This document shows positions 1 through 64,000 of a stretch of 64,000 bases of DNA, piece after piece (the stretch's first letter is position 1; the number at the start of each line of letters is the position of its first letter). The notes below the pieces were generated by a model. That model saw nothing but the letters and a program-made list of their open reading frames with translations, had not been told where the DNA came from and ran no database searches. Location: the NCBI RefSeq assembly GCF_008729015.1, contig NZ_RKSM01000001.1:868001-932000 (forward strand), read 5' to 3'. A program made the translations under genes and the position numbers. Source of the DNA: Haloarcula sp. CBA1129 (GTDB taxonomy: Archaea; Halobacteriota; Halobacteria; Halobacteriales; Haloarculaceae).

Positions 1-17
1 GGCGGGCCGATCAGGAC

Positions 18-760
18 GTTTCAGACGAACCCTCGTGGGGTTGAAGCCCCGCCCGTACAGCAGACCACAGATTTTCCCTGCCGGGGTTTCAGACGAACCC
101 TCGTGGGGTTGAAGCTCCCCACGTAGCGGAGCCGTGAAGGTTGATTTCGCGTTTCAGACGAACCCTCGTGGGGTTGAAGCGAACAGTATTTCGACCGCGT
201 CTGATGTTGTTGATGGTTTCAGACGAACCCTCGTGGGGTTGAAGCGGCTGCCGTCGACGGCGTCGCGGTAGGTGAGCGACCGTTTCAGACGAACCCTCGT
301 GGGGTTGAAGCGGACGACGGGAAAAAGGACCCGACAGTCACCCTCGTTTCAGACGAACCCTCGTGGGGTTGAAGCGCCCAGTACAGTGAGACGTGCCCCG
401 GCGTATACTCGCGTTTCAGACGAACCCTCGTGGGGTTGAAGCATACCTCATACTACGCCGCCATAACCTTTGAACCTCGTTTCAGACGAACCCTCGTGGG
501 GTTGAAGCACGCGCTTTCGAGAGCGGCTCGCGGACAGATCGGACGTTTCAGACGAACCCTCGTGGGGTTGAAGCACCATGACGTTCACCTTCGAGGCCGC
601 CGACGGCAGTAGTTTCAGACGAACCCTCGTGGGGTTGAAGCCAACTGCTGGATTTGGTACTGTCGTACAGAGTCCTCGTTTCAGACGAACCCTCGTGGGG
701 TTGAAGAGCCCATACTGCTTTGAGTTTCGCGGCTATCTGAGTGGTTTCAGACGAATCCTC
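18..760 (+). CRISPR. CRISPR array, trailer end (type I-B style repeat)
   Basis: Eleven 30-bp repeats begin at 18, 86, 151, 216, 282, 346, 413, 479, 545, 612 and 678, each opening GTTTCAGACGAACCC and closing GGGGTTGAAGC. The eleventh has its last base changed to A. A twelfth copy at 744 keeps only about 17 bases before diverging. Spacers are 34-38 bp and all different. The GTTGAAGC end corresponds to the 5' handle of haloarchaeal I-B crRNAs, so transcription is probably on the plus strand. The decayed copy on the right marks the trailer, so the leader lies left of the window. No cas gene is present here. Confidence 0.98.
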
Positions 761-1185
761 TACATCCCAAATCTTTCCGAACAGAAAGGTAGTGCTTTCT
801 ACGGACCCGTCAAAAGATGGTCAGTTTATGTGTGCGCTGACGCCGCAGGAAGTCTGCTAGGACTCAGTATCTACGCCTGTGTAGTAATATTGAGTGCAGT
901 TTACAGCAGAGGGCGGCGGGGGGAAAGAGGGGATGTACGGGGATGGAGCGCGCGAGAGGACATGTCAGAGGGCACCCAGTTGGCTCCATCCCTAAGCGGG
1001 GATCGGGCGTGGGCGATGGTAGGCGGGCATGTCGGATACTTTTCGGGGACCGCCTCCGACTGGCGGCTATCTATGTCTACTGGCTGACCTGTACTAAAAC
1101 CCCGCAGCGAGTTTCTGACTCAGAAACTTTGCTTCCAATTGATTCTGTCAAGGACAACGAACCAGCCGGTTTTCGTCTATCCAGA
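761..1185. other. Gene-poor stretch between CRISPR trailer and origin
   Basis: No convincing gene is seen. The open frames here have no recognisable domain and unlikely composition. The only structure noticed is a perfect inverted repeat (GTTTCTGA-C-TCAGAAAC) at 1111-1127, just before the first origin box. Confidence 0.6.
1111..1127. repeat. Short perfect inverted repeat
   Basis: GTTTCTGA and TCAGAAAC are separated by one base. It lies about 60 bp before the ORB at 1186 and downstream of the convergent orc/cdc6 gene. Its role is unknown; it could be an operator or a terminator stem. Confidence 0.45.
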
Positions 1186-1206
1186 CCCTCCACCGTTTCC
1201 GGAGCT
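1186..1206 (-). repeat. Origin recognition box (ORB)
   Basis: Read on the minus strand it is AGCTCCGGAAACGGTGGAGG followed by G, the same 21-base core as the box at 3108. It lies beyond the 3' end of orc/cdc6, so boxes flank the initiator gene on both sides. Confidence 0.75.
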
Positions 1207-1254
1207 TTCAGCGACGGAAGTTAGCTCAAGTTCTCTTTGGAATTACAGACTAGA

Positions 1255-2511
1255 TTAGTAGTCGGAGAGGCCCGATTGAAGCAGGTTGTTATCGTCAGCC
1301 GTCGATTCGATGATATTCGCGAGTTCTTCGAAGCGAGTCGTTGAGAGGAGAACCTCAAGTACGGCTTGCAGCGGCACGTCAAGCTCATACTCGTGATACC
1401 GGCCAGCCGAGAGTCCCTCGTTCCGTTCATAGACGCTGATGAGCCCAAGCATATTCATATCCGAAAGATGGTCACGAACACGGCGTTCGCTCACGCTGTC
1501 GGTGTCGAGCCGGTCGCAAATCTTCACGTATCGCTCGTAAAGATTCCGAGAGCGGACAGGAACACTATCCAGTGCTTGGTAGTACGCGAGCGCACAGAGG
1601 ACGGCATGTCCCTGTGTCGTGAGTTCCTGCATTCCCTCGTAGAGTTGATTCTTTTCCAGTTCGTCCTGAGCGTCTCGGACATGATCTTCGGTTACAGTGT
1701 CAGAATCAGCAGCTTGCGCGAGTTCGCCGGCTTCACGGAGCAGCCGGATTGCTTGTCGGGCCGATCCCGTGTCCTGCGCAGCAAAAGCTGCACAGAGCGG
1801 GACAGCGTCTTCTGATAAAACATCATTATAGAACGCTTTCTCGGCGCGCGGGTTCAGAATTGAGCGCAGTTGGTTCGCATCGTACGGCGGAAACAGAATC
1901 TCCTTTTCAGCGAGCGTGTCCTTGACCTTTGGTGAAAGATTGTCCCGGAACTGAAAGTCGTTGCTGATACCAACGATTACTGGACGGACATCGTTGACGT
2001 ATCCATTCGATCGTGCCCGGGGAAGCCCGTAGAGGATGTCGTCAGAGTGTCCGATGTTATCAATTTCGTCCAAGACGATCACGACGGTCCCACCAAGCGC
2101 GTCGAGCTCTTCATACAGAATATCAAAGACCCGCTGCTGAGAGTAGCCGGTGGTACTGATTCGATCTTTGTTCTGTCCTCCACGTAGTTCATTGACAAGG
2201 GCAACAGCGACTTGGTAGGACGAGGATAAATTCTCGCAGCTGACCCAGACAGTCGAGAGCATGACGTCGTCATACTCAGCAGCGTCTTGCTCTAGATGCG
2301 ACAACATAAATTTCGTCGCGACGGTCTTCCCTGTCCCCGTCTTGCCATACAGAAAAATGTTCGACGTCGGTCGGTTATCGATGATTGGTTGGAGGGCTCG
2401 CTGATATTTCTTGAGTTCCTTGTCCCGTTCGCGGATATCCTCGGGCTCATAAGAGTCGTCAAGAGGTTCCGCATCAGCGAACACCTGACGATCTCGTTGG
2501 AACATCCCCAT
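1255..2511 (-). CDS. Orc1/Cdc6 family replication initiator
   Basis: 418-residue AAA+ initiator that should bind the ORBs around it and load replicative helicase. Visible features: Walker A GKTGTGKT at residues 56-63, Walker B VIVLDEID at about 144-151, sensor 1 GISND at about 181, and a C-terminal region consistent with the winged helix that reads ORB DNA. An upstream in-frame start at 2610 exists, but the ATG at 2511 (MGMFQRDRQ) gives a normal N terminus and sits about 25 bp below a TATA-like sequence, so a leaderless transcript is likely. The gene lies between inverted boxes at 1186 and 2601-3224, the usual haloarchaeal origin layout. It is not orthology-typed here. Confidence 0.95.
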   Translation of the reverse strand: MGMFQRDRQVFADAEPLDDSYEPEDIRERDKELKKYQRALQPIIDNRPTSNIFLYGKTGTGKTVATKFMLSHLEQDAAEYDDVMLSTVWVSCENLSSSYQVAVALVNELRGGQNKDRISTTGYSQQRVFDILYEELDALGGTVVIVLDEIDNIGHSDDILYGLPRARSNGYVNDVRPVIVGISNDFQFRDNLSPKVKDTLAEKEILFPPYDANQLRSILNPRAEKAFYNDVLSEDAVPLCAAFAAQDTGSARQAIRLLREAGELAQAADSDTVTEDHVRDAQDELEKNQLYEGMQELTTQGHAVLCALAYYQALDSVPVRSRNLYERYVKICDRLDTDSVSERRVRDHLSDMNMLGLISVYERNEGLSAGRYHEYELDVPLQAVLEVLLSTTRFEELANIIESTADDNNLLQSGLSDY

Positions 2512-2531
2512 GGTAGTCTGACATACAGCAC

Positions 2532-2543
2532 AATATAATAAAG
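2532..2543 (-). promoter_or_regulatory. TATA-like promoter of orc/cdc6
   Basis: The minus-strand read is TTTATTATATTG, centred about 26 bp upstream of the ATG at 2511, the spacing expected for an archaeal leaderless promoter. Confidence 0.55.
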
Positions 2544-2580
2544 CCACCGCTTCCTTAGCTTCCGGAGCGTCCGGAGCTCG
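2544..2580 (-). repeat. Degenerate ORB half-sites
   Basis: Contains CCACCGCTTCCTTAGCTTCC followed by a tandem GGAGCG/TCCGGAGCTC. These are pieces of the ORB core (CCACCGTTTCCGGAGCT) in minus orientation, next to the orc/cdc6 promoter, so initiator binding could also autoregulate the gene. Confidence 0.5.
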
Positions 2581-2600
2581 CCTATTTAAAAAGGATTGGC

Positions 2601-2620
2601 ACACCACCAATTCCGGAGCT
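2601..2620 (-). repeat. Origin recognition box, variant
   Basis: CACCACCAATTCCGGAGCT is related to the ORB core in minus orientation, with AA replacing the GTT part of the centre. Confidence 0.55.
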
Positions 2621-2642
2621 CCAGTTCTTTATATAACACACT

Positions 2643-2663
2643 CACTCCACCGTTTCCTAAGCT
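2643..2663 (-). repeat. Origin recognition box
   Basis: CACTCCACCGTTTCCTAAGC plus T: ORB core in minus orientation with one side changed (CTAAGCT for CGGAGCT). It borders the A+T-rich unwinding zone on its left. Confidence 0.65.
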
Positions 2664-2874
2664 ATGTCTAAAGCACCTAGTCTCCACCCAGCAATACTAC
2701 TATATAAAGCAAAAGAACTAATACATATACTACGAAACAGTAACCGCAATACTACTAAAATAATCTTCTAGAACAGAGTATATTTAACACGATAGAAAAG
2801 AGATTGTGGAGTAACTGGAACTTCCGGCAATCTATACCGTTTCCCCTGTATCCCTCCATCCTTCTTTCGTGGAT
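2664..2874. other. A+T-rich candidate duplex unwinding element
   Basis: About 200 bp of markedly A+T-rich DNA between minus-oriented ORBs on the left and plus-oriented ORBs on the right. It contains a 12-bp direct repeat, GCAATACTACTA, at 2691-2702 and 2746-2757. This matches the layout of haloarchaeal origins; unwinding itself is inferred. Confidence 0.6.
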
Positions 2875-2899
2875 AGCTTCGGAAACAGTGGAGTGAGGG
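2875..2899 (+). repeat. Origin recognition box
   Basis: AGCTTCGGAAACAGTGGAGT followed by GAGGG. Plus orientation, first box right of the A+T-rich zone. Confidence 0.7.
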
Positions 2900-2923
2900 T
2901 TCCGATGATTATCCGGTCGAAAA

Positions 2924-2944
2924 AGCTCCGGAAATGGTGGAGTG
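2924..2944 (+). repeat. Origin recognition box
   Basis: AGCTCCGGAAATGGTGGAGT plus G. Plus orientation, one base different from the best box in the GGAAACGGTGGAG core. Confidence 0.7.
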
Positions 2945-3107
2945 TTCGTGGTACCTTACACTGTCTGTGTCAATGATATTTTCCGACCGTGTTCTCAACT
3001 TTGAGTTGTTTCCTCCTCTGAGTAGATGCTAAGACCCGTCATGTCAGCGACTCTCTGAGCAGTGGATAACTCCGGAGTAATCAAAGTAGATCAGTGTAAT
3101 ACAGATT

Positions 3108-3130
3108 AGCTCCGGAAACGGTGGAGGGGG
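3108..3130 (+). repeat. Origin recognition box (best match)
   Basis: AGCTCCGGAAACGGTGGAGG followed by GGG. It ends in the G-run typical of haloarchaeal ORBs and is the inverse of the box at 1186. Confidence 0.8.
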
Positions 3131-3204
3131 TGATGGAGGTCCACCCCTTCCGTTGTTACTAAAACTGCGATAATCTCCCGATACTGGCGACTTTGGCGAC
3201 GGTT

Positions 3205-3224
3205 GCTTCGGAAACGACGGAGGG
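3205..3224 (+). repeat. Origin recognition box
   Basis: GCTTCGGAAACGACGGAGGG, plus orientation, last box before the first plus-strand plasmid gene. Confidence 0.65.
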
Positions 3225-3245
3225 ACGTTTCCAGATTCAATAGAA

Positions 3246-3272
3246 TTTTGTGTTCCTCTGGCGGGTGAGAGG
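3246..3272 (+). promoter_or_regulatory. Structured leader element 1
   Basis: TTTTGTG, then stem CCTCT (3255-3259) pairing AGAGG (3268-3272) around loop GGCGGGTG. The ATG follows the stem with no spacer. The loop holds a GGGTGA Shine-Dalgarno-like core. Confidence 0.85.
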
Positions 3273-4313
3273 ATGACTGACCTCACACTCGGTACGTTCG
3301 GAGACGGAGATAGCGCCGACAACGACCACACTCCCGGCGCGGTGAGCATCGCTCGATGTGCGACGACGTGTCGCGCGCCCGATCGCGACGGAGCCAGTTG
3401 GGGGTCCCCAGACGTGGACTGGGGCCTCACAACGCAGCGGCCAGTGTCGACGATCAACACGTCGGCTAGTCGAGCACACAAGCAGCAAACTCGGTGGGTT
3501 GTCGACGGCGACGTCGGAGAGTACGTCGCAGAGTGCGGAAATGGCGACCTCATACAAATTCCAGCCACGTACGGCGATTTCGACTCAATCGACACACGAG
3601 TCACGTTCGTCGACGGACTTGCAGACAGCTACGGGTACGGGATCGACGCCCAAGCACTCGAAAAGGCACTTCGAGTCCTCACCGGCGGTGGGCGGTACAC
3701 GGCGTCGAAATACTCAGCGATCCTGTGTGGGAAACAGCCGTGGATTCTGACGGGGCCGGAAGGCACACTCCTGTGCAGCTGTATGCCTGTCGAGCGGCCG
3801 GAATCTCCGCCCACACAGAAGCTTCGGACGCCGGAAACGACCCTGCAAATCGAGGAGCAGAACCAAGCAGTCCTCACCGGGGCCGCCGAATTTGCACACC
3901 TCCTGTCGGATTCGCTCGGTGTCAGTATCGAGACGATGGACTATCACTCAACAACTCGGGACGAGGCTCGCCACTCGTTCGTCGCAGAGGAAAACAAGTT
4001 CACGATCAAAGCCAGCGACTTGGCACAGTTGCACGGGTTGACCACTGATCCGTCTGTGATCCAAGCGACAGTCTGCCGTGGAGTCCAACCCCCCAACGGT
4101 GGCGACCCAGTCTCAGTCCAGTGGGACGGCCCCGAGCATCCAGTCGGATATCTCGATGAGGGAGACGTGGTCGCTGGCTACGAGTTTGCGTGGGAGCAGC
4201 CCGACGAGTCATTAGAGGATGTTGCCGTTGTTCGCGAGTATCGAATCACGCAGAACCACTCGCGGTGGACAGTCGACTACCGGACCCATCGACTCACGTC
4301 GGTAGTCCCTTAA
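3273..4313 (+). CDS. Hypothetical plasmid protein
   Basis: 346-residue acidic protein that I do not recognise. The N-terminal 80 residues are low in hydrophobics and look disordered. The middle (residues ~80-180) has a CGNGDLIQIP segment and two Cys in LLCSCMP. No signal peptide or membrane segment is seen. The start is fixed by leader element 1, whose stem ends directly at this ATG. It is the first gene after the origin on the plus strand. Confidence 0.75.
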   Translation: MTDLTLGTFGDGDSADNDHTPGAVSIARCATTCRAPDRDGASWGSPDVDWGLTTQRPVSTINTSASRAHKQQTRWVVDGDVGEYVAECGNGDLIQIPATYGDFDSIDTRVTFVDGLADSYGYGIDAQALEKALRVLTGGGRYTASKYSAILCGKQPWILTGPEGTLLCSCMPVERPESPPTQKLRTPETTLQIEEQNQAVLTGAAEFAHLLSDSLGVSIETMDYHSTTRDEARHSFVAEENKFTIKASDLAQLHGLTTDPSVIQATVCRGVQPPNGGDPVSVQWDGPEHPVGYLDEGDVVAGYEFAWEQPDESLEDVAVVREYRITQNHSRWTVDYRTHRLTSVVP

Positions 4314-4402
4314 CTGGTTGTTGTGAGTACGGTGAACACATTCATGACGGCAGTGTCAGTACAGGCTGAGTGGGTATCGGAATTGAGCTTTCTGAGTGTG
4401 GT

Positions 4403-4681
4403 TCAAATCTGATAGCGATTATATCCTCCTTCATGTATGTAATGCATCGCACCAACCCAAGTGTTCCATTTTTCTTTCAAACTGGGGTTGTCCTCTCCCT
4501 CACGCACCTCCAACCTCGAAATCAAATAGTCAACATCCACGGACTGATCTTCAAGATCTTCAGAAAGGCTCCCCGATTCTAACAGATGCGCCATTTCATT
4601 AGCGACTGCTCGGCGATTTGAATCGTTAGCAGTTGGTTCTCTTTTTTTCAACTTTCGCAGAGCTTCCTCCTTGTATCCCAT
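4403..4681 (-). CDS. Small hypothetical protein
   Basis: 92-residue charged, mostly helical protein from MGYKEEALRKLKKREP. No domain is recognised. Alternative in-frame starts lie 3 and 21 bases upstream. It is the only minus-strand gene between the origin and the IS605-type element and has no structured leader. The pattern of Lys/Glu-rich helices suggests a real but uncharacterised plasmid protein. Confidence 0.55.
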   Translation of the reverse strand: MGYKEEALRKLKKREPTANDSNRRAVANEMAHLLESGSLSEDLEDQSVDVDYLISRLEVREGEDNPSLKEKWNTWVGAMHYIHEGGYNRYQI

Positions 4682-4751
4682 CATAAAGCGACAGAACCTC
4701 ACAAAATAAAGTTTCTCCGTGGATGGAACCGGTCCTCAGTAAGCACACCTA

Positions 4752-4847
4752 CACAGCAGCTGTTCCACCCTTCCTGATGGATACAGAAACGTATTCACAG
4801 CAGCTGTTCCACCCTTCCTGATGGATACAGAAACGTATTCACAGCAG
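4752..4847. repeat. 44-bp tandem repeat, two copies plus 8 bases
   Basis: Units start CACAGCAGCTGTTCCACCC at 4752 and 4796. A third start at 4840 keeps only CACAGCAG. The two full units look identical, so the duplication is recent. It lies upstream of leader element 2 and may alter promoter spacing for the following gene. Confidence 0.9.
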
Positions 4848-4875
4848 GTGTGACATCGACGTCGCCAACGGTAGA

Positions 4876-4911
4876 TTTTGTGGCCCCTCCGGGAAGTGGA
4901 GGGTAATCGAG
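4876..4911 (+). promoter_or_regulatory. Structured leader element 2
   Basis: TTTTGTG, then stem CCCTCC (4885-4890) pairing GGAGGG (4898-4903) with a 7-base loop. The 3' arm is itself a strong Shine-Dalgarno sequence eight bases before the ATG at 4912. Confidence 0.8.
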
Positions 4912-5060
4912 ATGTCACAGTCACCAGCGAGCAGCAGTACCGAGACAGCAACCACAGACGCCGAAACGGGCGTGTCAGAGAGAGCGGATGCCGAGAAACC
5001 AGCGGACGTGGATACTACGGATCTCCTGACGCTTGACGCCCCACAGTATCTCCAGGTGAC

Positions 5061-5180
5061 TTCCTCACCCGCCGTGAACGGCGGGGCTTCCTACAAGGTC
5101 GGTAGCTGATTCTGAGGTTTCGGAACCATACGCCGAAAGGGTCGTCTGTCGGGGTTTCCGACTCGCCTCTCGATGTCCCG
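5061..5180 (-). ncRNA. Expected omega/reRNA of the tnpB element
   Basis: In IS605-family elements the guide RNA is made from the tnpB 3' end through the element boundary. Here that zone includes the hairpin at 5068-5085, and the guide would come from flanking DNA below 5061. The RNA 5' end is a guess; nothing in the sequence fixes it. Confidence 0.4.
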
Positions 5181-6354
5181 TGGTGCAGTCACAAGCACTC
5201 CCGTCCCGTGGCAAGTCATCGTCTGCCGGTTTCCAAGACAGACTCTCTCCCCACGGGTCTAAGCGGCTGGCTATGTTCGCCGCCGCGTTCAGATCGGCCT
5301 GATACTCCGTCACCCAACACTCGTCGTTTGTGCATCGAAACTCCGCCTGCGAGCCACGAGAACCGATGTGGCCGCACGCATGGCACGTTTGCGACGTGTG
5401 GTGGGAGTGGACGTATTCGACGGGGATACCAGCGTCTCGCGCTTTATTCTCTATACGGCCCTGCAATCGGGCGAAGGCCCATGCGTGAAGTCGCCGGTTC
5501 ATGAATTTGCCGTAGTCCAGCGACTCACGGATGTACGTCAAGTCCTCAAGGACGATTACGGCGTCCTCGAAGCCACGGGCGTACTCGACGGCCCGCCGAG
5601 ACGCCTTCTCGACAATATCAGTGAGCGCGTTCTGGTAGTGGTTGAATCGCTCGTCAATCCGCCACTCGGCGGCGTCTCGCTCTTGCAGTCGCTTGAGCGT
5701 CGTGTGCATCTCTTTCCGCAGGTGGCGAGCGCGGCCCCCGTCCACAAAGATCGGGTCAGTCGGTCCATCCTGCTCGAAGGCACAGCCCGCGAGTAGCATG
5801 GACTCGCCAATATCGAAGCCGACCGGCGTTGGGTCGTCCGGTGTCTTCAGCTCCGGTATCTCGTACTCGACGGTGACGTGTAGCTGCCACGATGTGCGGT
5901 GCTGGTGAAGTCGAAACTCCCCCACCGAAACGTCGCCGTCGAGAAGGTCCGTCCACAGGTCACGCTGATCGGGGTTGATACGCAGAGGTATCCAGAACGA
6001 CGTGCCACGTCCAGCCTGCGGAACCTCCCAGCAAAATTCGTGGGTGCGCTCTGGTGAGTGGTCGAGCGCCCACCCTCGGTTGGTGAACCGTATCGGGTGG
6101 TCGTCGTCCAACTCCGAAGCGTTGTACGTGTCCCGCAGTTTCGGAACGTAGCTCTTGAGCGCGTCTTTCGCGTATGACGTGAGGTTGTACGGCGTGACCA
6201 CATCGTTGACCGCCGTTTGCGTATCACAACCGCTCTCAAAGGCATCTTCGAGGGCGCGGCGATATGTCGCCACCGTCCGGTGAAGCCGTCGCTCTTTGTG
6301 CGCCGTAGGTGGCGCGAGCGTGGCTTCAAGCGTCTTGGTGGCGGTCCCCGTCAT
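5065..6354 (-). CDS. tnpB: RNA-guided nuclease TnpB (IS605 OrfB)
   Basis: 429 residues from ATG 6354; longer in-frame starts upstream give an implausible N terminus. The RuvC-like site is complete: Asp181 in GFDIGES, Glu270 in VIVLEDL, Asp354 in QADLNAAANIA. The zinc finger is Cys324/Cys327 (CHACG) and Cys341/Cys346 (CTNDEC). TnpB proteins are transposon-encoded RNA-guided DNA endonucleases that keep their element in place after excision. The 3' end runs into the terminal hairpin, where the guide (omega) RNA scaffold is expected. Nothing suggests inactivation. Confidence 0.93.
   Translation of the reverse strand: MTGTATKTLEATLAPPTAHKERRLHRTVATYRRALEDAFESGCDTQTAVNDVVTPYNLTSYAKDALKSYVPKLRDTYNASELDDDHPIRFTNRGWALDHSPERTHEFCWEVPQAGRGTSFWIPLRINPDQRDLWTDLLDGDVSVGEFRLHQHRTSWQLHVTVEYEIPELKTPDDPTPVGFDIGESMLLAGCAFEQDGPTDPIFVDGGRARHLRKEMHTTLKRLQERDAAEWRIDERFNHYQNALTDIVEKASRRAVEYARGFEDAVIVLEDLTYIRESLDYGKFMNRRLHAWAFARLQGRIENKARDAGIPVEYVHSHHTSQTCHACGHIGSRGSQAEFRCTNDECWVTEYQADLNAAANIASRLDPWGESLSWKPADDDLPRDGSACDCTTGHREASRKPRQTTLSAYGSETSESATDLVGSPAVHGG
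5068..5085. repeat. Terminal palindrome, left copy
   Basis: CCCGCCGTGAACGGCGGG: 7-bp arms and a TGAA loop, identical to the copy at 6616. Confidence 0.85.
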
Positions 6355-6412
6355 TGGACAACAGGTACTTATACCGTAACACACAAAAAACCCACGAACA
6401 ATACACAGAAGT

Positions 6413-6553
6413 ATGGGAACAGAGATTCGATTCGAGATAGACGACCGCGAGCAATTCGAGGCATTGAGGGACTTGAAAGACCGGCGTGGGTACACTTGGA
6501 AAGGGCTGATGTTGGAAGGCGCGAAGGCACTCGACACCGACGACGAGTTATGA
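6413..6553 (+). CDS. Small protein carried divergent to tnpB
   Basis: 46 residues, MGTEIRFEIDDREQFEALRD onward. The short beta start followed by two helices resembles ribbon-helix-helix proteins (inference). It is divergent from tnpB with 58 bp between starts, inside the element, an arrangement I recall for haloarchaeal IS1341-type elements. It may repress tnpB or be a transposon accessory factor; no function is proven. Confidence 0.7.
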   Translation: MGTEIRFEIDDREQFEALRDLKDRRGYTWKGLMLEGAKALDTDDEL

Positions 6554-6615
6554 ACGTGGGACAGACAGGTAGCCGACGAGCGTGTGAGCGAACAGCTACT
6601 TGAACGCGATTCCTT

Positions 6616-6633
6616 CCCGCCGTGAACGGCGGG
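6616..6633. repeat. Terminal palindrome, right copy
   Basis: Same 18 bases as 5068-5085, marking the tnpB 5' side of the element. Confidence 0.85.
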
Positions 6634-6911
6634 ATTTCCTCGCTACAGCAAAGATGACCTACCGCCGAGCGATGAGTGACCTCATCGCCTTCGATCCTGC
6701 GGACGCCGAGGTAAAACTGGATTCATCGCTGGTCAAATCGGCCCACGCTGGCCTTCCAGACGGAACAAATCGGGTGTTGCGCGTCGGAGACGAAGTGCCG
6801 CTCGTGCTGAAATCGGAGTTCCCCGACGCTGATGGAGCGATGCAGTTCGTTATTGCACCGAAGCTCCCGAACTGACTCGGCTCCCCATTGTTTTGCGGAA
6901 ACGGTGGTGTC

Positions 6912-6952
6912 TTAACCAACACCGACTGCCATACTTCTGTTCTGTTGGTTAA
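6912..6952. promoter_or_regulatory. Inverted repeat (AACCAACA type), copy 1
   Basis: Arms TTAACCAACA (6912-6921) and TGTTGGTTAA (6943-6952) enclose 21 bases. It lies directly upstream of leader element 3. A second copy with the same core is at 7269-7312. Operator or long RNA stem; undecided. Confidence 0.65.
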
Positions 6953-6958
6953 CTCCGA

Positions 6959-6993
6959 TTTTGTGTCCCCCAGTCGAGTGAGGGATTCCCTCT
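6959..6993 (+). promoter_or_regulatory. Structured leader element 3
   Basis: TTTTGTG, then TCCC (6966-6969) pairs GGGA (6982-6985). Overlapping the 3' arm, GAGG (6980-6983) can instead pair CCTC (6989-6992) next to the ATG at 6994. Confidence 0.7.
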
Positions 6994-7257
6994 ATGGACC
7001 CGACCGAAACAGTTCCAGACTACGAGCGTTTCGAGCGTGAACAGATCGCACAGGACCGCGACCGACAGCGTCCCGATACTGTCGAGATCGACGAGCCACG
7101 TGGCCGCGACGTAGTCACTCGTCTGCTTGCGGAGGGCGTGGTTGAGCCGATTCCAGAGCAAGAAGTCTTGCAGCACATCCCGTCCGGCAAGTGCTTCGAC
7201 TCGGACTTGGCGCTGGTGTACTTCCACAAGGGCTGGGAGGCTGGAAGCGAGGAGTAG
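6994..7257 (+). CDS. Small acidic hypothetical protein
   Basis: 87 residues, MDPTETVPDYERFEREQ onward, rich in Arg, Asp and Glu. No domain is recognised and no membrane segment is present. The start is supported by leader element 3 and it is preceded by an AACCAACA inverted repeat, as is the following ArdC-like gene, so the two may be co-regulated. Confidence 0.7.
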   Translation: MDPTETVPDYERFEREQIAQDRDRQRPDTVEIDEPRGRDVVTRLLAEGVVEPIPEQEVLQHIPSGKCFDSDLALVYFHKGWEAGSEE

Positions 7258-7268
7258 CCAACTCGCAG

Positions 7269-7312
7269 GCTAACCAACACACTGGCTCATATCCCACTCA
7301 GTGTTGGTTAGC
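7269..7312. promoter_or_regulatory. Inverted repeat (AACCAACA type), copy 2
   Basis: Arms GCTAACCAACAC (7269-7280) and GTGTTGGTTAGC (7301-7312), 12-bp perfect, 20-base spacer. Starts 12 bp after the stop codon of the preceding gene and ends 35 bp before leader element 4. Confidence 0.7.
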
Positions 7313-7346
7313 GGCACGATTCCTTCTCACTGAGCTACAGCGTCGA

Positions 7347-7407
7347 TTTTCTGTCCCCCAGTGGCAGTGCGGGGGCGTGCCCGAGAGTACGTCCCGGAAA
7401 CAGACCA
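7347..7407 (+). promoter_or_regulatory. Structured leader element 4, two-hairpin form
   Basis: TTTTCTG; P1 is CCCCC (7355-7359) with GGGGG (7371-7375). The same G-run plus CG can pair with CGTCCC about 13 bases downstream (P2, one G.U), near the ATG at 7408. Confidence 0.8.
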
Positions 7408-8367
7408 ATGTCAACGCTACAGTCAGACACTCCAGAGCAGTCCAGTCAGCAGACCACTTGCACCTTCGACGATTCGGACTCCCGGGACGACGAGATACGC
7501 GAGCAGCTTGACTCGTGGGTCGAGGATCTTGTCGACCTCACGAATGAGGCACAGGCCAGCGAGCAGTTCCAGCAGTGGCTTGACGTGCAGTCGAAGTTCC
7601 ACGACTACAGCGCTCGGAACACCCTACTCATCAAGCTCCAGTGTCCCGAAGCAACCCGCGTTGCGGGCTACAATACGTGGCAAGACGAGTTCGACCGGTA
7701 CGTCCAGCAAGGGGAGGACGCGATCTGGATCTGGGCTCCGATCATCACGAAGAAGTGCCCCGGGTGCGGCAACTCGCCATCGTATCACGAGAACACGGAC
7801 TGTGAGTACGACGAGACAGATCCCGAGCAGTGGCGTCGAGGGCTAGTCGGATTCCGGCCAACGTCGGTGTTCGATGTTTCCCAGACCGAAGGCGAGCCGC
7901 TTCCCGAACTGGAGACGGAAGCTCACGGCGACCCTGATGGACTCGTTGAAGACCTGTTGGATGCAACCGACGAGATCGGCGTCGACGCACGAATCGTCGC
8001 TCCAGCGGAGTGGGAACATGGGTCTGCTCGGGGCGTCTGCCAGCGTCGGAGCGTGATGACCACGAATCCAATGGTCGAAGCGGTCGACCGAGACAATCGG
8101 GCCGCTCTTGTGAGTACACTCATCCACGAGTTCGCCCACGCTGCTCTTCACTTCGATGTCGACGACGAGACGGAGCGGTCGAAGCGAGAGGTCGAAGCCG
8201 AGGCGGTCGCTTATGTCGTAAGTCGCCATTTCGAGTTGGACCCGGAGAACTCGGCGTTCTACTTGGCGGCGTGGGACGGTGACGCACCGGAGACGTTGCA
8301 GGACCGGCTAAACCGTATCTCATCGACTGCGGCGGAGCTGATCGACGCCGTCGAAGGTGAGAGCTGA
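7408..8367 (+). CDS. ArdC-like antirestriction protein with metallopeptidase domain
   Basis: 319 residues. The N-terminal part (about 25-130) resembles the ArdC ssDNA-binding domain, with ARNTLLIKLQ and VAGYNTWQ, followed by a zinc-knuckle-like insert (KKCPGCGNSP ... ENTDC). The C-terminal part has the zinc protease motif HEFAH at 240-244 and the downstream EAEAVAYVV helix with a third ligand, as in ImmA/IrrE-type peptidases. ArdC-type proteins protect incoming plasmid DNA from restriction during conjugation. Role here inferred from the domain pair and plasmid setting. Confidence 0.8.
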   Translation: MSTLQSDTPEQSSQQTTCTFDDSDSRDDEIREQLDSWVEDLVDLTNEAQASEQFQQWLDVQSKFHDYSARNTLLIKLQCPEATRVAGYNTWQDEFDRYVQQGEDAIWIWAPIITKKCPGCGNSPSYHENTDCEYDETDPEQWRRGLVGFRPTSVFDVSQTEGEPLPELETEAHGDPDGLVEDLLDATDEIGVDARIVAPAEWEHGSARGVCQRRSVMTTNPMVEAVDRDNRAALVSTLIHEFAHAALHFDVDDETERSKREVEAEAVAYVVSRHFELDPENSAFYLAAWDGDAPETLQDRLNRISSTAAELIDAVEGES

Positions 8368-8405
8368 GAGGGGCTGTGTCTTTTCGGACGGGCTTGAGAG
8401 GAGTG

Positions 8406-8437
8406 TTTTGTGACTCCCCTGCTGGGCGAGGGAGAAT
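8406..8437 (+). promoter_or_regulatory. Structured leader element 5
   Basis: TTTTGTG, then CTCCC (8414-8418) pairs GGGAG (8430-8434), loop CTGCTGGGCGA; ATG at 8438. Confidence 0.85.
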
Positions 8438-9190
8438 ATGCGTTCAACAGCAACGTCTGGGAGCAGTCCTGTCGGACAGTTCTTGAGTGTGCTGGCAGAT
8501 TTGCGTGACCAGATTGGAGGGCCGTACTACCTCGGAGATGTCACTGGTCGGTTGGATTGGCCTGACCGAGGGGTGTACTTCTTTTTCTCGCCAGCAAGCG
8601 ACCTTCGCGCAACGACAGCGGTCGATTGGCGGCTCTCCCGGATCGGCACCGTCGGCGTCAGTGAAGGTTCGTCGAACACACTCTGGAGCCGGCTCAGGCA
8701 GCACCGGGGCAACGTTCGGGGCAAGTACGCCGGCGGCGGGAACCACCGAGGCTCAATCTTCCGCTTGCATATCGGACGGGCTCTAATCGAGAAGCACGGC
8801 TGGCACGACGAGTATCCCCATTGGGGCGAGCAGAATCCCGACGCCGAGACGACCGCTGTTCGCGAGCAGGAACACGAACTCGAACAGCGTGTCTCGGAGT
8901 ACATCCGGGATCTGCCGTTTCTCTGGGTGGACGTTCCGGGCAAGCCCGGACCCGAGTGTGACCGTGCCGAGATTGAGTCACATACCATCGCGATGGTTTC
9001 GAGGGATCGTCGATCTGCAGGGCCGTCGGACCTCGACTGGCTAGGATATCACTCGCCGAAGTCTGAAGTGTACCAGTCGGGCCTGTGGAACGTCCGGCAC
9101 GTCTCTGACTCGTTCGACCCGTCGGTCGTGGACCAGTTGTCAGCGTATATCCCGTCAACGGAAGCGCTGGACCACCAGTCGCGGATCTGA
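8438..9190 (+). CDS. GIY-YIG-like nuclease domain protein
   Basis: 250 residues. GVYFFF (about 46-51) and RIGTVGV (about 68-74) have the spacing of the GIY and YIG strands; LWSRLRQHRG supplies the conserved Arg region, and Glu in DRAEIESHTIAM is in place for the metal-binding residue. This suggests a GIY-YIG endonuclease-related fold. Substrate unknown. The 3' end overlaps the convergent gene at 9155 by 36 bp. Function is inference from motifs only. Confidence 0.6.
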   Translation: MRSTATSGSSPVGQFLSVLADLRDQIGGPYYLGDVTGRLDWPDRGVYFFFSPASDLRATTAVDWRLSRIGTVGVSEGSSNTLWSRLRQHRGNVRGKYAGGGNHRGSIFRLHIGRALIEKHGWHDEYPHWGEQNPDAETTAVREQEHELEQRVSEYIRDLPFLWVDVPGKPGPECDRAEIESHTIAMVSRDRRSAGPSDLDWLGYHSPKSEVYQSGLWNVRHVSDSFDPSVVDQLSAYIPSTEALDHQSRI

Positions 9191-10042
9191 GAGCACGTTC
9201 CGCAGGGAGGACTCAGTACGCTCGACTACGACCCCGTAGGCAATCCCGACTAGTGGCGCAACCACCGGAATCCACGCCAGTACTGACATGAACGGCTCCG
9301 CCGAGAATGCCTGCCAGATTCCAGCGTACATCAAAACAACGCAGACAGATGCAACGGCTGTCGACAGCCGCCAGCGGACTCCAGCCACAAGCCCGGCCAG
9401 TGGGAGGCCGTAGAACGCTACGTCACCCACGGGCGAGGGGAAAGGAATGGCGACGGCAATCGCACAAAGATATCCCAGAAACATCGCTGTGCCTCCAACA
9501 AATCCGATGGCTAACTGTCGCCATCCAGCACGCTCATCGGTGTCGTCCTGGTCGGACTGCTCGTCGCTTTCCTGTGTCGTCGTGTTGACTGGAAGAGGAC
9601 TCGTCGACCGTGTCTGGACGTAGTTGACCTCTAGACGCGAGACATCACGAGACTGCCCGCTGTCCTCAGTTTTCTCTCCTTCGACTTCCTCGGTGATCGG
9701 AACGTCACTCTGCAACGCAAGCACTCTGTGGGTGTCCTCTTCGGGACTGTCTGCTGGCTCTTGTCTGGCTGACTCCGGCAGGTTCAGTCGCCCCGTCTGC
9801 TTCACGTCGATTTCGCAGAACGCACACACTGTCAGGAGGTTCGTTGTTTTGTTCGTTCCACCGTCCTCAGCAGGGATTCGTCGCAAGACCTCCAAGTCTT
9901 CCGGTCGGTACTGAGTTTCACAGTTGGCGCAGGTGTTGTTATCCAACTGCTTCCGGAAGACAATCCGGTACGCCCAGTCTGGGGGGTAGTCGCCCTCGTA
10001 GTTCTCAGGGTCGTCGTATTGCGATTCGATGCCTTCATTCAT
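9155..10042 (-). CDS. HNH-like zinc domain protein with membrane segments
   Basis: 295 residues from ATG 10042 (a GTG four codons upstream is possible). Residues ~25-85 contain CANC and CAFC around a VLRRIPAEDGGTN stretch, resembling a degenerate HNH/zinc-knuckle module. An acidic linker follows, then about four hydrophobic segments in the C-terminal 120 residues. It could be a membrane-anchored nuclease-like or sensor protein. Unlike most neighbours it is on the minus strand and lacks a structured leader. Confidence 0.65.
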   Translation of the reverse strand: MNEGIESQYDDPENYEGDYPPDWAYRIVFRKQLDNNTCANCETQYRPEDLEVLRRIPAEDGGTNKTTNLLTVCAFCEIDVKQTGRLNLPESARQEPADSPEEDTHRVLALQSDVPITEEVEGEKTEDSGQSRDVSRLEVNYVQTRSTSPLPVNTTTQESDEQSDQDDTDERAGWRQLAIGFVGGTAMFLGYLCAIAVAIPFPSPVGDVAFYGLPLAGLVAGVRWRLSTAVASVCVVLMYAGIWQAFSAEPFMSVLAWIPVVAPLVGIAYGVVVERTESSLRNVLSDPRLVVQRFR

Positions 10043-10089
10043 CTTGATAGACACTTCTTCCCGTCTCCGTATTTAAGCCGGGGGGGTAG

Positions 10090-10143
10090 TTTTTTGCCGC
10101 GCCTGCCAGCTGGGCGCGCCGGTCGGTGCGCTCGGTATTCTCC
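10090..10143 (+). promoter_or_regulatory. Structured leader element 6, two-hairpin form
   Basis: T6 then GCGCC (10099-10103) pairs GGCGC (10113-10117). The same GGCGC can pair GCGCT (10128-10132, one G.U). ATG at 10144. The most divergent sequence of the family, yet the pairing is kept. Confidence 0.7.
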
Positions 10144-11085
10144 ATGTCTTCAGAAGCGCGACACTCCTGGTCAGCGACGGCTATCGGCGATGCACAGCAG
10201 GCTGAGTATATCGGGTTCCTCCATCGCGAGCCGTTCGTAATTGATGCTTACTCGCTTGGATTCACCGTCGGCGTTCGCGAGGATTACTCGTATCAATCCA
10301 AACTGCGGAACGTCGACGTCCCGATTGAGATTCTAGACAACGACTTCCGGAACCCAGACTTGGACCGGTATATCGGGCGCTTCGAGCAGTACGAGCCATC
10401 GGTCGGGATGCTCGGCGACGCATACAACCAGCAGGAAGCGCGACGGTACAACCAAGCCGCACGGGAACTGAAACGGAAGTTTCCGGGGACGGAGGTGATT
10501 ATCGTCCCGAAGTGCCACGAGGCAATCGAGGAAATCGACGAGGACATTGTACTCGGCTACCCGATGGGCTACTCCGACCAGACTGCAGAGGAATACACGG
10601 ACATCGTGGACTGGCGAGGACGGCGCGTGCATTTGCTGGGGGCAAGTCCGACGAAGCAGTATCCGGTAATCGAGGAGTTGACCCAACCACGGGTCACTGG
10701 GGAGAAACCAGCCGATATCGTCGGCGTGGACTGGAACGGAGTCCATCTGGCGGCGCTGCACGGCGAGTACTTTTCACCACACGGGTACGGGAGTGCGGAC
10801 CACCTATCCATCCGGGAGACGGTTCAAGTGAGCTTGCGACACATCAGATCATACTGGAAATCGCGGGGGGTATGGCCGGCTACAGAGACAGATCGGAATC
10901 CGTTAACAGCGGAACCGATGGACCCAGTCTGGGCCGCTGATGGCACGAGAGCGACCGTAGACGGTCTCGAAGATGCGATCGTCGTTGAGTACGAGAACGG
11001 ACAGACACTCGCGTATCGGAACCAACACGAGCGAGACAGAATCGAATACCGGGCAGGACTCACTCCCACCGAGGGGCACACGTAG
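10144..11085 (+). CDS. DUF6610-like protein, possible TGT/DpdA-type TIM barrel
   Basis: 313 residues. A succession of strand-like blocks (SVGMLGDAY, TEVIIVPKC, DIVLGYPMGYSD, RVHLLGASPTKQ, ADIVGVDWNG) spaced by helices looks like the TIM barrel of tRNA-guanine transglycosylase and the DpdA DNA-deazaguanine enzymes. I match it to the haloarchaeal DUF6610 family from memory; the enzymatic link is inference. The next gene is a DUF6884-type protein, a combination fitting a nucleic-acid base-modification pair. The start is fixed by leader element 6. Confidence 0.6.
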   Translation: MSSEARHSWSATAIGDAQQAEYIGFLHREPFVIDAYSLGFTVGVREDYSYQSKLRNVDVPIEILDNDFRNPDLDRYIGRFEQYEPSVGMLGDAYNQQEARRYNQAARELKRKFPGTEVIIVPKCHEAIEEIDEDIVLGYPMGYSDQTAEEYTDIVDWRGRRVHLLGASPTKQYPVIEELTQPRVTGEKPADIVGVDWNGVHLAALHGEYFSPHGYGSADHLSIRETVQVSLRHIRSYWKSRGVWPATETDRNPLTAEPMDPVWAADGTRATVDGLEDAIVVEYENGQTLAYRNQHERDRIEYRAGLTPTEGHT

Positions 11086-11107
11086 GAGGGGGTGTACGCT
11101 CTAGATG

Positions 11108-11139
11108 TTTTGTGACTCCCAGTGGGGTGAGGGAGACAG
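11108..11139 (+). promoter_or_regulatory. Structured leader element 7
   Basis: TTTTGTG, CTCCC (11116-11120) pairs GGGAG (11131-11135), loop AGTGGGGTGA; ATG at 11140. Confidence 0.87.
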
Positions 11140-11973
11140 ATGACTACTGCACAGACTGAGCGGACTCGTGGCCGCTTCGTACTTATCGGGTGCGGCGATG
11201 CGAAAACCGACCAGCCAGTTGCGGCTCGCGACCTCTACACCTCGTCGTATTTCTCGGTCAAGCGATCGTATGCCGAGGCAGCTGTCCAATGGGCTCGAAC
11301 TGCTGGTCGGCGGGCGAACTCATGGGGCATTCTCTCTGCGGAGCACGGGATCTTGATGCCCCGGCAGACGGTTGCTCCGTACGACACGACCATTGAGGAC
11401 CTGCGCGGTGAACCTATCGAGGGCGAGTCACACTATCGGCTCCCGTCGGGGAAGCGGGCTGAGAGCCGACTAGATCGCTGGGCACTTCGCGTCCACTCGG
11501 CGCTGGCTGATTGGCTCCGCCGGCCCTACGCCGCCGATCAGCAGGACTCTCCGTGTCGAGAACTGGTCGTTCTGGCCGGCAGCGACTACGTCGACGCATT
11601 GCGTGAGCGGGGGATTTTCGATGGACGGCCAACTGCGATTCGGACTGGCCGGGAGACACACACTGCCCTCCCGCCAAGGGCGACCGTCCGGTTCCCGTTC
11701 CAGGAGCGCGACTTCGACGGGATGTTCGACCAGATGGACTGGCTCTCGGACCGTACCGAGGAACTTGAAGCAGCCGCCAAGCCTGCTCGTCGAACAGAAC
11801 TCACAGCCTTCGACGGCGGCTTCGAGCGCGAGTCTGCTACGTGGCAAACTGACCATAGCGGCGTCGACGTTGAGGGGACCGAGCAAGCAGGGCTGGATGC
11901 GTTCGAAAGCGTACCCGAGCGGTTCCTTGCCACGAGGCAGACGAGTCTTGGAGCCGACGGCGGGGGAGAATAG
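11140..11973 (+). CDS. DUF6884-like protein
   Basis: 277 residues. The N-terminal domain has VLIGCGDAKTDQPVAARDLY, a SSYF-KRSYAE helix and WGILSAEHGIL, the signature of DUF6884/YaaA-like proteins (conserved Cys/Lys, then Tyr, then SAxHG). Such domains occur beside nucleobase transglycosylase-like enzymes. The C-terminal ~80 residues are acidic and probably disordered. It follows the DUF6610-like gene by 54 bp, each with its own leader element. Biochemical activity unknown. Confidence 0.65.
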   Translation: MTTAQTERTRGRFVLIGCGDAKTDQPVAARDLYTSSYFSVKRSYAEAAVQWARTAGRRANSWGILSAEHGILMPRQTVAPYDTTIEDLRGEPIEGESHYRLPSGKRAESRLDRWALRVHSALADWLRRPYAADQQDSPCRELVVLAGSDYVDALRERGIFDGRPTAIRTGRETHTALPPRATVRFPFQERDFDGMFDQMDWLSDRTEELEAAAKPARRTELTAFDGGFERESATWQTDHSGVDVEGTEQAGLDAFESVPERFLATRQTSLGADGGGE

Positions 11974-11990
11974 CCTCGCGAAGTGAGTGA

Positions 11991-12017
11991 TTTTCTGTTC
12001 CTCTGGCAGGTGAGAGG
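11991..12017 (+). promoter_or_regulatory. Structured leader element 8
   Basis: TTTTCTG, CCTCT (12000-12004) pairs AGAGG (12013-12017), loop GGCAGGTG, ATG immediately after. Confidence 0.87.
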
Positions 12018-12698
12018 ATGACAACAACTGATCCGACTCAGGACCGAGATGAACAGCTAGACCAGCAAGCCGGGTTCGAGTTCAGCAAGCCCGATCAAGA
12101 ACACGAGATCGAGGCGTCATACTCGTGGGGGTATGTCGACACCATCTACATGGACGACGACGGCGAACTCGTCCGCTCACAGGATACCGACGGTTACTAC
12201 CGCAACGACGAATCGTTCGAGTGCTCTTGTGGAGAGACATTCGGTTGCGAGGCAGAGGCAGAAGCACATCTTCGAGACAAAGCCTTCCAAGGCCCGCCGG
12301 TGCCGGTTGCCGGACACCCGGAGAAATTGCGTTGGGAAAACGAGGCGGAGACTGGATTCGACGAGCGTGTCGAATACATTCCAGATGTAGCGAACACGGC
12401 CGGCAAAGTTGTTGAGGGAGCTGACTTCTTGATCGCAACGGCACGAGCAACCCTGACGCCGCCAGCCGATCACGAGTTCGACGACTGGGAGCCACTGCAA
12501 TCTGGCCGCCTGTCGAACCATTGTGGCGATCCGCTGTTCTCGGCACGGCTCCTGTCGAAGGCCATCGCGACGCTCTCGACGGGGCATCAGTACGTCCCAG
12601 ACCGGTACACGCTGTATTTCCGCGGGCACACAGCACTGTATTTGGAGGGGCCGAGTGGCGGTATCATCATCGCTGAGCGGCTGCCAAGCCTCGACTGA
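12018..12698 (+). CDS. Hypothetical protein, tandem paralogue A
   Basis: 226 residues. Residues ~70-90 contain CSCGETFGC, a small C2H2-like zinc-binding segment ending in AEAHL. The C-terminal ~100 residues (GADFLIATARATLTPPA, LQSGRLSN, RYTLYFRG, YLEGPSGGIII) match the next gene, so the two are tandem paralogues that differ in the N-terminal zinc module. Function unknown; soluble. Confidence 0.75.
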   Translation: MTTTDPTQDRDEQLDQQAGFEFSKPDQEHEIEASYSWGYVDTIYMDDDGELVRSQDTDGYYRNDESFECSCGETFGCEAEAEAHLRDKAFQGPPVPVAGHPEKLRWENEAETGFDERVEYIPDVANTAGKVVEGADFLIATARATLTPPADHEFDDWEPLQSGRLSNHCGDPLFSARLLSKAIATLSTGHQYVPDRYTLYFRGHTALYLEGPSGGIIIAERLPSLD

Positions 12699-12706
12699 CG
12701 CAGCAG

Positions 12707-12733
12707 TTTTTTGTTCCTCCAGCGGGCGAGAGG
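12707..12733 (+). promoter_or_regulatory. Structured leader element 9
   Basis: T6-G, CCTC (12716-12719) pairs GAGG (12730-12733), loop CCAGCGGGCGA; ATG directly after. Begins nine bases after the preceding stop codon. Confidence 0.85.
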
Positions 12734-13198
12734 ATGACAGAGCAAACATCCGAAACCAGCTATGCATCGCCTGCAAGCAGCGCCGTATCGACGGTCGACG
12801 AGCAACTGACTCCGGTCGTCAAGCCCCCTTCGCCGTTTGTCTGGACGGACGACGTGGTGCCTGCATTCGACGGTGCCGTGACCGTTCGCCCGGAATCTGC
12901 CCGGTATCCAATCGCTGCAACGGTTGTCGACGGCGCTGAGTATCTTGTCGCAACGGCCAGAGAGACGTTCACTCCGCCAGCTGGCTACCGGTTCCAGTCT
13001 TGGAACGAACTCCAGTCTGGCCGCCTTGCACTCCGGTCGGGCGAGCCACAGTTCCCGCCAGCGGATGTGAGCCGTGCAATCGCAACGCTTGCTAAGCGGC
13101 CCACGTACCAGCCCGAACGGTTCACACTCTTCTACCGGGGCTCAGAACCGCTTTACATTGAGGGGCCAGATGCCGGCATCGTCATCATCCCGTGGTGA
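12734..13198 (+). CDS. Hypothetical protein, tandem paralogue B
   Basis: 154 residues. Shares the C-terminal domain of the preceding gene: GAEYLVATARETFTPPA, LQSGRLAL, RFTLFYRG, YIEGPDAGIVII. It lacks the CSCGETFGC module and starts with a Ser/Thr-rich tail. Not recognised as any known enzyme. A fallback in-frame duplicate of function with 12018 is possible. Confidence 0.75.
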   Translation: MTEQTSETSYASPASSAVSTVDEQLTPVVKPPSPFVWTDDVVPAFDGAVTVRPESARYPIAATVVDGAEYLVATARETFTPPAGYRFQSWNELQSGRLALRSGEPQFPPADVSRAIATLAKRPTYQPERFTLFYRGSEPLYIEGPDAGIVIIPW

Positions 13199-13208
13199 CT
13201 CTGGGTAG

Positions 13209-13235
13209 TTTTCTGTTCCTCTGGTGGGTGAGAGG
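13209..13235 (+). promoter_or_regulatory. Structured leader element 10
   Basis: TTTTCTG, CCTCT (13218-13222) pairs AGAGG (13231-13235), loop GGTGGGTG, ATG directly after. It argues against the in-frame GTG at 13224, which lies inside the loop. Confidence 0.87.
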
Positions 13236-14000
13236 ATGACCCACTCAGCATCGACACGACCGCAGTCGTTCCAGCATCGTTCGCCAACAGACATAGGAGA
13301 GTGTTCCTGTCCGATCCACGCTGACAGTGATCCGTTCACGGCACCGCTTGGGGTTCGATTCGCTGACCACGTCGCTGTTGAGCCAATCGACAGAGAAACC
13401 GCGTCCGGCGTGTACGAGGCTCATCACTCCTACATGGGCTCGCTCCCGTCGGTCAATCTCGCCCACCACGGGTTGTACTTTCAGGATTCGCTGGTCGGCG
13501 CGATCACGTATCGCTACCCACTGATCTCGAAGAAGCGAATCCGGTACGGCGTCGACGGCCAGCTCTGTCCCGAACCAGTCGAAATCGACGATCTTCCAGA
13601 AGCCATCCGAGGCACTGCCCGGCGAGTCCTCCCGTCGACGGACACGCCAGTTGTCGACAGTGAGGTCGTCGCCGGCGACACAATCGTCGAGGCCGCACGG
13701 ATTTGTCTCGGCGTCCGGATGCCAAACCTCGCTTCAGCGGCGTTGGCTCGCTCACAGGAGCGATTCTTAGCGGGCGACGACCGCGACACTCGATTTCTCC
13801 TAACGTGGGTTCGCTCGGATTACGACGGAGCGATGGTTCGAGCGCTGAAAGACAAGGGCTGGACCTGTACCGGCTATCGTGAGCCGGGGCAGGCAAGCAA
13901 CCGCGAAGACAAGCCCATCCGGGAGCGGTACAAGTGGCGATTTCTCTGTCCTGTCGAGACTGCTCGCGAGCAGTCAACACTTGCACGGTGGTCCCGGTGA
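13236..14000 (+). CDS. GNAT/Mom-like hypothetical protein
   Basis: 254 residues. EAHHSYMGSLPSVN followed by HHGLYFQDSLVGAITYRYP resembles the start of GNAT-like proteins related to phage Mom, with a strand reporting the ligand's own product and an LVGAIT core strand; RFLLTWVRSDYDGAMVRALK further on fits the C-terminal acceptor half. This is fold-level inference. The stop codon overlaps the GTG start of the next gene, so the pair is translationally coupled. Confidence 0.55.
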   Translation: MTHSASTRPQSFQHRSPTDIGECSCPIHADSDPFTAPLGVRFADHVAVEPIDRETASGVYEAHHSYMGSLPSVNLAHHGLYFQDSLVGAITYRYPLISKKRIRYGVDGQLCPEPVEIDDLPEAIRGTARRVLPSTDTPVVDSEVVAGDTIVEAARICLGVRMPNLASAALARSQERFLAGDDRDTRFLLTWVRSDYDGAMVRALKDKGWTCTGYREPGQASNREDKPIRERYKWRFLCPVETAREQSTLARWSR

Positions 14001-14527
14001 CCGATATCCAGCCCGACGCAACGGCTGACCGGTGTCGGTTCTGCGGGGACAGGACAGCCGACATTTACGGCGAGGCACGCAGCTACGTCCGGTGGCCCGA
14101 CGAGGTCGACCGAGAGGACGGTCTGTTCCAGTTCACGATCTGCGAGCAGTGTGCGCTCCAGAGACGTTCCAACGTCGAGCAGGCGGCTTCGATCTTCCAC
14201 GAGGCAGATCGAGACTATCTCCTTACGTGCGATGTCTGTGGGGCTGTTGGCTGTCAGTCTGCAAGCACTCGTCGTCCAGCAGCGGATACGTACCGGATTG
14301 CGAGTATTGTCACCTGGTCGGTGACGATCAACGGCTTCGACGGAGCAACACGCTCTTGCGTTGATTGCAGTCCTATTATGACGCTTGACTGTGTGAAACG
14401 TCCGGACCGGACATACGACGATGAAGCGTCCCGTCTCGTCGAGCCCCCATTTGAGTCAGTTGCGAAGACAGCGGACAACGCTCCAACTGACAGTGAACAA
14501 GTTGAGATCGGCGGCTGGGTCGGCTAG
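13997..14527 (+). CDS. Zinc-ribbon hypothetical protein
   Basis: 176 residues from GTG 13997, which overlaps the previous stop as GTGA; a longer frame from 13934 lies inside the upstream gene. Cys pairs: CRFCGD, CEQC, CDVCG and CVDC, so two zinc ribbons are likely. No enzyme domain. It has no leader of its own and depends on coupling to the GNAT-like gene. Possibly a nucleic-acid-binding partner of that protein. Confidence 0.7.
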   Translation: MTDIQPDATADRCRFCGDRTADIYGEARSYVRWPDEVDREDGLFQFTICEQCALQRRSNVEQAASIFHEADRDYLLTCDVCGAVGCQSASTRRPAADTYRIASIVTWSVTINGFDGATRSCVDCSPIMTLDCVKRPDRTYDDEASRLVEPPFESVAKTADNAPTDSEQVEIGGWVG

Positions 14528-14649
14528 TTGGCTGCGGATTTGTGCCAGATGAATTTGCTTACCCGCTAGGTGAGCAATACATTGCATATAGCTAGCATAA
14601 GTTGAGAATAGACCTGCAAACCTGTTTAGAAAGCATCGAAGAAGAGAAT

Positions 14650-15843
14650 CTAGTCGAACATTTCGGGGTCGGCTTCCTCAACGATTCGAGAAACAAAATC
14701 GTTTGAGCGGAGGTACTGGACGGTTAAAATCTCAGAGACAGTGACATAGGAAAATATGATAGCTGGTACGACATCTTGGACATACCGATATTCGGAAACG
14801 AATTCTTGAAACCCGTATTCGGCTATTTGATAGCGTCCCTTATCTCTTCCACTGAATATCGATATAACTCCGTTCTCGTGGTCAATTTCGTAGCTCAAGT
14901 GGAATGCCCCATTTCGTAGATCCGGATCAACAATGCCGGCTAACTCGGAGTGTCCACTCTTATCTAAAAATTTTAGCACATCGGCAATCTCGCTGAGTTC
15001 TTCAACTGGGGCATCTTCAAGACTGACTGCTAAATCACGTAACGGCTCACCAGCAAGCTCGTAGTAGCGCGCGTATTGATCCAAGAGATTCGGAATGGCG
15101 GTCGCCGAATCCAGCCGTCCGTCTCCGTCTACCTCAATATCTCTCATAAGTTCCTCATGTCGCTGCTTTATATCGAGTAGCTTGTTCATCAGAAATTCAA
15201 TATCCGCGATACAAGTATCATTGTAGTCTTGGTATCCTTCTAATGGAGATTCTGTAAAATATCTGTCTTGGAGGATGTCACCAGCTAGATCGAGGTACTT
15301 CACAAACCGTTCTTGATTGTGAGATTGCTTTTGTTTATATTTCTTGATTTCAGCGTCTACTTGCCGCATATGTAGCATCCGCAAGGCTATCACTTCATGA
15401 TAGTTCTCCACAATAATCTTTAGATCAGAGTGGCCCATTTCCCCTTCAAGCGAGGCTTGCAGTGCGGCTTCAAGCCCAATGCTATCAGGTATATCTGTCT
15501 CCCCTGATTGAGCTCTTTCAAATGCTTTCTCCTGTCTGTCTTCATTCGGAGGGTCAATAAAATACTCTAATAGTTCATAATAACCTTGAGGATCCCCAGC
15601 AGGTGTGGCGGAAATGTCAAGGATGCCCTCATCACGTTCTGCAAACCCCCCCTTCAGATCGAAGATTGACATAATAAAATCTGCTGAGCTACCAGTCACC
15701 TCTATCTCGGTATCGCCAGCATCAAAGACCACTCTTCCCCAATCTTCCTCTTCATTGGAGAGATTAGCTTCAATCTTGAGGATGCCGTATCGATCCTCAT
15801 GATAGTGCTTTTTTAGCTTTTTGTACTCTTCTGAGTGTCCCAT
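14650..15843 (-). CDS. Hypothetical protein in A+T-rich pocket
   Basis: 397 residues, unrecognised. The centre (about 150-260) is rich in Lys, Gln and Glu and probably coiled coil (RQVDAEIKKYKQKQSHNQ). The N-terminal ~90 residues look beta-rich (GILKIEANL, TEIEVTGSSA). Codon use is clearly more A/T-ending than in neighbours, and the gene is minus-strand with no leader element, so it looks like a recent insertion with 16019. A defence-type role is possible but there is no motif to support it. Confidence 0.7.
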   Translation of the reverse strand: MGHSEEYKKLKKHYHEDRYGILKIEANLSNEEEDWGRVVFDAGDTEIEVTGSSADFIMSIFDLKGGFAERDEGILDISATPAGDPQGYYELLEYFIDPPNEDRQEKAFERAQSGETDIPDSIGLEAALQASLEGEMGHSDLKIIVENYHEVIALRMLHMRQVDAEIKKYKQKQSHNQERFVKYLDLAGDILQDRYFTESPLEGYQDYNDTCIADIEFLMNKLLDIKQRHEELMRDIEVDGDGRLDSATAIPNLLDQYARYYELAGEPLRDLAVSLEDAPVEELSEIADVLKFLDKSGHSELAGIVDPDLRNGAFHLSYEIDHENGVISIFSGRDKGRYQIAEYGFQEFVSEYRYVQDVVPAIIFSYVTVSEILTVQYLRSNDFVSRIVEEADPEMFD

Positions 15844-16018
15844 TTCTCAATCATATTTTTATAATTGACTTAGATGTTTCTTTCCCAGTTATTAGAGATC
15901 GACTTCACATGTCCAGTCAGGCTAATATAGAATATATTTCATCCATCGCAAATATAAGCTCTATATTGAGCGAATCACTGTAGCACACCAACGATATGTG
16001 AACTGTTCTATGATAGCC

Positions 16019-16654
16019 TCACGTGTCTTCAACGTATGTCTGGTAAATATAAGTGGCATGATGACTCTGAAGATACTCCCCACGCTGTAAGTCCAGTAAG
16101 AACTCCTCAGCCTCATCGGCTTCGTCCGGAATTTGCTGTCCGACGTACTGGAGATAATCCATCAGATCGTATGCCTCTCCTGTCCCCCAGTCCAGTGTGG
16201 AATCAACCTCCCGAAACATATTATAATTCTCTAACGTGTGTCTCCGAACAGCCTTGTCTACCCCCTCCTCGATCACCCACTGTACCAGACTTTCAGCCTC
16301 GGGGATTCCCGTGATGATCTGGGAGTACACAAACAGTGCTATCCAGTCTCTCAGACATCGGCCCAAGAGGGGTATTTCGGGATATGGTGGTGCATCCCCT
16401 CTCTGTCGTTGCGCTTGTGAGCGGTATATCCAGTCGTCCGTTCCATTCCAGAGCATGGAAACATCTCGGTTAGGCAATGCACGATATAGAATGTGGAAAT
16501 CAAACATCGCGTTCCTCACCCGCTGTCTGATTTGGTACCGCTTCTGATACCGCTGATTGTCATTCAATTCTTCCTTTAAATCGCCGCGTAGGAACTTTCT
16601 ATCCCGCTTTGTCAGAATACCTCGTTCTCGATTGACCCAGTCGAAATCACTCAT
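16019..16654 (-). CDS. Hypothetical protein with GILTxRDRxFL N-terminal motif
   Basis: 211 residues from MSDFDWVNRERG. The start carries GILTKRDRKFLRG and then QRYQKRYQIRQRV-NAMFDFHIL, an N-terminal module also present in the protein at 36045 (MLTTEDRRWLTG, QRYQRRRDIRERVYNSILDF) and in other haloarchaeal proteins I recall. The rest is divergent. A+T-rich like its neighbour at 14650. Function unknown; the shared module may bind nucleic acid. Confidence 0.75.
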   Translation of the reverse strand: MSDFDWVNRERGILTKRDRKFLRGDLKEELNDNQRYQKRYQIRQRVRNAMFDFHILYRALPNRDVSMLWNGTDDWIYRSQAQRQRGDAPPYPEIPLLGRCLRDWIALFVYSQIITGIPEAESLVQWVIEEGVDKAVRRHTLENYNMFREVDSTLDWGTGEAYDLMDYLQYVGQQIPDEADEAEEFLLDLQRGEYLQSHHATYIYQTYVEDT

Positions 16655-16741
16655 TATAATCTTAGCTTCACAGCTAAGGCCATTAGCTCTGTGGCTAATG
16701 ATCATTTGGTTTATGCATCCAGCAGACTACTACCTATTTGT

Positions 16742-16900
16742 ATGTCAGGAATTGCCCTTATCGGTGCGATCTTAGCCGTCATGATCCTGAACGTCGCGCC
16801 CAGTGCGATACCAGTACAGCTCACCGGCCAGTTGCACTTGTTGTATGTACTGACGACGCTATTTATTGGCGTTCTTACTTTCAAGATACTCAGTCAGTAA
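16742..16900 (+). CDS. Possible small membrane peptide
   Basis: 52 residues with two hydrophobic stretches (IALIGAILAVMIL and LLYVLTTLFIGVLTF). No leader element or clear Shine-Dalgarno. It could be a genuine two-helix membrane peptide or a chance frame in A+T-rich DNA. Confidence 0.35.
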   Translation: MSGIALIGAILAVMILNVAPSAIPVQLTGQLHLLYVLTTLFIGVLTFKILSQ

Positions 16901-17397
16901 CAGTAATTCCGAATTTTAAGCCAGTTTATTGCACGCTGATCGGGGGGATGGCCGGTGTATGTGGGTACGGGATCTCTGTGATACCCGGGCCCCATTCCCC
17001 CTATTGGTGCTCCATCCTGGATGTTTATCGGAGTCGTATACTGCCCCAGTCGGCCACCTTTTCGGGTCAACTTCACCAATAACATGGAGAAGCCCCTCGG
17101 TAGTCCATCTATAAGCGATATAGATACACTCGGTTTGAGCGTGTCGTCGAAATCACCGTATGAGACTGTTTCTACGAACCACTTTGCTGACTCTCGTATT
17201 TCCCATGCTCTACTGCACACTTGTGCTCATTTCCGGGCGTTGTGCCACTGAGCCACCCCAACGATATCCAATAAATACCATTTTAATTAACATTATTACA
17301 ACACGCTTAGTTCTGCTCAATTTGCAGACAGACTGAGCGGGGATTTCGGGCACCTAAGTAGGTAAATAAACCGAATACACGACTGTCTTACCCCTGA
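16901..17397. other. Gene-poor stretch
   Basis: No frame with a recognisable domain on either strand. A minus-strand frame at 16894-17220 has poor composition and no start signals. The stretch ends at leader element 11. Confidence 0.5.
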
Positions 17398-17424
17398 TTT
17401 TGTGTTCCTCTGGCGGGTGAGAGG
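17398..17424 (+). promoter_or_regulatory. Structured leader element 11
   Basis: TTTTGTG, CCTCT (17407-17411) pairs AGAGG (17420-17424), loop GGCGGGTG, ATG directly after. The 27 bases from the T-run to the ATG are identical to element 1, 14 kb away. Confidence 0.87.
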
Positions 17425-17727
17425 ATGTCTCGAAATATGTCTTGTCGCCGTTCAGAAGACCTGTCTCGGTCAACCACTCCGCAGTTCGTCGAGTCCATCG
17501 CGACGACTGTTCGAGCGCGGTCTAACAGCACTGACGTTGAGGCCGCTGTCCTCCGTGCTGTGGCTCGGCGATCGGACAGCATTACCCTACCAGACGTACT
17601 CGAACTTCGCTCACTGCTGGACGTCGACGGCGAACAAGCCGACACTCTAGAGGAACGAGTCCGGACCATCATCAGCGCTATCGACGCCGAACTCGCTGGC
17701 TGGGACCGACAGGAGGCCCTTGCATGA
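17425..17727 (+). CDS. Hypothetical protein, first gene of a four-gene coupled operon
   Basis: 100 residues, helical and soluble (TTPQFVESIATTVRARS, EAAVLRAVARRSD). No domain is recognised. Its stop overlaps the next ATG as ATGA. It carries the only leader element for the four genes 17425-18468. Confidence 0.7.
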   Translation: MSRNMSCRRSEDLSRSTTPQFVESIATTVRARSNSTDVEAAVLRAVARRSDSITLPDVLELRSLLDVDGEQADTLEERVRTIISAIDAELAGWDRQEALA

Positions 17728-18038
17728 CGCCAGCGGGAACAGCGACGTTGGGGGACTTCGGTGCTGGTGGCCCTCGATCTGATGTCCTGATCGACACGGA
17801 GGCCGCAGCACAGGAGGCCGTCGCCGGCGAGTGGGAATTTCTCGCCGCCGGAAACGACACAATCGGCTGGCACATCCCCGACACCGGAGCCACAATCCTG
17901 CTCAAAGGCGGCGACGATGGCTGGACACTCGAACGCGCGACCAAACTGGTTGGGACCCGAAGCTCGCTCGATGAGGGGCTGGAACTCGCCCACTCCTACA
18001 TGATGGGTCGACCGGAGGGAGCATCCACATGGCGATGA
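17724..18038 (+). CDS. Hypothetical protein, second gene of coupled operon
   Basis: 104 residues, unrecognised. Acidic with short strand-like segments (NDTIGWHIPDTGATILLKGG). It starts in the ATGA overlap with the previous gene and overlaps the next by 10 bp. Confidence 0.7.
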   Translation: MTPAGTATLGDFGAGGPRSDVLIDTEAAAQEAVAGEWEFLAAGNDTIGWHIPDTGATILLKGGDDGWTLERATKLVGTRSSLDEGLELAHSYMMGRPEGASTWR

Positions 18039-18235
18039 TCGAACGCGACAGCTGGCATCGCGAGGAACGCCATCGGGTTCCGGCCGCGCTGGCACGGGCC
18101 CGGTTCTGGCAGTCGGTTGCGCCGCACAAGGTCGGGTTCTGGGAAGCCGTCGATGAGACCCTGCTGGCTGATTATCCGCACTGTCGGTACAAGCGCAAGA
18201 CAACACTCGCTGACTTCCGGGAGGAAGATGCATGA
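18029..18235 (+). CDS. Hypothetical protein, third gene of coupled operon
   Basis: 68 residues, Arg/His/Trp-rich (MAMIERDSWHREERHRVP). No domain is recognised. An ATG at 18035 is an alternative start. Overlaps both neighbours, so it is expressed by translational coupling. Confidence 0.65.
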   Translation: MAMIERDSWHREERHRVPAALARARFWQSVAPHKVGFWEAVDETLLADYPHCRYKRKTTLADFREEDA

Positions 18236-18468
18236 GCGACGCCGACCCGATTCTCGATAAACTCCCGCCAGAGCGGCTGTTGGACGCTGATCATCTCCAA
18301 CCAATCGTGGCTGGCATCAACTGCATACACTCAATCGAGACAATCCAGCAGTATCTCGCCCACGAGAACCAGCACAAAAACCGGACGCCAGTCCAGTCTC
18401 ACCTTCAAGAGCGGGCACGCGAGATCCGCCGCGACGAATCGGATGCTGAGGAGCAAGCAGCCGCGTAA
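18232..18468 (+). CDS. Hypothetical protein, fourth gene of coupled operon
   Basis: 78 residues, helical, charged C terminus (ERAREIRRDESDAEEQ). It starts by ATGA overlap. Its stop codon directly abuts leader element 12, leaving no room for a promoter between it and the next gene. Confidence 0.7.
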   Translation: MSDADPILDKLPPERLLDADHLQPIVAGINCIHSIETIQQYLAHENQHKNRTPVQSHLQERAREIRRDESDAEEQAAA

Positions 18469-18524
18469 TTTCTGAGCCCCAACGGGGTGAGGGGCGTCCC
18501 GCAGCGGGCGCTCCGCTGGTGATT
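18469..18524 (+). promoter_or_regulatory. Structured leader element 12, two-hairpin form
   Basis: TTTCTG; P1 GCCCC (18476-18480) with GGGGC (18491-18495), loop AACGGGGTGA. P2 GGGGCG (18491-18496) with CGCTCC (18509-18514). P1 and P2 share the G-run. ATG at 18525. Confidence 0.88.
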
Positions 18525-18890
18525 ATGTGTGAGAACAAGACAGACGAAACGGCCGCACAGCAGTGCGACGACCTCGATATCGACCCCGACACCGTAGATA
18601 TCGGTGACGGACTGAAAACAGCCGAAACCGCGCCCGAAGTTGTTGTCGGTGGTGTTGACGCGGAAAACAAACGCGTGAAGGTGTACTCTTCGTCCGGCGA
18701 ACTCCGAATCAACCGCTGGGTCAGCATGGACCTGTTCAGCGTCCACTCTTCAAATGAGGACATCCAGACTGACGCCGACCGTGAAGAGTGGCTGAACGAG
18801 ACGCTGCCGAAGAAGGCCACGCATATCGACGGAAACGTGTACCCACTCAGGTATGCCATCGACGAGAACGGGGATGTGGTCACAAAATAA
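18525..18890 (+). CDS. Hypothetical protein, MCENKT family
   Basis: 121 residues. The first residues MCENKTDETAAQQ nearly repeat those of the gene at 19122 (MCENKTVETTAQQ), while the rest differ. Beta-rich middle (NKRVKVYSSSGELRI). A GTG six bases upstream is in frame, but the ATG matches the paralogue. Function unknown. Confidence 0.75.
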   Translation: MCENKTDETAAQQCDDLDIDPDTVDIGDGLKTAETAPEVVVGGVDAENKRVKVYSSSGELRINRWVSMDLFSVHSSNEDIQTDADREEWLNETLPKKATHIDGNVYPLRYAIDENGDVVTK

Positions 18891-18939
18891 CTGAGGAGCC
18901 GTACCAGCCCTTCTCTGTCTTTATCTCACGTCCACGGTT

Positions 18940-18993
18940 CCCGAGCGCAAGCGCTCGGGGGACACGCTCCACCTTGGACCGGCAGGCCGGTCC
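18940..18993. repeat. Two adjacent strong hairpins
   Basis: CCCGAGCGC-AA-GCGCTCGGG (18940-18959) and GGACCGGC-AG-GCCGGTCC (18976-18993) in the 170-bp gap before leader element 13. They could be a remnant of a palindrome-ended mobile element or a stabilising/terminating RNA structure. No T-run follows closely. Confidence 0.7.
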
Positions 18994-19065
18994 GGCGGTC
19001 CCGCTTCTGGAGGCAGGTAGGCTCATCGCGATGAATTAGATGGCTGTGAACGAGCCGCCGTGTGA

Positions 19066-19121
19066 TTTCTGTGCCCCAGTCGGGTGAGGGGCGTCCGACA
19101 GCGGGCGCTCTGCTACCGATT
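19066..19121 (+). promoter_or_regulatory. Structured leader element 13, two-hairpin form
   Basis: TTTCTG; P1 GCCCC (19073-19077) with GGGGC (19088-19092), loop AGTCGGGTGA. P2 GGGGCG (19088-19093) with CGCTCT (19106-19111, two G.U). ATG at 19122. Confidence 0.87.
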
Positions 19122-19325
19122 ATGTGTGAGAACAAGACAGTCGAGACAACTGCACAGCAGTACGACAACTACCCTGATCCCGACGCCATCGTTCACTTTG
19201 GCGATGTCTCGGAGGAACTGGTCGAGTTGGTCGCGGAAACGCTGGAGACATCGGAGGTTCTGTCGACCTCTCGCGACGACCTGCCCGAAACGACACTACT
19301 CGTCGAGGAAGTCGAAAATGAGTGA
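19122..19325 (+). CDS. Small hypothetical protein, MCENKT family
   Basis: 67 residues, acidic and helical (VSEELVELVAETLETSEV). It shares its leader and first 13 residues with the gene at 18525, then diverges, as if the leader-plus-start cassette had been copied in front of a new gene. Its end overlaps the next ATG by 8 bp. Confidence 0.75.
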   Translation: MCENKTVETTAQQYDNYPDPDAIVHFGDVSEELVELVAETLETSEVLSTSRDDLPETTLLVEEVENE

Positions 19326-19533
19326 CGACCAGCTGTTCATAATCGTCAGGGGCGTCGGACCAGCCGACTTCCCCGAACGCGAAGCAGGCTCTCCCGAACG
19401 AGACGAAGCCGTTGCTCTCGCCAACGATATCCACGATCTGCTTCGTGAGGAGTACGGCAAAGAAGAGATCGAGGGCGTCATCCCGGTGGTCAATCCCGAC
19501 GAATACGAGCGACTGGTGACTGCAAGACGCTGA
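19318..19533 (+). CDS. Small hypothetical protein
   Basis: 71 residues from the ATG at 19318 inside the end of the previous gene (MSDDQLFIIVRGVGPADFPE). Longer frames start within the leader element. Acidic, alpha/beta pattern, unrecognised. Translationally coupled to 19122. Confidence 0.7.
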   Translation: MSDDQLFIIVRGVGPADFPEREAGSPERDEAVALANDIHDLLREEYGKEEIEGVIPVVNPDEYERLVTARR

Positions 19534-19542
19534 CTGCGAAAG

Positions 19543-19600
19543 TTTTCTGCGCCCCATGGGGGTGAGGGGCGTCCCATAGAGGGCGTTCCGCCTGTCACTC
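19543..19600 (+). promoter_or_regulatory. Structured leader element 14, two-hairpin form
   Basis: TTTTCTG; P1 CGCCCC (19550-19555) with GGGGCG (19566-19571), loop ATGGGGGTGA. P2 GGGGCG with CGTTCC (19584-19589, two G.U). ATG at 19601. Confidence 0.88.
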
Positions 19601-20287
19601 ATGGCTACAACGGAATCCAGTAGCGACGCCGGAGGCATCGACGTCAGCGATATCGAGGACGCAGCGCCGAACAGCCGTACCGTTCGGGCGCTGACCGAAG
19701 TCATGACCGTCTTGGACTCGATTGGGCGGGCACGAAACGCCGACGACCTCTTCCTGGTCAACTCCGGGTCCGGCTCAGAGTACCTTGTCGACGCTCGGAC
19801 AGGCAGTTGCGAGTGCAAGTGGAAGCAGTACAATCCCGGTGAGGAATGCAAACACCAGAAGCGAGTCGCCTTCGCGACCGGCAAGCGGCCCATTCCGCAG
19901 TGGGTGGACGACGACGCGCTGGACGACCAGTTTGGTATGCACGTCGACGGCGAACCCCAGCAAGCAGTCCCCGACGGCGGAGTCATGCAGGTTCGGTTCG
20001 ATGACAGCGGCGTCACAGACCCGGCAGCCGACCCCTTCGCTGTCCACTCTGAGGACGAGCCACGAACGAAGCGAGCGAAACAAGAAGATATCGACGTCTC
20101 GTTTCTGGCAAAGCCGGGCCGCTACGAGGTTCACTCAGCGTCGGACAGTCGCTACGCGGTAGATGTGCTTGAGGAGACGTGCAGTTGTCCCGATGTCGCT
20201 GAGCGGTGCAAGCATCTTCGCCGGGTCGACATCGAGATCAACGCCGAGCGAGTCCCCCGGCCGGATGGAAAGTTGCCAGACGCGTAA
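19601..20287 (+). CDS. Double SWIM zinc-finger protein
   Basis: 228 residues with two SWIM motifs (CxC...CxH): CECKWKQYNPGEECKH at about residues 68-83 and CSCPDVAERCKH at about 191-202, separated by an acidic linker with RTKRAKQED. SWIM fingers bind nucleic acid or partner proteins. No catalytic domain. A second SWIM protein lies at 21714 on the other strand. The plasmid setting suggests DNA or RNA transactions, unproven. Confidence 0.85.
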   Translation: MATTESSSDAGGIDVSDIEDAAPNSRTVRALTEVMTVLDSIGRARNADDLFLVNSGSGSEYLVDARTGSCECKWKQYNPGEECKHQKRVAFATGKRPIPQWVDDDALDDQFGMHVDGEPQQAVPDGGVMQVRFDDSGVTDPAADPFAVHSEDEPRTKRAKQEDIDVSFLAKPGRYEVHSASDSRYAVDVLEETCSCPDVAERCKHLRRVDIEINAERVPRPDGKLPDA

Positions 20288-20302
20288 CGGCCCAGTAGCG
20301 TG

Positions 20303-20339
20303 TTTTCTGCCCCTCTGGTGAGCGAGAGGCGTATTCTCG
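20303..20339 (+). promoter_or_regulatory. Structured leader element 15
   Basis: TTTTCTG; P1 CCTCT (20312-20316) with AGAGG (20325-20329), loop GGTGAGCG. Competing P2 CGAGA (20323-20327) with TCTCG (20335-20339), ending directly at the ATG at 20340. Confidence 0.85.
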
Positions 20340-21239
20340 ATGGCTTCACGAACTGTCCAGACCGAACTGGTTGCATCACAACAGCCCTGTCCCGAGTGTG
20401 GCGGAACACTCGACAGCAGTGGGCGGGAAACGCATTGCACGGATTGTGGCCTGGTGGTCGAGGCAGAACAGGTCGACCGTGGCCCCGAGTGGCGAGCGTA
20501 CAATCGGGAGGAACAGAAGCGGACAGGGGCTCCCCGGACGGTGACTCGCCACGACCGAGGATTGTCGACAGATATCGGGTCGACTGAGAGTTCAGATATC
20601 TCGTCGAGACGGCGTCAACGGCTTGCTCGCCAGCGACGACTCCACGGCCGGTCGAAGTTCAACAGCAAGCGCGACCGGAACCTCGCACACGGGCTTGGCG
20701 AAATCCGACGGATTGGAAGTGCGCTGTCTGAAAGTAAAGCGGTCAAAGAGCAGGCATCCACGCTCTTCCGGGAAGCACAGAAGGCAGACCTGCTGATCGG
20801 GCGGTCGATTGAGGGCGGTGCAGCGGCCGCCGTGTACGCCGCCTGTCGATGCAACGGCCTCGTCAGGATGGAGACGGTAGCCGACGTTGCCCGGTGTTCC
20901 ACGTCGCACATCTGGACCTGTTATCGGACGCTCTTGACCGAACTCGAACTGCCGATCCCGGTTTCGCTGCCGGTGGACTGGGTGGCGAGGATCTGTTCGG
21001 ACCTTCCACTGGATGTTACTCCAAGGATTCGCCAGCGGGCGCTGGCACTGGCTGAGGAGGCGACCAGATCGACGGACATCAACGGGCGACCGGACGGTGT
21101 CGCCGCGGGTGCGCTTTACATCGCTGGCCAAGAGTCAGATATACGGTTGACACAGGCGACCATCAGCGAGACGGCGGACCTCGATATCACGACGACCCGA
21201 CGGTGGTACCAACAGATTGCGGAGACCATTGTTGAGTGA
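20340..21239 (+). CDS. tfb: Transcription initiation factor B (TFB)
   Basis: 299 residues. N-terminal zinc ribbon CPECGG...CTDCGLVVE (about 17-42), then the B-finger/linker region RGPEWRAYNREEQKRTGAPRT, and two cyclin repeats (SKAVKEQASTLFREAQ and TPRIRQRALALAEEA). TFB recruits RNA polymerase to TBP-bound promoters. Haloarchaea carry many TFBs, and plasmid-borne ones can set promoter choice. It sits in the leader-bearing gene string and may drive plasmid gene expression (inference). Confidence 0.95.
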   Translation: MASRTVQTELVASQQPCPECGGTLDSSGRETHCTDCGLVVEAEQVDRGPEWRAYNREEQKRTGAPRTVTRHDRGLSTDIGSTESSDISSRRRQRLARQRRLHGRSKFNSKRDRNLAHGLGEIRRIGSALSESKAVKEQASTLFREAQKADLLIGRSIEGGAAAAVYAACRCNGLVRMETVADVARCSTSHIWTCYRTLLTELELPIPVSLPVDWVARICSDLPLDVTPRIRQRALALAEEATRSTDINGRPDGVAAGALYIAGQESDIRLTQATISETADLDITTTRRWYQQIAETIVE

Positions 21240-21256
21240 GCGGCCTTGACCGACTG

Positions 21257-21313
21257 TTTTGTGTGTCCCAGTCGGGTGCAGGACGGGCCAGAAAGCGCGT
21301 CCTGAAAAGATCT
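21257..21313 (+). promoter_or_regulatory. Structured leader element 16, two-hairpin form
   Basis: TTTTGTG; P1 GTCC (21265-21268) with GGAC (21281-21284). P2 AGGACG (21280-21285) with CGTCCT (21298-21303), six perfect pairs. In this copy GGAC replaces GGGG and both partner arms changed with it. ATG at 21314. Confidence 0.88.
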
Positions 21314-21700
21314 ATGTCAGTTACCAGTACTCCTAAGACAGTAGCACAGCACGACTCTGGGACCGTTTTTGACTCACCGCCAGCGCTCCGGTCGCCAGCT
21401 AAGGTCGCGTCGTTTGTCGAGCAAGTCCTCGTCGAACTTCGCCACGAGGCAGTGGCTGCTCGGTACGTGACTGATCTAGACCAAACTGGAGCGAAGACGA
21501 TCTGGTGTCGGGTCGAGCACACGGCGCTGGACGTCGACGCTGCGTATGCCCAGATCCGAGACGATCAACGATTGGGCGTTGGTATCGAACCGTGCTCGCA
21601 GGCGACGGTTCGAGAACGACTGTGCCAGTGTCTCGATTATGACCGGAGCGGGCGCGTCGACGTGCGACCGCTGGCTGGTGTCGAGTTTGAGAGCGGCTGA
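21314..21700 (+). CDS. Hypothetical protein
   Basis: 128 residues, alpha/beta, unrecognised (AKVASFVEQVLVELRHEA, KTIWCRVEHTALDVDAAY). No membrane segment. The start is fixed by leader element 16. Convergent with the SWIM gene at 21714, only 13 bp away. Confidence 0.7.
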   Translation: MSVTSTPKTVAQHDSGTVFDSPPALRSPAKVASFVEQVLVELRHEAVAARYVTDLDQTGAKTIWCRVEHTALDVDAAYAQIRDDQRLGVGIEPCSQATVRERLCQCLDYDRSGRVDVRPLAGVEFESG

Positions 21701-21713
21701 TCCCGTTCAACTG

Positions 21714-22076
21714 CTACTCTTTTCTTGGCAGGTTAAGTTCGTTGAGGGCAGCGTGCTGGCGAAGAACACAGAGATGCGGGCAGACGGTTGTCGCCTGGAA
21801 GACGTCGCAGCTGCACCAGCCGGCGTGGGTCCCGTTGGGATGCTCGGCCAGCGAGCAGTTCGCAGGACAGTCGTTGTCGACGGAGACGAGGAACAGGTCT
21901 GGACGGCCGCCGTCCGTGACATCGACAGCAGCATCAAGAGCAGCGTTCCACGTTGCTGACCGGTCATCTCGGATCTGCTGGAAGTCAAGGTCGCGGGTGC
22001 CGCTGGGCTGGCGGGAAACCCGCTGATCTGTGAGCGAACATTCGCTGGTCGTGGTGGGGGACTCGGCTGTTTTCAT
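21714..22076 (-). CDS. SWIM zinc-finger protein
   Basis: 120 residues from ATG 22076; the open frame extends further upstream but overlaps the divergent leader and gene. Motif CSCDVFQATTVCPHLC at about 89-104 is a SWIM finger (CxC, CxH). The middle (RPDLFLVSVDNDCPANCS) looks like the strand-rich part that precedes SWIM motifs in haloarchaeal plasmid proteins. One of few minus-strand genes in this cluster. Confidence 0.75.
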   Translation of the reverse strand: MKTAESPTTTSECSLTDQRVSRQPSGTRDLDFQQIRDDRSATWNAALDAAVDVTDGGRPDLFLVSVDNDCPANCSLAEHPNGTHAGWCSCDVFQATTVCPHLCVLRQHAALNELNLPRKE

Positions 22077-22147
22077 GATGAGTCCTCGTCCTAACACGCA
22101 CACACTCAAACAGCAAAAAAGTTGTCTCAGAGGTAACCAGCGGTGGA

Positions 22148-22182
22148 TTTTGTGCTTCTCCGATGGCTGAGAGAATCCAATT
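22148..22182 (+). promoter_or_regulatory. Structured leader element 17
   Basis: TTTTGTG, TTCTC (22156-22160) pairs GAGAA (22171-22175), loop CGATGGCTGA; ATG at 22183. Confidence 0.85.
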
Positions 22183-22623
22183 ATGAGCAGTAAATACCGA
22201 CGTGGTGATACTGGCCAGAAAAAGTTGAAGTGGCGCTGGAAAGACGAGACTGACAATCGGTCGCTGCCCCAGTCGTGGGCCGACAACGGTCGCACAGAAT
22301 CTCCCGAAGAAGACGAAGTGCAACTGTACGCAATTGAGTGCCGGGCTGGACTCTTGCTTGAGTGGCTGGTCAATACACGGACTGGGAAGTTGCTCCGGGG
22401 TCCGTTGAGCGAGAAGCCGGGAATGCGCGTTCTATACGTCACTGCTGACGGTGAGCACGCAGTCGTCGAAGAGTCCGAAGCTCGCGAAATTGACGGTAGT
22501 TGGAGGCCTCCCAAGCAGTTTGCCAGCGTCATCTCAAAGAAGATAGACGAGGCTGACCCTGTACCAGACCCCAGTCAGGACCACTATTCCCGCTCGGTCA
22601 GGGACCTGTACGATTTGGAGTGA
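22183..22623 (+). CDS. Hypothetical protein
   Basis: 146 residues. A basic N terminus (KYRRGDTGQKKLKWRWK) precedes a beta-rich middle (VQLYAIECRAGLLLEWL). Unrecognised. Divergent from the SWIM gene at 21714. Confidence 0.7.
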   Translation: MSSKYRRGDTGQKKLKWRWKDETDNRSLPQSWADNGRTESPEEDEVQLYAIECRAGLLLEWLVNTRTGKLLRGPLSEKPGMRVLYVTADGEHAVVEESEAREIDGSWRPPKQFASVISKKIDEADPVPDPSQDHYSRSVRDLYDLE

Positions 22624-22674
22624 CGGCGGCGAGGTCATGGCAATACACTTGTTCTTCGTATTCAACCAGCCAAT

Positions 22675-22947
22675 ATGGACGATCTGACAGGGTTTCAACG
22701 AGACTTATTGTTCGTGGTCGCTGGGCAATCCGAACCGGCCGGTGTTGCGATCAAAGACGAAATTGAAGAGTATTACCGGAAGGAGATCCACTACGGCCGA
22801 CTGTATCCGAATCTAGATACGCTCATCGACAAAGGTCTCCTCGAGAAAGGGAAGAAAGACGGACGGACGAATTCTTACCTAGTCACCAATCGTGGGCGTC
22901 GAGAGCTTCAAGCCCGACTCGACTGGGAACGCCAGTACAACGCCTGA
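22675..22947 (+). CDS. PadR-family winged-helix regulator
   Basis: 90 residues: FQRDLLFVVAGQ, AIKDEIEEYY, and HYGRLYPNLDTLIDKGLLEKG with the wing NSYLVTNRGRREL. This is the compact PadR DNA-binding domain without a long C-terminal dimer helix. It probably represses nearby promoters. It lacks a leader element although both neighbours have one, so it is likely transcribed from its own promoter in the 50-bp gap. Confidence 0.88.
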   Translation: MDDLTGFQRDLLFVVAGQSEPAGVAIKDEIEEYYRKEIHYGRLYPNLDTLIDKGLLEKGKKDGRTNSYLVTNRGRRELQARLDWERQYNA

Positions 22948-22975
22948 CCAGACTCCTGACTGTGGGGTGGCCGGA

Positions 22976-23004
22976 TTTTGTGACTCTCTGTGGGCTGAGA
23001 GAGT
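22976..23004 (+). promoter_or_regulatory. Structured leader element 18
   Basis: TTTTGTG, ACTCTCT (22983-22989) pairs AGAGAGT (22998-23004), a perfect 7-bp stem with loop GTGGGCTG. ATG directly after. The longest stem of the short class. Confidence 0.9.
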
Positions 23005-23829
23005 ATGGCTTCGCCACAGATCGACGTTGACGAAATCATTGAAACGCTTGCACAGATTCGCCAACGCGGGCACAGCGCCCACACGGTCTTCCGAGACTGG
23101 GTCAACCTCATGTTGTTCGCACTCCAACGCCGGGACGATCCGTACCTGGAGATCGTCGACGATTATCGAGAGCGCGGTGACATGGACCACCCTGACGGGC
23201 AGCGGTCGGTCGACCTCTTCTCGAAAGCGTTCGGCCAGCTGCAAGAGCGGATGGCAGCCACGGATGCTGATGTTCTGGGCGCAGTCTACGAGGAATACGG
23301 GGTGTCTAGCGATGCGTTCGGGCAGCACTTCACACCACACAGGGTTTGCGAGACGATGGTAGAGATTGCTGGTGTCGTCGACGAGAACGATACCGACGAC
23401 CGACAGACGGTTTGTGACCCGACCTGTGGGAGCGGTCGGATGCTCTTGACTGCCGGTCGGAAACAGCCAGACGCGCTGTTTGTCGGGCAAGACAAGGACC
23501 CACTGTGTGCCCGCATGACCGCGCTGAATTGCTGTTTCCTGAATCTAGACGCCTACATCGTGCAAGGTGACTCGCTGACTGTCGAGTTCCAGCGGGCGTG
23601 GGAGACCTCCTACTCTCCGATGGGTGGGAGCGTTCGTGAACTTGACGACGAGGCGGTCGAGGATCTTCACGGGTGGATGACCGACGCCTTCGAGAACACG
23701 GTCGAAGGAGGGAGCCAGTCCGGCTCAGAACAGCAGACAGAGATGGATTCGGGTGACCGGACGCCGCCGGTCACGACGTCTGTCCCGAGTGAACAGGCCA
23801 GTCTGGGTGCGTTCGAGAGCAGCGATTGA
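23005..23829 (+). CDS. N-6 adenine methylase-like protein lacking the catalytic motif
   Basis: 274 residues. It has the HsdM-like helical lead-in (FGQHFTPHRVCETMVEI) and SAM-binding motif I DPTCGSGRMLL at about 139, then motif III-like YIVQGDSL. The expected NPPY/NPPF catalytic motif is absent after GDSL, where the sequence reads TVEFQRAWETSYSP. The C-terminal 60 residues are acidic and Ser/Thr-rich. It may bind SAM or DNA without methylating; a role as plasmid regulator or decoy is inference. Confidence 0.8.
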   Translation: MASPQIDVDEIIETLAQIRQRGHSAHTVFRDWVNLMLFALQRRDDPYLEIVDDYRERGDMDHPDGQRSVDLFSKAFGQLQERMAATDADVLGAVYEEYGVSSDAFGQHFTPHRVCETMVEIAGVVDENDTDDRQTVCDPTCGSGRMLLTAGRKQPDALFVGQDKDPLCARMTALNCCFLNLDAYIVQGDSLTVEFQRAWETSYSPMGGSVRELDDEAVEDLHGWMTDAFENTVEGGSQSGSEQQTEMDSGDRTPPVTTSVPSEQASLGAFESSD

Positions 23830-23834
23830 GGCTG

Positions 23835-23889
23835 TTTTGTGCGCCCCAGTCGGGTGCGGGGCGTTCCAGTGAGAGCGTCCTGAGAAACA
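23835..23889 (+). promoter_or_regulatory. Structured leader element 19, two-hairpin form
   Basis: TTTTGTG; P1 CGCCCC (23842-23847) with GGGGCG (23858-23863), loop AGTCGGGTGC. P2 GGGCG (23859-23863) with CGTCC (23876-23880, one G.U). Begins six bases after the preceding stop. ATG at 23890. Confidence 0.88.
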
Positions 23890-24153
23890 ATGTCAGAAGA
23901 ATCAGACACAGGGCCGGATACGGCTCCAGATTCGGTTGAAAAGGTCGAACGAACGGACTTTGGGTGCAGTATGGAGGCCCGGATGAAACGAGGAACCGGG
24001 ACGCGAGACGAAGACAGTATGACGATCAAGTCGAAGGGTGAGACTGCTGCGGAGACGATTGCGGAGTTCTACGAACTCTTGGAAGAGTACGAGCAGGAGA
24101 TCAGTGATCGGCTTCGGGATGTTCAGCCAGGGGAAGACGAGGCAGGCGATTAA
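23890..24153 (+). CDS. Small acidic hypothetical protein
   Basis: 87 residues. Acidic N terminus, then RTDFGCSMEARMKRGTGTRD and a helical tail (AAETIAEFYELLEEYEQEI). Similar small proteins occur on haloarchaeal plasmids; no function is known to me. Last gene of the first leader-bearing cluster. Confidence 0.75.
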   Translation: MSEESDTGPDTAPDSVEKVERTDFGCSMEARMKRGTGTRDEDSMTIKSKGETAAETIAEFYELLEEYEQEISDRLRDVQPGEDEAGD

Positions 24154-24328
24154 CGCGACGAGTAGGACTCTCTATTATACTGCTAAGCGGTTTTGGGTGG
24201 GTGTGACCGCGACGGCAGAGCACACGGTTCTGTTAATTAGCGCGAGACAGTGGCTAAACGCTTATATCCGAGGATAGGCAATTTTTACGTCGAAGGAACA
24301 CTGTCACACGCTCCTTTCATCCCCTTCC

Positions 24329-24481
24329 ATGCCTGATGACACGCAGAGTCTCGGCCGCTGTCCAAACTGCGACGAGCGTATCACAACTCCGTGGCTGCTG
24401 GTTGAATACGAGAAAGACGATGGTACAGAGGGTATCTGGGCGGAGTGTCCGACGTGTGAAGATGTCGTTGCGCCCGAGTAG
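24329..24481 (+). CDS. Small zinc-ribbon protein
   Basis: 50 residues: MPDDTQSLGRCPNCDERI then WAECPTCEDVVAPE. Two CxxC pairs form one zinc ribbon with hydrophobic strands between (PWLLVEYEK). Resembles a family of tiny haloarchaeal zinc proteins annotated only as putative zinc-binding. No structured leader. Confidence 0.8.
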   Translation: MPDDTQSLGRCPNCDERITTPWLLVEYEKDDGTEGIWAECPTCEDVVAPE

Positions 24482-24943
24482 TCTATTTATTAGCCAATAC
24501 GATTATCTGATAAAAAGCCTATACGCGCTGTACAAGATTCATAGAGTGGATCGAGCGTTCGGGAGAGGTATCGGCTTTGGACTGTGACTCACCCTCCTTG
24601 GTGCCCTCTTTTTTTCACTGCTTGGCTTTGGCGATTATCAGCATCGCCAGTCCAGTGGAATCGCATAATTTCAGAAGTTGAGGCCGGCGTTCTCAATGCA
24701 TATGGAACTCCCTTCCTTCGATGGCCCCAGCTAGAGTGTCTGCTCGACAAACTGCGAGACAATGCAGTCCTCAGAAGTCCGAAGCCGATACGCTCCGTCG
24801 CGTTCCAGTTGCCGGCACTGGTGATGTGTGACGCCGAGAGAGATACACTATCGCGAGGATGTGATTCTATCATATCGCACACATCGCCGATCGGAGAGCC
24901 ACCAGTACTGAGCGGAGAAGGGAACGACGAGAGGTTGGTGTGG
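24482..24943. other. Gene-poor stretch before cydB
   Basis: Long frames on both strands (for example 24584-25063 plus) are mirrored by other frames, overlap the 3' end of cydB and have no domain. I see no supportable gene. This is the boundary between the leader-bearing cluster and the cargo region. Confidence 0.5.
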
Positions 24944-25939
24944 TTACCCCCCGTAGCCCTCTCCCTCGATAGGGCCGCTAAACACGCCGTAGAGGAACTT
25001 GAAGTACCACAGTACCAGCAGCAGGACCGGAAACCCGAGGACGGTCACGAGGTTCAGCGCTAGTGGCGACACGACCGCTTCCCTAACCAGCAGCCCGGTT
25101 GGTGGATAAATCGTCGGGTACAGCAGAATTGCGACTAAGATCGTCAATAGTGTGGGCAGCGCCAGCGCGCTCGCGAGCCAGGCTTGGTACCGATCACGTC
25201 TGGCCAGTACGCTCCCGCCTAGCCCGACAGCGACCGAGAGAGCGACGACTGCAGCGACGGGCAGCGAGAGCACCGCGTCGGCAGCACCGCCCGCATCGGT
25301 CACGACGACGGTTCCCAGCAGCACGACCACACCGCCAAGGTACGCCAGTGTCGCACCGATGCCGTACGCTCGCAGTTCCGATGCCAGACCGGGCTCGGTC
25401 TTGGCTGCGAGGAACGCCGCCCCCGTGACTATCGAGACGGCGACTAGGCCGACGCCAGTCAACGCCACTGGTAGCGTCGCCCCGCCGAACAGCCAGCGAC
25501 CCGCGAGCATCCCCAACAAGAGCGGCGTGAACACGCTCCCGCCGATGAACGCGTAGTCAGTGTAGCGCTTCCAGCGCTCGTCGTCGCGTTGCTCGCGGAG
25601 CTCCGGACCGAGGCCGCGGAACACCAACGCGACGACGAACCCGAGCGCGAGCAGATAGTTGTCCGCCAGGAGGCGCGAGTACACGCGCGGGAACGCCGCT
25701 AGCAGCATCGTCCCGAAGGCGACGACCCACACCTCGTTCGCGTCCCAGACCGGTCCGAACGCCGCCAGGAACGTCTCCCGCTCGCGTTCGTCCGTCCGGG
25801 TCGCGTAAAGCATCCCGATACCGAAGTCGAACCCGTCGAGGACGACGTACATCCCCAACGCGAACAGCACGGCGCCGAACCAGATCTCTGGCAGCGATTC
25901 GACGAGGTAGGCGTCGACGGGCAACAGCGGGTCAGTCAT
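24944..25939 (-). CDS. cydB: Cytochrome bd quinol oxidase subunit II
   Basis: 331 residues with about eight or nine membrane helices. Family blocks visible: EIWFGAVLFALGMYVVLDGFDFG near the start, FGPVWDANEVWVVAFG at about 60, and FRGLGPELR at about 108. It forms the membrane oxidase with CydA, reducing O2 to water with electrons from menaquinol in haloarchaea. Its start overlaps the end of cydA by 8 bp. Confidence 0.95.
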   Translation of the reverse strand: MTDPLLPVDAYLVESLPEIWFGAVLFALGMYVVLDGFDFGIGMLYATRTDERERETFLAAFGPVWDANEVWVVAFGTMLLAAFPRVYSRLLADNYLLALGFVVALVFRGLGPELREQRDDERWKRYTDYAFIGGSVFTPLLLGMLAGRWLFGGATLPVALTGVGLVAVSIVTGAAFLAAKTEPGLASELRAYGIGATLAYLGGVVVLLGTVVVTDAGGAADAVLSLPVAAVVALSVAVGLGGSVLARRDRYQAWLASALALPTLLTILVAILLYPTIYPPTGLLVREAVVSPLALNLVTVLGFPVLLLVLWYFKFLYGVFSGPIEGEGYGG

Positions 25940-27380
25940 CGCTACTCACCCACGGAATCGGGCCGTGCCAGCGGCCGCCACTCGACTTTCGGACGCCGAG
26001 TGACCGGAGTTCCTCCCGGACCAGCCACTTCAGGATGTACAGCGCAGTCAGCATCAGCCCGACGTAGAGCACGACGAACCCGCCTAGGGTCAGTGTCGCC
26101 TCGGCCCCGGTGAGCGTCGATGACACCGCCTCGCTCGTTTTGAGCTCGCCCTGGATGACCCACGGCTGCCGGCCGATCTCAGTGACGTACCAGCCGGTGA
26201 GCAACGCAGCGTAGCCGAACGGCGATGCAGCGATCATCGCTTGCAGGTAGCGTGTGCTGTCGGCCAACCGGCCTCGGTACATGAGGAACCCGCCCCAGAG
26301 CGCGAGCCCGATGAACAGGAACCCGAGCCCGACCATGAAACGGAACGACCAGAACACGAGTGCTACGGGGGGGTTCTCCTCGTACTCGTTCAGTCCGATG
26401 ACCTCGGCGTCGAAGTCCCCGCCACTGGCGAGGAATGACCCGACTGCGGGAAGGCTCACGGTGACGAGATTCTCGGCGCGCGGGTCGGTGAGTGCCTCAG
26501 GTGACTTCGGAAACGCGAGCAGGTGTAGGTCGGCCTGCCCCGTCTCGTAGTGAGCCTCCATCGCGGCAAACTTCTGTGGCTGGGTGTCCTCGACGTGGCG
26601 GCCATAGGCGTCGCCGTGGACCGCTTGGAACGGTGCGGAGACGATCAGGAGTACGACAGCCAGCTTGAGTGCGGTGTTCCAGGCTTCAGCGTCGGGCTTT
26701 TTCCAGACGATGTACGCCGAGACGCCCGCGACCAGCAGTGCGACCGAGATCACCGACGCGTTCATCATATGGACGTACATCCAGGGCATTCGCGGGGTGA
26801 AGAACGCGGCGAACGGGTCGGTTAGTTTGGCGATTTCCATCCCGTTGCGGGTGACCATCTCGTAGCCCCGTGGGGTCTGCATCCAAGCGTTGACGATCAA
26901 AATCCAGAACCCCGACAGCCAGGCACCGAAGCCGACGAGTACCGACGAGATGATATATGTCCGATCTTTGACGCGGTCGCGGCCGTACAGCAACACGCCG
27001 AGGAAGACGGCCTCTAAAAAGAACGCCATCTTCGCTTCGAAGGCTAGCGGGCCGCCGATCAGTTCACCGGCCACCTCGGCGAACTGTGGGAAGTTTGTGC
27101 CGAACTGGAAGCTCATCGGAATCCCGGTGACTGTACCCATCACGAAGCCGGCGGCGAAAACTTTCACCCAGAACGAGCGCAATCGCGCATACCGCCGCTC
27201 GCTCGTCCGCACGTCTTTCCAAGTAAAGTAGATAATAAACGGCGCGAGCCCGATCGAAAGGGACGCGAAGATGATGTGAACGGAAATCGTCCATCCGAAT
27301 TGCATACGGCTTGCGAGTTCCGGAGATAGCAATGTCACCCATACCGGATCGACGGCACTCAATAGTGTGATTGGATCCAT
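25932..27380 (-). CDS. cydA: Cytochrome bd quinol oxidase subunit I
   Basis: 482 residues. Haem-ligand His at about 35 in MQFGWTISVHIIF, FMGTVTGIPMSFQFG at about 75, and the conserved GWYVTEIGRQPWV near 395 that precedes the last helices. The quinol loop is of the short type. The bd oxidase supports respiration at low oxygen, useful in brine. Upstream, 27381-27540 separates it from an integrase remnant on the same strand. Confidence 0.95.
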   Translation of the reverse strand: MDPITLLSAVDPVWVTLLSPELASRMQFGWTISVHIIFASLSIGLAPFIIYFTWKDVRTSERRYARLRSFWVKVFAAGFVMGTVTGIPMSFQFGTNFPQFAEVAGELIGGPLAFEAKMAFFLEAVFLGVLLYGRDRVKDRTYIISSVLVGFGAWLSGFWILIVNAWMQTPRGYEMVTRNGMEIAKLTDPFAAFFTPRMPWMYVHMMNASVISVALLVAGVSAYIVWKKPDAEAWNTALKLAVVLLIVSAPFQAVHGDAYGRHVEDTQPQKFAAMEAHYETGQADLHLLAFPKSPEALTDPRAENLVTVSLPAVGSFLASGGDFDAEVIGLNEYEENPPVALVFWSFRFMVGLGFLFIGLALWGGFLMYRGRLADSTRYLQAMIAASPFGYAALLTGWYVTEIGRQPWVIQGELKTSEAVSSTLTGAEATLTLGGFVVLYVGLMLTALYILKWLVREELRSLGVRKSSGGRWHGPIPWVSSDD

Positions 27381-27544
27381 TCACCTCACGCTACGGCACA
27401 ATAGTTTATGGGTAGCCCCATGGTTTCCACTTTGGTGTATTCACCACAACAGTATTGTATCATCAGAGACATACTGCCCGTACACCTCAATCGTCGTATC
27501 AGCATACGATAACTGATAGATCGAGTTGACCGATCCCAGCGATG

Positions 27545-27974
27545 ATCATCACAACGCCGGCGAGCGCCGTGTGGCTTCAGTGGCTCCTCAAACTCGTAGT
27601 CGGACCACTCGCAGAGTTTGGCGAGGATATCGCGGGCTGTCTGCGTTGTGATCGACGGCGTCGGATCAAGCGCTTTCGCAGCGTTGTCGAGTCTGGGGAA
27701 CACAGTCTCGTCGTCAGAAGTCTCTTGAAGTTGCTTCCAGCGCCGGAGTGGATCGAAAGCGTCGTTGAGGATTGGTACAGACTCACGGGGTACGATTCTT
27801 GCCGAACACCTGCATCGTACCGGCGTCGAGGTTGACGTGACGCCACCGGAGGCCGTTCCGCTCTTCATCATCAGAGACAGCGACGAGTTCCGCGCTGCGA
27901 GCACCTGAGTACGCGGGAAGGAGGACAAGTGCTTGATTGCGGTAGGCTGCTGTCCTGCCGATGTCGCTGTTCAC
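27545..27974 (-). pseudogene. Integrase fragment, partial tandem duplicate
   Basis: This region matches residues ~155-291 of the adjacent integrase at 27977, from GRTAAYRNQAL through KPHGAR. The frame is broken near 27790 (FGKNRTP in one frame, RESVPILNDAFDPLRR in another), and the part with the catalytic His and Tyr is missing. Divergence from the intact copy is moderate, so it is an old duplication or the trace of a related integrase. Confidence 0.8.
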
Positions 27975-27976
27975 TC

Positions 27977-28999
27977 CTACTCGCTGCTAACAATCTCATT
28001 CGCTTCGTCGCGTGTCCGCTTTGCGGCCTCCTGAGCGTAGCCCTTGTGTGTCGTCTCGATGGACTTGTGCCGCAGCACATCTTGTGCCAGCTGTGGATTT
28101 TCGCGATAGATTTCCCGACCGAGGCCACGACGAGCGCCGTGGGGTTTCAGCGGTTCCTCGAAGTCGTAGGCAGACCAGTCACAGAGGTCAGCGAGGATAT
28201 CCCGGGCCGACTGCGTTGTGATCGACGGCGTCGGGTCAAGCGCTTTTGCCGCGTTGTCTAGTCTAGGGAACACAGCCTCGTCGCCATCGGGCTCTCGAAG
28301 TTGCTTCCAGCGTCGGAGTGGATCGAGACCGTCGTCGAGGATCGGCGCAGATTCACGAGTGCGATTCTTGCCGAACACCTGCATCGTACCGGCGTCGAGA
28401 TCGACGTGCCGCCACCGAAGGCCGTTGCGGTCTTGATCGTCGGAGACGGCGACGAGTTCTGCGCTGCGAGCCCCAGAATAGGCGAGGAGGAAGACAAGTG
28501 CTTGATCGCGGTAGGCTGCCGTGCGGTCGATATCCTCGCTCTCGCCGGCTTCATCGACGCGAGCAGTGGCAGTCGCACAGATGGCTTCTCGGTCGCGTGT
28601 GGTCCAGTACTGCTGGTCACTCTCTGTCTCGTCGGTCGGAAGCGGGTCTTCGGCGTGGTTGGTCTTGGCCGGGTTTGTCTGGATCAGACCCTCGTAGACA
28701 GCCCAAGTGAGGAACGAGCGCAGATAGGCGAAGTACCGTCGTGCTGTCTCTGGGGAGATATCGTCCTGGTCCTCGGCCCGGGCAAGATCACGAGCGTACT
28801 GTCGACAGACGTCGTCGTCAATCTCCTCAGAGCTGCTGATTCCGTGCTGGTCGCGACTCCATGCTGCGAACTTTCGGAGGACGCTGGCGACGTTGGTTCG
28901 GTAGCGCCCGGAGTCGATATCGACGAGTCGTTTGTCGATGGCTGCTTCGAGGGCGTCATCCCCGGGAGTAGCGTCGTACTCAGGCGGAAGACGATCCAT
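27977..28999 (-). CDS. Tyrosine recombinase/integrase (XerC/D-like)
   Basis: 340 residues: SAM-like core-binding domain (about 20-115), then a catalytic domain with Arg178 (YSGARSAEL), His287 and Arg290 (KPHGARR), His311 (VLRHKS) and Tyr321 (THKGY). All catalytic residues are present, so it should be active in site-specific recombination, such as integration of an element or dimer resolution. It lies at the edge of the cargo region; no att site is evident. Confidence 0.93.
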   Translation of the reverse strand: MDRLPPEYDATPGDDALEAAIDKRLVDIDSGRYRTNVASVLRKFAAWSRDQHGISSSEEIDDDVCRQYARDLARAEDQDDISPETARRYFAYLRSFLTWAVYEGLIQTNPAKTNHAEDPLPTDETESDQQYWTTRDREAICATATARVDEAGESEDIDRTAAYRDQALVFLLAYSGARSAELVAVSDDQDRNGLRWRHVDLDAGTMQVFGKNRTRESAPILDDGLDPLRRWKQLREPDGDEAVFPRLDNAAKALDPTPSITTQSARDILADLCDWSAYDFEEPLKPHGARRGLGREIYRENPQLAQDVLRHKSIETTHKGYAQEAAKRTRDEANEIVSSE

Positions 29000-29353
29000 G
29001 CTTCCCGTACAGCGGCGGTGCGGGTAAAACTGGTGGTGCTTACTACATTAATACAAACCTAAACTGAAACCCAGAATTCCACCGTTTGGGGTGATTTCAG
29101 CGCATCAGACGCCAGTTCTCTACCTTATAAACTACATAGTGCTATATCAAAACCATTGGATGGGAAGTTGAGACTACAGCGGTTTTAGCGGGCCTGTAAT
29201 GCATGTATTTGGCCGAATCGTCGACCGAAAACAGCTCCAGATTACCTCTCAATCAGCCATTCATATTGTACTACTGATAATATTACCAGATTCCGAAGAT
29301 TTTCGATAGTGTAGCCACTCAAACTCCGTATTCACCCGAATTGAGTCGGCTCT
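29000..29353. other. Intergenic stretch between integrase and transposase
   Basis: About 350 bp, A+T-rich in its right half, with no plausible gene. I looked for a terminal repeat matching the far side of the transposase and found none. Confidence 0.5.
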
Positions 29354-31027
29354 CTACCCGATTCCGGTTTCCTTCTTCAACAGCGTTAGCGTGTTATCGG
29401 CCGTCACAATCAGCGAATGCTCGTATTCACCAGTTAGTTCGACCCGTACGAGCAGATCCACCGCTCGCCAAATCGAGTATAGCAGACACGCAAACGCGAA
29501 GTAGAAGAATCGTAACCCGAAATCCTTGGATGTCGTCGCGGCCATGAAGCGTTTGATCGACCGATAGCCGCTCTCAATCTCCCACCGGTACCCGTACTCA
29601 GTAAGGAAGCCACTACCGCGATTGGACATGAATACCGAGTACTGCCGGTAGTCGTCGTGTTCAGAATCCTCCTTCCGTCGGTAGATCAGCGTCGTCTCGT
29701 GCCATTCGTTCTTTCCGAGATGGAGCTTCCTGTCGGTCTCGTATCGGTCTTGACCCCGCTGGAGCAGGCGTTTGGCTTGGGCTCTCTCGCTGGTCTGCAT
29801 CCGCTTGGGCACGACATACGACAGTCTGCGCTGGCTGAGCATCTCCAGAATATGCTGGCTGTCGAACTCCCGATCCATCAACACGTTATCGACATGGACC
29901 AGTTCCTCGGCAGAGTTGAGCAAGTCTTCGACGATCTCTTTCCGACTCTCGCCCTTCCGAACTGGTCGCGCATCCAGTACGATTGGGACAGCGTTCCCGA
30001 CCAGTTGGACTGTCGCCCACTGGTAGGCGTACTCATCAGTTTGCTCTTTCGTTCCGATAATTTCGTCTTCATGCCCAGTCCTATCGCCTGTGAACGGGTC
30101 GGCTTCCGTAATATCGATAGCGACAATACCCGCTCGAACGAATTCCTCTCTCCCTGCTAACTCGTTCAATAGACGGTCAATTGCTTGGCGATACATCTCC
30201 CGAGACTGTTCAATCGACAGGTCGCGGATGTGCTCGCGATGAGCGTGACCCAGCGGTGTCCGATCCCGGGTCGATTCATAGACGAAGCTTCGGGCTCCTT
30301 CGTTAGCAGCCAGCCCCTCACGAAGTCCGAGATGCGTTTGTAAGTCCCAGTAGGCGTTCTCATGGATCTCACAGCCGTCGTCTCGATTCAGTGAGAAGGC
30401 TGGGAAGACGACACGGCTGACATGGTCCGTAATCGGTGCTGCTTCGTCGAGGATAGCTTGGTCACTAGTGTCTGATTCTTCCTCGTCACGCTGAAATGGA
30501 AGGTGTCGTTCTGGCTCTTGCGGAACAGCAACACCCGCGTCCTGAGCTTTGATTAGAACCGTCCGCGCAACCGCCTCAATTGTCTCACGAAACTCTGCAG
30601 TGAACCGTTCGTGCCATGTACGCCACAGCGTCGACTGGTCTGGGACGTTCCCCAAGCCCAGTTGCTCACGGAGGTTAGGGTGGTGGGTGAGGTACGTGAG
30701 AAGTGACGTTTCGTGGGTCCAGCCGTGAATTTCTTTGAGCAGAAACAGTCGGAACAGTTGGGTCATCCCGTACTGGGTGGCTTCCGAATACTGGTCGTGT
30801 GGTCGAAACTGAAAATACGCTACTGGGTAATGGGACGTAAACTCGTCGACGGAATTGTGGGCCTCGTGGTCGAACCATGTGGAGGCAACAGTCCGGATGT
30901 CTTCTTCGAGTCCGCCAAGAGAACTCCGGTCGTACAGTGGTGTCGAATCATATGCTGGCCACTCACTGTATGACTGTTGTGCGATCCGTCGAAAGACAGT
31001 GCGTTCAGAGTCACGAGTTGCAGCCAC
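29354..31027 (-). CDS. IS4-superfamily DDE transposase
   Basis: 557 residues. DDE blocks: GIVAIDITEADPF (first Asp), VLMDREFDS (second Asp), and YRWEIESGYRSIKRF carrying the Glu in the IS4 Y-R-E-K signature. The N-terminal ~200 residues form the helical DNA-binding part. Full length and open, so probably functional. Terminal inverted repeats could not be identified, so element borders are not called. Confidence 0.9.
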   Translation of the reverse strand: MAATRDSERTVFRRIAQQSYSEWPAYDSTPLYDRSSLGGLEEDIRTVASTWFDHEAHNSVDEFTSHYPVAYFQFRPHDQYSEATQYGMTQLFRLFLLKEIHGWTHETSLLTYLTHHPNLREQLGLGNVPDQSTLWRTWHERFTAEFRETIEAVARTVLIKAQDAGVAVPQEPERHLPFQRDEEESDTSDQAILDEAAPITDHVSRVVFPAFSLNRDDGCEIHENAYWDLQTHLGLREGLAANEGARSFVYESTRDRTPLGHAHREHIRDLSIEQSREMYRQAIDRLLNELAGREEFVRAGIVAIDITEADPFTGDRTGHEDEIIGTKEQTDEYAYQWATVQLVGNAVPIVLDARPVRKGESRKEIVEDLLNSAEELVHVDNVLMDREFDSQHILEMLSQRRLSYVVPKRMQTSERAQAKRLLQRGQDRYETDRKLHLGKNEWHETTLIYRRKEDSEHDDYRQYSVFMSNRGSGFLTEYGYRWEIESGYRSIKRFMAATTSKDFGLRFFYFAFACLLYSIWRAVDLLVRVELTGEYEHSLIVTADNTLTLLKKETGIG

Positions 31028-31217
31028 TACGGGAGGCTGCCCACGACAGGCTCAAGAATCCGTCTAACATGCCAGCACAAGAGTTGTTTTGTATCATATA
31101 GACTTAGTATCTATACGGTCCGAAACAGTGTGTCGCCCATGAAGGTTTGTCGAGATTCCAGGATTTCCACAGGTAAACACTGCCCACTCACAACACCGAA
31201 AGTATGCTTATTATTAA

Positions 31218-31646
31218 TTAGTAGCCGGGGGAGAACTCGTCGAAGAGGTCTTTGACACGGTGGGCTATATCGTCTCGGATCTCGCGGACACGTTCCATAT
31301 CTTGCCCATCAGGGTCGTCCAGTGCCCAATCACGGACATCGACGGTTTCCGCGTCGAGTTCCAAGGTCGAGCAGCCCATCGTTGCGACCATGTCACACGA
31401 TTCCAGTTCGGCTGTCGAGACTTTCCGAGGTATCCGGTCTGAGAGGTCAATGTCGAGTTCGCGCATGACCGTGACAACTTCCTCATGCACGTGATCAGCA
31501 GGCCGTGTCCCACCGGTAAGTATCTCGACGCTGGATTCGAGACCGCGCTGCTCACGTTCCTGCTCGGCGAAGGCTGCTGACATCTGACTCCGGCCGGCGT
31601 TCTGTACACAGACGAACCCAAATTTCGTTGTCGAGTTATCGGTCAT
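31218..31646 (-). CDS. arsC: Arsenate reductase, low-molecular-weight phosphatase type
   Basis: 142 residues from MTDNSTTKF. Signature loop VCVQNAGRSQ gives Cys13-X5-Arg19, and RDWALDDPDGQD near 105 supplies the catalytic Asp of the DP loop. MGCSTLELDAE carries a further Cys for the disulfide relay. It reduces arsenate to arsenite for removal. Downstream of arsR on the same strand and divergent from arsDA. Confidence 0.9.
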   Translation of the reverse strand: MTDNSTTKFGFVCVQNAGRSQMSAAFAEQEREQRGLESSVEILTGGTRPADHVHEEVVTVMRELDIDLSDRIPRKVSTAELESCDMVATMGCSTLELDAETVDVRDWALDDPDGQDMERVREIRDDIAHRVKDLFDEFSPGY

Positions 31647-31727
31647 AGGCACTCAATCCGGCGTGTCGGTAATAAACTCTCGTCTGTGAACTACACTGGT
31701 CGCTACAACTCTCAGTCGGTAGATCGT

Positions 31728-32117
31728 TCATTTCCGAGACCCGTCGAGTGCGACCAGCAGCGCGTTTGCCCGTGCTGTCGTTCGGTATTTCCGCCATCTC
31801 CCGTCTTTCCGGCGAGTCAGGAGTCCGGCATCGGTGAGCTGGGAGAGCGCGTGACTGATGGCGCTGTCGCTGACATCCAGCAGCGGCGAGAACTCACAGA
31901 CACAGAGCTCTCCGTCGGCAATGTGTAAGATCCGGACGATTTTGTACCGCGTTTCATTGGCGAGCGCGGACAACACACTTACGTCCGATTCAAGATCGGG
32001 ACCGCCCGCGGCCGCGTCCAGTTCTTCGAGTTCGGCGAGTCGCTGGTCCACTTCCGCATCACCACAGCTACCGCTTTCTTCGGAGAGATACCGTTGTAAC
32101 CGCTCGGTTGATGACAT
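31728..32117 (-). CDS. arsR: ArsR-family metalloregulator
   Basis: 129 residues. Winged-helix domain with Cys72 and Cys74 in ELCVCEFS, the As(III)-binding motif at the start of the recognition region, then DVSDSAISHALSQLTDAGLL. An extra Cys at 18 (SGSCGD) could be a third ligand. Arsenite binding should release it from the 430-bp divergent promoter region shared with arsD. Confidence 0.92.
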   Translation of the reverse strand: MSSTERLQRYLSEESGSCGDAEVDQRLAELEELDAAAGGPDLESDVSVLSALANETRYKIVRILHIADGELCVCEFSPLLDVSDSAISHALSQLTDAGLLTRRKDGRWRKYRTTARANALLVALDGSRK

Positions 32118-32551
32118 ACACATAGGTTGAGGAGATAGTAAAGTAAGTGTTGTGGAGTATAGGTTGCAAAAACAGCAACATCAAAACGAGATTGTTTTAG
32201 TATATACTCATTCATTACTGTATTGCAGCGGACAGCAACACGTAACCAGTATCATTGGCGAGGGGTGAGATGATAGAACCCGATAATACGGCTTAGAGCT
32301 CACATGAAACGATTAACTAGTACAAAATTTCGGGAGAAAAAGTGCGCTTAGTCTCGTCAGGAGATCCGCGCGCTGCCGTCGAGTAAACGCGGTCCTGATG
32401 ATGAACCGCGGGCAACGGACGGAATCGTTGGCTGACCGAAGGCTTGAAGTATATATGAATTAATGTTCAATTGAATCCGGCAGAATAGTTCCGATACGGT
32501 TGAAACTGACTCAAGCAGATTACCAATTCAATTGAACGACTCCGAAATACT
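32118..32551. promoter_or_regulatory. Divergent arsR / arsD control region
   Basis: Gene-free 430 bp between divergent ars genes, with A+T-rich tracts near 32150-32220 and 32455-32530. Near 32530 the bases TCAATTGAAC and upstream TTCAATTGAA form ATTGAA-type repeats close to arsD. ArsR operators are expected here, but I cannot define them. Confidence 0.5.
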
Positions 32552-32881
32552 ATGACTGAACTCACCCTGTACGAAGAAGCGATGTGTTGTTCCACCGGCG
32601 TCTGTGGACCGGACCCCGACGACGAACTCGTCGAGGTCAGCGCCGCCCTTGACCAACTCGAAGACGAGTACGATGTTGAGGTAGTGCGGGCGAATATGCA
32701 ACACAACATCGACCAGTTTCTGAACACCCAGCGCATCTACGATATGGTTCAGGAGAACGGTCCATCGATACTCCCGATTACTGTCGTCGACGGCGACATC
32801 GTCGCGAAATCGGAGTATCTCTCCTACGACGAACTCGCGAACGAACTGAGCGACGCGCAGAGTACCCCACAGGAAGCATAA
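32552..32881 (+). CDS. arsD: Arsenite metallochaperone ArsD
   Basis: 109 residues, thioredoxin-like. The metal site Cys12-Cys13-Cys18 (AMCCSTGVCGP) matches the bacterial ArsD positions exactly. ArsD hands As(III) or Sb(III) to ArsA. Four bases separate it from arsA, so one operon. No separate ars efflux permease is seen in the window. Confidence 0.92.
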   Translation: MTELTLYEEAMCCSTGVCGPDPDDELVEVSAALDQLEDEYDVEVVRANMQHNIDQFLNTQRIYDMVQENGPSILPITVVDGDIVAKSEYLSYDELANELSDAQSTPQEA

Positions 32882-32884
32882 CCG

Positions 32885-34810
32885 ATGAGTACACACACTG
32901 GAGCCAGGAAAATCGTCGAACCGAGCAGCGAAGATACCGAATTCGTTTTCTTCAGCGGGAAGGGTGGCGTCGGCAAGAGCACTGTCAGCTGTGCTACGGC
33001 GACGTGGTTAGCGGACAACGACTATGAAACACTGCTGGTAACAACTGACCCCGCGCCGAACCTCTCGGACATCTTCCAGCAGGAGATTGGCCACGAGGTG
33101 ACCGAAATCAACGATATCGGCAACCTCTCGGCCATCGAAATTGACCCGGATCAAGCCGCCGAGGAGTACCGCCAAGAGACCATCGAACCGATGCGGGAAC
33201 TGCTTGACGACGAACAGCTCGAGACCGTCGAGGAGCAACTCAACAGTCCGTGTGTCGATGAGATCGCGGCCTTCGACAATTTCGTCGACTTCATGGAGTC
33301 CCCGGAGTACGACGTGGTCGTCTTCGATACCGCACCGACTGGCCACACCATCCGATTGATGGAACTGCCCTCCGACTGGAACGCCGAACTGGAGAAGGGT
33401 GGCTCGACCTGTATCGGCCCTGCCGCCTCGATGGAGGACAAGAAGACCCAGTACGAGCGGGCCATCGACACGCTCCAAGATGACGAGCAGACGACCTTCG
33501 CGTTCGTCGGCAAGCCCGAGGACTCCTCGCTCGACGAAATAGAGCGCAGCGCTTCGGACTTGAGCGAACTTGGTATCAACTCACAGCTACTCGTGGTCAA
33601 CGGCTACCTCCCCGAGTCGGTCTGTGACGACCCCTTTTTCGAGGGGAAACGCGAGGACGAACAGGCGGTCGTCGAGCGGGCGAAGACCCAGTTCGACGCA
33701 GACGCCACAGCAACCTATCCACTCCAGCCCGGTGAGATCGCTGGCCTGGATTTGCTCTCTGATGTCGGCGGTGTCATTTACGACGGCGAGGAAGCGACCG
33801 TCGAAATTGGCTCTGCCACGGACGTCGACACCGACCAGTCAGTCAACGTCGAGACGCTGGCCGACCCCGAGTCGGTCGCCGAACAGTTGACGCCTGGCGA
33901 AGACACTCGCTACCTGTTCTTCACTGGGAAAGGCGGTGTCGGCAAGAGCACCGTCGCCGCGACATCGGCGACGAAGCTCGCGGAGGCCGGCTACCAGACG
34001 CTCGTCGTCACGACCGACCCGGCCGCTCATCTCGAAGACATCTTCGGCGAGCCGGTTGGCCACGAACCGACGTCGGTCAGTCAGGCGAATCTCGACGCGG
34101 CTCGCATCGACCAAGAGAAGGCCCTCGAAGAGTACCGCGAGCAGGTGCTATCCCACGTCCAGGAAATGTACGCGGACAAGGAGGACACCGAACTGGACGT
34201 TGAGGCTGCCATCGGTAACGTCGAGGAAGAGCTGGAGTCACCGTGTGCCGAAGAGATGGCCGCACTGGAGAAGTTCGTGAGCTACTTCCAGGAAGACGGC
34301 TACGATATTGTCGTCTTCGACACGGCCCCGACAGGCCACACGCTCCGCCTGCTGGAACTCCCGTCCGACTGGAAGGGCTTCATGGATCTGGGTTCACTGA
34401 CGAAGGGGGCCGCTCCGGCGAAGGGCGACCAGTACGACGAGGTCATCGAGACGATGCAGGACCCCGAGCAGAGTTCCTTCGCGTTCGTCATGTACCCCGA
34501 ATACACACCAATGATGGAGGCCTACCGTGCGGCTGAAGACCTCAAAGACCAGGTCGGTATCGAGACAGCCTTCGTCGTCGCGAACTACCTGTTGCCTGAG
34601 GAGTACGGCGATAACGCCTTCTTCGCGAATCGGCGAGCTCAGCAGGAAAAATACCTCGGCGAAATCAAGGACCGCTTCGAGACACCGATGATGCTCGCGC
34701 CGCTGCGTCGGGACGAACCGATCGGGCTGGACGAACTGCGCGCGTTCGGTGGCGAGATTACCGGTCTCTCGGACCTGACGGAGCGAGAGCAGGAGGTGAC
34801 CATCTCATGA
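32885..34810 (+). CDS. arsA: Arsenite-stimulated ATPase ArsA
   Basis: 641 residues in two homologous halves. P-loops GKGGVGKS at about 25-32 and 348-355; DTAPTGHT signature in both halves (about 149 and 482). Metal-site cysteines Cys123 (SPCVDEI), Cys176 (STCIGPA) and Cys454 (SPCAEEM) correspond to the three of bacterial ArsA. It drives arsenite export with a membrane partner that must be encoded elsewhere. Overlaps the next gene as ATGA. Confidence 0.95.
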   Translation: MSTHTGARKIVEPSSEDTEFVFFSGKGGVGKSTVSCATATWLADNDYETLLVTTDPAPNLSDIFQQEIGHEVTEINDIGNLSAIEIDPDQAAEEYRQETIEPMRELLDDEQLETVEEQLNSPCVDEIAAFDNFVDFMESPEYDVVVFDTAPTGHTIRLMELPSDWNAELEKGGSTCIGPAASMEDKKTQYERAIDTLQDDEQTTFAFVGKPEDSSLDEIERSASDLSELGINSQLLVVNGYLPESVCDDPFFEGKREDEQAVVERAKTQFDADATATYPLQPGEIAGLDLLSDVGGVIYDGEEATVEIGSATDVDTDQSVNVETLADPESVAEQLTPGEDTRYLFFTGKGGVGKSTVAATSATKLAEAGYQTLVVTTDPAAHLEDIFGEPVGHEPTSVSQANLDAARIDQEKALEEYREQVLSHVQEMYADKEDTELDVEAAIGNVEEELESPCAEEMAALEKFVSYFQEDGYDIVVFDTAPTGHTLRLLELPSDWKGFMDLGSLTKGAAPAKGDQYDEVIETMQDPEQSSFAFVMYPEYTPMMEAYRAAEDLKDQVGIETAFVVANYLLPEEYGDNAFFANRRAQQEKYLGEIKDRFETPMMLAPLRRDEPIGLDELRAFGGEITGLSDLTEREQEVTIS

Positions 34811-35175
34811 GCGAAGGGCAATCCTCTGAGGCCGCCGTTGAAGAGCAACTCCAGACATTCATGCAGACACTCACCGAGTCAGAGACCTATCAAGAGTTCG
34901 TTGAGGCCAGCGAAGCCCTTGAAGAGGACTCGGAGGCGTCGGCATTGCTGCAGGAATTCCAGCAAAAACAACGACAGATGCAACAAGGTGGGTTCGACCA
35001 ATCGCTCATGAGCGAACTCCAGGATCTCAAATTGGAGATGGACGAAACTGACACGATCCAGCGCCACCGCGAAGCGCAGGAAGCGCTTGTCGAACTGCTC
35101 CAGGAGACCAACGACGTAATAAGTGAGCAGATCGGTCAGCAGTTCGCCCAGTCAACTGGGGGTGGGTGCTGTTGA
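34807..35175 (+). CDS. YlbF-like helical protein with CC tail
   Basis: 122 residues, almost wholly helical (EQLQTFMQTLTESETYQEFV, LLQEFQQKQRQMQQ), similar to YlbF/YmcA-type proteins, but ending STGGGCC. The terminal vicinal cysteines, after a flexible Gly tract and in an arsenic operon, suggest As(III)/Sb(III) capture or delivery. Start overlaps arsA stop. Role inferred. Confidence 0.75.
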   Translation: MSEGQSSEAAVEEQLQTFMQTLTESETYQEFVEASEALEEDSEASALLQEFQQKQRQMQQGGFDQSLMSELQDLKLEMDETDTIQRHREAQEALVELLQETNDVISEQIGQQFAQSTGGGCC

Positions 35176-35354
35176 GTACCACCGACGAAGACATGTTAGA
35201 CGCGGCCGAAGCGCTCGGCGAGGAACTTGCAGCGATGCAGTCCGATGTGGATGACTTCGAGTTCGAGACTGTCCTGATACAGTGCAACGAGGCTATCAGC
35301 GAGGAGACAGGGATTCAGTACGACGACATCTGTGACACTGACGATTGCTGTTAA
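35172..35354 (+). CDS. Small acidic protein with CC tail
   Basis: About 60 residues. Starts TTG (35172) overlapping the previous stop, or GTG six bases upstream; no ATG fits the full reading. Sequence LIQCNEAISEETG, then DDICDTDDCC at the C terminus, giving four Cys. Like its neighbour it ends in vicinal Cys, so it is probably a small metalloid-binding partner of the ArsDA system. Confidence 0.7.
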   Translation: MSTTDEDMLDAAEALGEELAAMQSDVDDFEFETVLIQCNEAISEETGIQYDDICDTDDCC

Positions 35355-35547
35355 ACGACGATATCAGTAATTTCTCACATCGCGTTTTGACCGTATCGGG
35401 TGCAATTCTAACCGATAGAGCCCTCAAAAGTATCCGTTAGTCGGGGGAATCTACAGGCGGAGCAGGCCGAGTGCCCCGGAGCTTGACTCCGAGACGGTTC
35501 ACACCGAGGCGATCTGCTACGCACATTCGCTAGCAGTCAACCAGTGG

Positions 35548-36039
35548 TCAATGCGACTGTCCCACACGGCGATCCTCAAGGAACTGCTGCATCCGTTCGA
35601 GTGCTGCCTGTGCCTCCGACCGGTTCTCCTGTAAATTCGATACGGTCGGCTCTGGGAGCCCTAATTCACCGGCCAAGAGGATCAGTCGGTCAAGGAGCGT
35701 GATTTCAAGTCGCTCGTTGATCATCCCGATGCTGATAACATCCAAGTCCCGGAGGTCGTCGTCTTCGACATCGAGAACGAACTGATCTTTCTCCGCGAGC
35801 AAGCCCTCCATGATCGGACTGCCCTGTTCGCGCGGTTCCATATCGAGTGCTGCGAAGATGGCTTCGATCCGGTCGATCTGGTCGACTGTATCGCCCTCGT
35901 GGCCGCCGAATATCGCCTCGACCTCGTCGCTCGCGGCCGCATCGGCGAGATCGCTGTGAAGATCGAGAATTTCGATCTCCGCGTGATACAGTTTCTGGAG
36001 TTCCCGGTCGAACAGTTCGCGCTTGGAAGTGATGGACAT
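35548..36039 (-). CDS. DUF892 (YciE/YciF-like) ferritin-fold protein
   Basis: 163 residues: RELFDRELQKLYHAEIEILDLHSDLADAA at the start is the DUF892 hallmark, followed by helices with acidic residues suited to a di-iron four-helix bundle (EAIFGGHEGDTVDQIDRIEAIF). Such proteins are stress-related and often plasmid-borne in haloarchaea. Six bases from the next gene on the same strand, so one operon with 36045. Confidence 0.85.
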   Translation of the reverse strand: MSITSKRELFDRELQKLYHAEIEILDLHSDLADAAASDEVEAIFGGHEGDTVDQIDRIEAIFAALDMEPREQGSPIMEGLLAEKDQFVLDVEDDDLRDLDVISIGMINERLEITLLDRLILLAGELGLPEPTVSNLQENRSEAQAALERMQQFLEDRRVGQSH

Positions 36040-36044
36040 CTTAC

Positions 36045-36614
36045 TCAGACCTCCTCAGAATCGTCCTCAATCAGTTGGTCCCGAAGACACTCCTGTACAA
36101 TGTCGGTATCAACAGCCCCGCTTTCCATAAGAAGGTAGAGACTGCCAGCAGACATAGGTTCGTCCGATTGGAGGTCCTCGAGGAGTTCTGGAATACCCAC
36201 GTCACTCGCCTGTATATCCAAGGAAACCGAATTAACGAGCAATCTGTCTCGGTGCCCGGCTCGTCGAAGGGCCGCTTCGAACAGCCGCTCGGGCACGGTG
36301 TCCTGCGGCACGTCCCCGTCCCGCATCAGTGTGGCGACGCCGACCGTTCGAAGGAGGAACGCGAGCCCATCGCGAACACCAGCCTGGAGGTCTTCGTCCG
36401 CAGTCTGCCACTGGCGTCCCCCATCGGTTATCTCACCAAAAATCTCGCGCCACTCATCGTCGTCCAATTCCTCGAGTAGAATGGAAAAGTCCAGTATCGA
36501 ATTGTAAACGCGCTCGCGAATGTCCCGCCGGCGCTGATACCGTTGCTGTTTCGCGTGTTGTCCGTCATACACCTTCTCACCGGTCAACCACCGCCGATCC
36601 TCGGTGGTGAGCAT
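36045..36614 (-). CDS. Hypothetical protein with the QRYQxRxxIRxRV module
   Basis: 189 residues from MLTTEDRRWLTG (an in-frame ATG seven codons upstream is possible). N-terminal module QRYQRRRDIRERVYNSILDF matches the protein at 16019. The C-terminal half is helical with SVSLDIQASDVG, unrecognised. Probably cotranscribed with the DUF892 gene downstream. Confidence 0.75.
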   Translation of the reverse strand: MLTTEDRRWLTGEKVYDGQHAKQQRYQRRRDIRERVYNSILDFSILLEELDDDEWREIFGEITDGGRQWQTADEDLQAGVRDGLAFLLRTVGVATLMRDGDVPQDTVPERLFEAALRRAGHRDRLLVNSVSLDIQASDVGIPELLEDLQSDEPMSAGSLYLLMESGAVDTDIVQECLRDQLIEDDSEEV

Positions 36615-36740
36615 CGCGTTCTTCCTGCCGGTCATAAACGGGACGAGGGTGGCGAGCGGAATAAAACCCAGTCAAAAGTAAATCGATTATAATAGACCAA
36701 TATGAAAAAATAATTTATTCCTCAGGAACAATGATGAAGT

Positions 36741-36959
36741 ATGGTTCCAGAACGCGACCGGCCTCCGGTGGAGGGGAACAAAGAAGAAACGGAGGTTCCG
36801 ATAGGTAACAGTCAAGACGCCCTCAATCAGAGCTACAGCATGTGGCGCTGTGGTGAATGTGGTGAGATGGGTGATCTCACAGACGAAGAAACGCTCCCAG
36901 AGCGGTGTCCGAGCTGTAACGCATCGAAAGAAGCCTTATTCTACAGGGAAGAGGATTGA
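36741..36959 (+). CDS. Rubredoxin-like small zinc/iron protein
   Basis: 72 residues. WRCGECGEMGDL and RCPSCNASKEAL give two CxxC pairs in the arrangement of the rubredoxin-like C-terminal domain of rubrerythrin. Could carry Fe for electron transfer or Zn. The N-terminal 30 residues are polar. Close to DUF892 and redox genes. Confidence 0.82.
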   Translation: MVPERDRPPVEGNKEETEVPIGNSQDALNQSYSMWRCGECGEMGDLTDEETLPERCPSCNASKEALFYREED

Positions 36960-37194
36960 CTCCACCGTTCTTTTTGCGGAATGGTCGTCAAAAACCGGAT
37001 GATTACCGTGGCCACCGTCTTTGACGTCTCGCTAAGCAGTATATCGACCATATTTGAACCTCCAAAGTTCGGCCGGAACTCCGAAATCACCACACTGGTT
37101 TGGCCGCTCATATCGGGTCCTTCGGTCTACCGACGGCAGTCAATCGGTGTATCGGCCGGAAAGGTCCACAAATAGTACTATTTCACTGGGAACG

Positions 37195-38581
37195 ATGGAA
37201 GAAGAGCATCAGGAAGAAAAAGAGCAATCAAAGGAGCAGCCGGCGACCGCCCCGACGCTTCGAGAAGCGACGTGGACGTGGGCGCGGGTCGCAGCGTCCA
37301 GCTTCGGCGGACCAGCCGGGCAAATCGCGGTTATGTCCCGATATATCGTCGACGAACAGGGGGTGGGTGAGCGAACGACGCTTCCTGCACGCGCTCAACT
37401 ACACGATGCTGTTGCCCGGGCCGGAAGCCCAGCAGCTGTCGGTCTATCTCGGCTGGCTGCTCAACGGCACCAGAGGCGGCCTCATCGCCGGCTGGCTGTT
37501 CGTCCTCCCCGGCTTCCTCTCGATCCTGGGCCTGAGCATCTTCTATGTGACCTACCGGGAACTCACGGTCGTCACCGGCCTGCTGTTCGGCCTGAAGGCA
37601 GCCGTCCTCGTGATCGTGTTCGCGGCCGTGCTCGGCTTGAGTCGGCGCGTGTTCGAGAACCGCCCGATGATCCTGCTAGCTATCGCTGCGTTCATCGGTA
37701 TGTACGTTTTCAACGTCCCGTTTCCGCTCATCATCACCACCGCCGGTTTGATCGGCTATCTCGGATACCGAATCGCACCGGACGTGTTCACCGTCGTGAC
37801 CGGCTACGACGCTGACGCCACCACAGCTGTCATCTCCGATGCGCCGTCTGTCTCCCGGCCGTCGAAACGACGGGCGCTGGTAACGCTGGTCACCTGGCTG
37901 ATCGTCTGGTTCGCCCCGCTGCTCGTTCTCGGTGTGTTCCTCGGCCGGAGCAACGTCCTCGTCAAGGAGGGACTATTCTTCAGCGTCGTCGCGACGGTCT
38001 CATTCGGTGGCGCCTATGCGGCGTTAGCCTACGTCGCTCAAGAGGCCGTGCTCACCTACGAGTGGCTGCTCCCCGGGGAGATGCTCGACGGGCTCGGATT
38101 CGCGGGCACGACACCCGGGCCGCTCATCCAGGTCGTCCAGTTTGTCGGCTTCATGGGCGCCTATCGGAACCCCGGCGCGCTGGATCCACTGGTCGCTGGC
38201 ATCGCGGGCTCACTCGTCGTGACGTGGGTAACCTTCGTCCCCAGTTTCCTGTGGATCTTCATGGGCGCACCGTACATCGAGTACCTTCGTGGGCGGACGT
38301 CGATCACGGCCGCACTGTCCGCCGTCACAGCGGCCGTCGTCGGTGTCATCGTGAACCTCGGCCTCTGGTTCGCTGTTCAGACGCTCTTCGAGTCGACCGT
38401 CGTCGTCGACAGCTACGGGATGCGACTGTTGCTCCCGGTCGTCGCCTCGGTCAATCTGCCGGCGCTCGGGATCGCAGTACTCGCCGGCGTCCTCCATCTC
38501 CGATTCGACCAGAGCGTCCTGCGAACGATTGGAGTTGGTGTCATCGCCGGTATCGCGTACGAACTGCTCGTCGTATTGTGA
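37195..38581 (+). pseudogene. chrA: Chromate transporter ChrA, frameshifted
   Basis: The N-terminal frame from 37195 reads TLREATWTWARVAASSFGGP and QIAVMSRYIVDEQG, then loses frame; the rest (GWVSERRFLHALNYTMLLPG through ELLVVL) is in another frame. One extra G in the G5 run at 37359-37363 explains the break. Apart from this the ~460-residue protein with two ChrA halves is complete and would export chromate. Frameshift, assembly error and slippage cannot be told apart here. Confidence 0.85.
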
Positions 38582-38636
38582 TCGGCTATGAAAGAGCCCG
38601 TTGAACCGCTTTTTGACGCACGCGATAGGAGATGTC

Positions 38637-39908
38637 CTACCCGATGACTGAGTCGGGTGCGTTCTCGTAGAGTTCCCACATCGTGACCGATGCGTTACGG
38701 ATGTCCGCAGCTCGTGGATGGGAGTCGTCGATAAGGTCGTCCCAGATGAGCAGTCCCGGGAACACGAGCGGCAGTGTATACGTCTCGATCCGGTCCCAGT
38801 CGGGAGAACCACCGGTGAACTCGGTCGCGACGAGTTTTGTCGTGCCAGCTGTGTACTGTTCACCCGCGTACTCGGGTTCGACACCCAGCCCGAGCTTGTA
38901 GGGGTAGCCGACCCAGTGCCAGCGCTGTCCAGCGCCATGGTGGACTGCCGGTGTCCACGTGTAGACGCCCCCTGGCTCCAGTTGTGTCGTATCCAGCGGA
39001 TGATCTGTCTGTAGATCACGCCACATCTCGACGACCCACTCGCCGTCGTCCCACACACCTGTCGCCTTCCAGTCCGCCGCGCTCCCTTCGGGGTCGCGAA
39101 GCGGGCGGCGTGGGATCATCGCGCCCTCCCACTCCGCGACAGCCGGATCAAACGGGACCGCGTCGTCCAGCTCTAGTGCATAGGTGCCGTCCTGTTGGTC
39201 TGGGAACTTTCCCTCACGAACCTCGTGATAATCGAGTGCCCCACTCTCCACCACCGCCGGGTCCCACATGAAGTCGGGACCATCCTCGGGGCCCCACTCC
39301 TGAGTTCCGTACGTATTGCGGCCCTGGTCGCTGTGGCGGTAATCGAGGACGTGATGATCTGTCCCGTATCCCTTCGGGTTGCTTCGGTGGGCCCGCCACA
39401 TCGGAAGGTCCAGAAACACGCCCTCCCGCTTCAGCTGCTCGAGTTCGTCTTGTGGCTTAATCGTCCGCCAGTCGTTTTCCCACCACTGCCCCTCGCAGGC
39501 CTGTGGGATGTACTTCCGGATATCGGTCTTGTCGAGGCCGTCCGGACCGAAATGATCGTGGGCCTGTACCTCGGACTCTGGTACTTCACTAGGCAGCGAC
39601 CGCATCCCTTCGTGCACAGTCAACCATCCGCCGAACTCCTCGAGTCCCTTGACCGACCCATCGTCAAGCAAGAAACTCACGCGGTCCTCGTAGAATCCTG
39701 AGTGCTCCGAGTGCTCGTCGGCTGTCACCCACGGCGACGGATCTGCGAACTGCCGCCATTTCCCATCCTCGTATACGAGCATATCGTGAATCCACCCCCC
39801 AGGGTGGGGCTGGTCCCAGCGAAACCGGAAGTGAACCCGCTCTGAATTGAAAGCAACCTGTGTGTCTAAGTGTTTCAGCGTCTCCGCTGGAAGCCAATTC
39901 TCAGTCAT
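38637..39908 (-). CDS. Ethylbenzene dehydrogenase-like haem-binding protein
   Basis: 423 residues from MTENWLPAETLKH. Beta-rich, with the features of the EB_dh / DMSO-reductase gamma-subunit haem b domain: a lone Met and Lys as possible axial ligands are not pinpointed. Segments VHFRFRWDQPHPGGWIHDM, VSFLLDDGS and WDDGEWVVEMWRDL fit the family. No Tat or Sec signal peptide is seen, so it is either cytoplasmic or misses its N terminus. No molybdopterin catalytic subunit lies nearby. Confidence 0.75.
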   Translation of the reverse strand: MTENWLPAETLKHLDTQVAFNSERVHFRFRWDQPHPGGWIHDMLVYEDGKWRQFADPSPWVTADEHSEHSGFYEDRVSFLLDDGSVKGLEEFGGWLTVHEGMRSLPSEVPESEVQAHDHFGPDGLDKTDIRKYIPQACEGQWWENDWRTIKPQDELEQLKREGVFLDLPMWRAHRSNPKGYGTDHHVLDYRHSDQGRNTYGTQEWGPEDGPDFMWDPAVVESGALDYHEVREGKFPDQQDGTYALELDDAVPFDPAVAEWEGAMIPRRPLRDPEGSAADWKATGVWDDGEWVVEMWRDLQTDHPLDTTQLEPGGVYTWTPAVHHGAGQRWHWVGYPYKLGLGVEPEYAGEQYTAGTTKLVATEFTGGSPDWDRIETYTLPLVFPGLLIWDDLIDDSHPRAADIRNASVTMWELYENAPDSVIG

Positions 39909-40161
39909 CTTGGATATCCTCCCGGAACCGCAAACCACCGACGTTCAATCACGGAATTGCAGCCTAGTGTCTTGGTCATGGTGCGGACTCTCTCGGTAAA
40001 TCTGTATGAGTTATCCGTCCATAAGAATCTATATACCCGGGTGCTCACGTAATGACTATGATGAGCGGATTACCCACTCGAACTACAGGCAGTATTCCAC
40101 AGAAGGAACGCTTGTGGTGTGGCGAATCACGTGACCAAACAGGGCATACTCGAAAGGACCT

Positions 40162-41526
40162 ATGAGTCAGGAACAGGTGTCCGTCGACGCCGAGGAAACA
40201 GGTCCATTAGACACCTTTCGGCAGTTCTTCGCCTTAGAGCGGGACGTGCTCGTGCTGTCGCTTGCGATGTTCGCCTTCAGTCTCGGCTTCCAGATGACCA
40301 GTCGGTTTCTCCCCGAATACATGGTCGCGCTCGGCGCCTCTGGGTTCGTGGTCGGGCTGTTCGGGACTATCGGGAACATCATTTCAGCTGTGTTTCCGTA
40401 TCCGGGCGGGGCTATTTCGGACCGCATCGGCTCCCGCTACGCACTGACCCTATTCGGGTTGATTTCGACGCTCGGCTTCGGGGTCTGGTTGGTCGCGCCA
40501 AATCTCGGGACGTTCGCCGTCGCCGGCGTGACGATCCAGCCCTGGATCTGGATTTTCGTCGGCCTCTTGCTCGCGCAAGGGTGGAAGTCGTTCGGGCTGG
40601 GCGCGACGTTCGCGGTCGTCAAGCAGGCGACCGACCCCTCGCGGCTGGCCGCCGGTTTCGCCAGCACGGAGACGTTTCGCCGGACGGCGTTTCTCATTGG
40701 GCCAGTGCTCGCGGCTGTCCTCATCGGCTTCCACCCGGATTTCACGGTGAGCTTCCAGTACGTCCTTGCCGTCGCCGTCATCTTCGGGATTATCGGAACC
40801 GTCGCCCAGCATCTCCTCTATGATGCCAGCGAAGATGCTATCGGTGACTCCTTCGAGGGGATCGACCAGATCAGACGCGACCTGCGGAATATGCCCGACC
40901 CACTCCGCCCGCTACTGGTCGGAGATACGCTCGTCCGGTTCGCTAACGGGATGGTGTACGTCTTTTTCGTGCTTGTGATCACCCAGTTCTACCAAGTCGG
41001 CTTCGAGACGACTGTTTCGCTGGCCAGCTTTTCGTATGCGATCGATCTCTCACCGGAGGGGTTCTTCGGTTATCTGCTCGGCGTCGAGATGCTGATTGCG
41101 CTGTTGATCATGGCACCCGCAGCGAAACTCGCCGAACGAGTCGGCCTCAAGCCCATCGTCGCGCTGGGGTTCGCCGTCTACGCGTTATTCCCGATCGTCC
41201 TTATCGGCGGGCCGGAGGTCCTTGACCCGGTAATGCCGCTCCAGTGGGCCATGGTCCTCATCTTCGCGTTCTCTGGCCTTCGGTTTGCGGGGCTGCCCTC
41301 ACACAAGGCGCTGATCGTTGGGCCCGCCGAAGCCGGCGCTGGCGGACGTGTCACCGGTACCTACTACCTCCTCCGGAATACCGTCGTTATTCCGAGTGCC
41401 GCTCTTGGCGGGTATCTCTGGGAGTTCGTCAATCCAGAAATCGCGTTCACTATCGCAGCAGTCATCGGCGTCGTCGGGACGGGTTACTTCCTGGTGTTCG
41501 GCGAAGAGTTTGAGGCGTATGTCTGA
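40162..41526 (+). CDS. Major facilitator superfamily transporter
   Basis: 454 residues with 12 predicted membrane helices. The GGAISDRIGSRYALTLFG loop after helix 2 is the MFS A-motif (G-x3-D-R-x-G-R/S). A large central cytoplasmic loop (about 225-260) separates the halves. Substrate cannot be told from sequence; the neighbourhood of chrA and ars genes suggests a resistance exporter, which is inference. Confidence 0.88.
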   Translation: MSQEQVSVDAEETGPLDTFRQFFALERDVLVLSLAMFAFSLGFQMTSRFLPEYMVALGASGFVVGLFGTIGNIISAVFPYPGGAISDRIGSRYALTLFGLISTLGFGVWLVAPNLGTFAVAGVTIQPWIWIFVGLLLAQGWKSFGLGATFAVVKQATDPSRLAAGFASTETFRRTAFLIGPVLAAVLIGFHPDFTVSFQYVLAVAVIFGIIGTVAQHLLYDASEDAIGDSFEGIDQIRRDLRNMPDPLRPLLVGDTLVRFANGMVYVFFVLVITQFYQVGFETTVSLASFSYAIDLSPEGFFGYLLGVEMLIALLIMAPAAKLAERVGLKPIVALGFAVYALFPIVLIGGPEVLDPVMPLQWAMVLIFAFSGLRFAGLPSHKALIVGPAEAGAGGRVTGTYYLLRNTVVIPSAALGGYLWEFVNPEIAFTIAAVIGVVGTGYFLVFGEEFEAYV

Positions 41527-41624
41527 ACAGGAGCAGCTCCGATCTCGTTCCTGATGATTCTAGTCCGGGTTGGCAGAATCGCTTAACAACGTAAATCCAC
41601 AGATAACCTTTCCAGTCACTTTGA

Positions 41625-42632
41625 TCAAGTTCTCGGCTGCCATCCACGCAAGTAGGCAACACTGATTCCACCAGCAATTCCACTGAACGGAAGGGAAAGC
41701 GTCCGAACGACGAGGACTGCAGCCGTTGCCGCCGTACTGGGGACCCCCGCGACGAGGACGAGCGCACCGCCGAGCAACAGGTCGTACGCGCCGAGGCTTC
41801 CCGGGATCGGGACCACGCTTGCGACCTGTGGGAGGGGGATAATGACGAGGATTGGAAGGAAGACGCTGTTGACGCCGAGCCCGGCGAGGGCAATCCAGAG
41901 CGCAGCCGCAGTCAAGAACTGTTCAATGAGGCCGCCGACCGCGATGAGAGCGAGCAGACCAGGAGTCTCTTGGAAGCCAACGATTCGTTGCCAATATCGG
42001 TCAACACTAGTCGCGACGAACGCTCGATCATGTGGTTGTTCTCGATACAGCCCAGATATCCGTGAAACAACTGGCGTCAGTACCGTTGTAATCCCCTTCG
42101 AGAGATGATTGCGAGTCCGGAGAATCATCCCGCCGAACACCACGAGCCCAGCAATAGAAAGACCGAACGTCAGCAAGATCGGGGTCGAATCGGGCGTTCC
42201 AAAGAGCACGAACATTCCGAGTACTGCAGAGAAGACGGCCTGCGTACCTGATTTCACGTACTTTGCGGTTGAGCGAACACCGAGAGCCTCAGAGTATCCC
42301 GTGTCCGTGGCAACGCTGAAGAATCGAGCCATAATCGGTTCCGAACTGACTGGGCCCGCTGGGCTAAGTGTATCAAAGAAATCGCCAGCGAGCGCGAACT
42401 GCACACTTTTGCCGGGCGAAATGCCATCGCCAAGCGGAGCGATCGATGCCCAGACACCGATCGCATCTGCCAATCCCTCCAGCACGACGAGAATCGCCAA
42501 GATGGCTAAGGCCAACGGTGTAACAGCGACTGCCCGGTTGAGAACCGTCTCAGCACCGATAGTATAGAGATATCCAGCCAAAATCGCACCGCCGGAACCA
42601 ACACCAACGAGGAATCGAAGTACTCGTCGCAT
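41625..42632 (-). CDS. UPF0104 / lysylphosphatidylglycerol synthase-type membrane protein
   Basis: 335 residues, about eight helices. Family marks: SVQFALAGDFFDTLSPAGPVSSEP, a YVKSGTQAVFSAVLG helix, and PIPGSLGAYDLLLGG near the C terminus (the PGGLGxxE-like motif). Archaeal members lack the aminoacyltransferase domain and have uncertain function, perhaps lipid flipping. Confidence 0.85.
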   Translation of the reverse strand: MRRVLRFLVGVGSGGAILAGYLYTIGAETVLNRAVAVTPLALAILAILVVLEGLADAIGVWASIAPLGDGISPGKSVQFALAGDFFDTLSPAGPVSSEPIMARFFSVATDTGYSEALGVRSTAKYVKSGTQAVFSAVLGMFVLFGTPDSTPILLTFGLSIAGLVVFGGMILRTRNHLSKGITTVLTPVVSRISGLYREQPHDRAFVATSVDRYWQRIVGFQETPGLLALIAVGGLIEQFLTAAALWIALAGLGVNSVFLPILVIIPLPQVASVVPIPGSLGAYDLLLGGALVLVAGVPSTAATAAVLVVRTLSLPFSGIAGGISVAYLRGWQPRT

Positions 42633-42982
42633 CGATTAGTATCTCTCTATGTCAGGACGGCAAAGTAATAGCATGGGCTTCGTGTGAGTTCCTGCTTGAG
42701 ACCACAGTTCGAGAATACGGTTGATGTTCAGACGAGGGGAATTAACGGACTTGAATAATTCTATAAACCCCTAGAAATTGGAATCTCCAGTGCATGTGAG
42801 CTGGCAGAGCCTGATCAGTGTTGTTGGACCTGTTCTGTTTCCGGTTCCTTGTAGTCGGACTGAACTGTGGATTGCTCTGGAATGTGTTGATGTGTCCGTA
42901 CTCACTTCGGGGGCGAAGTACGATTGGTGTGCACTCCGGCGAAAGACAGGTGTCGTCATGCCGTCGCCGAGGCCATCCCAAA
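42633..42982. other. Gene-poor stretch
   Basis: 350 bp between two minus-strand membrane-protein genes. Frames here overlap the end of the permease or have no domain. I see no supportable gene. Confidence 0.5.
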
Positions 42983-45160
42983 TTAGAACGTGAGACGTTC
43001 GAGGAGCCGGCGTGCAAGACGTGGCTGTCGTGATTTGTGAGGATACACGGTAATTGTCGTGCAGCCTGGACTCGGGAAGACCGGACTCTCATCGAACAGT
43101 GCGCTTCGAAGTCTCACGTCATTGCCGCGACGCACTACCACATCCGGATTCGACGGTTGCCCGCCGTCGGGCCTGACCAGTTCCGTACGGACCGGAACAG
43201 AGAGCATCTCTGAGAGTTCTGTCTGATAGTCACCGATTGTACGCTCGTACTGAGTAGTATCTTCCAGATCAGCGGGATACCACAGTGAGATATTACCCTG
43301 ATTCGCGGCGGCGATTGCTTCGGCGACGTTCACTGCCAGCGGCGGGTACGGTCCCCCATCTTCTGAGAGAACAATGTGTTCCGGCTGATCGTATCCGAGA
43401 TTGTCTACAAGAAGGACATCACAAGGAGCGTGACGAACAATCCAGTCGGTCGGGTCTCCTAATAGTCGGGATCGAAGCCGCAGTGGCTCGTGTTCTGCGA
43501 CTATCGAGTCTACTCCCCGATTCTCGGCGAAATTGACGACTGCGTGTTTCGTGTCGTGGCTCACAATCTCGTCAGCCTCAATATCGATGTCCAGCTCGGT
43601 CGAGAGCGACTCAATCCGAGTTTCGTACGAGATATCGGACGAGGACTGTACCGTTACGTCTTCGGTGAGCGGTGCCTGGTCAGGGACCTCCTCGAACCGC
43701 ACAACGACCACGCGGCCACCGTCTTGACGGACCAAATCAGCAGCAATAGCGACGAGCGACTGTTCCCGACTCTCGTCGAGGTCCTTCGTGAGTGCAACGA
43801 GCACTTCACGTGACGTATCGTCCACCGCGGATTCAGTCTCCGTGAGCACGTCTCTGCCGACGCGTCGACGGACTGCATCCGTTGCCGCTCCCTCTCGACT
43901 CACTCGTGATCGGACGTAGAACAAGTACCAGCCGATGCTCGCGACAATGATGACAGCGGCCCCTACGAGTGCAACCGTCCCCATCTGTGTGAGCAACAGT
44001 AGCCCGGTGATTGCACCAAATATCTGCATCCAAGGATACAGCGGTGAGGTGAACTCAGGATCGTACTCTGTACTCCCTTCGCGGAATGCGACGACAGCCA
44101 GATTGATCAGGCCAAAGACCAGAATCTGGAACGCGCTCGCAAGTTTGGCGATTTCCAGAATCGGGACGAACGCAATCATTACCAACAGCACCATACCTGT
44201 GAGCGTTATCGAGGCAACTGGTGTCCCGAATCGCTCACTCACCGTCGAGAGAGACGGTGGAGCGAGTTGATCTCGACTCATAGCGAACGGGTAGCGGGAC
44301 GAAGAGAGAATCCCCGCATTAGCTGTCGAAATCAGCGCGAGGATGGCCGCAAGTATGACGACAATGACACCGGTTCGACCCAGGGTGGCCTCGGCGGCGA
44401 CTGCCACAGGCGTCAGTGATCCGGCGACACTCCCCGGATCAGTTACGCCGACCAGTACTGCTACGATAGCCACGTACAGAACGGTCGTGAACGCGAGCGA
44501 GCCAAGGATACCGAGTGGAATGTTACGGCCAGGATTTTCGACCTCTTCAGCGACGCTCGCCACCTTCGTTACACCGGCGTACGAGACAAACACCAATCCG
44601 GTCGCAGCGAGGAGTCCACCGATTCCATCCGCAAAGAAGTTCGCATAATTAGCGGACTGGACACTTGGTGCGCTTCCAGCGGCGAACCAACCGAGGGCAG
44701 CCAACATAACGACGACAATCACAACCTGGAGACGGCCGGTTTGCTTCGCGCCGATGACGTTAATTAGTATCAATACCGCTGCAAGTCCCAGTGCTACGGG
44801 CTTCAATGGCAGATCGAACAGCAAGAGCAAGTACGGAACGCCACCGACGAGTGCGAGCGCACCTTTGAACGACAGTGAAAACCAGGTACCGACACCGGCA
44901 ATGGTTCCAAGCAATGGACCCATCCCCCGCTCGATGTAAATGTACGTCCCACCAGCTTCGGGCATCGCGGTCGCCATCTCGGATTTCGAGAGTGCCGCTG
45001 GGACGACAAGCAACCCTGCTAAGGCGTAGGCGAGTATTACTGCTGGCCCCGCAATCTCTAGCGCGAGTGCCGGTAAAATGAAGATGCCACTGCCGATCAT
45101 TGCGCCGATGCTTATTGCGAGTACCGAGGAGAGACTTAAGTCGCGTTCAAGTTCTTTCAT
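42983..45160 (-). CDS. APC-family amino acid permease with UspA-like C-terminal domains
   Basis: 725 residues. Residues ~1-425 form the 12-helix APC transporter, opening with SLSSVLAISIGAMIGSGIFILP, the substrate-loop signature. Residues ~465-725 are soluble, containing UspA-like folds (VLVALTKDLDESREQSLVAI; APCDVLLVDNLGYDQPEHIV) that may sense nucleotide and gate transport. Its ATG overlaps the stop of the TrkA-N gene (ATGA), so the two are coupled. Confidence 0.92.
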   Translation of the reverse strand: MKELERDLSLSSVLAISIGAMIGSGIFILPALALEIAGPAVILAYALAGLLVVPAALSKSEMATAMPEAGGTYIYIERGMGPLLGTIAGVGTWFSLSFKGALALVGGVPYLLLLFDLPLKPVALGLAAVLILINVIGAKQTGRLQVVIVVVMLAALGWFAAGSAPSVQSANYANFFADGIGGLLAATGLVFVSYAGVTKVASVAEEVENPGRNIPLGILGSLAFTTVLYVAIVAVLVGVTDPGSVAGSLTPVAVAAEATLGRTGVIVVILAAILALISTANAGILSSSRYPFAMSRDQLAPPSLSTVSERFGTPVASITLTGMVLLVMIAFVPILEIAKLASAFQILVFGLINLAVVAFREGSTEYDPEFTSPLYPWMQIFGAITGLLLLTQMGTVALVGAAVIIVASIGWYLFYVRSRVSREGAATDAVRRRVGRDVLTETESAVDDTSREVLVALTKDLDESREQSLVAIAADLVRQDGGRVVVVRFEEVPDQAPLTEDVTVQSSSDISYETRIESLSTELDIDIEADEIVSHDTKHAVVNFAENRGVDSIVAEHEPLRLRSRLLGDPTDWIVRHAPCDVLLVDNLGYDQPEHIVLSEDGGPYPPLAVNVAEAIAAANQGNISLWYPADLEDTTQYERTIGDYQTELSEMLSVPVRTELVRPDGGQPSNPDVVVRRGNDVRLRSALFDESPVFPSPGCTTITVYPHKSRQPRLARRLLERLTF

Positions 45161-45579
45161 ATCGTTTCACCAAATGTTTCTGCTATCGCTGTAGTCACAC
45201 AGAACGGTTCGTGGCCTGCAGCTGCAAAGAGCGGAACTCTGGCTGGATCGTGTACGAATGCAATAACTCGTGGCACATCGAATCGAGCCTGAACGAGTTG
45301 TGCGATGAGCAAATTACGCCTGTCTGAGCGCGTCACAACAATAACCGTCGACGCGGTTTCGACTCCTGCTTCTACAAGGACATCGATGGTCGCTGGATCT
45401 CCTGTAAACCCAGGAATATCACTTGATTCGTACGAATTGTCAACGATGGTGACCTGCTGCCCGGCAGCCAGCAATTGTTGAGCAATCGCGGTGCCAACCT
45501 GACCGCCACCTAAAATGTAATGTGACGCCTCTTCGGTTTCGTTCGATGAGTCAGTTCTTCCTGCTCGAAGTGGAATCAT
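45157..45579 (-). CDS. TrkA-N (RCK-like) NAD-binding protein
   Basis: 140 residues from ATG 45579 (frames reach 45720). HYILGGGQVGTAIAQQL is the Rossmann GxGxxG loop; VIVVTRSDRRNLLIAQL and VIAFVHDPARVPLFAAAGHE follow the TrkA-N pattern. It lacks a TrkA-C domain and a channel. Coupled to the APC permease, it probably regulates that transporter. Confidence 0.87.
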   Translation of the reverse strand: MIPLRAGRTDSSNETEEASHYILGGGQVGTAIAQQLLAAGQQVTIVDNSYESSDIPGFTGDPATIDVLVEAGVETASTVIVVTRSDRRNLLIAQLVQARFDVPRVIAFVHDPARVPLFAAAGHEPFCVTTAIAETFGETI

Positions 45580-45669
45580 GTTGCTTGGTCCAAGTGTGGT
45601 TGATAGGGCAGATTTCACGACAGTGTTCAGTCTGGCATAGATGACGGAAGTTGATAAACTAGGGGATTT

Positions 45670-45688
45670 AATTGACGAACCGTCAATT
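45670..45688. promoter_or_regulatory. Palindromic operator candidate
   Basis: AATTGACG-AAC-CGTCAATT, perfect 8-bp arms, in the gap between the TrkA-N gene and the divergent Lrp-type regulator, about 90 bp above the chosen TrkA-N start. Size and symmetry fit an Lrp/AsnC dimer site. Confidence 0.65.
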
Positions 45689-45821
45689 GAAAACCCCATA
45701 TTATTTGTTACTGTCTCCAAATCGAGAGGGGCTTACAGACACTATCTGGCGAGGGTGATCGAATAACAAAACAAGAACGGAACAAGACTATAGTCCTCCA
45801 ACACGCCACTATCGACCATTG

Positions 45822-46319
45822 ATGAGAAAGGGCGAACTGGACTCCGTTGACAAGCACATTCTATACTATTTACAACAAGACGCAAGATCGACATCGTCAA
45901 CTGATATCGCCGAAAAGCTTGGACTGTCGTCAAGTACTGTTCGAACACGTCTGAACAAGTTAGAAGAGAATGGGATCATCCGCGGGTACCACATCGATAT
46001 CGACTACGACCTCGCCGGGTATCCACTGTACACGAAGATAATTTGTACTGCGCCAGTTCCTGAGCGCGATGAACTCGCAAACGAGGCACGAGATATTCGA
46101 GGTGTGACGGCCGTTCGTGAGATTATGACCGGTGAACGGAACGTCTACGTGAACGCCATCGGAAAGGACCACGACGACCTCAATCGGATCAGCACGGAAC
46201 TAGATGCACTCGGTCTTAGGATTGTCGACGAGCAACTGATCCGCGATGAGTACGTCTGTCCATATCACGGGTTTTTAGACGAGAATGAAGAGCTAACTGA
46301 CGAGAATACCGAGCCATAA
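45822..46319 (+). CDS. Lrp/AsnC-family transcriptional regulator
   Basis: 165 residues from ATG 45822. Winged helix with LDSVDKHILYYLQQDARST and SSSTVRTRLNKLEENGIIRGY, followed by a RAM ligand domain (YPLYTKIICTAP, VTAVREIMTGERNVYVNAI). Divergent from the TrkA-N/permease operon, so probably an amino-acid-responsive regulator of it. A TTG one codon upstream is less likely as start. Confidence 0.92.
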   Translation: MRKGELDSVDKHILYYLQQDARSTSSTDIAEKLGLSSSTVRTRLNKLEENGIIRGYHIDIDYDLAGYPLYTKIICTAPVPERDELANEARDIRGVTAVREIMTGERNVYVNAIGKDHDDLNRISTELDALGLRIVDEQLIRDEYVCPYHGFLDENEELTDENTEP

Positions 46320-46531
46320 TCTAGAGTCAAGCGGAATTGGGATCTGAAAACAATATAGTTAGTTCACGTTTTTGGCCAGTATGCATTGAGATCACCAGTC
46401 TCAACTACTGTTAATACACTTAGAATCGACTATGAACAGGCTGATTAGGAGCTTGGAACGGCATCTATCTGTTTTCTCTAGTGAGCCATGCAAGCGTTTA
46501 TACGATAGAAGAGCCAAGTTTAGATTGACCA

Positions 46532-46636
46532 ATGAGTCTTGAGCAAGCGGTTGACGAAGCGCTCGCGACGTACAACATGTCGCGGAGCGAAGAGGCCGAG
46601 GAAACGGGCCGAACAGTCGCCACGCTTCAAGACTAG
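46532..46636 (+). CDS. Possible very small protein
   Basis: 34 residues, MSLEQAVDEALATYNMSRSE onward, amphipathic and acidic. It ends 10 bp from the convergent Doc-type gene. The start reads like a truncated antitoxin or regulator, but strand and order are not those of a phd-doc pair. Could be a remnant. Confidence 0.4.
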   Translation: MSLEQAVDEALATYNMSRSEEAEETGRTVATLQD

Positions 46637-47321
46637 TAGAGCCGCTTAGTCGAGATTCCGGATCTTTTCCGCGAATTCTGCTTTTGAGAGGCCAGACATA
46701 TCTTTTAGCTCCGGATAGCTGGCACGGTCGACAGCCTCCTCAACGAACCTAACCCAGAGATCCTCGTGCTTCTCCGCGTAGGCTATTTTCGCCTCACTTG
46801 GGTACATATCCAGCTCGTATTCAGCCAGGTCAATCTCGACTGCGTGTTTTCGTTCAAGCGTTCTCGCACCGAAGCTATACAGGTGCTTGAAGAGGACGTT
46901 CTTCCGTCGAACGGTCAACAGTCGCTTCGATTCGTTGATGTACCCATTTACCCATTCCCGCCAGTCATAGGAGTCTGGATCGGTCTCTACGGACGTTTCT
47001 GGCATAGCGAAGTCCGGATTCAGGCGCCGTAGATAGAACTGAATTAGTGCAACAGCGGTTCGATGGTTGGCATTCGGAAGCGCGTGTTTGAGGATCAGAT
47101 TCGAGGCGAGTCGGCCCGCTACGTCTGTTGCTGACCCTTCCCATGACGTCCGATTGAGAACATCTGGCAACGCATCGATATCGATATTCTTGTACGCCTC
47201 GACAGGTGTCCCCTCTTCTTCTTCGTTCTGAGCGAGAAGTGCGCGGTAAATCTCGAGGAGACGAACGACGATGGTGCTGTTGTTGGCACTCATCTCAGAG
47301 AGCGACTCTTTCAGGTTAAAG

Positions 47322-48259
47322 GGCTCTGGTGAATCGCTGGACAGCGTCGGCTTCGACCGTTAGAACTAGTGGACTGAAGCGGGAAACCGCCGATGGTTCA
47401 TGTCGAAGATCTCCCGCTTCACGAGCAGAGTGGTTCAGTTAGCTAAAAATGCTGTTGGTGAGCGAGGCGAAGTCGCCGCCCCCGAAGGGGGTGGCGGCTT
47501 CGCCGAGTATGCGGTGGTGTCGCTGCACTGTCTGCGGGTTTACCTGGAAAAATCCTACCGAGAAGCACTTGATTTGCTGAGTGAGATGCCACAAATACTC
47601 GGGGAGATCGGCCTCAACGCGGCCGATCTCCCCGATCACTCCACGTTAGTCAAGTGGTTTGACAGAATTAAGACAGCGCTTTGGCGAGTGCTGCTGCGCC
47701 TGTCGGCGCAGGAGCACAAGCCATCCGGTCACGCTGCCATTGACGCAACGTTCTTTGACCGCGAAAACGCTAGCAAGCACTACTGCCGTCGGACGAATTA
47801 CCGGGTTCAGACGCTCAAAGCGACAGCTCTCATCGACACAGAAAGCCAAGCCATTCTGGACGTTCACTGTACGACCAAGAAACGCCACGATACACAGCTC
47901 GGCTGGCAGGTCGCCCGTCGCAACGCGGGCGACCTCGCCAGCCTCGCTGCGGACAAAGGCTACGATTGGATGTATTTACGCGAGAAACTCCGCGAAAAGG
48001 ACGTGAGACCGCTGATCAAACATCGTGAGTTCCGGCCCATCGATCACGCGCATAACGCGCGGATCGATGGGCCTCGATACCGCCAACGAGCGATGTGTGA
48101 AACCGTCTTCTCGACGATCAAGCGCACGCTCGGCGACGCCGTGCGTGCGCGAACTTGGTACGGTGAATTTCGTGAACTCGTCCTGATGTGTGCAGTTCAT
48201 AACATCAAGCAGGCAATGAAACAGTGAAATCAAGCTATGTCTGGCGATTCACCACGGCC
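47322..48259 (+). mobile_element. IS5-family insertion sequence, complete
   Basis: 938 bp. The left end begins GGCTCTGGTGAATCGC and the right end, read inward, GGCCGTGGTGAATCGC (14 of 16 identical). The 8-bp target duplication GGTTAAAG is present at 47314-47321 and 48260-48267. One transposase gene inside. Identical duplications point to a recent insertion. Confidence 0.93.
47400..48227 (+). CDS. IS5-family DDE transposase
   Basis: 275 residues. HAAIDATFFDREN gives the first Asp, SLAADKGYDWMYLR the second, and QRAMCETVFSTIKRTLGD the Glu with the downstream R/K of the IS5 signature. N-terminal helices (LRVYLEKSYREALDLLSEM) bind the ends. Open frame, so likely active. Confidence 0.93.
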   Translation: MSKISRFTSRVVQLAKNAVGERGEVAAPEGGGGFAEYAVVSLHCLRVYLEKSYREALDLLSEMPQILGEIGLNAADLPDHSTLVKWFDRIKTALWRVLLRLSAQEHKPSGHAAIDATFFDRENASKHYCRRTNYRVQTLKATALIDTESQAILDVHCTTKKRHDTQLGWQVARRNAGDLASLAADKGYDWMYLREKLREKDVRPLIKHREFRPIDHAHNARIDGPRYRQRAMCETVFSTIKRTLGDAVRARTWYGEFRELVLMCAVHNIKQAMKQ

Positions 48260-48649
48260 GGTTAAAGTCAATCTCTTGAACGGGCCTACCGCCGACGCGG
48301 GATGTATAGATAACGTAGAATACCTCGTCAATCTCGTATCTCTGGACCTTCACTGCGACGTCGTCGCCGTAGCCGACGATCTGCGAGACGATTTCGTCAG
48401 GATCTGGATGGACGAAGTTAAGAGAGAACTGCTTGTCGCCGGGATGATGATAGTAGACGTGCCCCATCTGCGTCCGTATTACTACTCATCTGTGCTTCTT
48501 AATCAAGTTCACGAGTGAGATTCTCATCGAAGAGTCGGTGAACCGGTTGATAGCGTCATTGAGCGTGCCGAAGTGAACAACTTGAATGGTAGGAGATACT
48601 TGTGATTCCACTGGTCAGATTTATATCATATAATGAATGATGTATATCT

Positions 48650-48928
48650 ATGGCTGTTAGAGTCACCTGTGTTACGAAAGACGACTCTCACCTAGATGGC
48701 TGCGAATGCATTACGACTATCGGGTGGAAGAACCCTTCATCCGGCAATACTGGTTCTTCGTCTCCCCAGCAAATGTATGACTTCATCGAGAATGATGGTG
48801 GCCGAGCATACGTAGAGTATGACGGTGATACGGCTGATCTAGTAGCTGTTGATGGTGAAACCAAGAAACACGTACGAACAGAACCCGGAACACCTGACAA
48901 AAATCTCCTTGACCAACCGTCCTGCTGA
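48650..48928 (+). CDS. DUF3892 protein
   Basis: 92 residues. VRVTCVTKDDSHLDGCECITTIGW and the QMYDFIENDGGRAYVEYDG block match DUF3892, a small beta-rich family of unknown function. Three Cys including a terminal one. Preceded by an A+T-rich promoter-like stretch at 48600-48645. Confidence 0.75.
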   Translation: MAVRVTCVTKDDSHLDGCECITTIGWKNPSSGNTGSSSPQQMYDFIENDGGRAYVEYDGDTADLVAVDGETKKHVRTEPGTPDKNLLDQPSC

Positions 48929-49156
48929 GTGATCAGAATAGTTCGGCCCCACCAGTTTTTCTAAATCCAATACCATTCTACTATCGCTCTTGTGAAGCAC
49001 GTTGTTATTTTAAGAGAGCAGCGTCGAGAGTCACCGTCGCGCCAGCAACGCGCTGCAGGGGCACACGTTCGTGACAGGTGCCGAGGGACGAACCCTGACC
49101 GCGTAAGTCGTATCCGACCAACATATTAATGCCCACAAGGTGGGTGTCTCGACTTG

Positions 49157-49969
49157 ATGCCACGTGAATATCTACCACGCCTTGGACTAGGAACGTATTC
49201 CGACGAGAAGCGCGACCAGTGGCGCGAGAACGTACATACAGCTCTTGACGTCGGCTTCCGACATATCGACACCGCACAGGTCTACGAGAACGAGCAGTAC
49301 GTCGGTGAGGGGATCAGGGAATCTAGCGTGGCTCGAGACGACATCTGGCTCTCGACCAAGACCGTCCATCACGACGTCCCGCTAAACGCTGAGCAGGTGC
49401 CTGCCGCAATCGATGGCTGTCTCGACCGACTTGGAGTCGACTTCGTTGATCTGTTGTACGTCCACTGGCCGTCCGGCATCTACGACCACGAATCCGTCCT
49501 TCCCGCCTACGATGAGGCTTACAAGGCCGGCAAGACTCGCAACGTCGGACTCTCGAACTTTTCGCCGGACCTACTCAACGAGGCGATGGACGTGCTTGAT
49601 GCCCCACTGTATGCCCATCAAGCCGAGATGCATCCATTGCTCCCGCAGCGAGACCTCGTTGCACACGCCCAGGAACACGACTACACCTTCGTCGCGTATT
49701 CACCGCTGGCGAAGGGGGCGGTGTTTGATGTCCCCGAAATCTGCGAGGTCGCTGAGAAGCACGAATGCACGCCAGCGCAAGTGAGTCTGGCGTGGATACT
49801 CTCACACGAGAACGTCGCCGCTATTCCGAAGGCCAGCAGCCGGGAACACATGACCCAGAACCTCGCCACCCTGGATCTTGCACTGGATGAGGAGGATATC
49901 GAGTTGATCGACTCGATCGAACGCCGCCACCGTGAAGTCGACGCCGATCACGGTCCATGGAACTGGTAG
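49157..49969 (+). CDS. Aldo/keto reductase
   Basis: 270 residues from ATG 49157. (beta/alpha)8 NADPH-dependent oxidoreductase. Catalytic tetrad visible: Asp in FRHIDTAQVYEN with Tyr after it, Lys in LSTKTVHH, His in YVHWPSG. The cofactor end AIPKASSREHMTQNL is complete. Reduces small aldehydes or ketones; substrate not predictable. No operon partner. Confidence 0.93.
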   Translation: MPREYLPRLGLGTYSDEKRDQWRENVHTALDVGFRHIDTAQVYENEQYVGEGIRESSVARDDIWLSTKTVHHDVPLNAEQVPAAIDGCLDRLGVDFVDLLYVHWPSGIYDHESVLPAYDEAYKAGKTRNVGLSNFSPDLLNEAMDVLDAPLYAHQAEMHPLLPQRDLVAHAQEHDYTFVAYSPLAKGAVFDVPEICEVAEKHECTPAQVSLAWILSHENVAAIPKASSREHMTQNLATLDLALDEEDIELIDSIERRHREVDADHGPWNW

Positions 49970-50181
49970 GACGCCGCCATTCGTGGATGGCAGTCTATTG
50001 CCTCAGGGGTCGCCATACTGATGAACCGTATTGAATCGGCCTGTTCGAGCCCGTAATTGCTGCGATTAATATTTCGGTCGTGCCACAGTCTGGATCTTGC
50101 CCCAGGTGTTTCCTCGAGTTCCTCAGGGATCCAGTCTCAAGGTAATCGCAAGGTAGCAAACGGGTAAGTCAAGACGCAATC

Positions 50182-50203
50182 TACATTATGTACAAAATGT
50201 ACA
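50182..50203. repeat. Partition repeat, downstream of par genes
   Basis: TACATTATGTACA overlapping the perfect palindrome TGTACA-AAA-TGTACA. The same motif recurs upstream of parA (51625-51960), so the par operon is bracketed by it. Confidence 0.75.
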
Positions 50204-50240
50204 AAATCCAAATAGTGAAGATATTCGACCGAATTTGAGG

Positions 50241-50732
50241 TTAGTCGTTCGTGGCTTGCTCGCTCAGCATCTCCACAACTTCCTGGACACGCTCCTCATC
50301 AGCTTCGATACCACGCTCTCTGAGCACCTGGAGTGCGACTTCATCACCGTGGTCTGCAATCACTTGGAGACACGCATCTTGAAACTCCCTTCCCTCGAAC
50401 TCGGGCACATCAAACATAGAGCATGCAGCAGTCACCGATGACCGCATCTGGGTGACGCCATTCCATGTCTCCTCCCGGACATAGAAGCCGTGCATATCGG
50501 TTTCATCAAATGAGAAGGCCGGCCCACCGGTCGATTCCTCCGTATCCTTCTGGACCTGAGCAGAATCTGTCTCCGTCTCTGGCGCTGTCTTTGTATCCTC
50601 AGTAGCCCTCTCCACATCTGGTTGCGACTCATTCTCCGTGTCAGTACGATTGGTACTGTCCGACTCTTCCCCGTCTTCCGTTTGTTTGAGCTGTTCAGCG
50701 ACGTCCCCGAAACGGTCATCCTCATTAGGCAT
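50241..50732 (-). CDS. ParA partner protein
   Basis: 163 residues from MPNEDDRFGD. The N-terminal ~75 residues are acidic and disordered (Glu/Asp/Thr/Ser), then MHGFYVREETWNGVTQMRSS and helical segments (EFQDACLQVIADHGDEVALQ). Start overlaps the parA stop by 8 bp. It does not have a classical ParB nuclease fold; presumably the centromere-binding adaptor that stimulates ParA, as known for archaeal plasmids. Similar second genes follow parA on haloarchaeal plasmids. Confidence 0.75.
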   Translation of the reverse strand: MPNEDDRFGDVAEQLKQTEDGEESDSTNRTDTENESQPDVERATEDTKTAPETETDSAQVQKDTEESTGGPAFSFDETDMHGFYVREETWNGVTQMRSSVTAACSMFDVPEFEGREFQDACLQVIADHGDEVALQVLRERGIEADEERVQEVVEMLSEQATND

Positions 50733-51597
50733 GGCTGTGGTCCTCCACAAGATCCGCTAAGTGGTCGAAATTCGGGATCTGGTCACAATCTTCGTCGAAC
50801 TCTGAGACAGGCATCCCCTGTTTGAAAGCACGAGAAATCGCAGTCCGTTCGCGGATTCCTGGCTTCGGAATACTATCGACGTTGTGGCTAGAATCATCAA
50901 GGGCATCGAAGATTTCCGGCTCAACGCGAGCGTAGTCAGGAACAAACGAACCAAACTCTCGGTTGAGATTTTCAACAAGAGTCCGATGCTCGTTGTGTTG
51001 GCCCATTGTTTCTCGAATCATATTCGGGGTGACTGCGAGAATATCTAACCCGATATTCTGCCGAATTGGAGAAATCTGCCGTTCAATCATCTTATTGAGG
51101 CCGTTAATCGAACCAGCACGTGGGATCAGCGGGATGATGACACGCTGGACAGCGATGAGGGCGTTATCGGAGAGCTTCCCACGGCCGCCTGCGGCATCAA
51201 TTATCACGTAGTCGTATCCGTTTTGCATGAGGGGTTCAACGACGTTGCGCCGAAGCTTCACATCTGCGAACCGTTCGTCCTTCAGCCTCGTCTCTACGTT
51301 CTCGAGATCGTTGCTTGATGGGAGGAGGTGAACGCCGAAATCCGTCTCAATGAGCAAGTCTTCGGGGTCCTCACCATCGATAAGGGCATCGCCGAGGTTA
51401 GCATCCCGGTCGTAAGCATCGTTGTATCCCAGTTGGGTTGTCATGTGCCCGTCCTTATCCAGATCCAAAAGTACCGTCTCATGGCCACGAGCAGCCAGTC
51501 GATCAGCGATATTAAGCGCAATCGTGGATTTTCCGACGCCGCCCTTGAGCAGCGAGACAGCTGTTCCGGGGAACCCTTCAAATTCGTCAGCACTCAT
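50725..51597 (-). CDS. parA: ParA/Soj-type partition ATPase
   Basis: 290 residues. Deviant Walker A LLKGGVGKSTIAL near residues 17-29, HETVLLDLDKDGHMTTQLGY (A' motif) and YVIIDAAGGRGK (Walker B). It forms DNA-bound gradients that move plasmid copies apart. No N-terminal winged helix, so autorepression would need the partner. Upstream repeats are the likely centromere. Confidence 0.93.
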   Translation of the reverse strand: MSADEFEGFPGTAVSLLKGGVGKSTIALNIADRLAARGHETVLLDLDKDGHMTTQLGYNDAYDRDANLGDALIDGEDPEDLLIETDFGVHLLPSSNDLENVETRLKDERFADVKLRRNVVEPLMQNGYDYVIIDAAGGRGKLSDNALIAVQRVIIPLIPRAGSINGLNKMIERQISPIRQNIGLDILAVTPNMIRETMGQHNEHRTLVENLNREFGSFVPDYARVEPEIFDALDDSSHNVDSIPKPGIRERTAISRAFKQGMPVSEFDEDCDQIPNFDHLADLVEDHSHA

Positions 51598-51624
51598 TAA
51601 TCACCACCTCCGATAAGCGGATTT

Positions 51625-51960
51625 TGTACATTTTGTAGCCAACCTGGATTGTGTGGATGTTGAAGAATTTTCACGAACTGTGGATAATGTACGTTTTGTC
51701 CAACTCATACGCGGCTCATTGAGGCTCATCTATCATAAGTCTGCGTCAGACAGATTGCTCGCGCTATGTTTACAATTTAAATTTCGTACATTGTGTACAT
51801 TATCTCCACAATCAGTATCAAACTAACCAAATTAACGCTACCTACAAAACTCACAATTTCTACATTTTGTACACTTTGTCCACAATCGCTACCATCCCCA
51901 TCAGGTACCAATTGCGTATAGCCACCAAAATTCTCATAATCTACATTTTCTACATTATTT
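51625..51960. repeat. TACATTTTGTACA repeat cluster (centromere/operator candidate)
   Basis: At least five copies of a TGTACATTTTGTACA-like motif: 51625-51638, 51686-51702 (variant), 51785-51803, 51860-51882 and 51942-51960, in an A+T-rich 340-bp gap above parA. Spacing of the last four is about 60-100 bp. It likely serves as partition site and as operator for parA. Confidence 0.8.
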
Positions 51961-52000
51961 AGATATTTTACGATATCACCGTCACCGTTCGAATGACAAC

Positions 52001-52034
52001 TTTGTGCCACCCTCACGACTGGAGGTTCTAGACT
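52001..52034 (+). promoter_or_regulatory. Structured leader element 20
   Basis: TTTGTG, CCTC (52011-52014) pairs GAGG (52022-52025), loop ACGACTG. The start codon is GTG at 52035, supporting use of GTG there. Confidence 0.75.
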
Positions 52035-52322
52035 GTGTCCAATCCAGACGACGTTGACAGCCACGGCTTGCTCACCGAACTCGCAACCTATCAGAACCGA
52101 AGGCTCCTGCTCTGGCAACTCGCAGCTGACGGCCGTTCGTTCTGTGGTGTTCGATTCGTTGCTCGGGAGCACGACCTGCAGAACGCGCCCGTCGACGAAC
52201 AGGTCCACGCGTTCGTCGACGATATGCTCTCGGACGGTGAAATCCGGCCAGAGTACGATACGATGGCTGACTGGGACGCCCTAGAAGCGGCTCATGGCGA
52301 CACCGCCGACCAGTTCCTCTAG
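52035..52322 (+). CDS. Small acidic hypothetical protein
   Basis: 95 residues, GTG start fixed by leader element 20. Alpha/beta (GLLTELATYQNRRLLLWQLA, VDEQVHAFVDDMLSDGEI). Unrecognised. First leader-bearing gene of the second cluster, next to the par locus. Confidence 0.7.
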   Translation: MSNPDDVDSHGLLTELATYQNRRLLLWQLAADGRSFCGVRFVAREHDLQNAPVDEQVHAFVDDMLSDGEIRPEYDTMADWDALEAAHGDTADQFL

Positions 52323-52344
52323 ATCGGACTCCTTCCCGTATCGA

Positions 52345-52379
52345 TTTTGTGCGGCCTCCATGGCTGGAGGCTTTCCAGT
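52345..52379 (+). promoter_or_regulatory. Structured leader element 21
   Basis: TTTTGTG, GCCTCC (52354-52359) pairs GGAGGC (52366-52371), short loop ATGGCT. The 3' arm GGAGG is a Shine-Dalgarno sequence; ATG at 52380. Confidence 0.85.
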
Positions 52380-53204
52380 ATGTTGCCTACAGCCGAAGTC
52401 CCGTTTGAACCGATCTTCGTTGAAGAACCACTGCTTATCCCAAACTACCGAGAGGCGATCATCAGCAACGTCGGCTTACCGTTCTACGCCGATGTTGACC
52501 GTCCTGATGAGGTTCCCGCAGACGAGCAAGAACGCACAATCGACCTTGCAGAACGTATCCTGTGCACCGGCGGCGTCCGAACCGGGTTCGGCCACCACGA
52601 AGAGGTCCGAACCTCGATGGAGTCGTGGGCTCCCGATGCCGACGAGGACCGTGACGCCGATCCGGGCTACTGGCGGTCGTCGGTTCTCTTGATGTCGCCC
52701 CGCGAGATGAACTTCGGGCAGCTAGACGGTGGACCAGAAGAGAAGCACAAGAAAGCCAAGACAGTACTTGCTTGGGCCGGAGACTGTATCGACACCGACG
52801 TCCTTCAGGAGATCGAGCAGTCCCAAGCAGAGGATATCAAACAGGCGTGGCGAGATGCAGCGGAAGCCGAACTAACTCAGCGCAAGATCGAACAGTTCGC
52901 CGAGGAGCCGCCGGAAGGACTCGATGGCTGGCAGCGACTTGACGCTGATCATGATGCCGTTGAAGTGGCCTACGTCGCCGACAACCACGGAACCCCGTCA
53001 GTTGCGACCGTGTTTGAAGCCGCTGACGGTGAGCTGAAGGCCCACGAGTTCACGCTGGAAGCGTGGGAGGAGAACGATGGGAATCCTCGCGAGGCCCGGC
53101 TGAACCGGTATTGCGTCACCACTGACGGCGACGGGGCCTACGCCCGTCTTCGATCACATCTGCTGACCTTCGAGGTCGAGTCCATGGAGCAACTCGAAGT
53201 GTGA
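52380..53204 (+). CDS. Hypothetical plasmid protein
   Basis: 274 residues, acidic. Start at ATG 52380 by leader element 21 rather than the in-frame ATG at 52347 inside the element. Helical middle (DIKQAWRDAAEAELTQRKIEQFAEEPP) and a beta-rich C-terminal domain (VEVAYVADNHGTPSVATVFEA, spanning about 195-274). No catalytic motif recognised. Confidence 0.72.
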   Translation: MLPTAEVPFEPIFVEEPLLIPNYREAIISNVGLPFYADVDRPDEVPADEQERTIDLAERILCTGGVRTGFGHHEEVRTSMESWAPDADEDRDADPGYWRSSVLLMSPREMNFGQLDGGPEEKHKKAKTVLAWAGDCIDTDVLQEIEQSQAEDIKQAWRDAAEAELTQRKIEQFAEEPPEGLDGWQRLDADHDAVEVAYVADNHGTPSVATVFEAADGELKAHEFTLEAWEENDGNPREARLNRYCVTTDGDGAYARLRSHLLTFEVESMEQLEV

Positions 53205-53325
53205 GTTGATTTCGCGCTGAGTACATCGAAGGCCGACAGTACGGCTGGTCGTATTCCGCTCTGCTGAATTGATTAGAACATTGTAGGAGCCAGTCATCAG
53301 GTGCGGACCAGAGCGTGATTGTATC

Positions 53326-53442
53326 TTAGTCGCTTTTAATGGTTTCCTCAGGGAGCAGTATCTCGGGTCGTTGACGGCAATCTGCAGCCCGTGCGAACGC
53401 TCTAATTCGATCCCACTCGTCGGGTGTGAGGTTGCTATCCAT
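53326..53442 (-). CDS. Possible 38-residue protein
   Basis: MDSNLTPDEWDRIRAFARAA, then DCRQRPEILLPEETIKSD. Composition is typical of acidic haloarchaeal proteins and an A+T-rich promoter-like tract lies just upstream. Too short to classify. Confidence 0.5.
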   Translation of the reverse strand: MDSNLTPDEWDRIRAFARAADCRQRPEILLPEETIKSD

Positions 53443-53687
53443 AATTGACAACTACCTGTTTGGAAGCTTAATATTTTATGAATTTAGACGAAATAAATAG
53501 TGGTTAAGGGGAAGCAACGAGGACACTCACCAATAAAGAATCATATTAATACAGGTCCACAAAGTGGGTGGTTGACTTTTTGTATAGACCAACCTCAGGA
53601 AACCCCTACGACACCTTCTTGAGACCGGTCAAATCCCAGACTTGACACACCAGATTTCGAGTGAAACACCATCGCTATCTGGTGGTT

Positions 53688-53708
53688 TTCTCCGGAAACA
53701 GTGGTGTG
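53688..53708 (+). repeat. ORB-like sequence, isolated
   Basis: TTCTCCGGAAACAGTGGTGT plus G resembles the ORB core CTCCGGAAACNGTGGAG. A similar isolated piece is at 6893-6911 (GCGGAAACGGTGGTG). Far from orc/cdc6; it may be a satellite initiator site or chance. Confidence 0.35.
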
Positions 53709-53745
53709 TGCCAATTCTTCAGCAATCGGTCGCCCAGACTGAGAG

Positions 53746-53803
53746 TTTTTTGAACCCCCAGCCGGGTGAGGGGTGCTCCAGCGAGAGCGTCCTGAAAAGA
53801 ACC
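53746..53803 (+). promoter_or_regulatory. Structured leader element 22, two-hairpin form
   Basis: T6-G; P1 CCCC (53755-53758) with GGGG (53770-53773), loop with GCCGGGTGA. P2 GGGTGC (53771-53776) with GCGTCC (53787-53792, two wobble pairs). The tail GAGAGCGTCCTGAAAAGA matches elements 16 and 19. ATG at 53804. Confidence 0.87.
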
Positions 53804-54175
53804 ATGGCTTCGAAGACGACCAACAGCAGTCAGACCGGAGAACAGGCAGAACCCAGTGAATCGCAGTCGTTCCCAGAGTTGACAGTCCAAGCCGAAGGGA
53901 CCGCAGACCGACTTCGGCGAGTCAATGAAACCGGGAGGGCCGATTGTCTCGAAACAGTCGAAGTTGAGCTTGCTGTCGAGTACGACATCGAGTCCTGCGA
54001 CGAGTGGCGCAGTCTCATCGACCCGGACTATATGCAACAAAGACGGACCGTTGAGAAGGGCACGGTCATCGACGACTTGCTCGACAGGCTCGAAGGACAC
54101 TACCGCCGGCAATCGTCCTCAAGGTTCCAAGCCCCGGACTGGAACCTCACGGTGATCGGCTCGGCGACCGCCTAG
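53804..54175 (+). CDS. Hypothetical protein
   Basis: 123 residues from the ATG after leader element 22; a longer frame to 53642 crosses the element. Polar N terminus, then VEVELAVEYDIESCDEWRS and a helical tail. Unrecognised. 12 bp before the next gene, so cotranscribed. Confidence 0.72.
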   Translation: MASKTTNSSQTGEQAEPSESQSFPELTVQAEGTADRLRRVNETGRADCLETVEVELAVEYDIESCDEWRSLIDPDYMQQRRTVEKGTVIDDLLDRLEGHYRRQSSSRFQAPDWNLTVIGSATA

Positions 54176-54187
54176 AGACGTCTCTTC

Positions 54188-54385
54188 ATGGAGTGTACGC
54201 AACTGCGTGGCTCAGATCTTGACCGTGCCGACAAAGGCACTCTTCGTCTCAAGCAGTTGCTCGCCACAGACCTTGCAGACACAGGCGCAGCGCTGGCTGC
54301 CCTCGAACTCATCAACCAGTACGGCCTCGACGCGTCACCGGACAGCTTCATCGAAGAAGTCGCAGACGGCACAGGCTGCGAGTAG
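54188..54385 (+). CDS. Small hypothetical protein
   Basis: 65 residues, helical (LRLKQLLATDLADTGAALAA). Shares the intercistronic region with 53804; a GAGACGTCTC palindrome (54172-54181) precedes it. No leader element of its own. Unrecognised. Confidence 0.62.
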   Translation: MECTQLRGSDLDRADKGTLRLKQLLATDLADTGAALAALELINQYGLDASPDSFIEEVADGTGCE

Positions 54386-54415
54386 CCAGCTCACGCCCAG
54401 TCTCGGCTGCATTCG

Positions 54416-54450
54416 TTTTCTGTGACCCTCATGGCTGGAGTTTAAATACG
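54416..54450 (+). promoter_or_regulatory. Structured leader element 23, weak stem
   Basis: TTTTCTGTG then CTC (54428-54430) pairs GAG (54438-54440), loop ATGGCTG. Only three pairs, but the T-run, the TGGCTGGAG core and the position match the family. ATG at 54451. Confidence 0.65.
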
Positions 54451-55461
54451 ATGACGAACGCAACCAAGCGTGTGACTGATCGGAATCCTGAATACGACCC
54501 CGCAGACATTCGAGGTGCAGCGAGTTCTGACCCTGAAACACGGGAAAACGGGCGGGAACGGGTCCTCAAATCCACCGGCTATCCCAGTCAGACAGAGGAT
54601 GAGACTCGCACCTGTTCGACCTGCGGACAGGAGATTCCACAAGATAACCGCCAGTGTCCGTTCTGCGCTCAAACCGGTGTCTCAGAGATTCCTTCCGGCG
54701 ATCAGGATAGCAGCCCACTTGGGGAGTGGACGTTCGGCCGGGTCGTACTCGCACTCGTCGAAGCGAACACTACCTTCCACGCACGAGCACTGGGCGCTGC
54801 GGCCTTCTCCGTGTCCAGTAGCATCGCGAGTGGCGAGGATACCTCTCACGGCACGGTGAAGTGTCGAGCGGCCTTTGGCACCGAGCCAGCCTCCAATCTC
54901 ACTCAGGGCTGGCCCGACCTGCCGACTGAAACCACGATCGACGAGGAAACTGGACAGGCGCTCTTGGAGACAGCCGACGAGCAGACCGATTGGGACGGCG
55001 ACGTCCAGCCACGGATCTATCTCGAGGACGGGACAGCGATTACCGACCGCTCGGAGTTCCAGCGCCTCACAGAGGAGTTCCGGCAGGACGATGGGACGTA
55101 CTGGCTTGTGCCCGGCGTCGTGCAGCGCCATCAAGCGAGAGCCGAACCGGAGATAATTGGTATCGAGTTTTACTGTCGGCAGTGTGGCGCCGTGACGGGA
55201 CACGAATCCCACGGGCTCGATGGCTTCGAGTGCCACACCCATCTCGACCGTATGATCTGGACTTGCAGAGAGTGTGGACAGCACCGACATGAGCCCGAAC
55301 AGAAGGATGACACGGAGGAGGTTACCGGCTATGAGCACCTTCCCGACGGCGTCTCACCCGAGGACATCCACGGCGACGAGCCAGACTTCCAGGAGCAGGA
55401 GTTCCAAGACCAGATCAGTGCCTATCGCGAGCGACACGGATTCTTCCCGTGGGAGCGGTAG
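54451..55461 (+). CDS. Multi-zinc-ribbon hypothetical protein
   Basis: 336 residues. Zinc ribbon 1 CSTCGQEI...CPFCAQ at about 52-73; ribbon 2 CRQCGAV at about 240 with FECHTH; CRECGQHRHE at about 275. Between them a folded region (RVVLALVEANTTFHARALGAA). Ends with YRERHGFFPWER. Likely nucleic-acid binding; it is a type seen on haloarchaeal plasmids. Convergent with the broken DUF3368 gene, no gap. Confidence 0.78.
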   Translation: MTNATKRVTDRNPEYDPADIRGAASSDPETRENGRERVLKSTGYPSQTEDETRTCSTCGQEIPQDNRQCPFCAQTGVSEIPSGDQDSSPLGEWTFGRVVLALVEANTTFHARALGAAAFSVSSSIASGEDTSHGTVKCRAAFGTEPASNLTQGWPDLPTETTIDEETGQALLETADEQTDWDGDVQPRIYLEDGTAITDRSEFQRLTEEFRQDDGTYWLVPGVVQRHQARAEPEIIGIEFYCRQCGAVTGHESHGLDGFECHTHLDRMIWTCRECGQHRHEPEQKDDTEEVTGYEHLPDGVSPEDIHGDEPDFQEQEFQDQISAYRERHGFFPWER

Positions 55462-55952
55462 CTATTCTGCTGCTTCAGAGAGGGCGTTTGAGTAAAGCTC
55501 ATCAGAGATCCAGAAGCCAGCGTCACGAAGGGCATCAAGTTCGTGTTTTAACTCAATGTCTCCAGCATTGGCTCCGCGGAGCAATATCCCGATGACACCC
55601 GTTCGCTCAGGTTGTGTCTCCGAGCGACCTGTCGACCGTCTTTTTCATCCAAAAGGATGAGGTCAGCACCGTGTTCGATAGCATGACAAATAGCGGCTGT
55701 TTCCCCGAGATCCAGCTCGTGGAAGATTTCGGTGAAGAGGTGTGACTGTTCCACCTCGGTAATCGTCAGGAACTCATCGTCATGCAACGAGCGAAGCGCG
55801 TCTACACCTGCTTCTCCATCAGTGAGTTCGTCCCAAACTTGCCGCGGAACGGTGATACCCGAAAACTGCGATTTGAGAAGGGAGAGTTGGTCGATGAGTG
55901 CAAGATTCAGCAGCGGTGACGTGTCCGAGACTACAAGCTCGTTATTCCGCAT
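55462..55952 (-). pseudogene. DUF3368 (PIN-like) toxin, frameshifted
   Basis: From ATG 55952: LVVSDTSPLLNLALIDQL is the DUF3368/PIN start with its Asp, and LDLGETAAICHAIEHGADLILLDEKDGR holds the other acidic residues. After RHNLS the frame is lost; the expected continuation RTGVIGILLRGANAGDIEL through ELYSNALSEAAE is read in a shifted frame down to 55462. One missing base near 55605-55612 explains this. The catalytic core precedes the shift, so partial activity is possible. Confidence 0.82.
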
Positions 55953-56187
55953 AGTCGAGGTCTTCGGCAAGTTCAGTGTCGGTGTAATGGCGTGGGATTT
56001 CGCGGTCGCCGAGTAATCTCTGGAACTCCCGATGGGACAGTTCTGCCAATGCACGCGCTTTCCCGAATGAAAGGACATCACGTGCGTAAAGCGAGACAGC
56101 CAGTTCTTGCTTCATTGCCTGCGGCCGCTCTCCCTCCGGAATCTGAAGTGCCTCATACACCTCTTCATCAATTTCGATAGTAGCCAT
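55942..56187 (-). CDS. UPF0175 antitoxin
   Basis: 81 residues from MATIEIDEEVYEALQIPEGE. The segment LAVSLYARDVLSFGKARALAELSHREFQRLLGDR is the UPF0175 helix-turn-helix. Its stop overlaps the start of the DUF3368 toxin by 11 bp, the usual antitoxin-first order. It would neutralise the nuclease and repress the operon. Intact although its toxin is broken. Confidence 0.88.
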   Translation of the reverse strand: MATIEIDEEVYEALQIPEGERPQAMKQELAVSLYARDVLSFGKARALAELSHREFQRLLGDREIPRHYTDTELAEDLDYAE

Positions 56188-56331
56188 ACTCGTCTGTTGG
56201 ATAACCCGATTATTGAGTGTTTGGCTACTCGGCCCAGATATGAAAAGAGAGCGTACCATCTGTGCGGTCTAAAGCTCTGTATTGGCGGGATTGGGCTACG
56301 AGACTACCCCTCGTTTACTGGACGGCCGCAA

Positions 56332-56362
56332 TTTTCTGGCTCCCTCGTGGCTGGAGGACATC
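56332..56362 (+). promoter_or_regulatory. Structured leader element 24
   Basis: TTTTCTG, CCTC (56343-56346) pairs GAGG (56354-56357), loop GTGGCTG; GGAGG also serves as Shine-Dalgarno; ATG at 56363. Confidence 0.83.
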
Positions 56363-56611
56363 ATGAGTCACACAGAATCGCCTTCGTTCGAGGAGTATGA
56401 CTTCGACCACGGTGACCGCGTTTGCGTTGACTGGACGGATGGACTGGGTCCACTCGACGAGGTTGTGGGCACTGTCTCGGGTATCTCGCGCAGCGCCGGC
56501 GACGTGATCGTCGCTGTCGAGGCCGACGACGATCAGTATCCGGACAACTCGCTCTACTACGGAACTCACGACGCCGCTCCCGAGTGGGTCGAACTGCTAG
56601 AGCAATCCTAG
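56363..56611 (+). CDS. Small beta-rich protein, paralogue of 63873
   Basis: 82 residues, MSHTESPSFEEYDFDHGDRV onward. DHGDRVCVDWTDGLGPLDEVVGTVSGISRSAGDVIVAVEAD looks like a small SH3-like barrel. About 90% identical in DNA, leader included, to the gene at the window end. Function unknown. Confidence 0.78.
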   Translation: MSHTESPSFEEYDFDHGDRVCVDWTDGLGPLDEVVGTVSGISRSAGDVIVAVEADDDQYPDNSLYYGTHDAAPEWVELLEQS

Positions 56612-56652
56612 TCTGACGGCGGGCCCCTCCAAAGAGAGCCGTCAGCAGAGAG

Positions 56653-57057
56653 TTATGGCGCAACAGTACTGGTATTTCCGTTCGATCCGGTAAATGAGAT
56701 ATCGATTTCAAGACCGTCATATGCCAATAGTGGCTTTTTGGCCTGTCCCGATCCGCCGCCTTGGAACTCGATAACGTCGATGTCTGCAAGTTCAGAGAGA
56801 TTTCGGTGGACCTGCTTGTAGTCCCGGTCTACGAGGTCAGCGGCCTCGCGAATACTCTCGGGCCCATGTTCCGAGATCGCCTCTAACAGTTCCAGGTTCT
56901 TCGGACTGAGGAGACGACTAAGTTCGTCGTACGATTTGAAATTCAGCACTGGTTGGGCGTCCTCAAGATCTTCGCCGTCCTGAGCAGTTTTGATGCGACT
57001 GCGTGTCCGTTGATCGAGATGCGTGCGGTCACCAACGGTGACTTTGAGCGTGGGCAT
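56653..57057 (-). CDS. HVO_A0114-type winged-helix antitoxin
   Basis: 134 residues from MPTLKVTVGDR. Winged helix LLSPKNLELLEAISEHGPES, AADLVDRDYKQVHRNLSELADI. This family follows DUF6516 (TumE-like) toxins and should neutralise the toxin and repress the operon at the palindrome at 57408. Frame extends to 57099, but the ATG at 57057 fits the family. Confidence 0.87.
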   Translation of the reverse strand: MPTLKVTVGDRTHLDQRTRSRIKTAQDGEDLEDAQPVLNFKSYDELSRLLSPKNLELLEAISEHGPESIREAADLVDRDYKQVHRNLSELADIDVIEFQGGGSGQAKKPLLAYDGLEIDISFTGSNGNTSTVAP

Positions 57058-57080
57058 AGTATGGTCCTCCTGTAAGCGTC

Positions 57081-57386
57081 CTACTCCGACCAGTTCCACG
57101 AAACGGACGAAAGGTCCGCAACCTCGCGTTTGAAGCGGTCATAGAGCGTGAGCATCCCGGGAAACTCAATGGTTTCGACGTCGTCGTGGATGTGACGCTC
57201 GTGTCCTTTCGTCCGTTCATGTGCGTTGTCGTATCGGAGGATTGTCTCACCGCCGACTTCCCCGAGATGGAGACTGTAGTCCCATCCACAGGGGTAGGCG
57301 TCATCCTCCGTTTGTCGGATGGTAACAGCGACGACGTAGCCGTCTTCGACATCCCGCCAGTCTTCAATGGTGGTGTAGGACGCCAT
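57081..57386 (-). CDS. DUF6516 (TumE-like) toxin
   Basis: 101 residues: TTIEDWRDVEDGYVVAVTIR, GWDYSLHLGEVGGETILRYDNAHERTKGHERH and ETIEFPGMLTLYDRF match DUF6516, toxins of minimal TA pairs. The conserved YDNAHxxxGHxRH block is complete. 23 bp upstream of the HTH gene on the same strand. Confidence 0.88.
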   Translation of the reverse strand: MASYTTIEDWRDVEDGYVVAVTIRQTEDDAYPCGWDYSLHLGEVGGETILRYDNAHERTKGHERHIHDDVETIEFPGMLTLYDRFKREVADLSSVSWNWSE

Positions 57387-57407
57387 CCGCTACCCTATGG
57401 TACCAAC

Positions 57408-57429
57408 CCCATAGGCATAAGCCTATGGG
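57408..57429. promoter_or_regulatory. Palindromic operator of the toxin-antitoxin operon
   Basis: CCCATAGGC-ATAA-GCCTATGGG, perfect 9-bp arms, 22 bp above the toxin start. Flanking CCATAG pieces at 57393-57399 and 57437-57443 look like half-sites. Likely autoregulatory site and core promoter. Confidence 0.75.
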
Positions 57430-57443
57430 CCTCTCTCCATAGG

Positions 57444-57898
57444 GGCTCTTGATATATCTGAAGATGGGTGACTCACCACGACTGTGCCTCATCCCGATAG
57501 TTCGAGTGAGGATGTTATCAACGCAGGCTTCGAAAAATGGACTCCAATGGACAAGTGATCCGCCCTAGCAAGGACACAATCCGATTGCCAGACAGTTGCC
57601 GATATGTAGATTCAGACCCCGGCGGGCCACCCTATTCTGTACTACGATTCACTGGCCGAGTTCAGAGGACGGCCCGATGGAGCATCGACGAATTGTTCTT
57701 GCCGATGATTTCCAAAGCGCACGCTCCTGATGATGTCGGCGGTGCTGGCTGTTTGATATGGCCGAGCGGTAGCTGGGGCTGTGGTTTCAGATGCAGGTCG
57801 TGGTAAGACGCTCGTCCGTCGTCGACGCCCATTACGGTTCGATGCGAGCGATAAAGTCCACATCGGTTCGTCTACAAGTGACGCCACCAGTACTACAG
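57444..57898. other. Gene-poor stretch
   Basis: Frames exist on both strands (57537-57806 plus, 57642-57887 minus) but overlap each other, have odd composition (Cys/Trp- or Ser/Arg-rich) and no start signals. I support none. Confidence 0.5.
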
Positions 57899-58078
57899 CT
57901 ACGGCTGGTCAACGACGATGGTGCCACAGCGAGGACAGAGCAGGCGGTCGCGCTGAACAGAATCGTCCATGATCCAGTCACCGCCGATTGGGCTGGCGTG
58001 CTCGCAGGCCGGGCAGAACAGCGCTACTTTTGAAAACTGTTGGTCAGGGTCGCTGGTGTAGAGCATCGGGTCGGTCAT
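57899..58078 (-). CDS. Small zinc-ribbon protein
   Basis: 59 residues: MTDPMLYTSDPDQQFSKVAL then FCPACEHASP and LLCPRCGTIVVDQP. Two CxxC pairs form one zinc ribbon. It starts in an ATGA overlap with the membrane protein upstream, so the two are coupled. Unknown function. Confidence 0.75.
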   Translation of the reverse strand: MTDPMLYTSDPDQQFSKVALFCPACEHASPIGGDWIMDDSVQRDRLLCPRCGTIVVDQP

Positions 58079-58332
58079 GCGTTTGGAGAGTAGTTGTGTC
58101 CGAGGACAGCACAGACGATGTTCAGGACGACTAAGCCACTAACCAGTAGGGGCTGTGCTGCAACAACGTTGGTCGCAAGTGTGGCCGCGATAACAAGTGG
58201 GAGCGGGATGCTCGCCCAGAAGGCGACTCCTTGGAAGACAGCGACAATCGTTTCGACGATCATCGCTACTAGTGATTGCACGTTCGATTCAGCAGCCGGA
58301 GGGCGTGGGAGAGAGAGGTCGGAGGTTGACAT
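58075..58332 (-). CDS. Small membrane protein
   Basis: 85 residues. Two hydrophobic helices: VAMIVETIVAVFQGVAFWAS and VIAATLATNVVAAQPLLVSG extending to VLNIVCAVLG. Acidic/polar N terminus, no signal peptide. Coupled to the zinc-ribbon gene downstream. Function unknown. Confidence 0.68.
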   Translation of the reverse strand: MSTSDLSLPRPPAAESNVQSLVAMIVETIVAVFQGVAFWASIPLPLVIAATLATNVVAAQPLLVSGLVVLNIVCAVLGHNYSPNA

Positions 58333-58659
58333 TGATACTTCGCTTACTCGACTAATGCATTGGGACCCTCATATAAAACACAGACCGTCAGTGTGTATTT
58401 GATTCACTTCACTGTCTGCCCGATACTTTACCACTTTTCACGGCATCGAGAATTTATCTTGAGACGATCTCAGAGTCCTTTAGAGATTTTACAACCGATT
58501 ATAAACCGAGTAATACTGATTGTACAGCCTGTCATAGAATACGTCTCATACCCTCTACGTCGTGATTCGAACAGCTTCAGCTCACGTCTGAGTGAGTGAA
58601 ATACTCCATTTCAAAAGCTATCCACACGAATCTGTTCGAAATCTTCCGGCTGAGAACCA
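58333..58659. other. Gene-free A+T-rich stretch
   Basis: About 330 bp without a supportable gene, A+T-rich from 58380 to 58560. It borders the decayed transposase on the right and the promoter of the small membrane protein on the left. Confidence 0.5.
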
Positions 58660-59651
58660 TTGTATGACAGGCTCGCAACCCTGCAAGACGTAGCTTCGGT
58701 AGAGGACTTCTTGAATGTCGCGGCTATCGAGACAGTACCGCTGTTTGAGCATCTTGAGTTCGAGTTTCTGCTGGAGTACGACGTGTTCGCCCCCTCGAGC
58801 GGGGGCGAACACGAGTGCACCAGCCACCAGACCTCTTTTGCGGCTTCCTTCACTGCTACTACAAGAATGTCTACGGCACGCGTCCAGTTACACGAGAATT
58901 CCATAACGGCCTTGTCTGGTACTACAGTGGCCTCGACAAACCGCCATCCAGAGACACTATCGACCGGTTTCTCACCGATCTTGAACATGTCATCGACCAA
59001 GTCTTCGACAGACTCGTCGAGCAGGCCGCTGCCCGCGGCCTGCTCGACTCCACATACTCCATCGACTCGACTCACATCGAAGCGATTCAGTACAACGACG
59101 CTGCGTCGTGGTACCACGATCCAACAGCTGAGGAGTACTACTACGGCTTCGGCTGTACACTCGTCTCAACCGGCGCAAAAATCCCGATAGCAGCGGAATT
59201 CACACAAGCGAAACAAGCGGATCAGGAGACGGCGATGCGCGTCACATGTGACGCGCTCGCCGTCGATACACCGATCTGGATGCTTGGAGACAGCGCCTAC
59301 GACATCCTCGACTGGCACGACCACCTGCTGGCCGCAGGGGTCGTGCCAGTCGCTCCGTACAACCAGCGAAACACCGATGATCCGCTAGACATCGAGTACA
59401 GGGTCGAAGACCGCATCAAGGAACACAGTGAGGACGTTCAGCTGAAACAATCCATCTTAGACGAGACGTACAACCACCGGGCAGGAGTCGAACGAACCAA
59501 CGATGCGGTCAAGGACTGCGGCCTCGGGCACGTCCGCGCCCGAGGCCGCGTCCATGCACGAACAGAAGTGTTCGTTGCACTCTGCCTTCGGCTCGTCGTT
59601 GCCATAACCAACTACGAGCGAGGAAGCAATCCGGGCTGTGAGAAGCTATGA
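58660..59651 (+). pseudogene. IS4/ISH-type transposase, frameshifted
   Basis: The first frame reads DRLATLQDVASVEDFLNVAA to LLEYDVFAP; the rest (ERGRTRVHQPPDLFCGFLHC through RGSNPGCEKL) is in another frame. A missing C in the C5 run at 58790-58794 explains the shift. DDE residues lie in STYSIDSTHIEA, WMLGDSAYDIL and HRAGVERTNDAVK, all in the second frame. The start is also unclear (TTG at 58660). An internal fragment from 58815 could be read but would lack the N terminus. Confidence 0.82.
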
Positions 59652-59730
59652 GATGGATTGTATGACACGCTCGGGTTGCGGTTGTGCTGGACACACTTTC
59701 CCCACCCTGCTGCTTCGTACGTGACGCTTT

Positions 59731-60351
59731 CTATGACACGCTCTGTTCTGAACTAACCGGCTGAACCTCAATATTCCAATTGCTGTTTGTCTCGATTACT
59801 TGATCGAATTCAATTTTCTCCGTCGCTTCAGACTCAATATATACTGTATCCTCTTTTGTCGTCTCTAGCCCAACCATCGGGTCATTATAGGTGAATTCTA
59901 CCGCGGCTCGACCTCCCCCTCCAGTATTTTGAATGTTTGCGCCATATGTTGCTGCTTGCGCCAAGAATTGGTAACCAATCGCGCCATCTGGGGGTTGTGC
60001 GGTAAGTTCGACAGTTCGTCTTTCATCACGATCAAAATACACCTCATTTATGCGCTCTCTGGGAAACCCATCTGTACCGGATGTGACACCGTCTGGTTCT
60101 ATTGCTGATTCTTCCATCTGCCAAAACAATGCCACAGCAATCCGACCACTGTTGCCGGTATTTTGCACCGTGACTGAGAACGAATTCCTATTGTTATCGA
60201 CTGAAATGAGTTCTGCATCCGACTGCAACAATTCACGAACTTCAAACGAGGGATCTTCCGACGCTGATGAATCTGAACCAGAACATCCTGTTAGAAAAGT
60301 TGCAGCAATCCCACTTGTCACCGCAAGGAAATTTCGACGACCAATATCCAT
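59731..60351 (-). CDS. Tat-exported lipoprotein
   Basis: 206 residues. Twin-arginine signal GRRNFLAVTSG with a lipobox LTGCSGS (Cys23), typical of haloarchaeal lipoproteins anchored outside the membrane. The mature part is beta-rich (FSVTVQNTGNSGRIAVALFW), resembling small Ig-like surface domains. No ligand-binding motif. It faces the TnpB remnant. Confidence 0.85.
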   Translation of the reverse strand: MDIGRRNFLAVTSGIAATFLTGCSGSDSSASEDPSFEVRELLQSDAELISVDNNRNSFSVTVQNTGNSGRIAVALFWQMEESAIEPDGVTSGTDGFPRERINEVYFDRDERRTVELTAQPPDGAIGYQFLAQAATYGANIQNTGGGGRAAVEFTYNDPMVGLETTKEDTVYIESEATEKIEFDQVIETNSNWNIEVQPVSSEQSVS

Positions 60352-60445
60352 TATGTGGAAATTTTTCTGTTAGCATATTATGCTACTGGTTACTACTTGA
60401 TAAGTATCTGTGAAAATCATACTGTCATAATAATAATAATAATCG

Positions 60446-60726
60446 ACGACCAAAGAGTGCGCGTCGTGTGGCGTTTCGACTGAGAAGCCGTTGTGGGTCC
60501 GTGAACACTCCTGTCCCACCTGCGGGTTTGAGGCGGACAGGGACGCAAATGCGGCGTGGAACATTCTTTCTCGCGGCCTCGAAGATGTAGGAGTGGGATA
60601 CTCCGAATCAGCGCCTGTGGAGACTGCGCTCCCTGTGGATACACCTGTATCTGCAAAGTGCGTCGTAGAAGCAGGAAGCCCCTCCCCTCAAGAAACGAGC
60701 GGCGTCAGCCGTGAGCGAGTAGGGTA
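60446..60726 (+). pseudogene. tnpB remnant with element end
   Basis: Only the C-terminal part of a TnpB remains: zinc finger CASCGV...CPTCGF and the last RuvC motif DRDANAAWNI. The N-terminal two thirds, with the first Asp and the Glu, are missing. The tail GSPSPQETSGVSRERVG and the G-rich end to 60737 (three GGGTA units) are the usual 3' end where the guide RNA scaffold lies. A TAA microsatellite (60428-60444) marks the break. Confidence 0.87.
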
Positions 60727-60828
60727 GGGTAGGGTAGTTCACCTCTATCAATCTTGTTTGCAAGATTGGGGCCAGTACAGACAAAGCATTGACTACTCAC
60801 AGGTGACCGGTATAATGCAGGGACGGTT

Positions 60829-63330
60829 CTATCTGTAGGCTGGTATCTGAAGGGAAATGACATTACCGGTGGGTTCAGCATCGTTAAATTGGATATCGCC
60901 ATCCAATCGAGACATGATTCGTTTGACTAACCACAGCCCCATCCCACTGCTGTGTGTCAACGAATCGATGTTGACTTCCCCCGAAATCACGCTTCGTTCT
61001 TCCGGTGGGATTCCCGGCCCATTATCTATAACTTTGAGTTCAACCATTGTCGCGTGTTTCGTTGCCGTTATCCTCACCTGTGCTGGCGCGTCGCCGGTAT
61101 GCACAATCGCATTCTCGACAAGTTCTTCGACGCCCCGTTGCAACTCAGGGATCAATAGTAGCTGTACATCCGCCGGGACTTCGACTGTGATCTCTGCGTC
61201 CGGATACTCCGTCATCACTCGTTTGACGGCAGTGTCCACAACATCGGCTAGGTTGAGATAGGTTGGATCCGATGGGTCTAAAAGGAGTTCAACAATTTCC
61301 CGTTGCTTGTCAGTTTGTTCAAGAATGCGATCAGCTACTTTTTCAATCGTCATGGCTAATTCTACCACTTGATCTGAGTCCTGATTTTGAAGCATCTCCG
61401 CGTGACCCAGAACCACGGTCAACTCGTTGTAAAGGGTATGCCGTAGCATCCGATCAAGAGATGCAATATGTTGTTCCCGTTCGATCTGTTCGGTGAGGTC
61501 ATGCATCGTCGCAACGATTCCCTCAACGTGACCAGTGTCGTCTTCGAGCGGATAATATCGGATATCAAACGTGCGGTCTGTTCGTGTCGGTCGTGTTCGG
61601 GTCATTCGGTAGTTGATTGTCTCGCCATCGAACGCTTGCTGCAAGTATGGTTCGACCGTCTCGTAAACATCCGGACCGATACCATCGCCGAGCGTCATCT
61701 CGGTCACCGACTCGTTATCGAGGCCGTGGAAGTCGCGGTATGCCTCGTTGGCAAATAGATAGTGCTTTTCTTCATCGATTGCGGCGATCAATTCCTTGGC
61801 ATCTTCAACTGCAGATTCGTACTGTCGAAGCTTGAACTCTCGCTCCTTGCGGTCAGAGATATCCTGCTGGACGGCGACGTACGCTTCGATTTCACCATTG
61901 TCGTCAGTTAGTGGTGCAATCGTCTGGTGCGCATAGTACACATCACCTGATTTCCGTTGGTCCTGAATCTCTTCCTCCCAGACGTTTCCACTGGAGATTG
62001 TCGCCCACAATCGCTCGTAGTACTCGTCCGACATCTCGCCAGATTTGAGGACGCGCGGAGTCTGGCCGACGATCTCATCGCTGTCGTAGCCGGTGGCCCG
62101 TTCGAAGGCTGGATTTACGTACGTGATGGTGCCGTCCGGATCGGTCATATAGATAGAGTGGCCGGCCGATTCAACCGCTCGCTGGAACCGACGAAGCATC
62201 CGCTGGTATTCGACACGTTCGGTCATGTCTTCTTGGAACCCGATGTAGTTCGTGACCTCGCCCGTGGCGTCAGTAACCGGCGCAATCGTTACGCGGTTCC
62301 AGAACTTCGTTCCATCTTTGCGGTAGTTCTGCAGTTCCACAGTCACAGGTTCTTCAGCGTCGATGGCTGCACGCATCTCGGCCACTGGGCTATGCTCGGT
62401 GCTCTCACCTTGGAGAAATCGAATGTTTTGTCCGACTACATCTTCTTCCTGATAGCCGGTTAGTTCTGAGAACTTGTCATTCGCGTATACGAGCGGATTG
62501 TCCGGTTGGTTGGCGTCAGCTATCGTGATGCCAATGGGCGCTTCGTCGATGGCCCGATTCGTGAGGTGCAGTTCTTTCTGTTGATTAACATCCCGAAGGA
62601 TGAGAATGACTGCTGGTGCTTCGGCCCACATCACTCTGGCTGCGGTAATCTCAACTGGTTTATGTACCCCATTGGCAGCGATGAGTTTTCCGTTACAGTG
62701 GTCAAGGGTCCGAGAACCGGACTGTACTGCATCAAGGAAATGACTGATAGAAGTGCCGTCGTCTGAGAGAAGCACATCCGCTATAGAGTCGTTCGACATC
62801 TGACCGCGGTCGCCGCCGTAGATATCAGTTACTCCACCATCGTTGAGATACGCTATCTCATCATCTTGGACGATTCCAATACTGTCGTGTGCAGCGTTGA
62901 GGTGTGTTTTGGCTCGTGCTTCTACATCGACGAGATCACACTGGTTACGGTAGTATCTGACTGCATCGGTGATGAGTGTCGCAAGGCGTTCCCACTGATT
63001 CTCGTGGCGTTCTTTGACGAGATAGTCGGTGACGCCGGCAGAAATGGCACGACTGGCGACCGCTTCGCACCCCTCACTTGTGCATAGCATAAACGGCAGT
63101 GTCGGCGCCTGTGCACGCACAACTTCAAGAAACGCGACGCTATCCGTATCTGGCAAGTCATGATCGCTGACAATGCAATCAACCTGTGTCTCGCTTCCCA
63201 ATATATCAATAGCCTCTCCGACCGAAATTGCAGATATGACCCGTATATCACCGCGGTCTGGAAGTATACGCTCACAGGCGGCGGCGAATTCCTTGTCAGC
63301 GGTAACTGCTAGGACGCGAATTACATCCAC
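60829..63330 (-). CDS. Receiver-PAS-LOV-like-PAS-PAS histidine kinase
   Basis: 833 residues from GTG 63330 (TTG 11 codons earlier is possible). Order: receiver domain (CIVSDHDLPDTDS as phospho-acceptor loop), PAS, a LOV-like PAS with GQNIRFLQG at ~299, two further PAS domains, then the kinase core: H-box RMLRHTLYNELTVVLGHAEML, N-box VENAIVHT, G-boxes DNGPGIP and SGMGLWLVKR. No membrane helix, so a cytosolic sensor. The LOV-type loop has Ile where photoactive LOV domains have Cys. No response regulator lies beside it. Confidence 0.93.
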   Translation of the reverse strand: MDVIRVLAVTADKEFAAACERILPDRGDIRVISAISVGEAIDILGSETQVDCIVSDHDLPDTDSVAFLEVVRAQAPTLPFMLCTSEGCEAVASRAISAGVTDYLVKERHENQWERLATLITDAVRYYRNQCDLVDVEARAKTHLNAAHDSIGIVQDDEIAYLNDGGVTDIYGGDRGQMSNDSIADVLLSDDGTSISHFLDAVQSGSRTLDHCNGKLIAANGVHKPVEITAARVMWAEAPAVILILRDVNQQKELHLTNRAIDEAPIGITIADANQPDNPLVYANDKFSELTGYQEEDVVGQNIRFLQGESTEHSPVAEMRAAIDAEEPVTVELQNYRKDGTKFWNRVTIAPVTDATGEVTNYIGFQEDMTERVEYQRMLRRFQRAVESAGHSIYMTDPDGTITYVNPAFERATGYDSDEIVGQTPRVLKSGEMSDEYYERLWATISSGNVWEEEIQDQRKSGDVYYAHQTIAPLTDDNGEIEAYVAVQQDISDRKEREFKLRQYESAVEDAKELIAAIDEEKHYLFANEAYRDFHGLDNESVTEMTLGDGIGPDVYETVEPYLQQAFDGETINYRMTRTRPTRTDRTFDIRYYPLEDDTGHVEGIVATMHDLTEQIEREQHIASLDRMLRHTLYNELTVVLGHAEMLQNQDSDQVVELAMTIEKVADRILEQTDKQREIVELLLDPSDPTYLNLADVVDTAVKRVMTEYPDAEITVEVPADVQLLLIPELQRGVEELVENAIVHTGDAPAQVRITATKHATMVELKVIDNGPGIPPEERSVISGEVNIDSLTHSSGMGLWLVKRIMSRLDGDIQFNDAEPTGNVISLQIPAYR

Positions 63331-63526
63331 GATTCTATACACTACCAAACCTCTGGCTCTCAATCAAGTTGGCTATTCTCTCTTTGGTAGCTCTGAGCGT
63401 GTCGTAGAACCTCTCTCTCGGGCTTCATTCACGGTATTTGAGTGAATTACTGGCTCAGCAAGCAAACTTACCGAGCCGTTCTCTCAAACCCCCTCCTGAA
63501 TAAAGAAACCGGATTCACTACGGCTA

Positions 63527-63787
63527 CTAATCCGGTAGTAGCCGATCCAAAACGACACTTGTCCCGTCCTCGGTCCGGGGTACTGTATTCTCCAGCAAGT
63601 GCTCATCAGTTTCGTCGACGTCGAGAATACCAGTTTCGACTATCCGGGGGCCGTCTTCTCGCTCACCGGTGAGGGTCAGGCACAGCTGACCGTCGACTTT
63701 TCCACCAGCAACCGAGATCGCCGCAACGTCATCGGGAAACGAGACGGTTGTCCAGCCGTCGGGTTTCCGGACCCGCAACTCAGTCAT
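63527..63787 (-). CDS. Small hypothetical protein
   Basis: 86 residues from MTELRVRKPDGW. Beta-rich: TTVSFPDDVAAISVAGGKVD, LCLTLTGEREDGP. Unrecognised. Divergent from leader element 25; an upstream in-frame ATG would extend it by seven residues. Confidence 0.65.
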   Translation of the reverse strand: MTELRVRKPDGWTTVSFPDDVAAISVAGGKVDGQLCLTLTGEREDGPRIVETGILDVDETDEHLLENTVPRTEDGTSVVLDRLLPD

Positions 63788-63841
63788 TAGTTCTTCTCCT
63801 CTCCGCAAACAGCATCAACGCTCCGTCTGGGTCAAGCAGAA

Positions 63842-63872
63842 TTTTCTGGCTCCCTTGTGGCCGGAGGACATC
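63842..63872 (+). promoter_or_regulatory. Structured leader element 25
   Basis: TTTTCTG, CCTT (63853-63856) pairs GAGG with a terminal U.G (63864-63867), loop GTGGCCG. Compared with element 24, C to T in the arm keeps pairing by wobble. ATG at 63873. Confidence 0.82.
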
Positions 63873-64000
63873 ATGAGTGACACAGAGCCGCCTTCGTTCG
63901 AGGAGTATGACTTCGACCACGGTGACCGCGTTCGCGTCGACTGGACGGACGGACAGGGTCCGCTTGACGAGGTTGTGGGCACTGTCTCAGGAATCTCGCG
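63873..64000 (+). CDS. Small beta-rich protein, paralogue of 56363 (cut by window end)
   Basis: First 42 residues visible: MSDTEPPSFEEYDFDHGDRV then RVDWTDGQGPLDEVVGTVSG. Very close to the gene at 56363, with substitutions mostly at third positions, so it is under protein-level constraint. The 3' end lies outside the window. Confidence 0.8.
   Translation, partial: MSDTEPPSFEEYDFDHGDRVRVDWTDGQGPLDEVVGTVSGIS

Follow-up and report, generated by a model that had tools for sequence, protein, structure and literature searches.

Two small proteins with Cys-Cys tails accompany ArsD and ArsA in haloarchaeal arsenic operons

In haloarchaea, the gene for the double-domain arsenite ATPase ArsA is followed almost invariably by two small genes, hcsL and hcsS, whose products end in a pair of vicinal cysteines. 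We consider it somewhat probable that the products, HcsL and HcsS, assemble into a helical complex which takes As(III)/Sb(III) on its thiol tails and works with ArsA and ArsD. Here, we describe the pair in one haloarchaeal ars locus, contained in a 64-kb stretch of DNA (the window), together with its distribution, its conserved cysteines, its relation to known arsenic pumps, and the kinship of both proteins to the YlbF/Ric family.

Results

The core of the locus is a tightly packed run of four genes on the + strand. The metallochaperone gene arsD (32552..32881; NF033727, 115 bits, cut-off 90) and arsA (32885..34810; ArsA_halo, NF041417, 1153 bits, cut-off 800) are followed by hcsL (34807..35175; NF041416 and PF06133), encoding a 122-aa protein of the YlbF/RicF fold that ends in STGGGCC, and by hcsS (35172..35354; NF041415), encoding a 60-aa acidic protein, a predicted mini-YlbF, that ends in CDTDDCC. 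The hcsL ATG overlaps the arsA stop by four bases (ATGA), the TTG start of hcsS at 35172 likewise overlaps the hcsL stop by four bases (TTGA), and the CC codons of hcsL overlap the hcsS start. The initial annotation had described two small proteins with CC tails and overlapping starts after arsA, and the coordinates, both overlaps and both tails were confirmed. An alternative GTG start for hcsS at 35166 gives a 62-aa protein, starting as in the NCBI annotation of the homologue from Halobacterium NRC-1. Asp plus Glu make up 33% of HcsS, and Lys and Arg are absent from it. Among hcsL genes, those of Haloarcula argentinensis (94%) and Har. vallismortis (93%) are the closest.

Upstream, on the − strand, lie arsR (31728..32123; NF033788, 75 bits, cut-off 55), encoding an ArsR/SmtB repressor that carries the metalloid-sensing-type motif ELCVCEF, and a divergent arsC-like gene (31218..31652; PF01451, 2.1e-29) of the low-molecular-weight phosphatase-type arsenate reductases, which matches arsenate reductase models weakly and below cut-off. 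The palindrome TTCAATTGAA occurs just upstream of arsD in two copies (32466..32536, starts 32466 and 32527), the only ones in the 64 kb and both at most 90 bases from arsD; we infer that this pair is likely the ArsR operator. Among related loci, TTCAATTGAA or its TTCANNTGAA variant lies roughly 81–92 bases upstream of arsD in a minority, any TTCANNTGAA occurs within 250 bp in 17 of 49, and most have no copy of the palindrome. Adjoining arsC, a transposase-like ORF of 557 aa occupies positions 29354–31027 of the window; the same ORF family is present in seven of the loci analysed, so the ars island looks mobile. On the other side, a DUF892 (ferritin-like) gene and a hypothetical gene (35548–36635) are convergent with hcsS.

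Both small proteins score above the cut-offs of existing NCBIfam families, HcsL with 165.3 bits (NF041416, cut-off 140) over 113/113 positions and HcsS with 93.1 bits (NF041415, cut-off 55) over 55/55 positions. NCBIfam names these families HcsL and HcsS ("halo-CC-star") without assigning a function, and NCBI annotation places them next to arsA; 'CC-star' evidently stands for Cys-Cys-stop. A literature search for 'HcsL/HcsS' or 'halo-CC-star' found no paper. The novelty of the present work is limited in that the family names and the CC tails are already catalogued by NCBI.

HcsL is a member of Com_YlbF (PF06133, 64.4 bits against a gathering score of 23.9, 1.5e-17). Its AlphaFold model is an all-helical YlbF fold with a pLDDT of 86, falling below 50 at residues 119–122, which are predicted to be disordered. 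A Foldseek search with this model returned RicF (6prk, TM 0.73) as the best match and RicA at 0.66–0.68, and the same two proteins are its best relatives by sequence; the YlbF-like label given at the outset therefore holds. We also considered kinship with Get1, attractive in that Get1 binds an ArsA homologue, and rejected it, the PDB matches being at chance level (E ~0.7). No relative was found on viral contigs.

HcsS itself has no Pfam match, PF06133 included, and its structure model (pLDDT 69, pTM 0.33) was too uncertain for a structure search. Profile comparison was more revealing. Residues 26–60 of HcsS align with the C-terminal helix plus tail of both HcsL (probability 90, E = 1.5e-6) and core YlbF (E = 2.3e-6); residues 26–53 alone match the C-terminal helix with E values of about 4e-8 to 8e-8, with flat negative controls. 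With the tail removed, the HcsS–HcsL score was 30, whereas none of 100 column shuffles exceeded 17. HcsS gave nothing against the N-terminal part of HcsL or against reversed profiles, and these controls, together with the shuffles, rule out mere helix composition as the source of the similarity. A weaker match in the right order, between HcsS 3–21 and core YlbF 11–29 (E = 0.002), would fit a protein that has lost the middle part of the YlbF fold. By these sequence comparisons, HcsS is predicted to be a mini-YlbF homologous to the C-terminus of HcsL and YlbF.

To determine how closely the pair is tied to the ars module, we surveyed 293 haloarchaeal genomes. There, hcsL lies directly downstream of arsA on the same strand at 51/52 ArsA_halo loci, hcsS is the next gene at 50 of the 52 hcsL loci, and 50 of 54 hcsS matches adjoin hcsL; ArsD co-occurs with the hcs genes in the same genomes. 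Homologues are thus found almost exclusively in arsDA operons, and the possibility, raised beforehand as damaging to an arsenic role, that they would lie mostly elsewhere did not materialize. The four hcsS matches with no neighbouring hcsL comprise two fused remnants, a partial match whose HcsS tail is normal, and a match of marginal significance (E = 0.007). Orphan HcsS loci might have pointed to a role unrelated to arsenic, a reading we rejected: in genomes G014 and G173 they are remnants into which parts of hcsL or arsA have been fused in frame, and the G185 locus is actually what is left of an hcsL whose tail is frameshifted. All three of these loci lack intact arsDA, and their hcs genes are decayed. 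The sole ArsA_halo gene without the pair (G010, L065:1-6641) is also missing arsD; it adjoins an operon encoding a molybdopterin oxidoreductase together with a 4Fe-4S protein and an NrfD-like membrane subunit, and the oxidoreductase is not ArrA by the curated cut-off. At one further locus (G291, L070:5641-6734), an insertion of roughly 1.1 kb with a transposase-like ORF interrupts hcsL, and acr3 lies nearby.

Carriers of the pair span many genera and families and often hold it on plasmids, a distribution that a transferred module would be expected to show. HcsL and HcsS correlate in their pairwise distances (r = 0.87), as do ArsD and ArsA (r = 0.88), with cross pairs at 0.59–0.68. At the sequence level this pattern suggests two tight pairs, which does not in itself prove contact, and the HcsL–HcsS value may stem partly from similar evolutionary rates.

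Haloarchaea are not the only hosts of the pair. Two genomes that belong to the same phylum but to a different order (L137:6710-11206 and L138:4219-8883) have the gene order arsR-arsD-CMD/AhpD-like-arsA-hcsL-hcsS-acr3, with acr3 (>450 bits) beginning about 20 bases past hcsS and with HcsL tails of RRGGCC and RQGGCC, respectively. Haloarchaeal operons have no counterpart of the CMD-family gene that separates arsD from arsA here. Another non-haloarchaeal genome of the phylum carries a tandem hcsL-hcsS-hcsL-hcsS array (L139:6929-8213) in which the CC pairs have become GGCY and GGCR; ars genes are absent within 15 kb of it.

We next explored the conservation of the cysteines, the other point on which the initial annotation had said that its reading could be refuted; the tails proved to be conserved, and the reading withstood this check too. 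The terminal CC is present in 47/47 distinct intact HcsL sequences, whose only conserved cysteines these are, and in 42/47 HcsS sequences, the other five being without the final pair; in HcsS the final Cys is kept in 47/47, C54 in 46/47 and C38 in 43/47. The invariant HcsL tail is all the more striking in that median pairwise identity is only 55% for HcsL as against 84% for ArsA. Terminal CC occurs in 2 of 387 other predicted ORFs of at least 100 aa in the same loci, so its frequency in HcsL and HcsS exceeds chance. The partner proteins keep their cysteines as well: ArsA Cys123, Cys176 and Cys454 stand at the positions of E. coli Cys113, 172 and 422 and are conserved, together with C36 and C247, in 48/48 sequences, and ArsD Cys12, Cys13 and Cys18 in 46/46. 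With these metalloid-binding residues intact, the ATPase and the chaperone look fully competent for As(III).

A thiol tail is not confined to the arsenic proteins. Haloarchaea also encode a chromosomal YlbF paralog (L002:1453-1851 and 25 orthologues) with an invariant AGGCC near the C-terminus, GGCC being followed by 1–3 residues at 26/26 loci; HcsL and these paralogs form two separate clades with 100/100 support. The one paralog locus examined, a 3.3-kb stretch in its own genome, has no ars genes. The tail thus predates the arsenic role, and either a pre-existing thiol tail was recruited or both HcsL and the paralog may bind metal or cycle redox. Taking the CC pair as the mark of an arsenic protein is therefore an oversimplification. 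The paralog also disposes of the idea that the tail is an artefact of overlapping hcsL and hcsS, since core YlbF keeps GGCC with no overlap and with residues following it. Overall, the initial interpretation pointed in the right direction, was incomplete on the origin of the tail, and is partly supported.

Finally, we asked which exporters accompany the pair, surveying Acr3, SBF, ArsB and ArsP families, a set that leaves aquaglyceroporins or MFS proteins as possible exporters. Across its whole genome, the window organism has no match to Acr3 (E ≤ 1e-30), ArsB (1e-5) or ArsP (1e-8), and neither of its two SBF-family proteins is Acr3. The initial remark that no efflux pump is encoded here thus extends genome-wide for the known arsenic pumps; other transporters do lie 1.7–6 kb downstream of the operon, a CHR-type chromate transporter (37100–38581) and an MFS transporter (40162–41526), and both fall outside the gene families that recur in at least four of the related loci. 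Among 46 carriers, 16 have Acr3 above the cut-off, and in 12 of these the gene lies no more than about 10 kb from the operon, while the other 30 have none above it; G023 (a single contig), G054, G064 and G144 have no Acr3, SBF-, ArsB- or ArsP-family matches. Acr3 is rarer in carriers than in other haloarchaea (16/46 vs 148/247, P = 0.002, Fisher test, not corrected for phylogeny). Since the pair travels with Acr3 in these 12 haloarchaeal genomes and lies directly upstream of it in the two non-haloarchaeal ones, the notion that it simply replaces a pump had to be abandoned. In Halobacterium NRC-1, hcsL and hcsS again directly follow arsD-arsA, between arsA and arsR2M. Deletion of arsADRC in this organism is reported to cause As(III)/Sb(III) sensitivity, with arsB playing no role, and a novel transporter has been proposed (reviewed in PMC3600143); the missing known pump in the window genome fits these genetics.

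Discussion

We propose that the ArsD-ArsA arsenite/antimonite resistance module has HcsL and HcsS as its dedicated accessory proteins, and that both descend from the YlbF/Ric family: HcsL has kept the full length, HcsS little more than the C-terminal helix and the tail. As(III) and Sb(III) favor coordination by three thiols, and the two thiols of HcsL together with the three or four of HcsS could make up such a site. In Bacillus, RicA and RicF dimerise via the YlbF fold and contribute cysteines, from C-terminal tails that are disordered, to a metal site or cluster completed by a partner (PMC6751060). By analogy, HcsL and HcsS would probably associate into a helical complex displaying two flexible cysteine-ended tails. 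Its thiol site would exchange metalloid with ArsD/ArsA, as acceptor or as donor, and would hand it to an efflux step (Acr3 where present, a putative other exporter elsewhere) or act as a buffer.

Behind this proposal stand the observed linkage, co-inheritance, tail-cysteine invariance, fold and HcsS–HcsL homology. We also count in its favor the tail erosion in the tandem array with no ars genes nearby, and the decay of hcs genes in G014, G173 and G185. Counting against it are the HcsS sequences that have lost the final pair, the G010 ArsA_halo without hcs genes and the interrupted hcsL of G291, as well as the fact that bacterial ArsDA systems function without hcs genes. The GGCC of the chromosomal paralogs likewise tells against it, in that the cysteines may serve redox or Fe-S chemistry.

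One such alternative, which we regard as unlikely, is that HcsL-HcsS works as a Ric-like sensor, based on Fe-S or redox chemistry, that carries a cluster or a disulfide on its tails and controls the operon or its mRNA; arsenic would then be sensed through cluster damage and not bound for transport. This would suit the closeness of HcsL to RicF and RicA, whose tail cysteines ligate [4Fe-4S] together with RicT (PMC6751060), and the GGCC tail common to chromosomal YlbF. However, RicAF Fe-S ligation needs RicT (PSP1, PF04468), which we found in 0/9 haloarchaeal genomes, vicinal cysteines ligating one cluster were almost unknown to the Ric authors (PMC6751060), and a dedicated ArsR is already in place. 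Alternatively, HcsL and HcsS could be a pure thiol sink, sequestering cytosolic As(III) with no hand-over to a pump. We think this quite improbable: the 30 carriers with no Acr3 above the cut-off, four of them also without SBF, ArsB and ArsP matches, speak for it, but two cysteines per 122 aa make a poor store where cysteine-rich proteins would be expected, the ATP-driven ArsA would be left purposeless, and outside haloarchaea the pair sits directly upstream of acr3. Very improbable, in our estimate, is that the tails are not metalloid carriers and instead donate electrons to reduce ArsC or disulfides of ArsA/ArsD. An arsC-like reductase does require a thiol reductant, and a flexible vicinal CC tail recalls the redox tails of, for example, thioredoxin reductases, yet hcsLS track arsDA and not arsC, and at least five loci with hcsLS (L046, L049, L056, L057 and L059) have no arsC-like gene seen nearby.

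A stronger version of our preferred reading, which we hold to be rather doubtful, is that HcsL-HcsS is a new metalloid hand-over device, in which the tails would jointly cage As(III) and ArsA would drive its removal without ArsB or Acr3 via a putative exporter or carrier. If true, this would account for the arsB-independent, ArsA-dependent resistance reported in Halobacterium NRC-1. Two conserved genes right after NRC-1 arsA are missing from the account given in the review (PMC3600143), and hcsL and hcsS are the first candidates for the missing step, with predictions at the level of single tail cysteines in a genetically tractable archaeon. The pair further suggests that the YlbF/Ric fold has been put to a new use, as a scaffold for paired thiol tails.

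Relative to known systems, the families are the same as NCBIfam HcsL and HcsS; added here are the homology of HcsS to HcsL/YlbF, which to our knowledge has not been described before, the greater age of the tail, the spread of the pair to acr3 operons outside haloarchaea, and the fit to the NRC-1 question. Like RicA-RicF (YmcA-YlbF) of Bacillus, HcsL and HcsS combine the Com_YlbF fold, a disordered cysteine tail and two related subunits; unlike them, they carry vicinal CC at the very end and belong to an ars operon, HcsS has shed most of the fold, and the RicT partner of RicAFT was not found in the nine haloarchaeal genomes tested. The chromosomal haloarchaeal YlbF paralog shares family and AGGCC with HcsL and differs in the 1–3 residues that follow its CC. 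In common with ArsDA-Acr3 (or ArsB) efflux, the genes lie in the same operon and ArsA and ArsD keep all metalloid-binding cysteines, whereas the haloarchaeal module adds two thiol-tailed proteins, and no known pump was found in the window genome.
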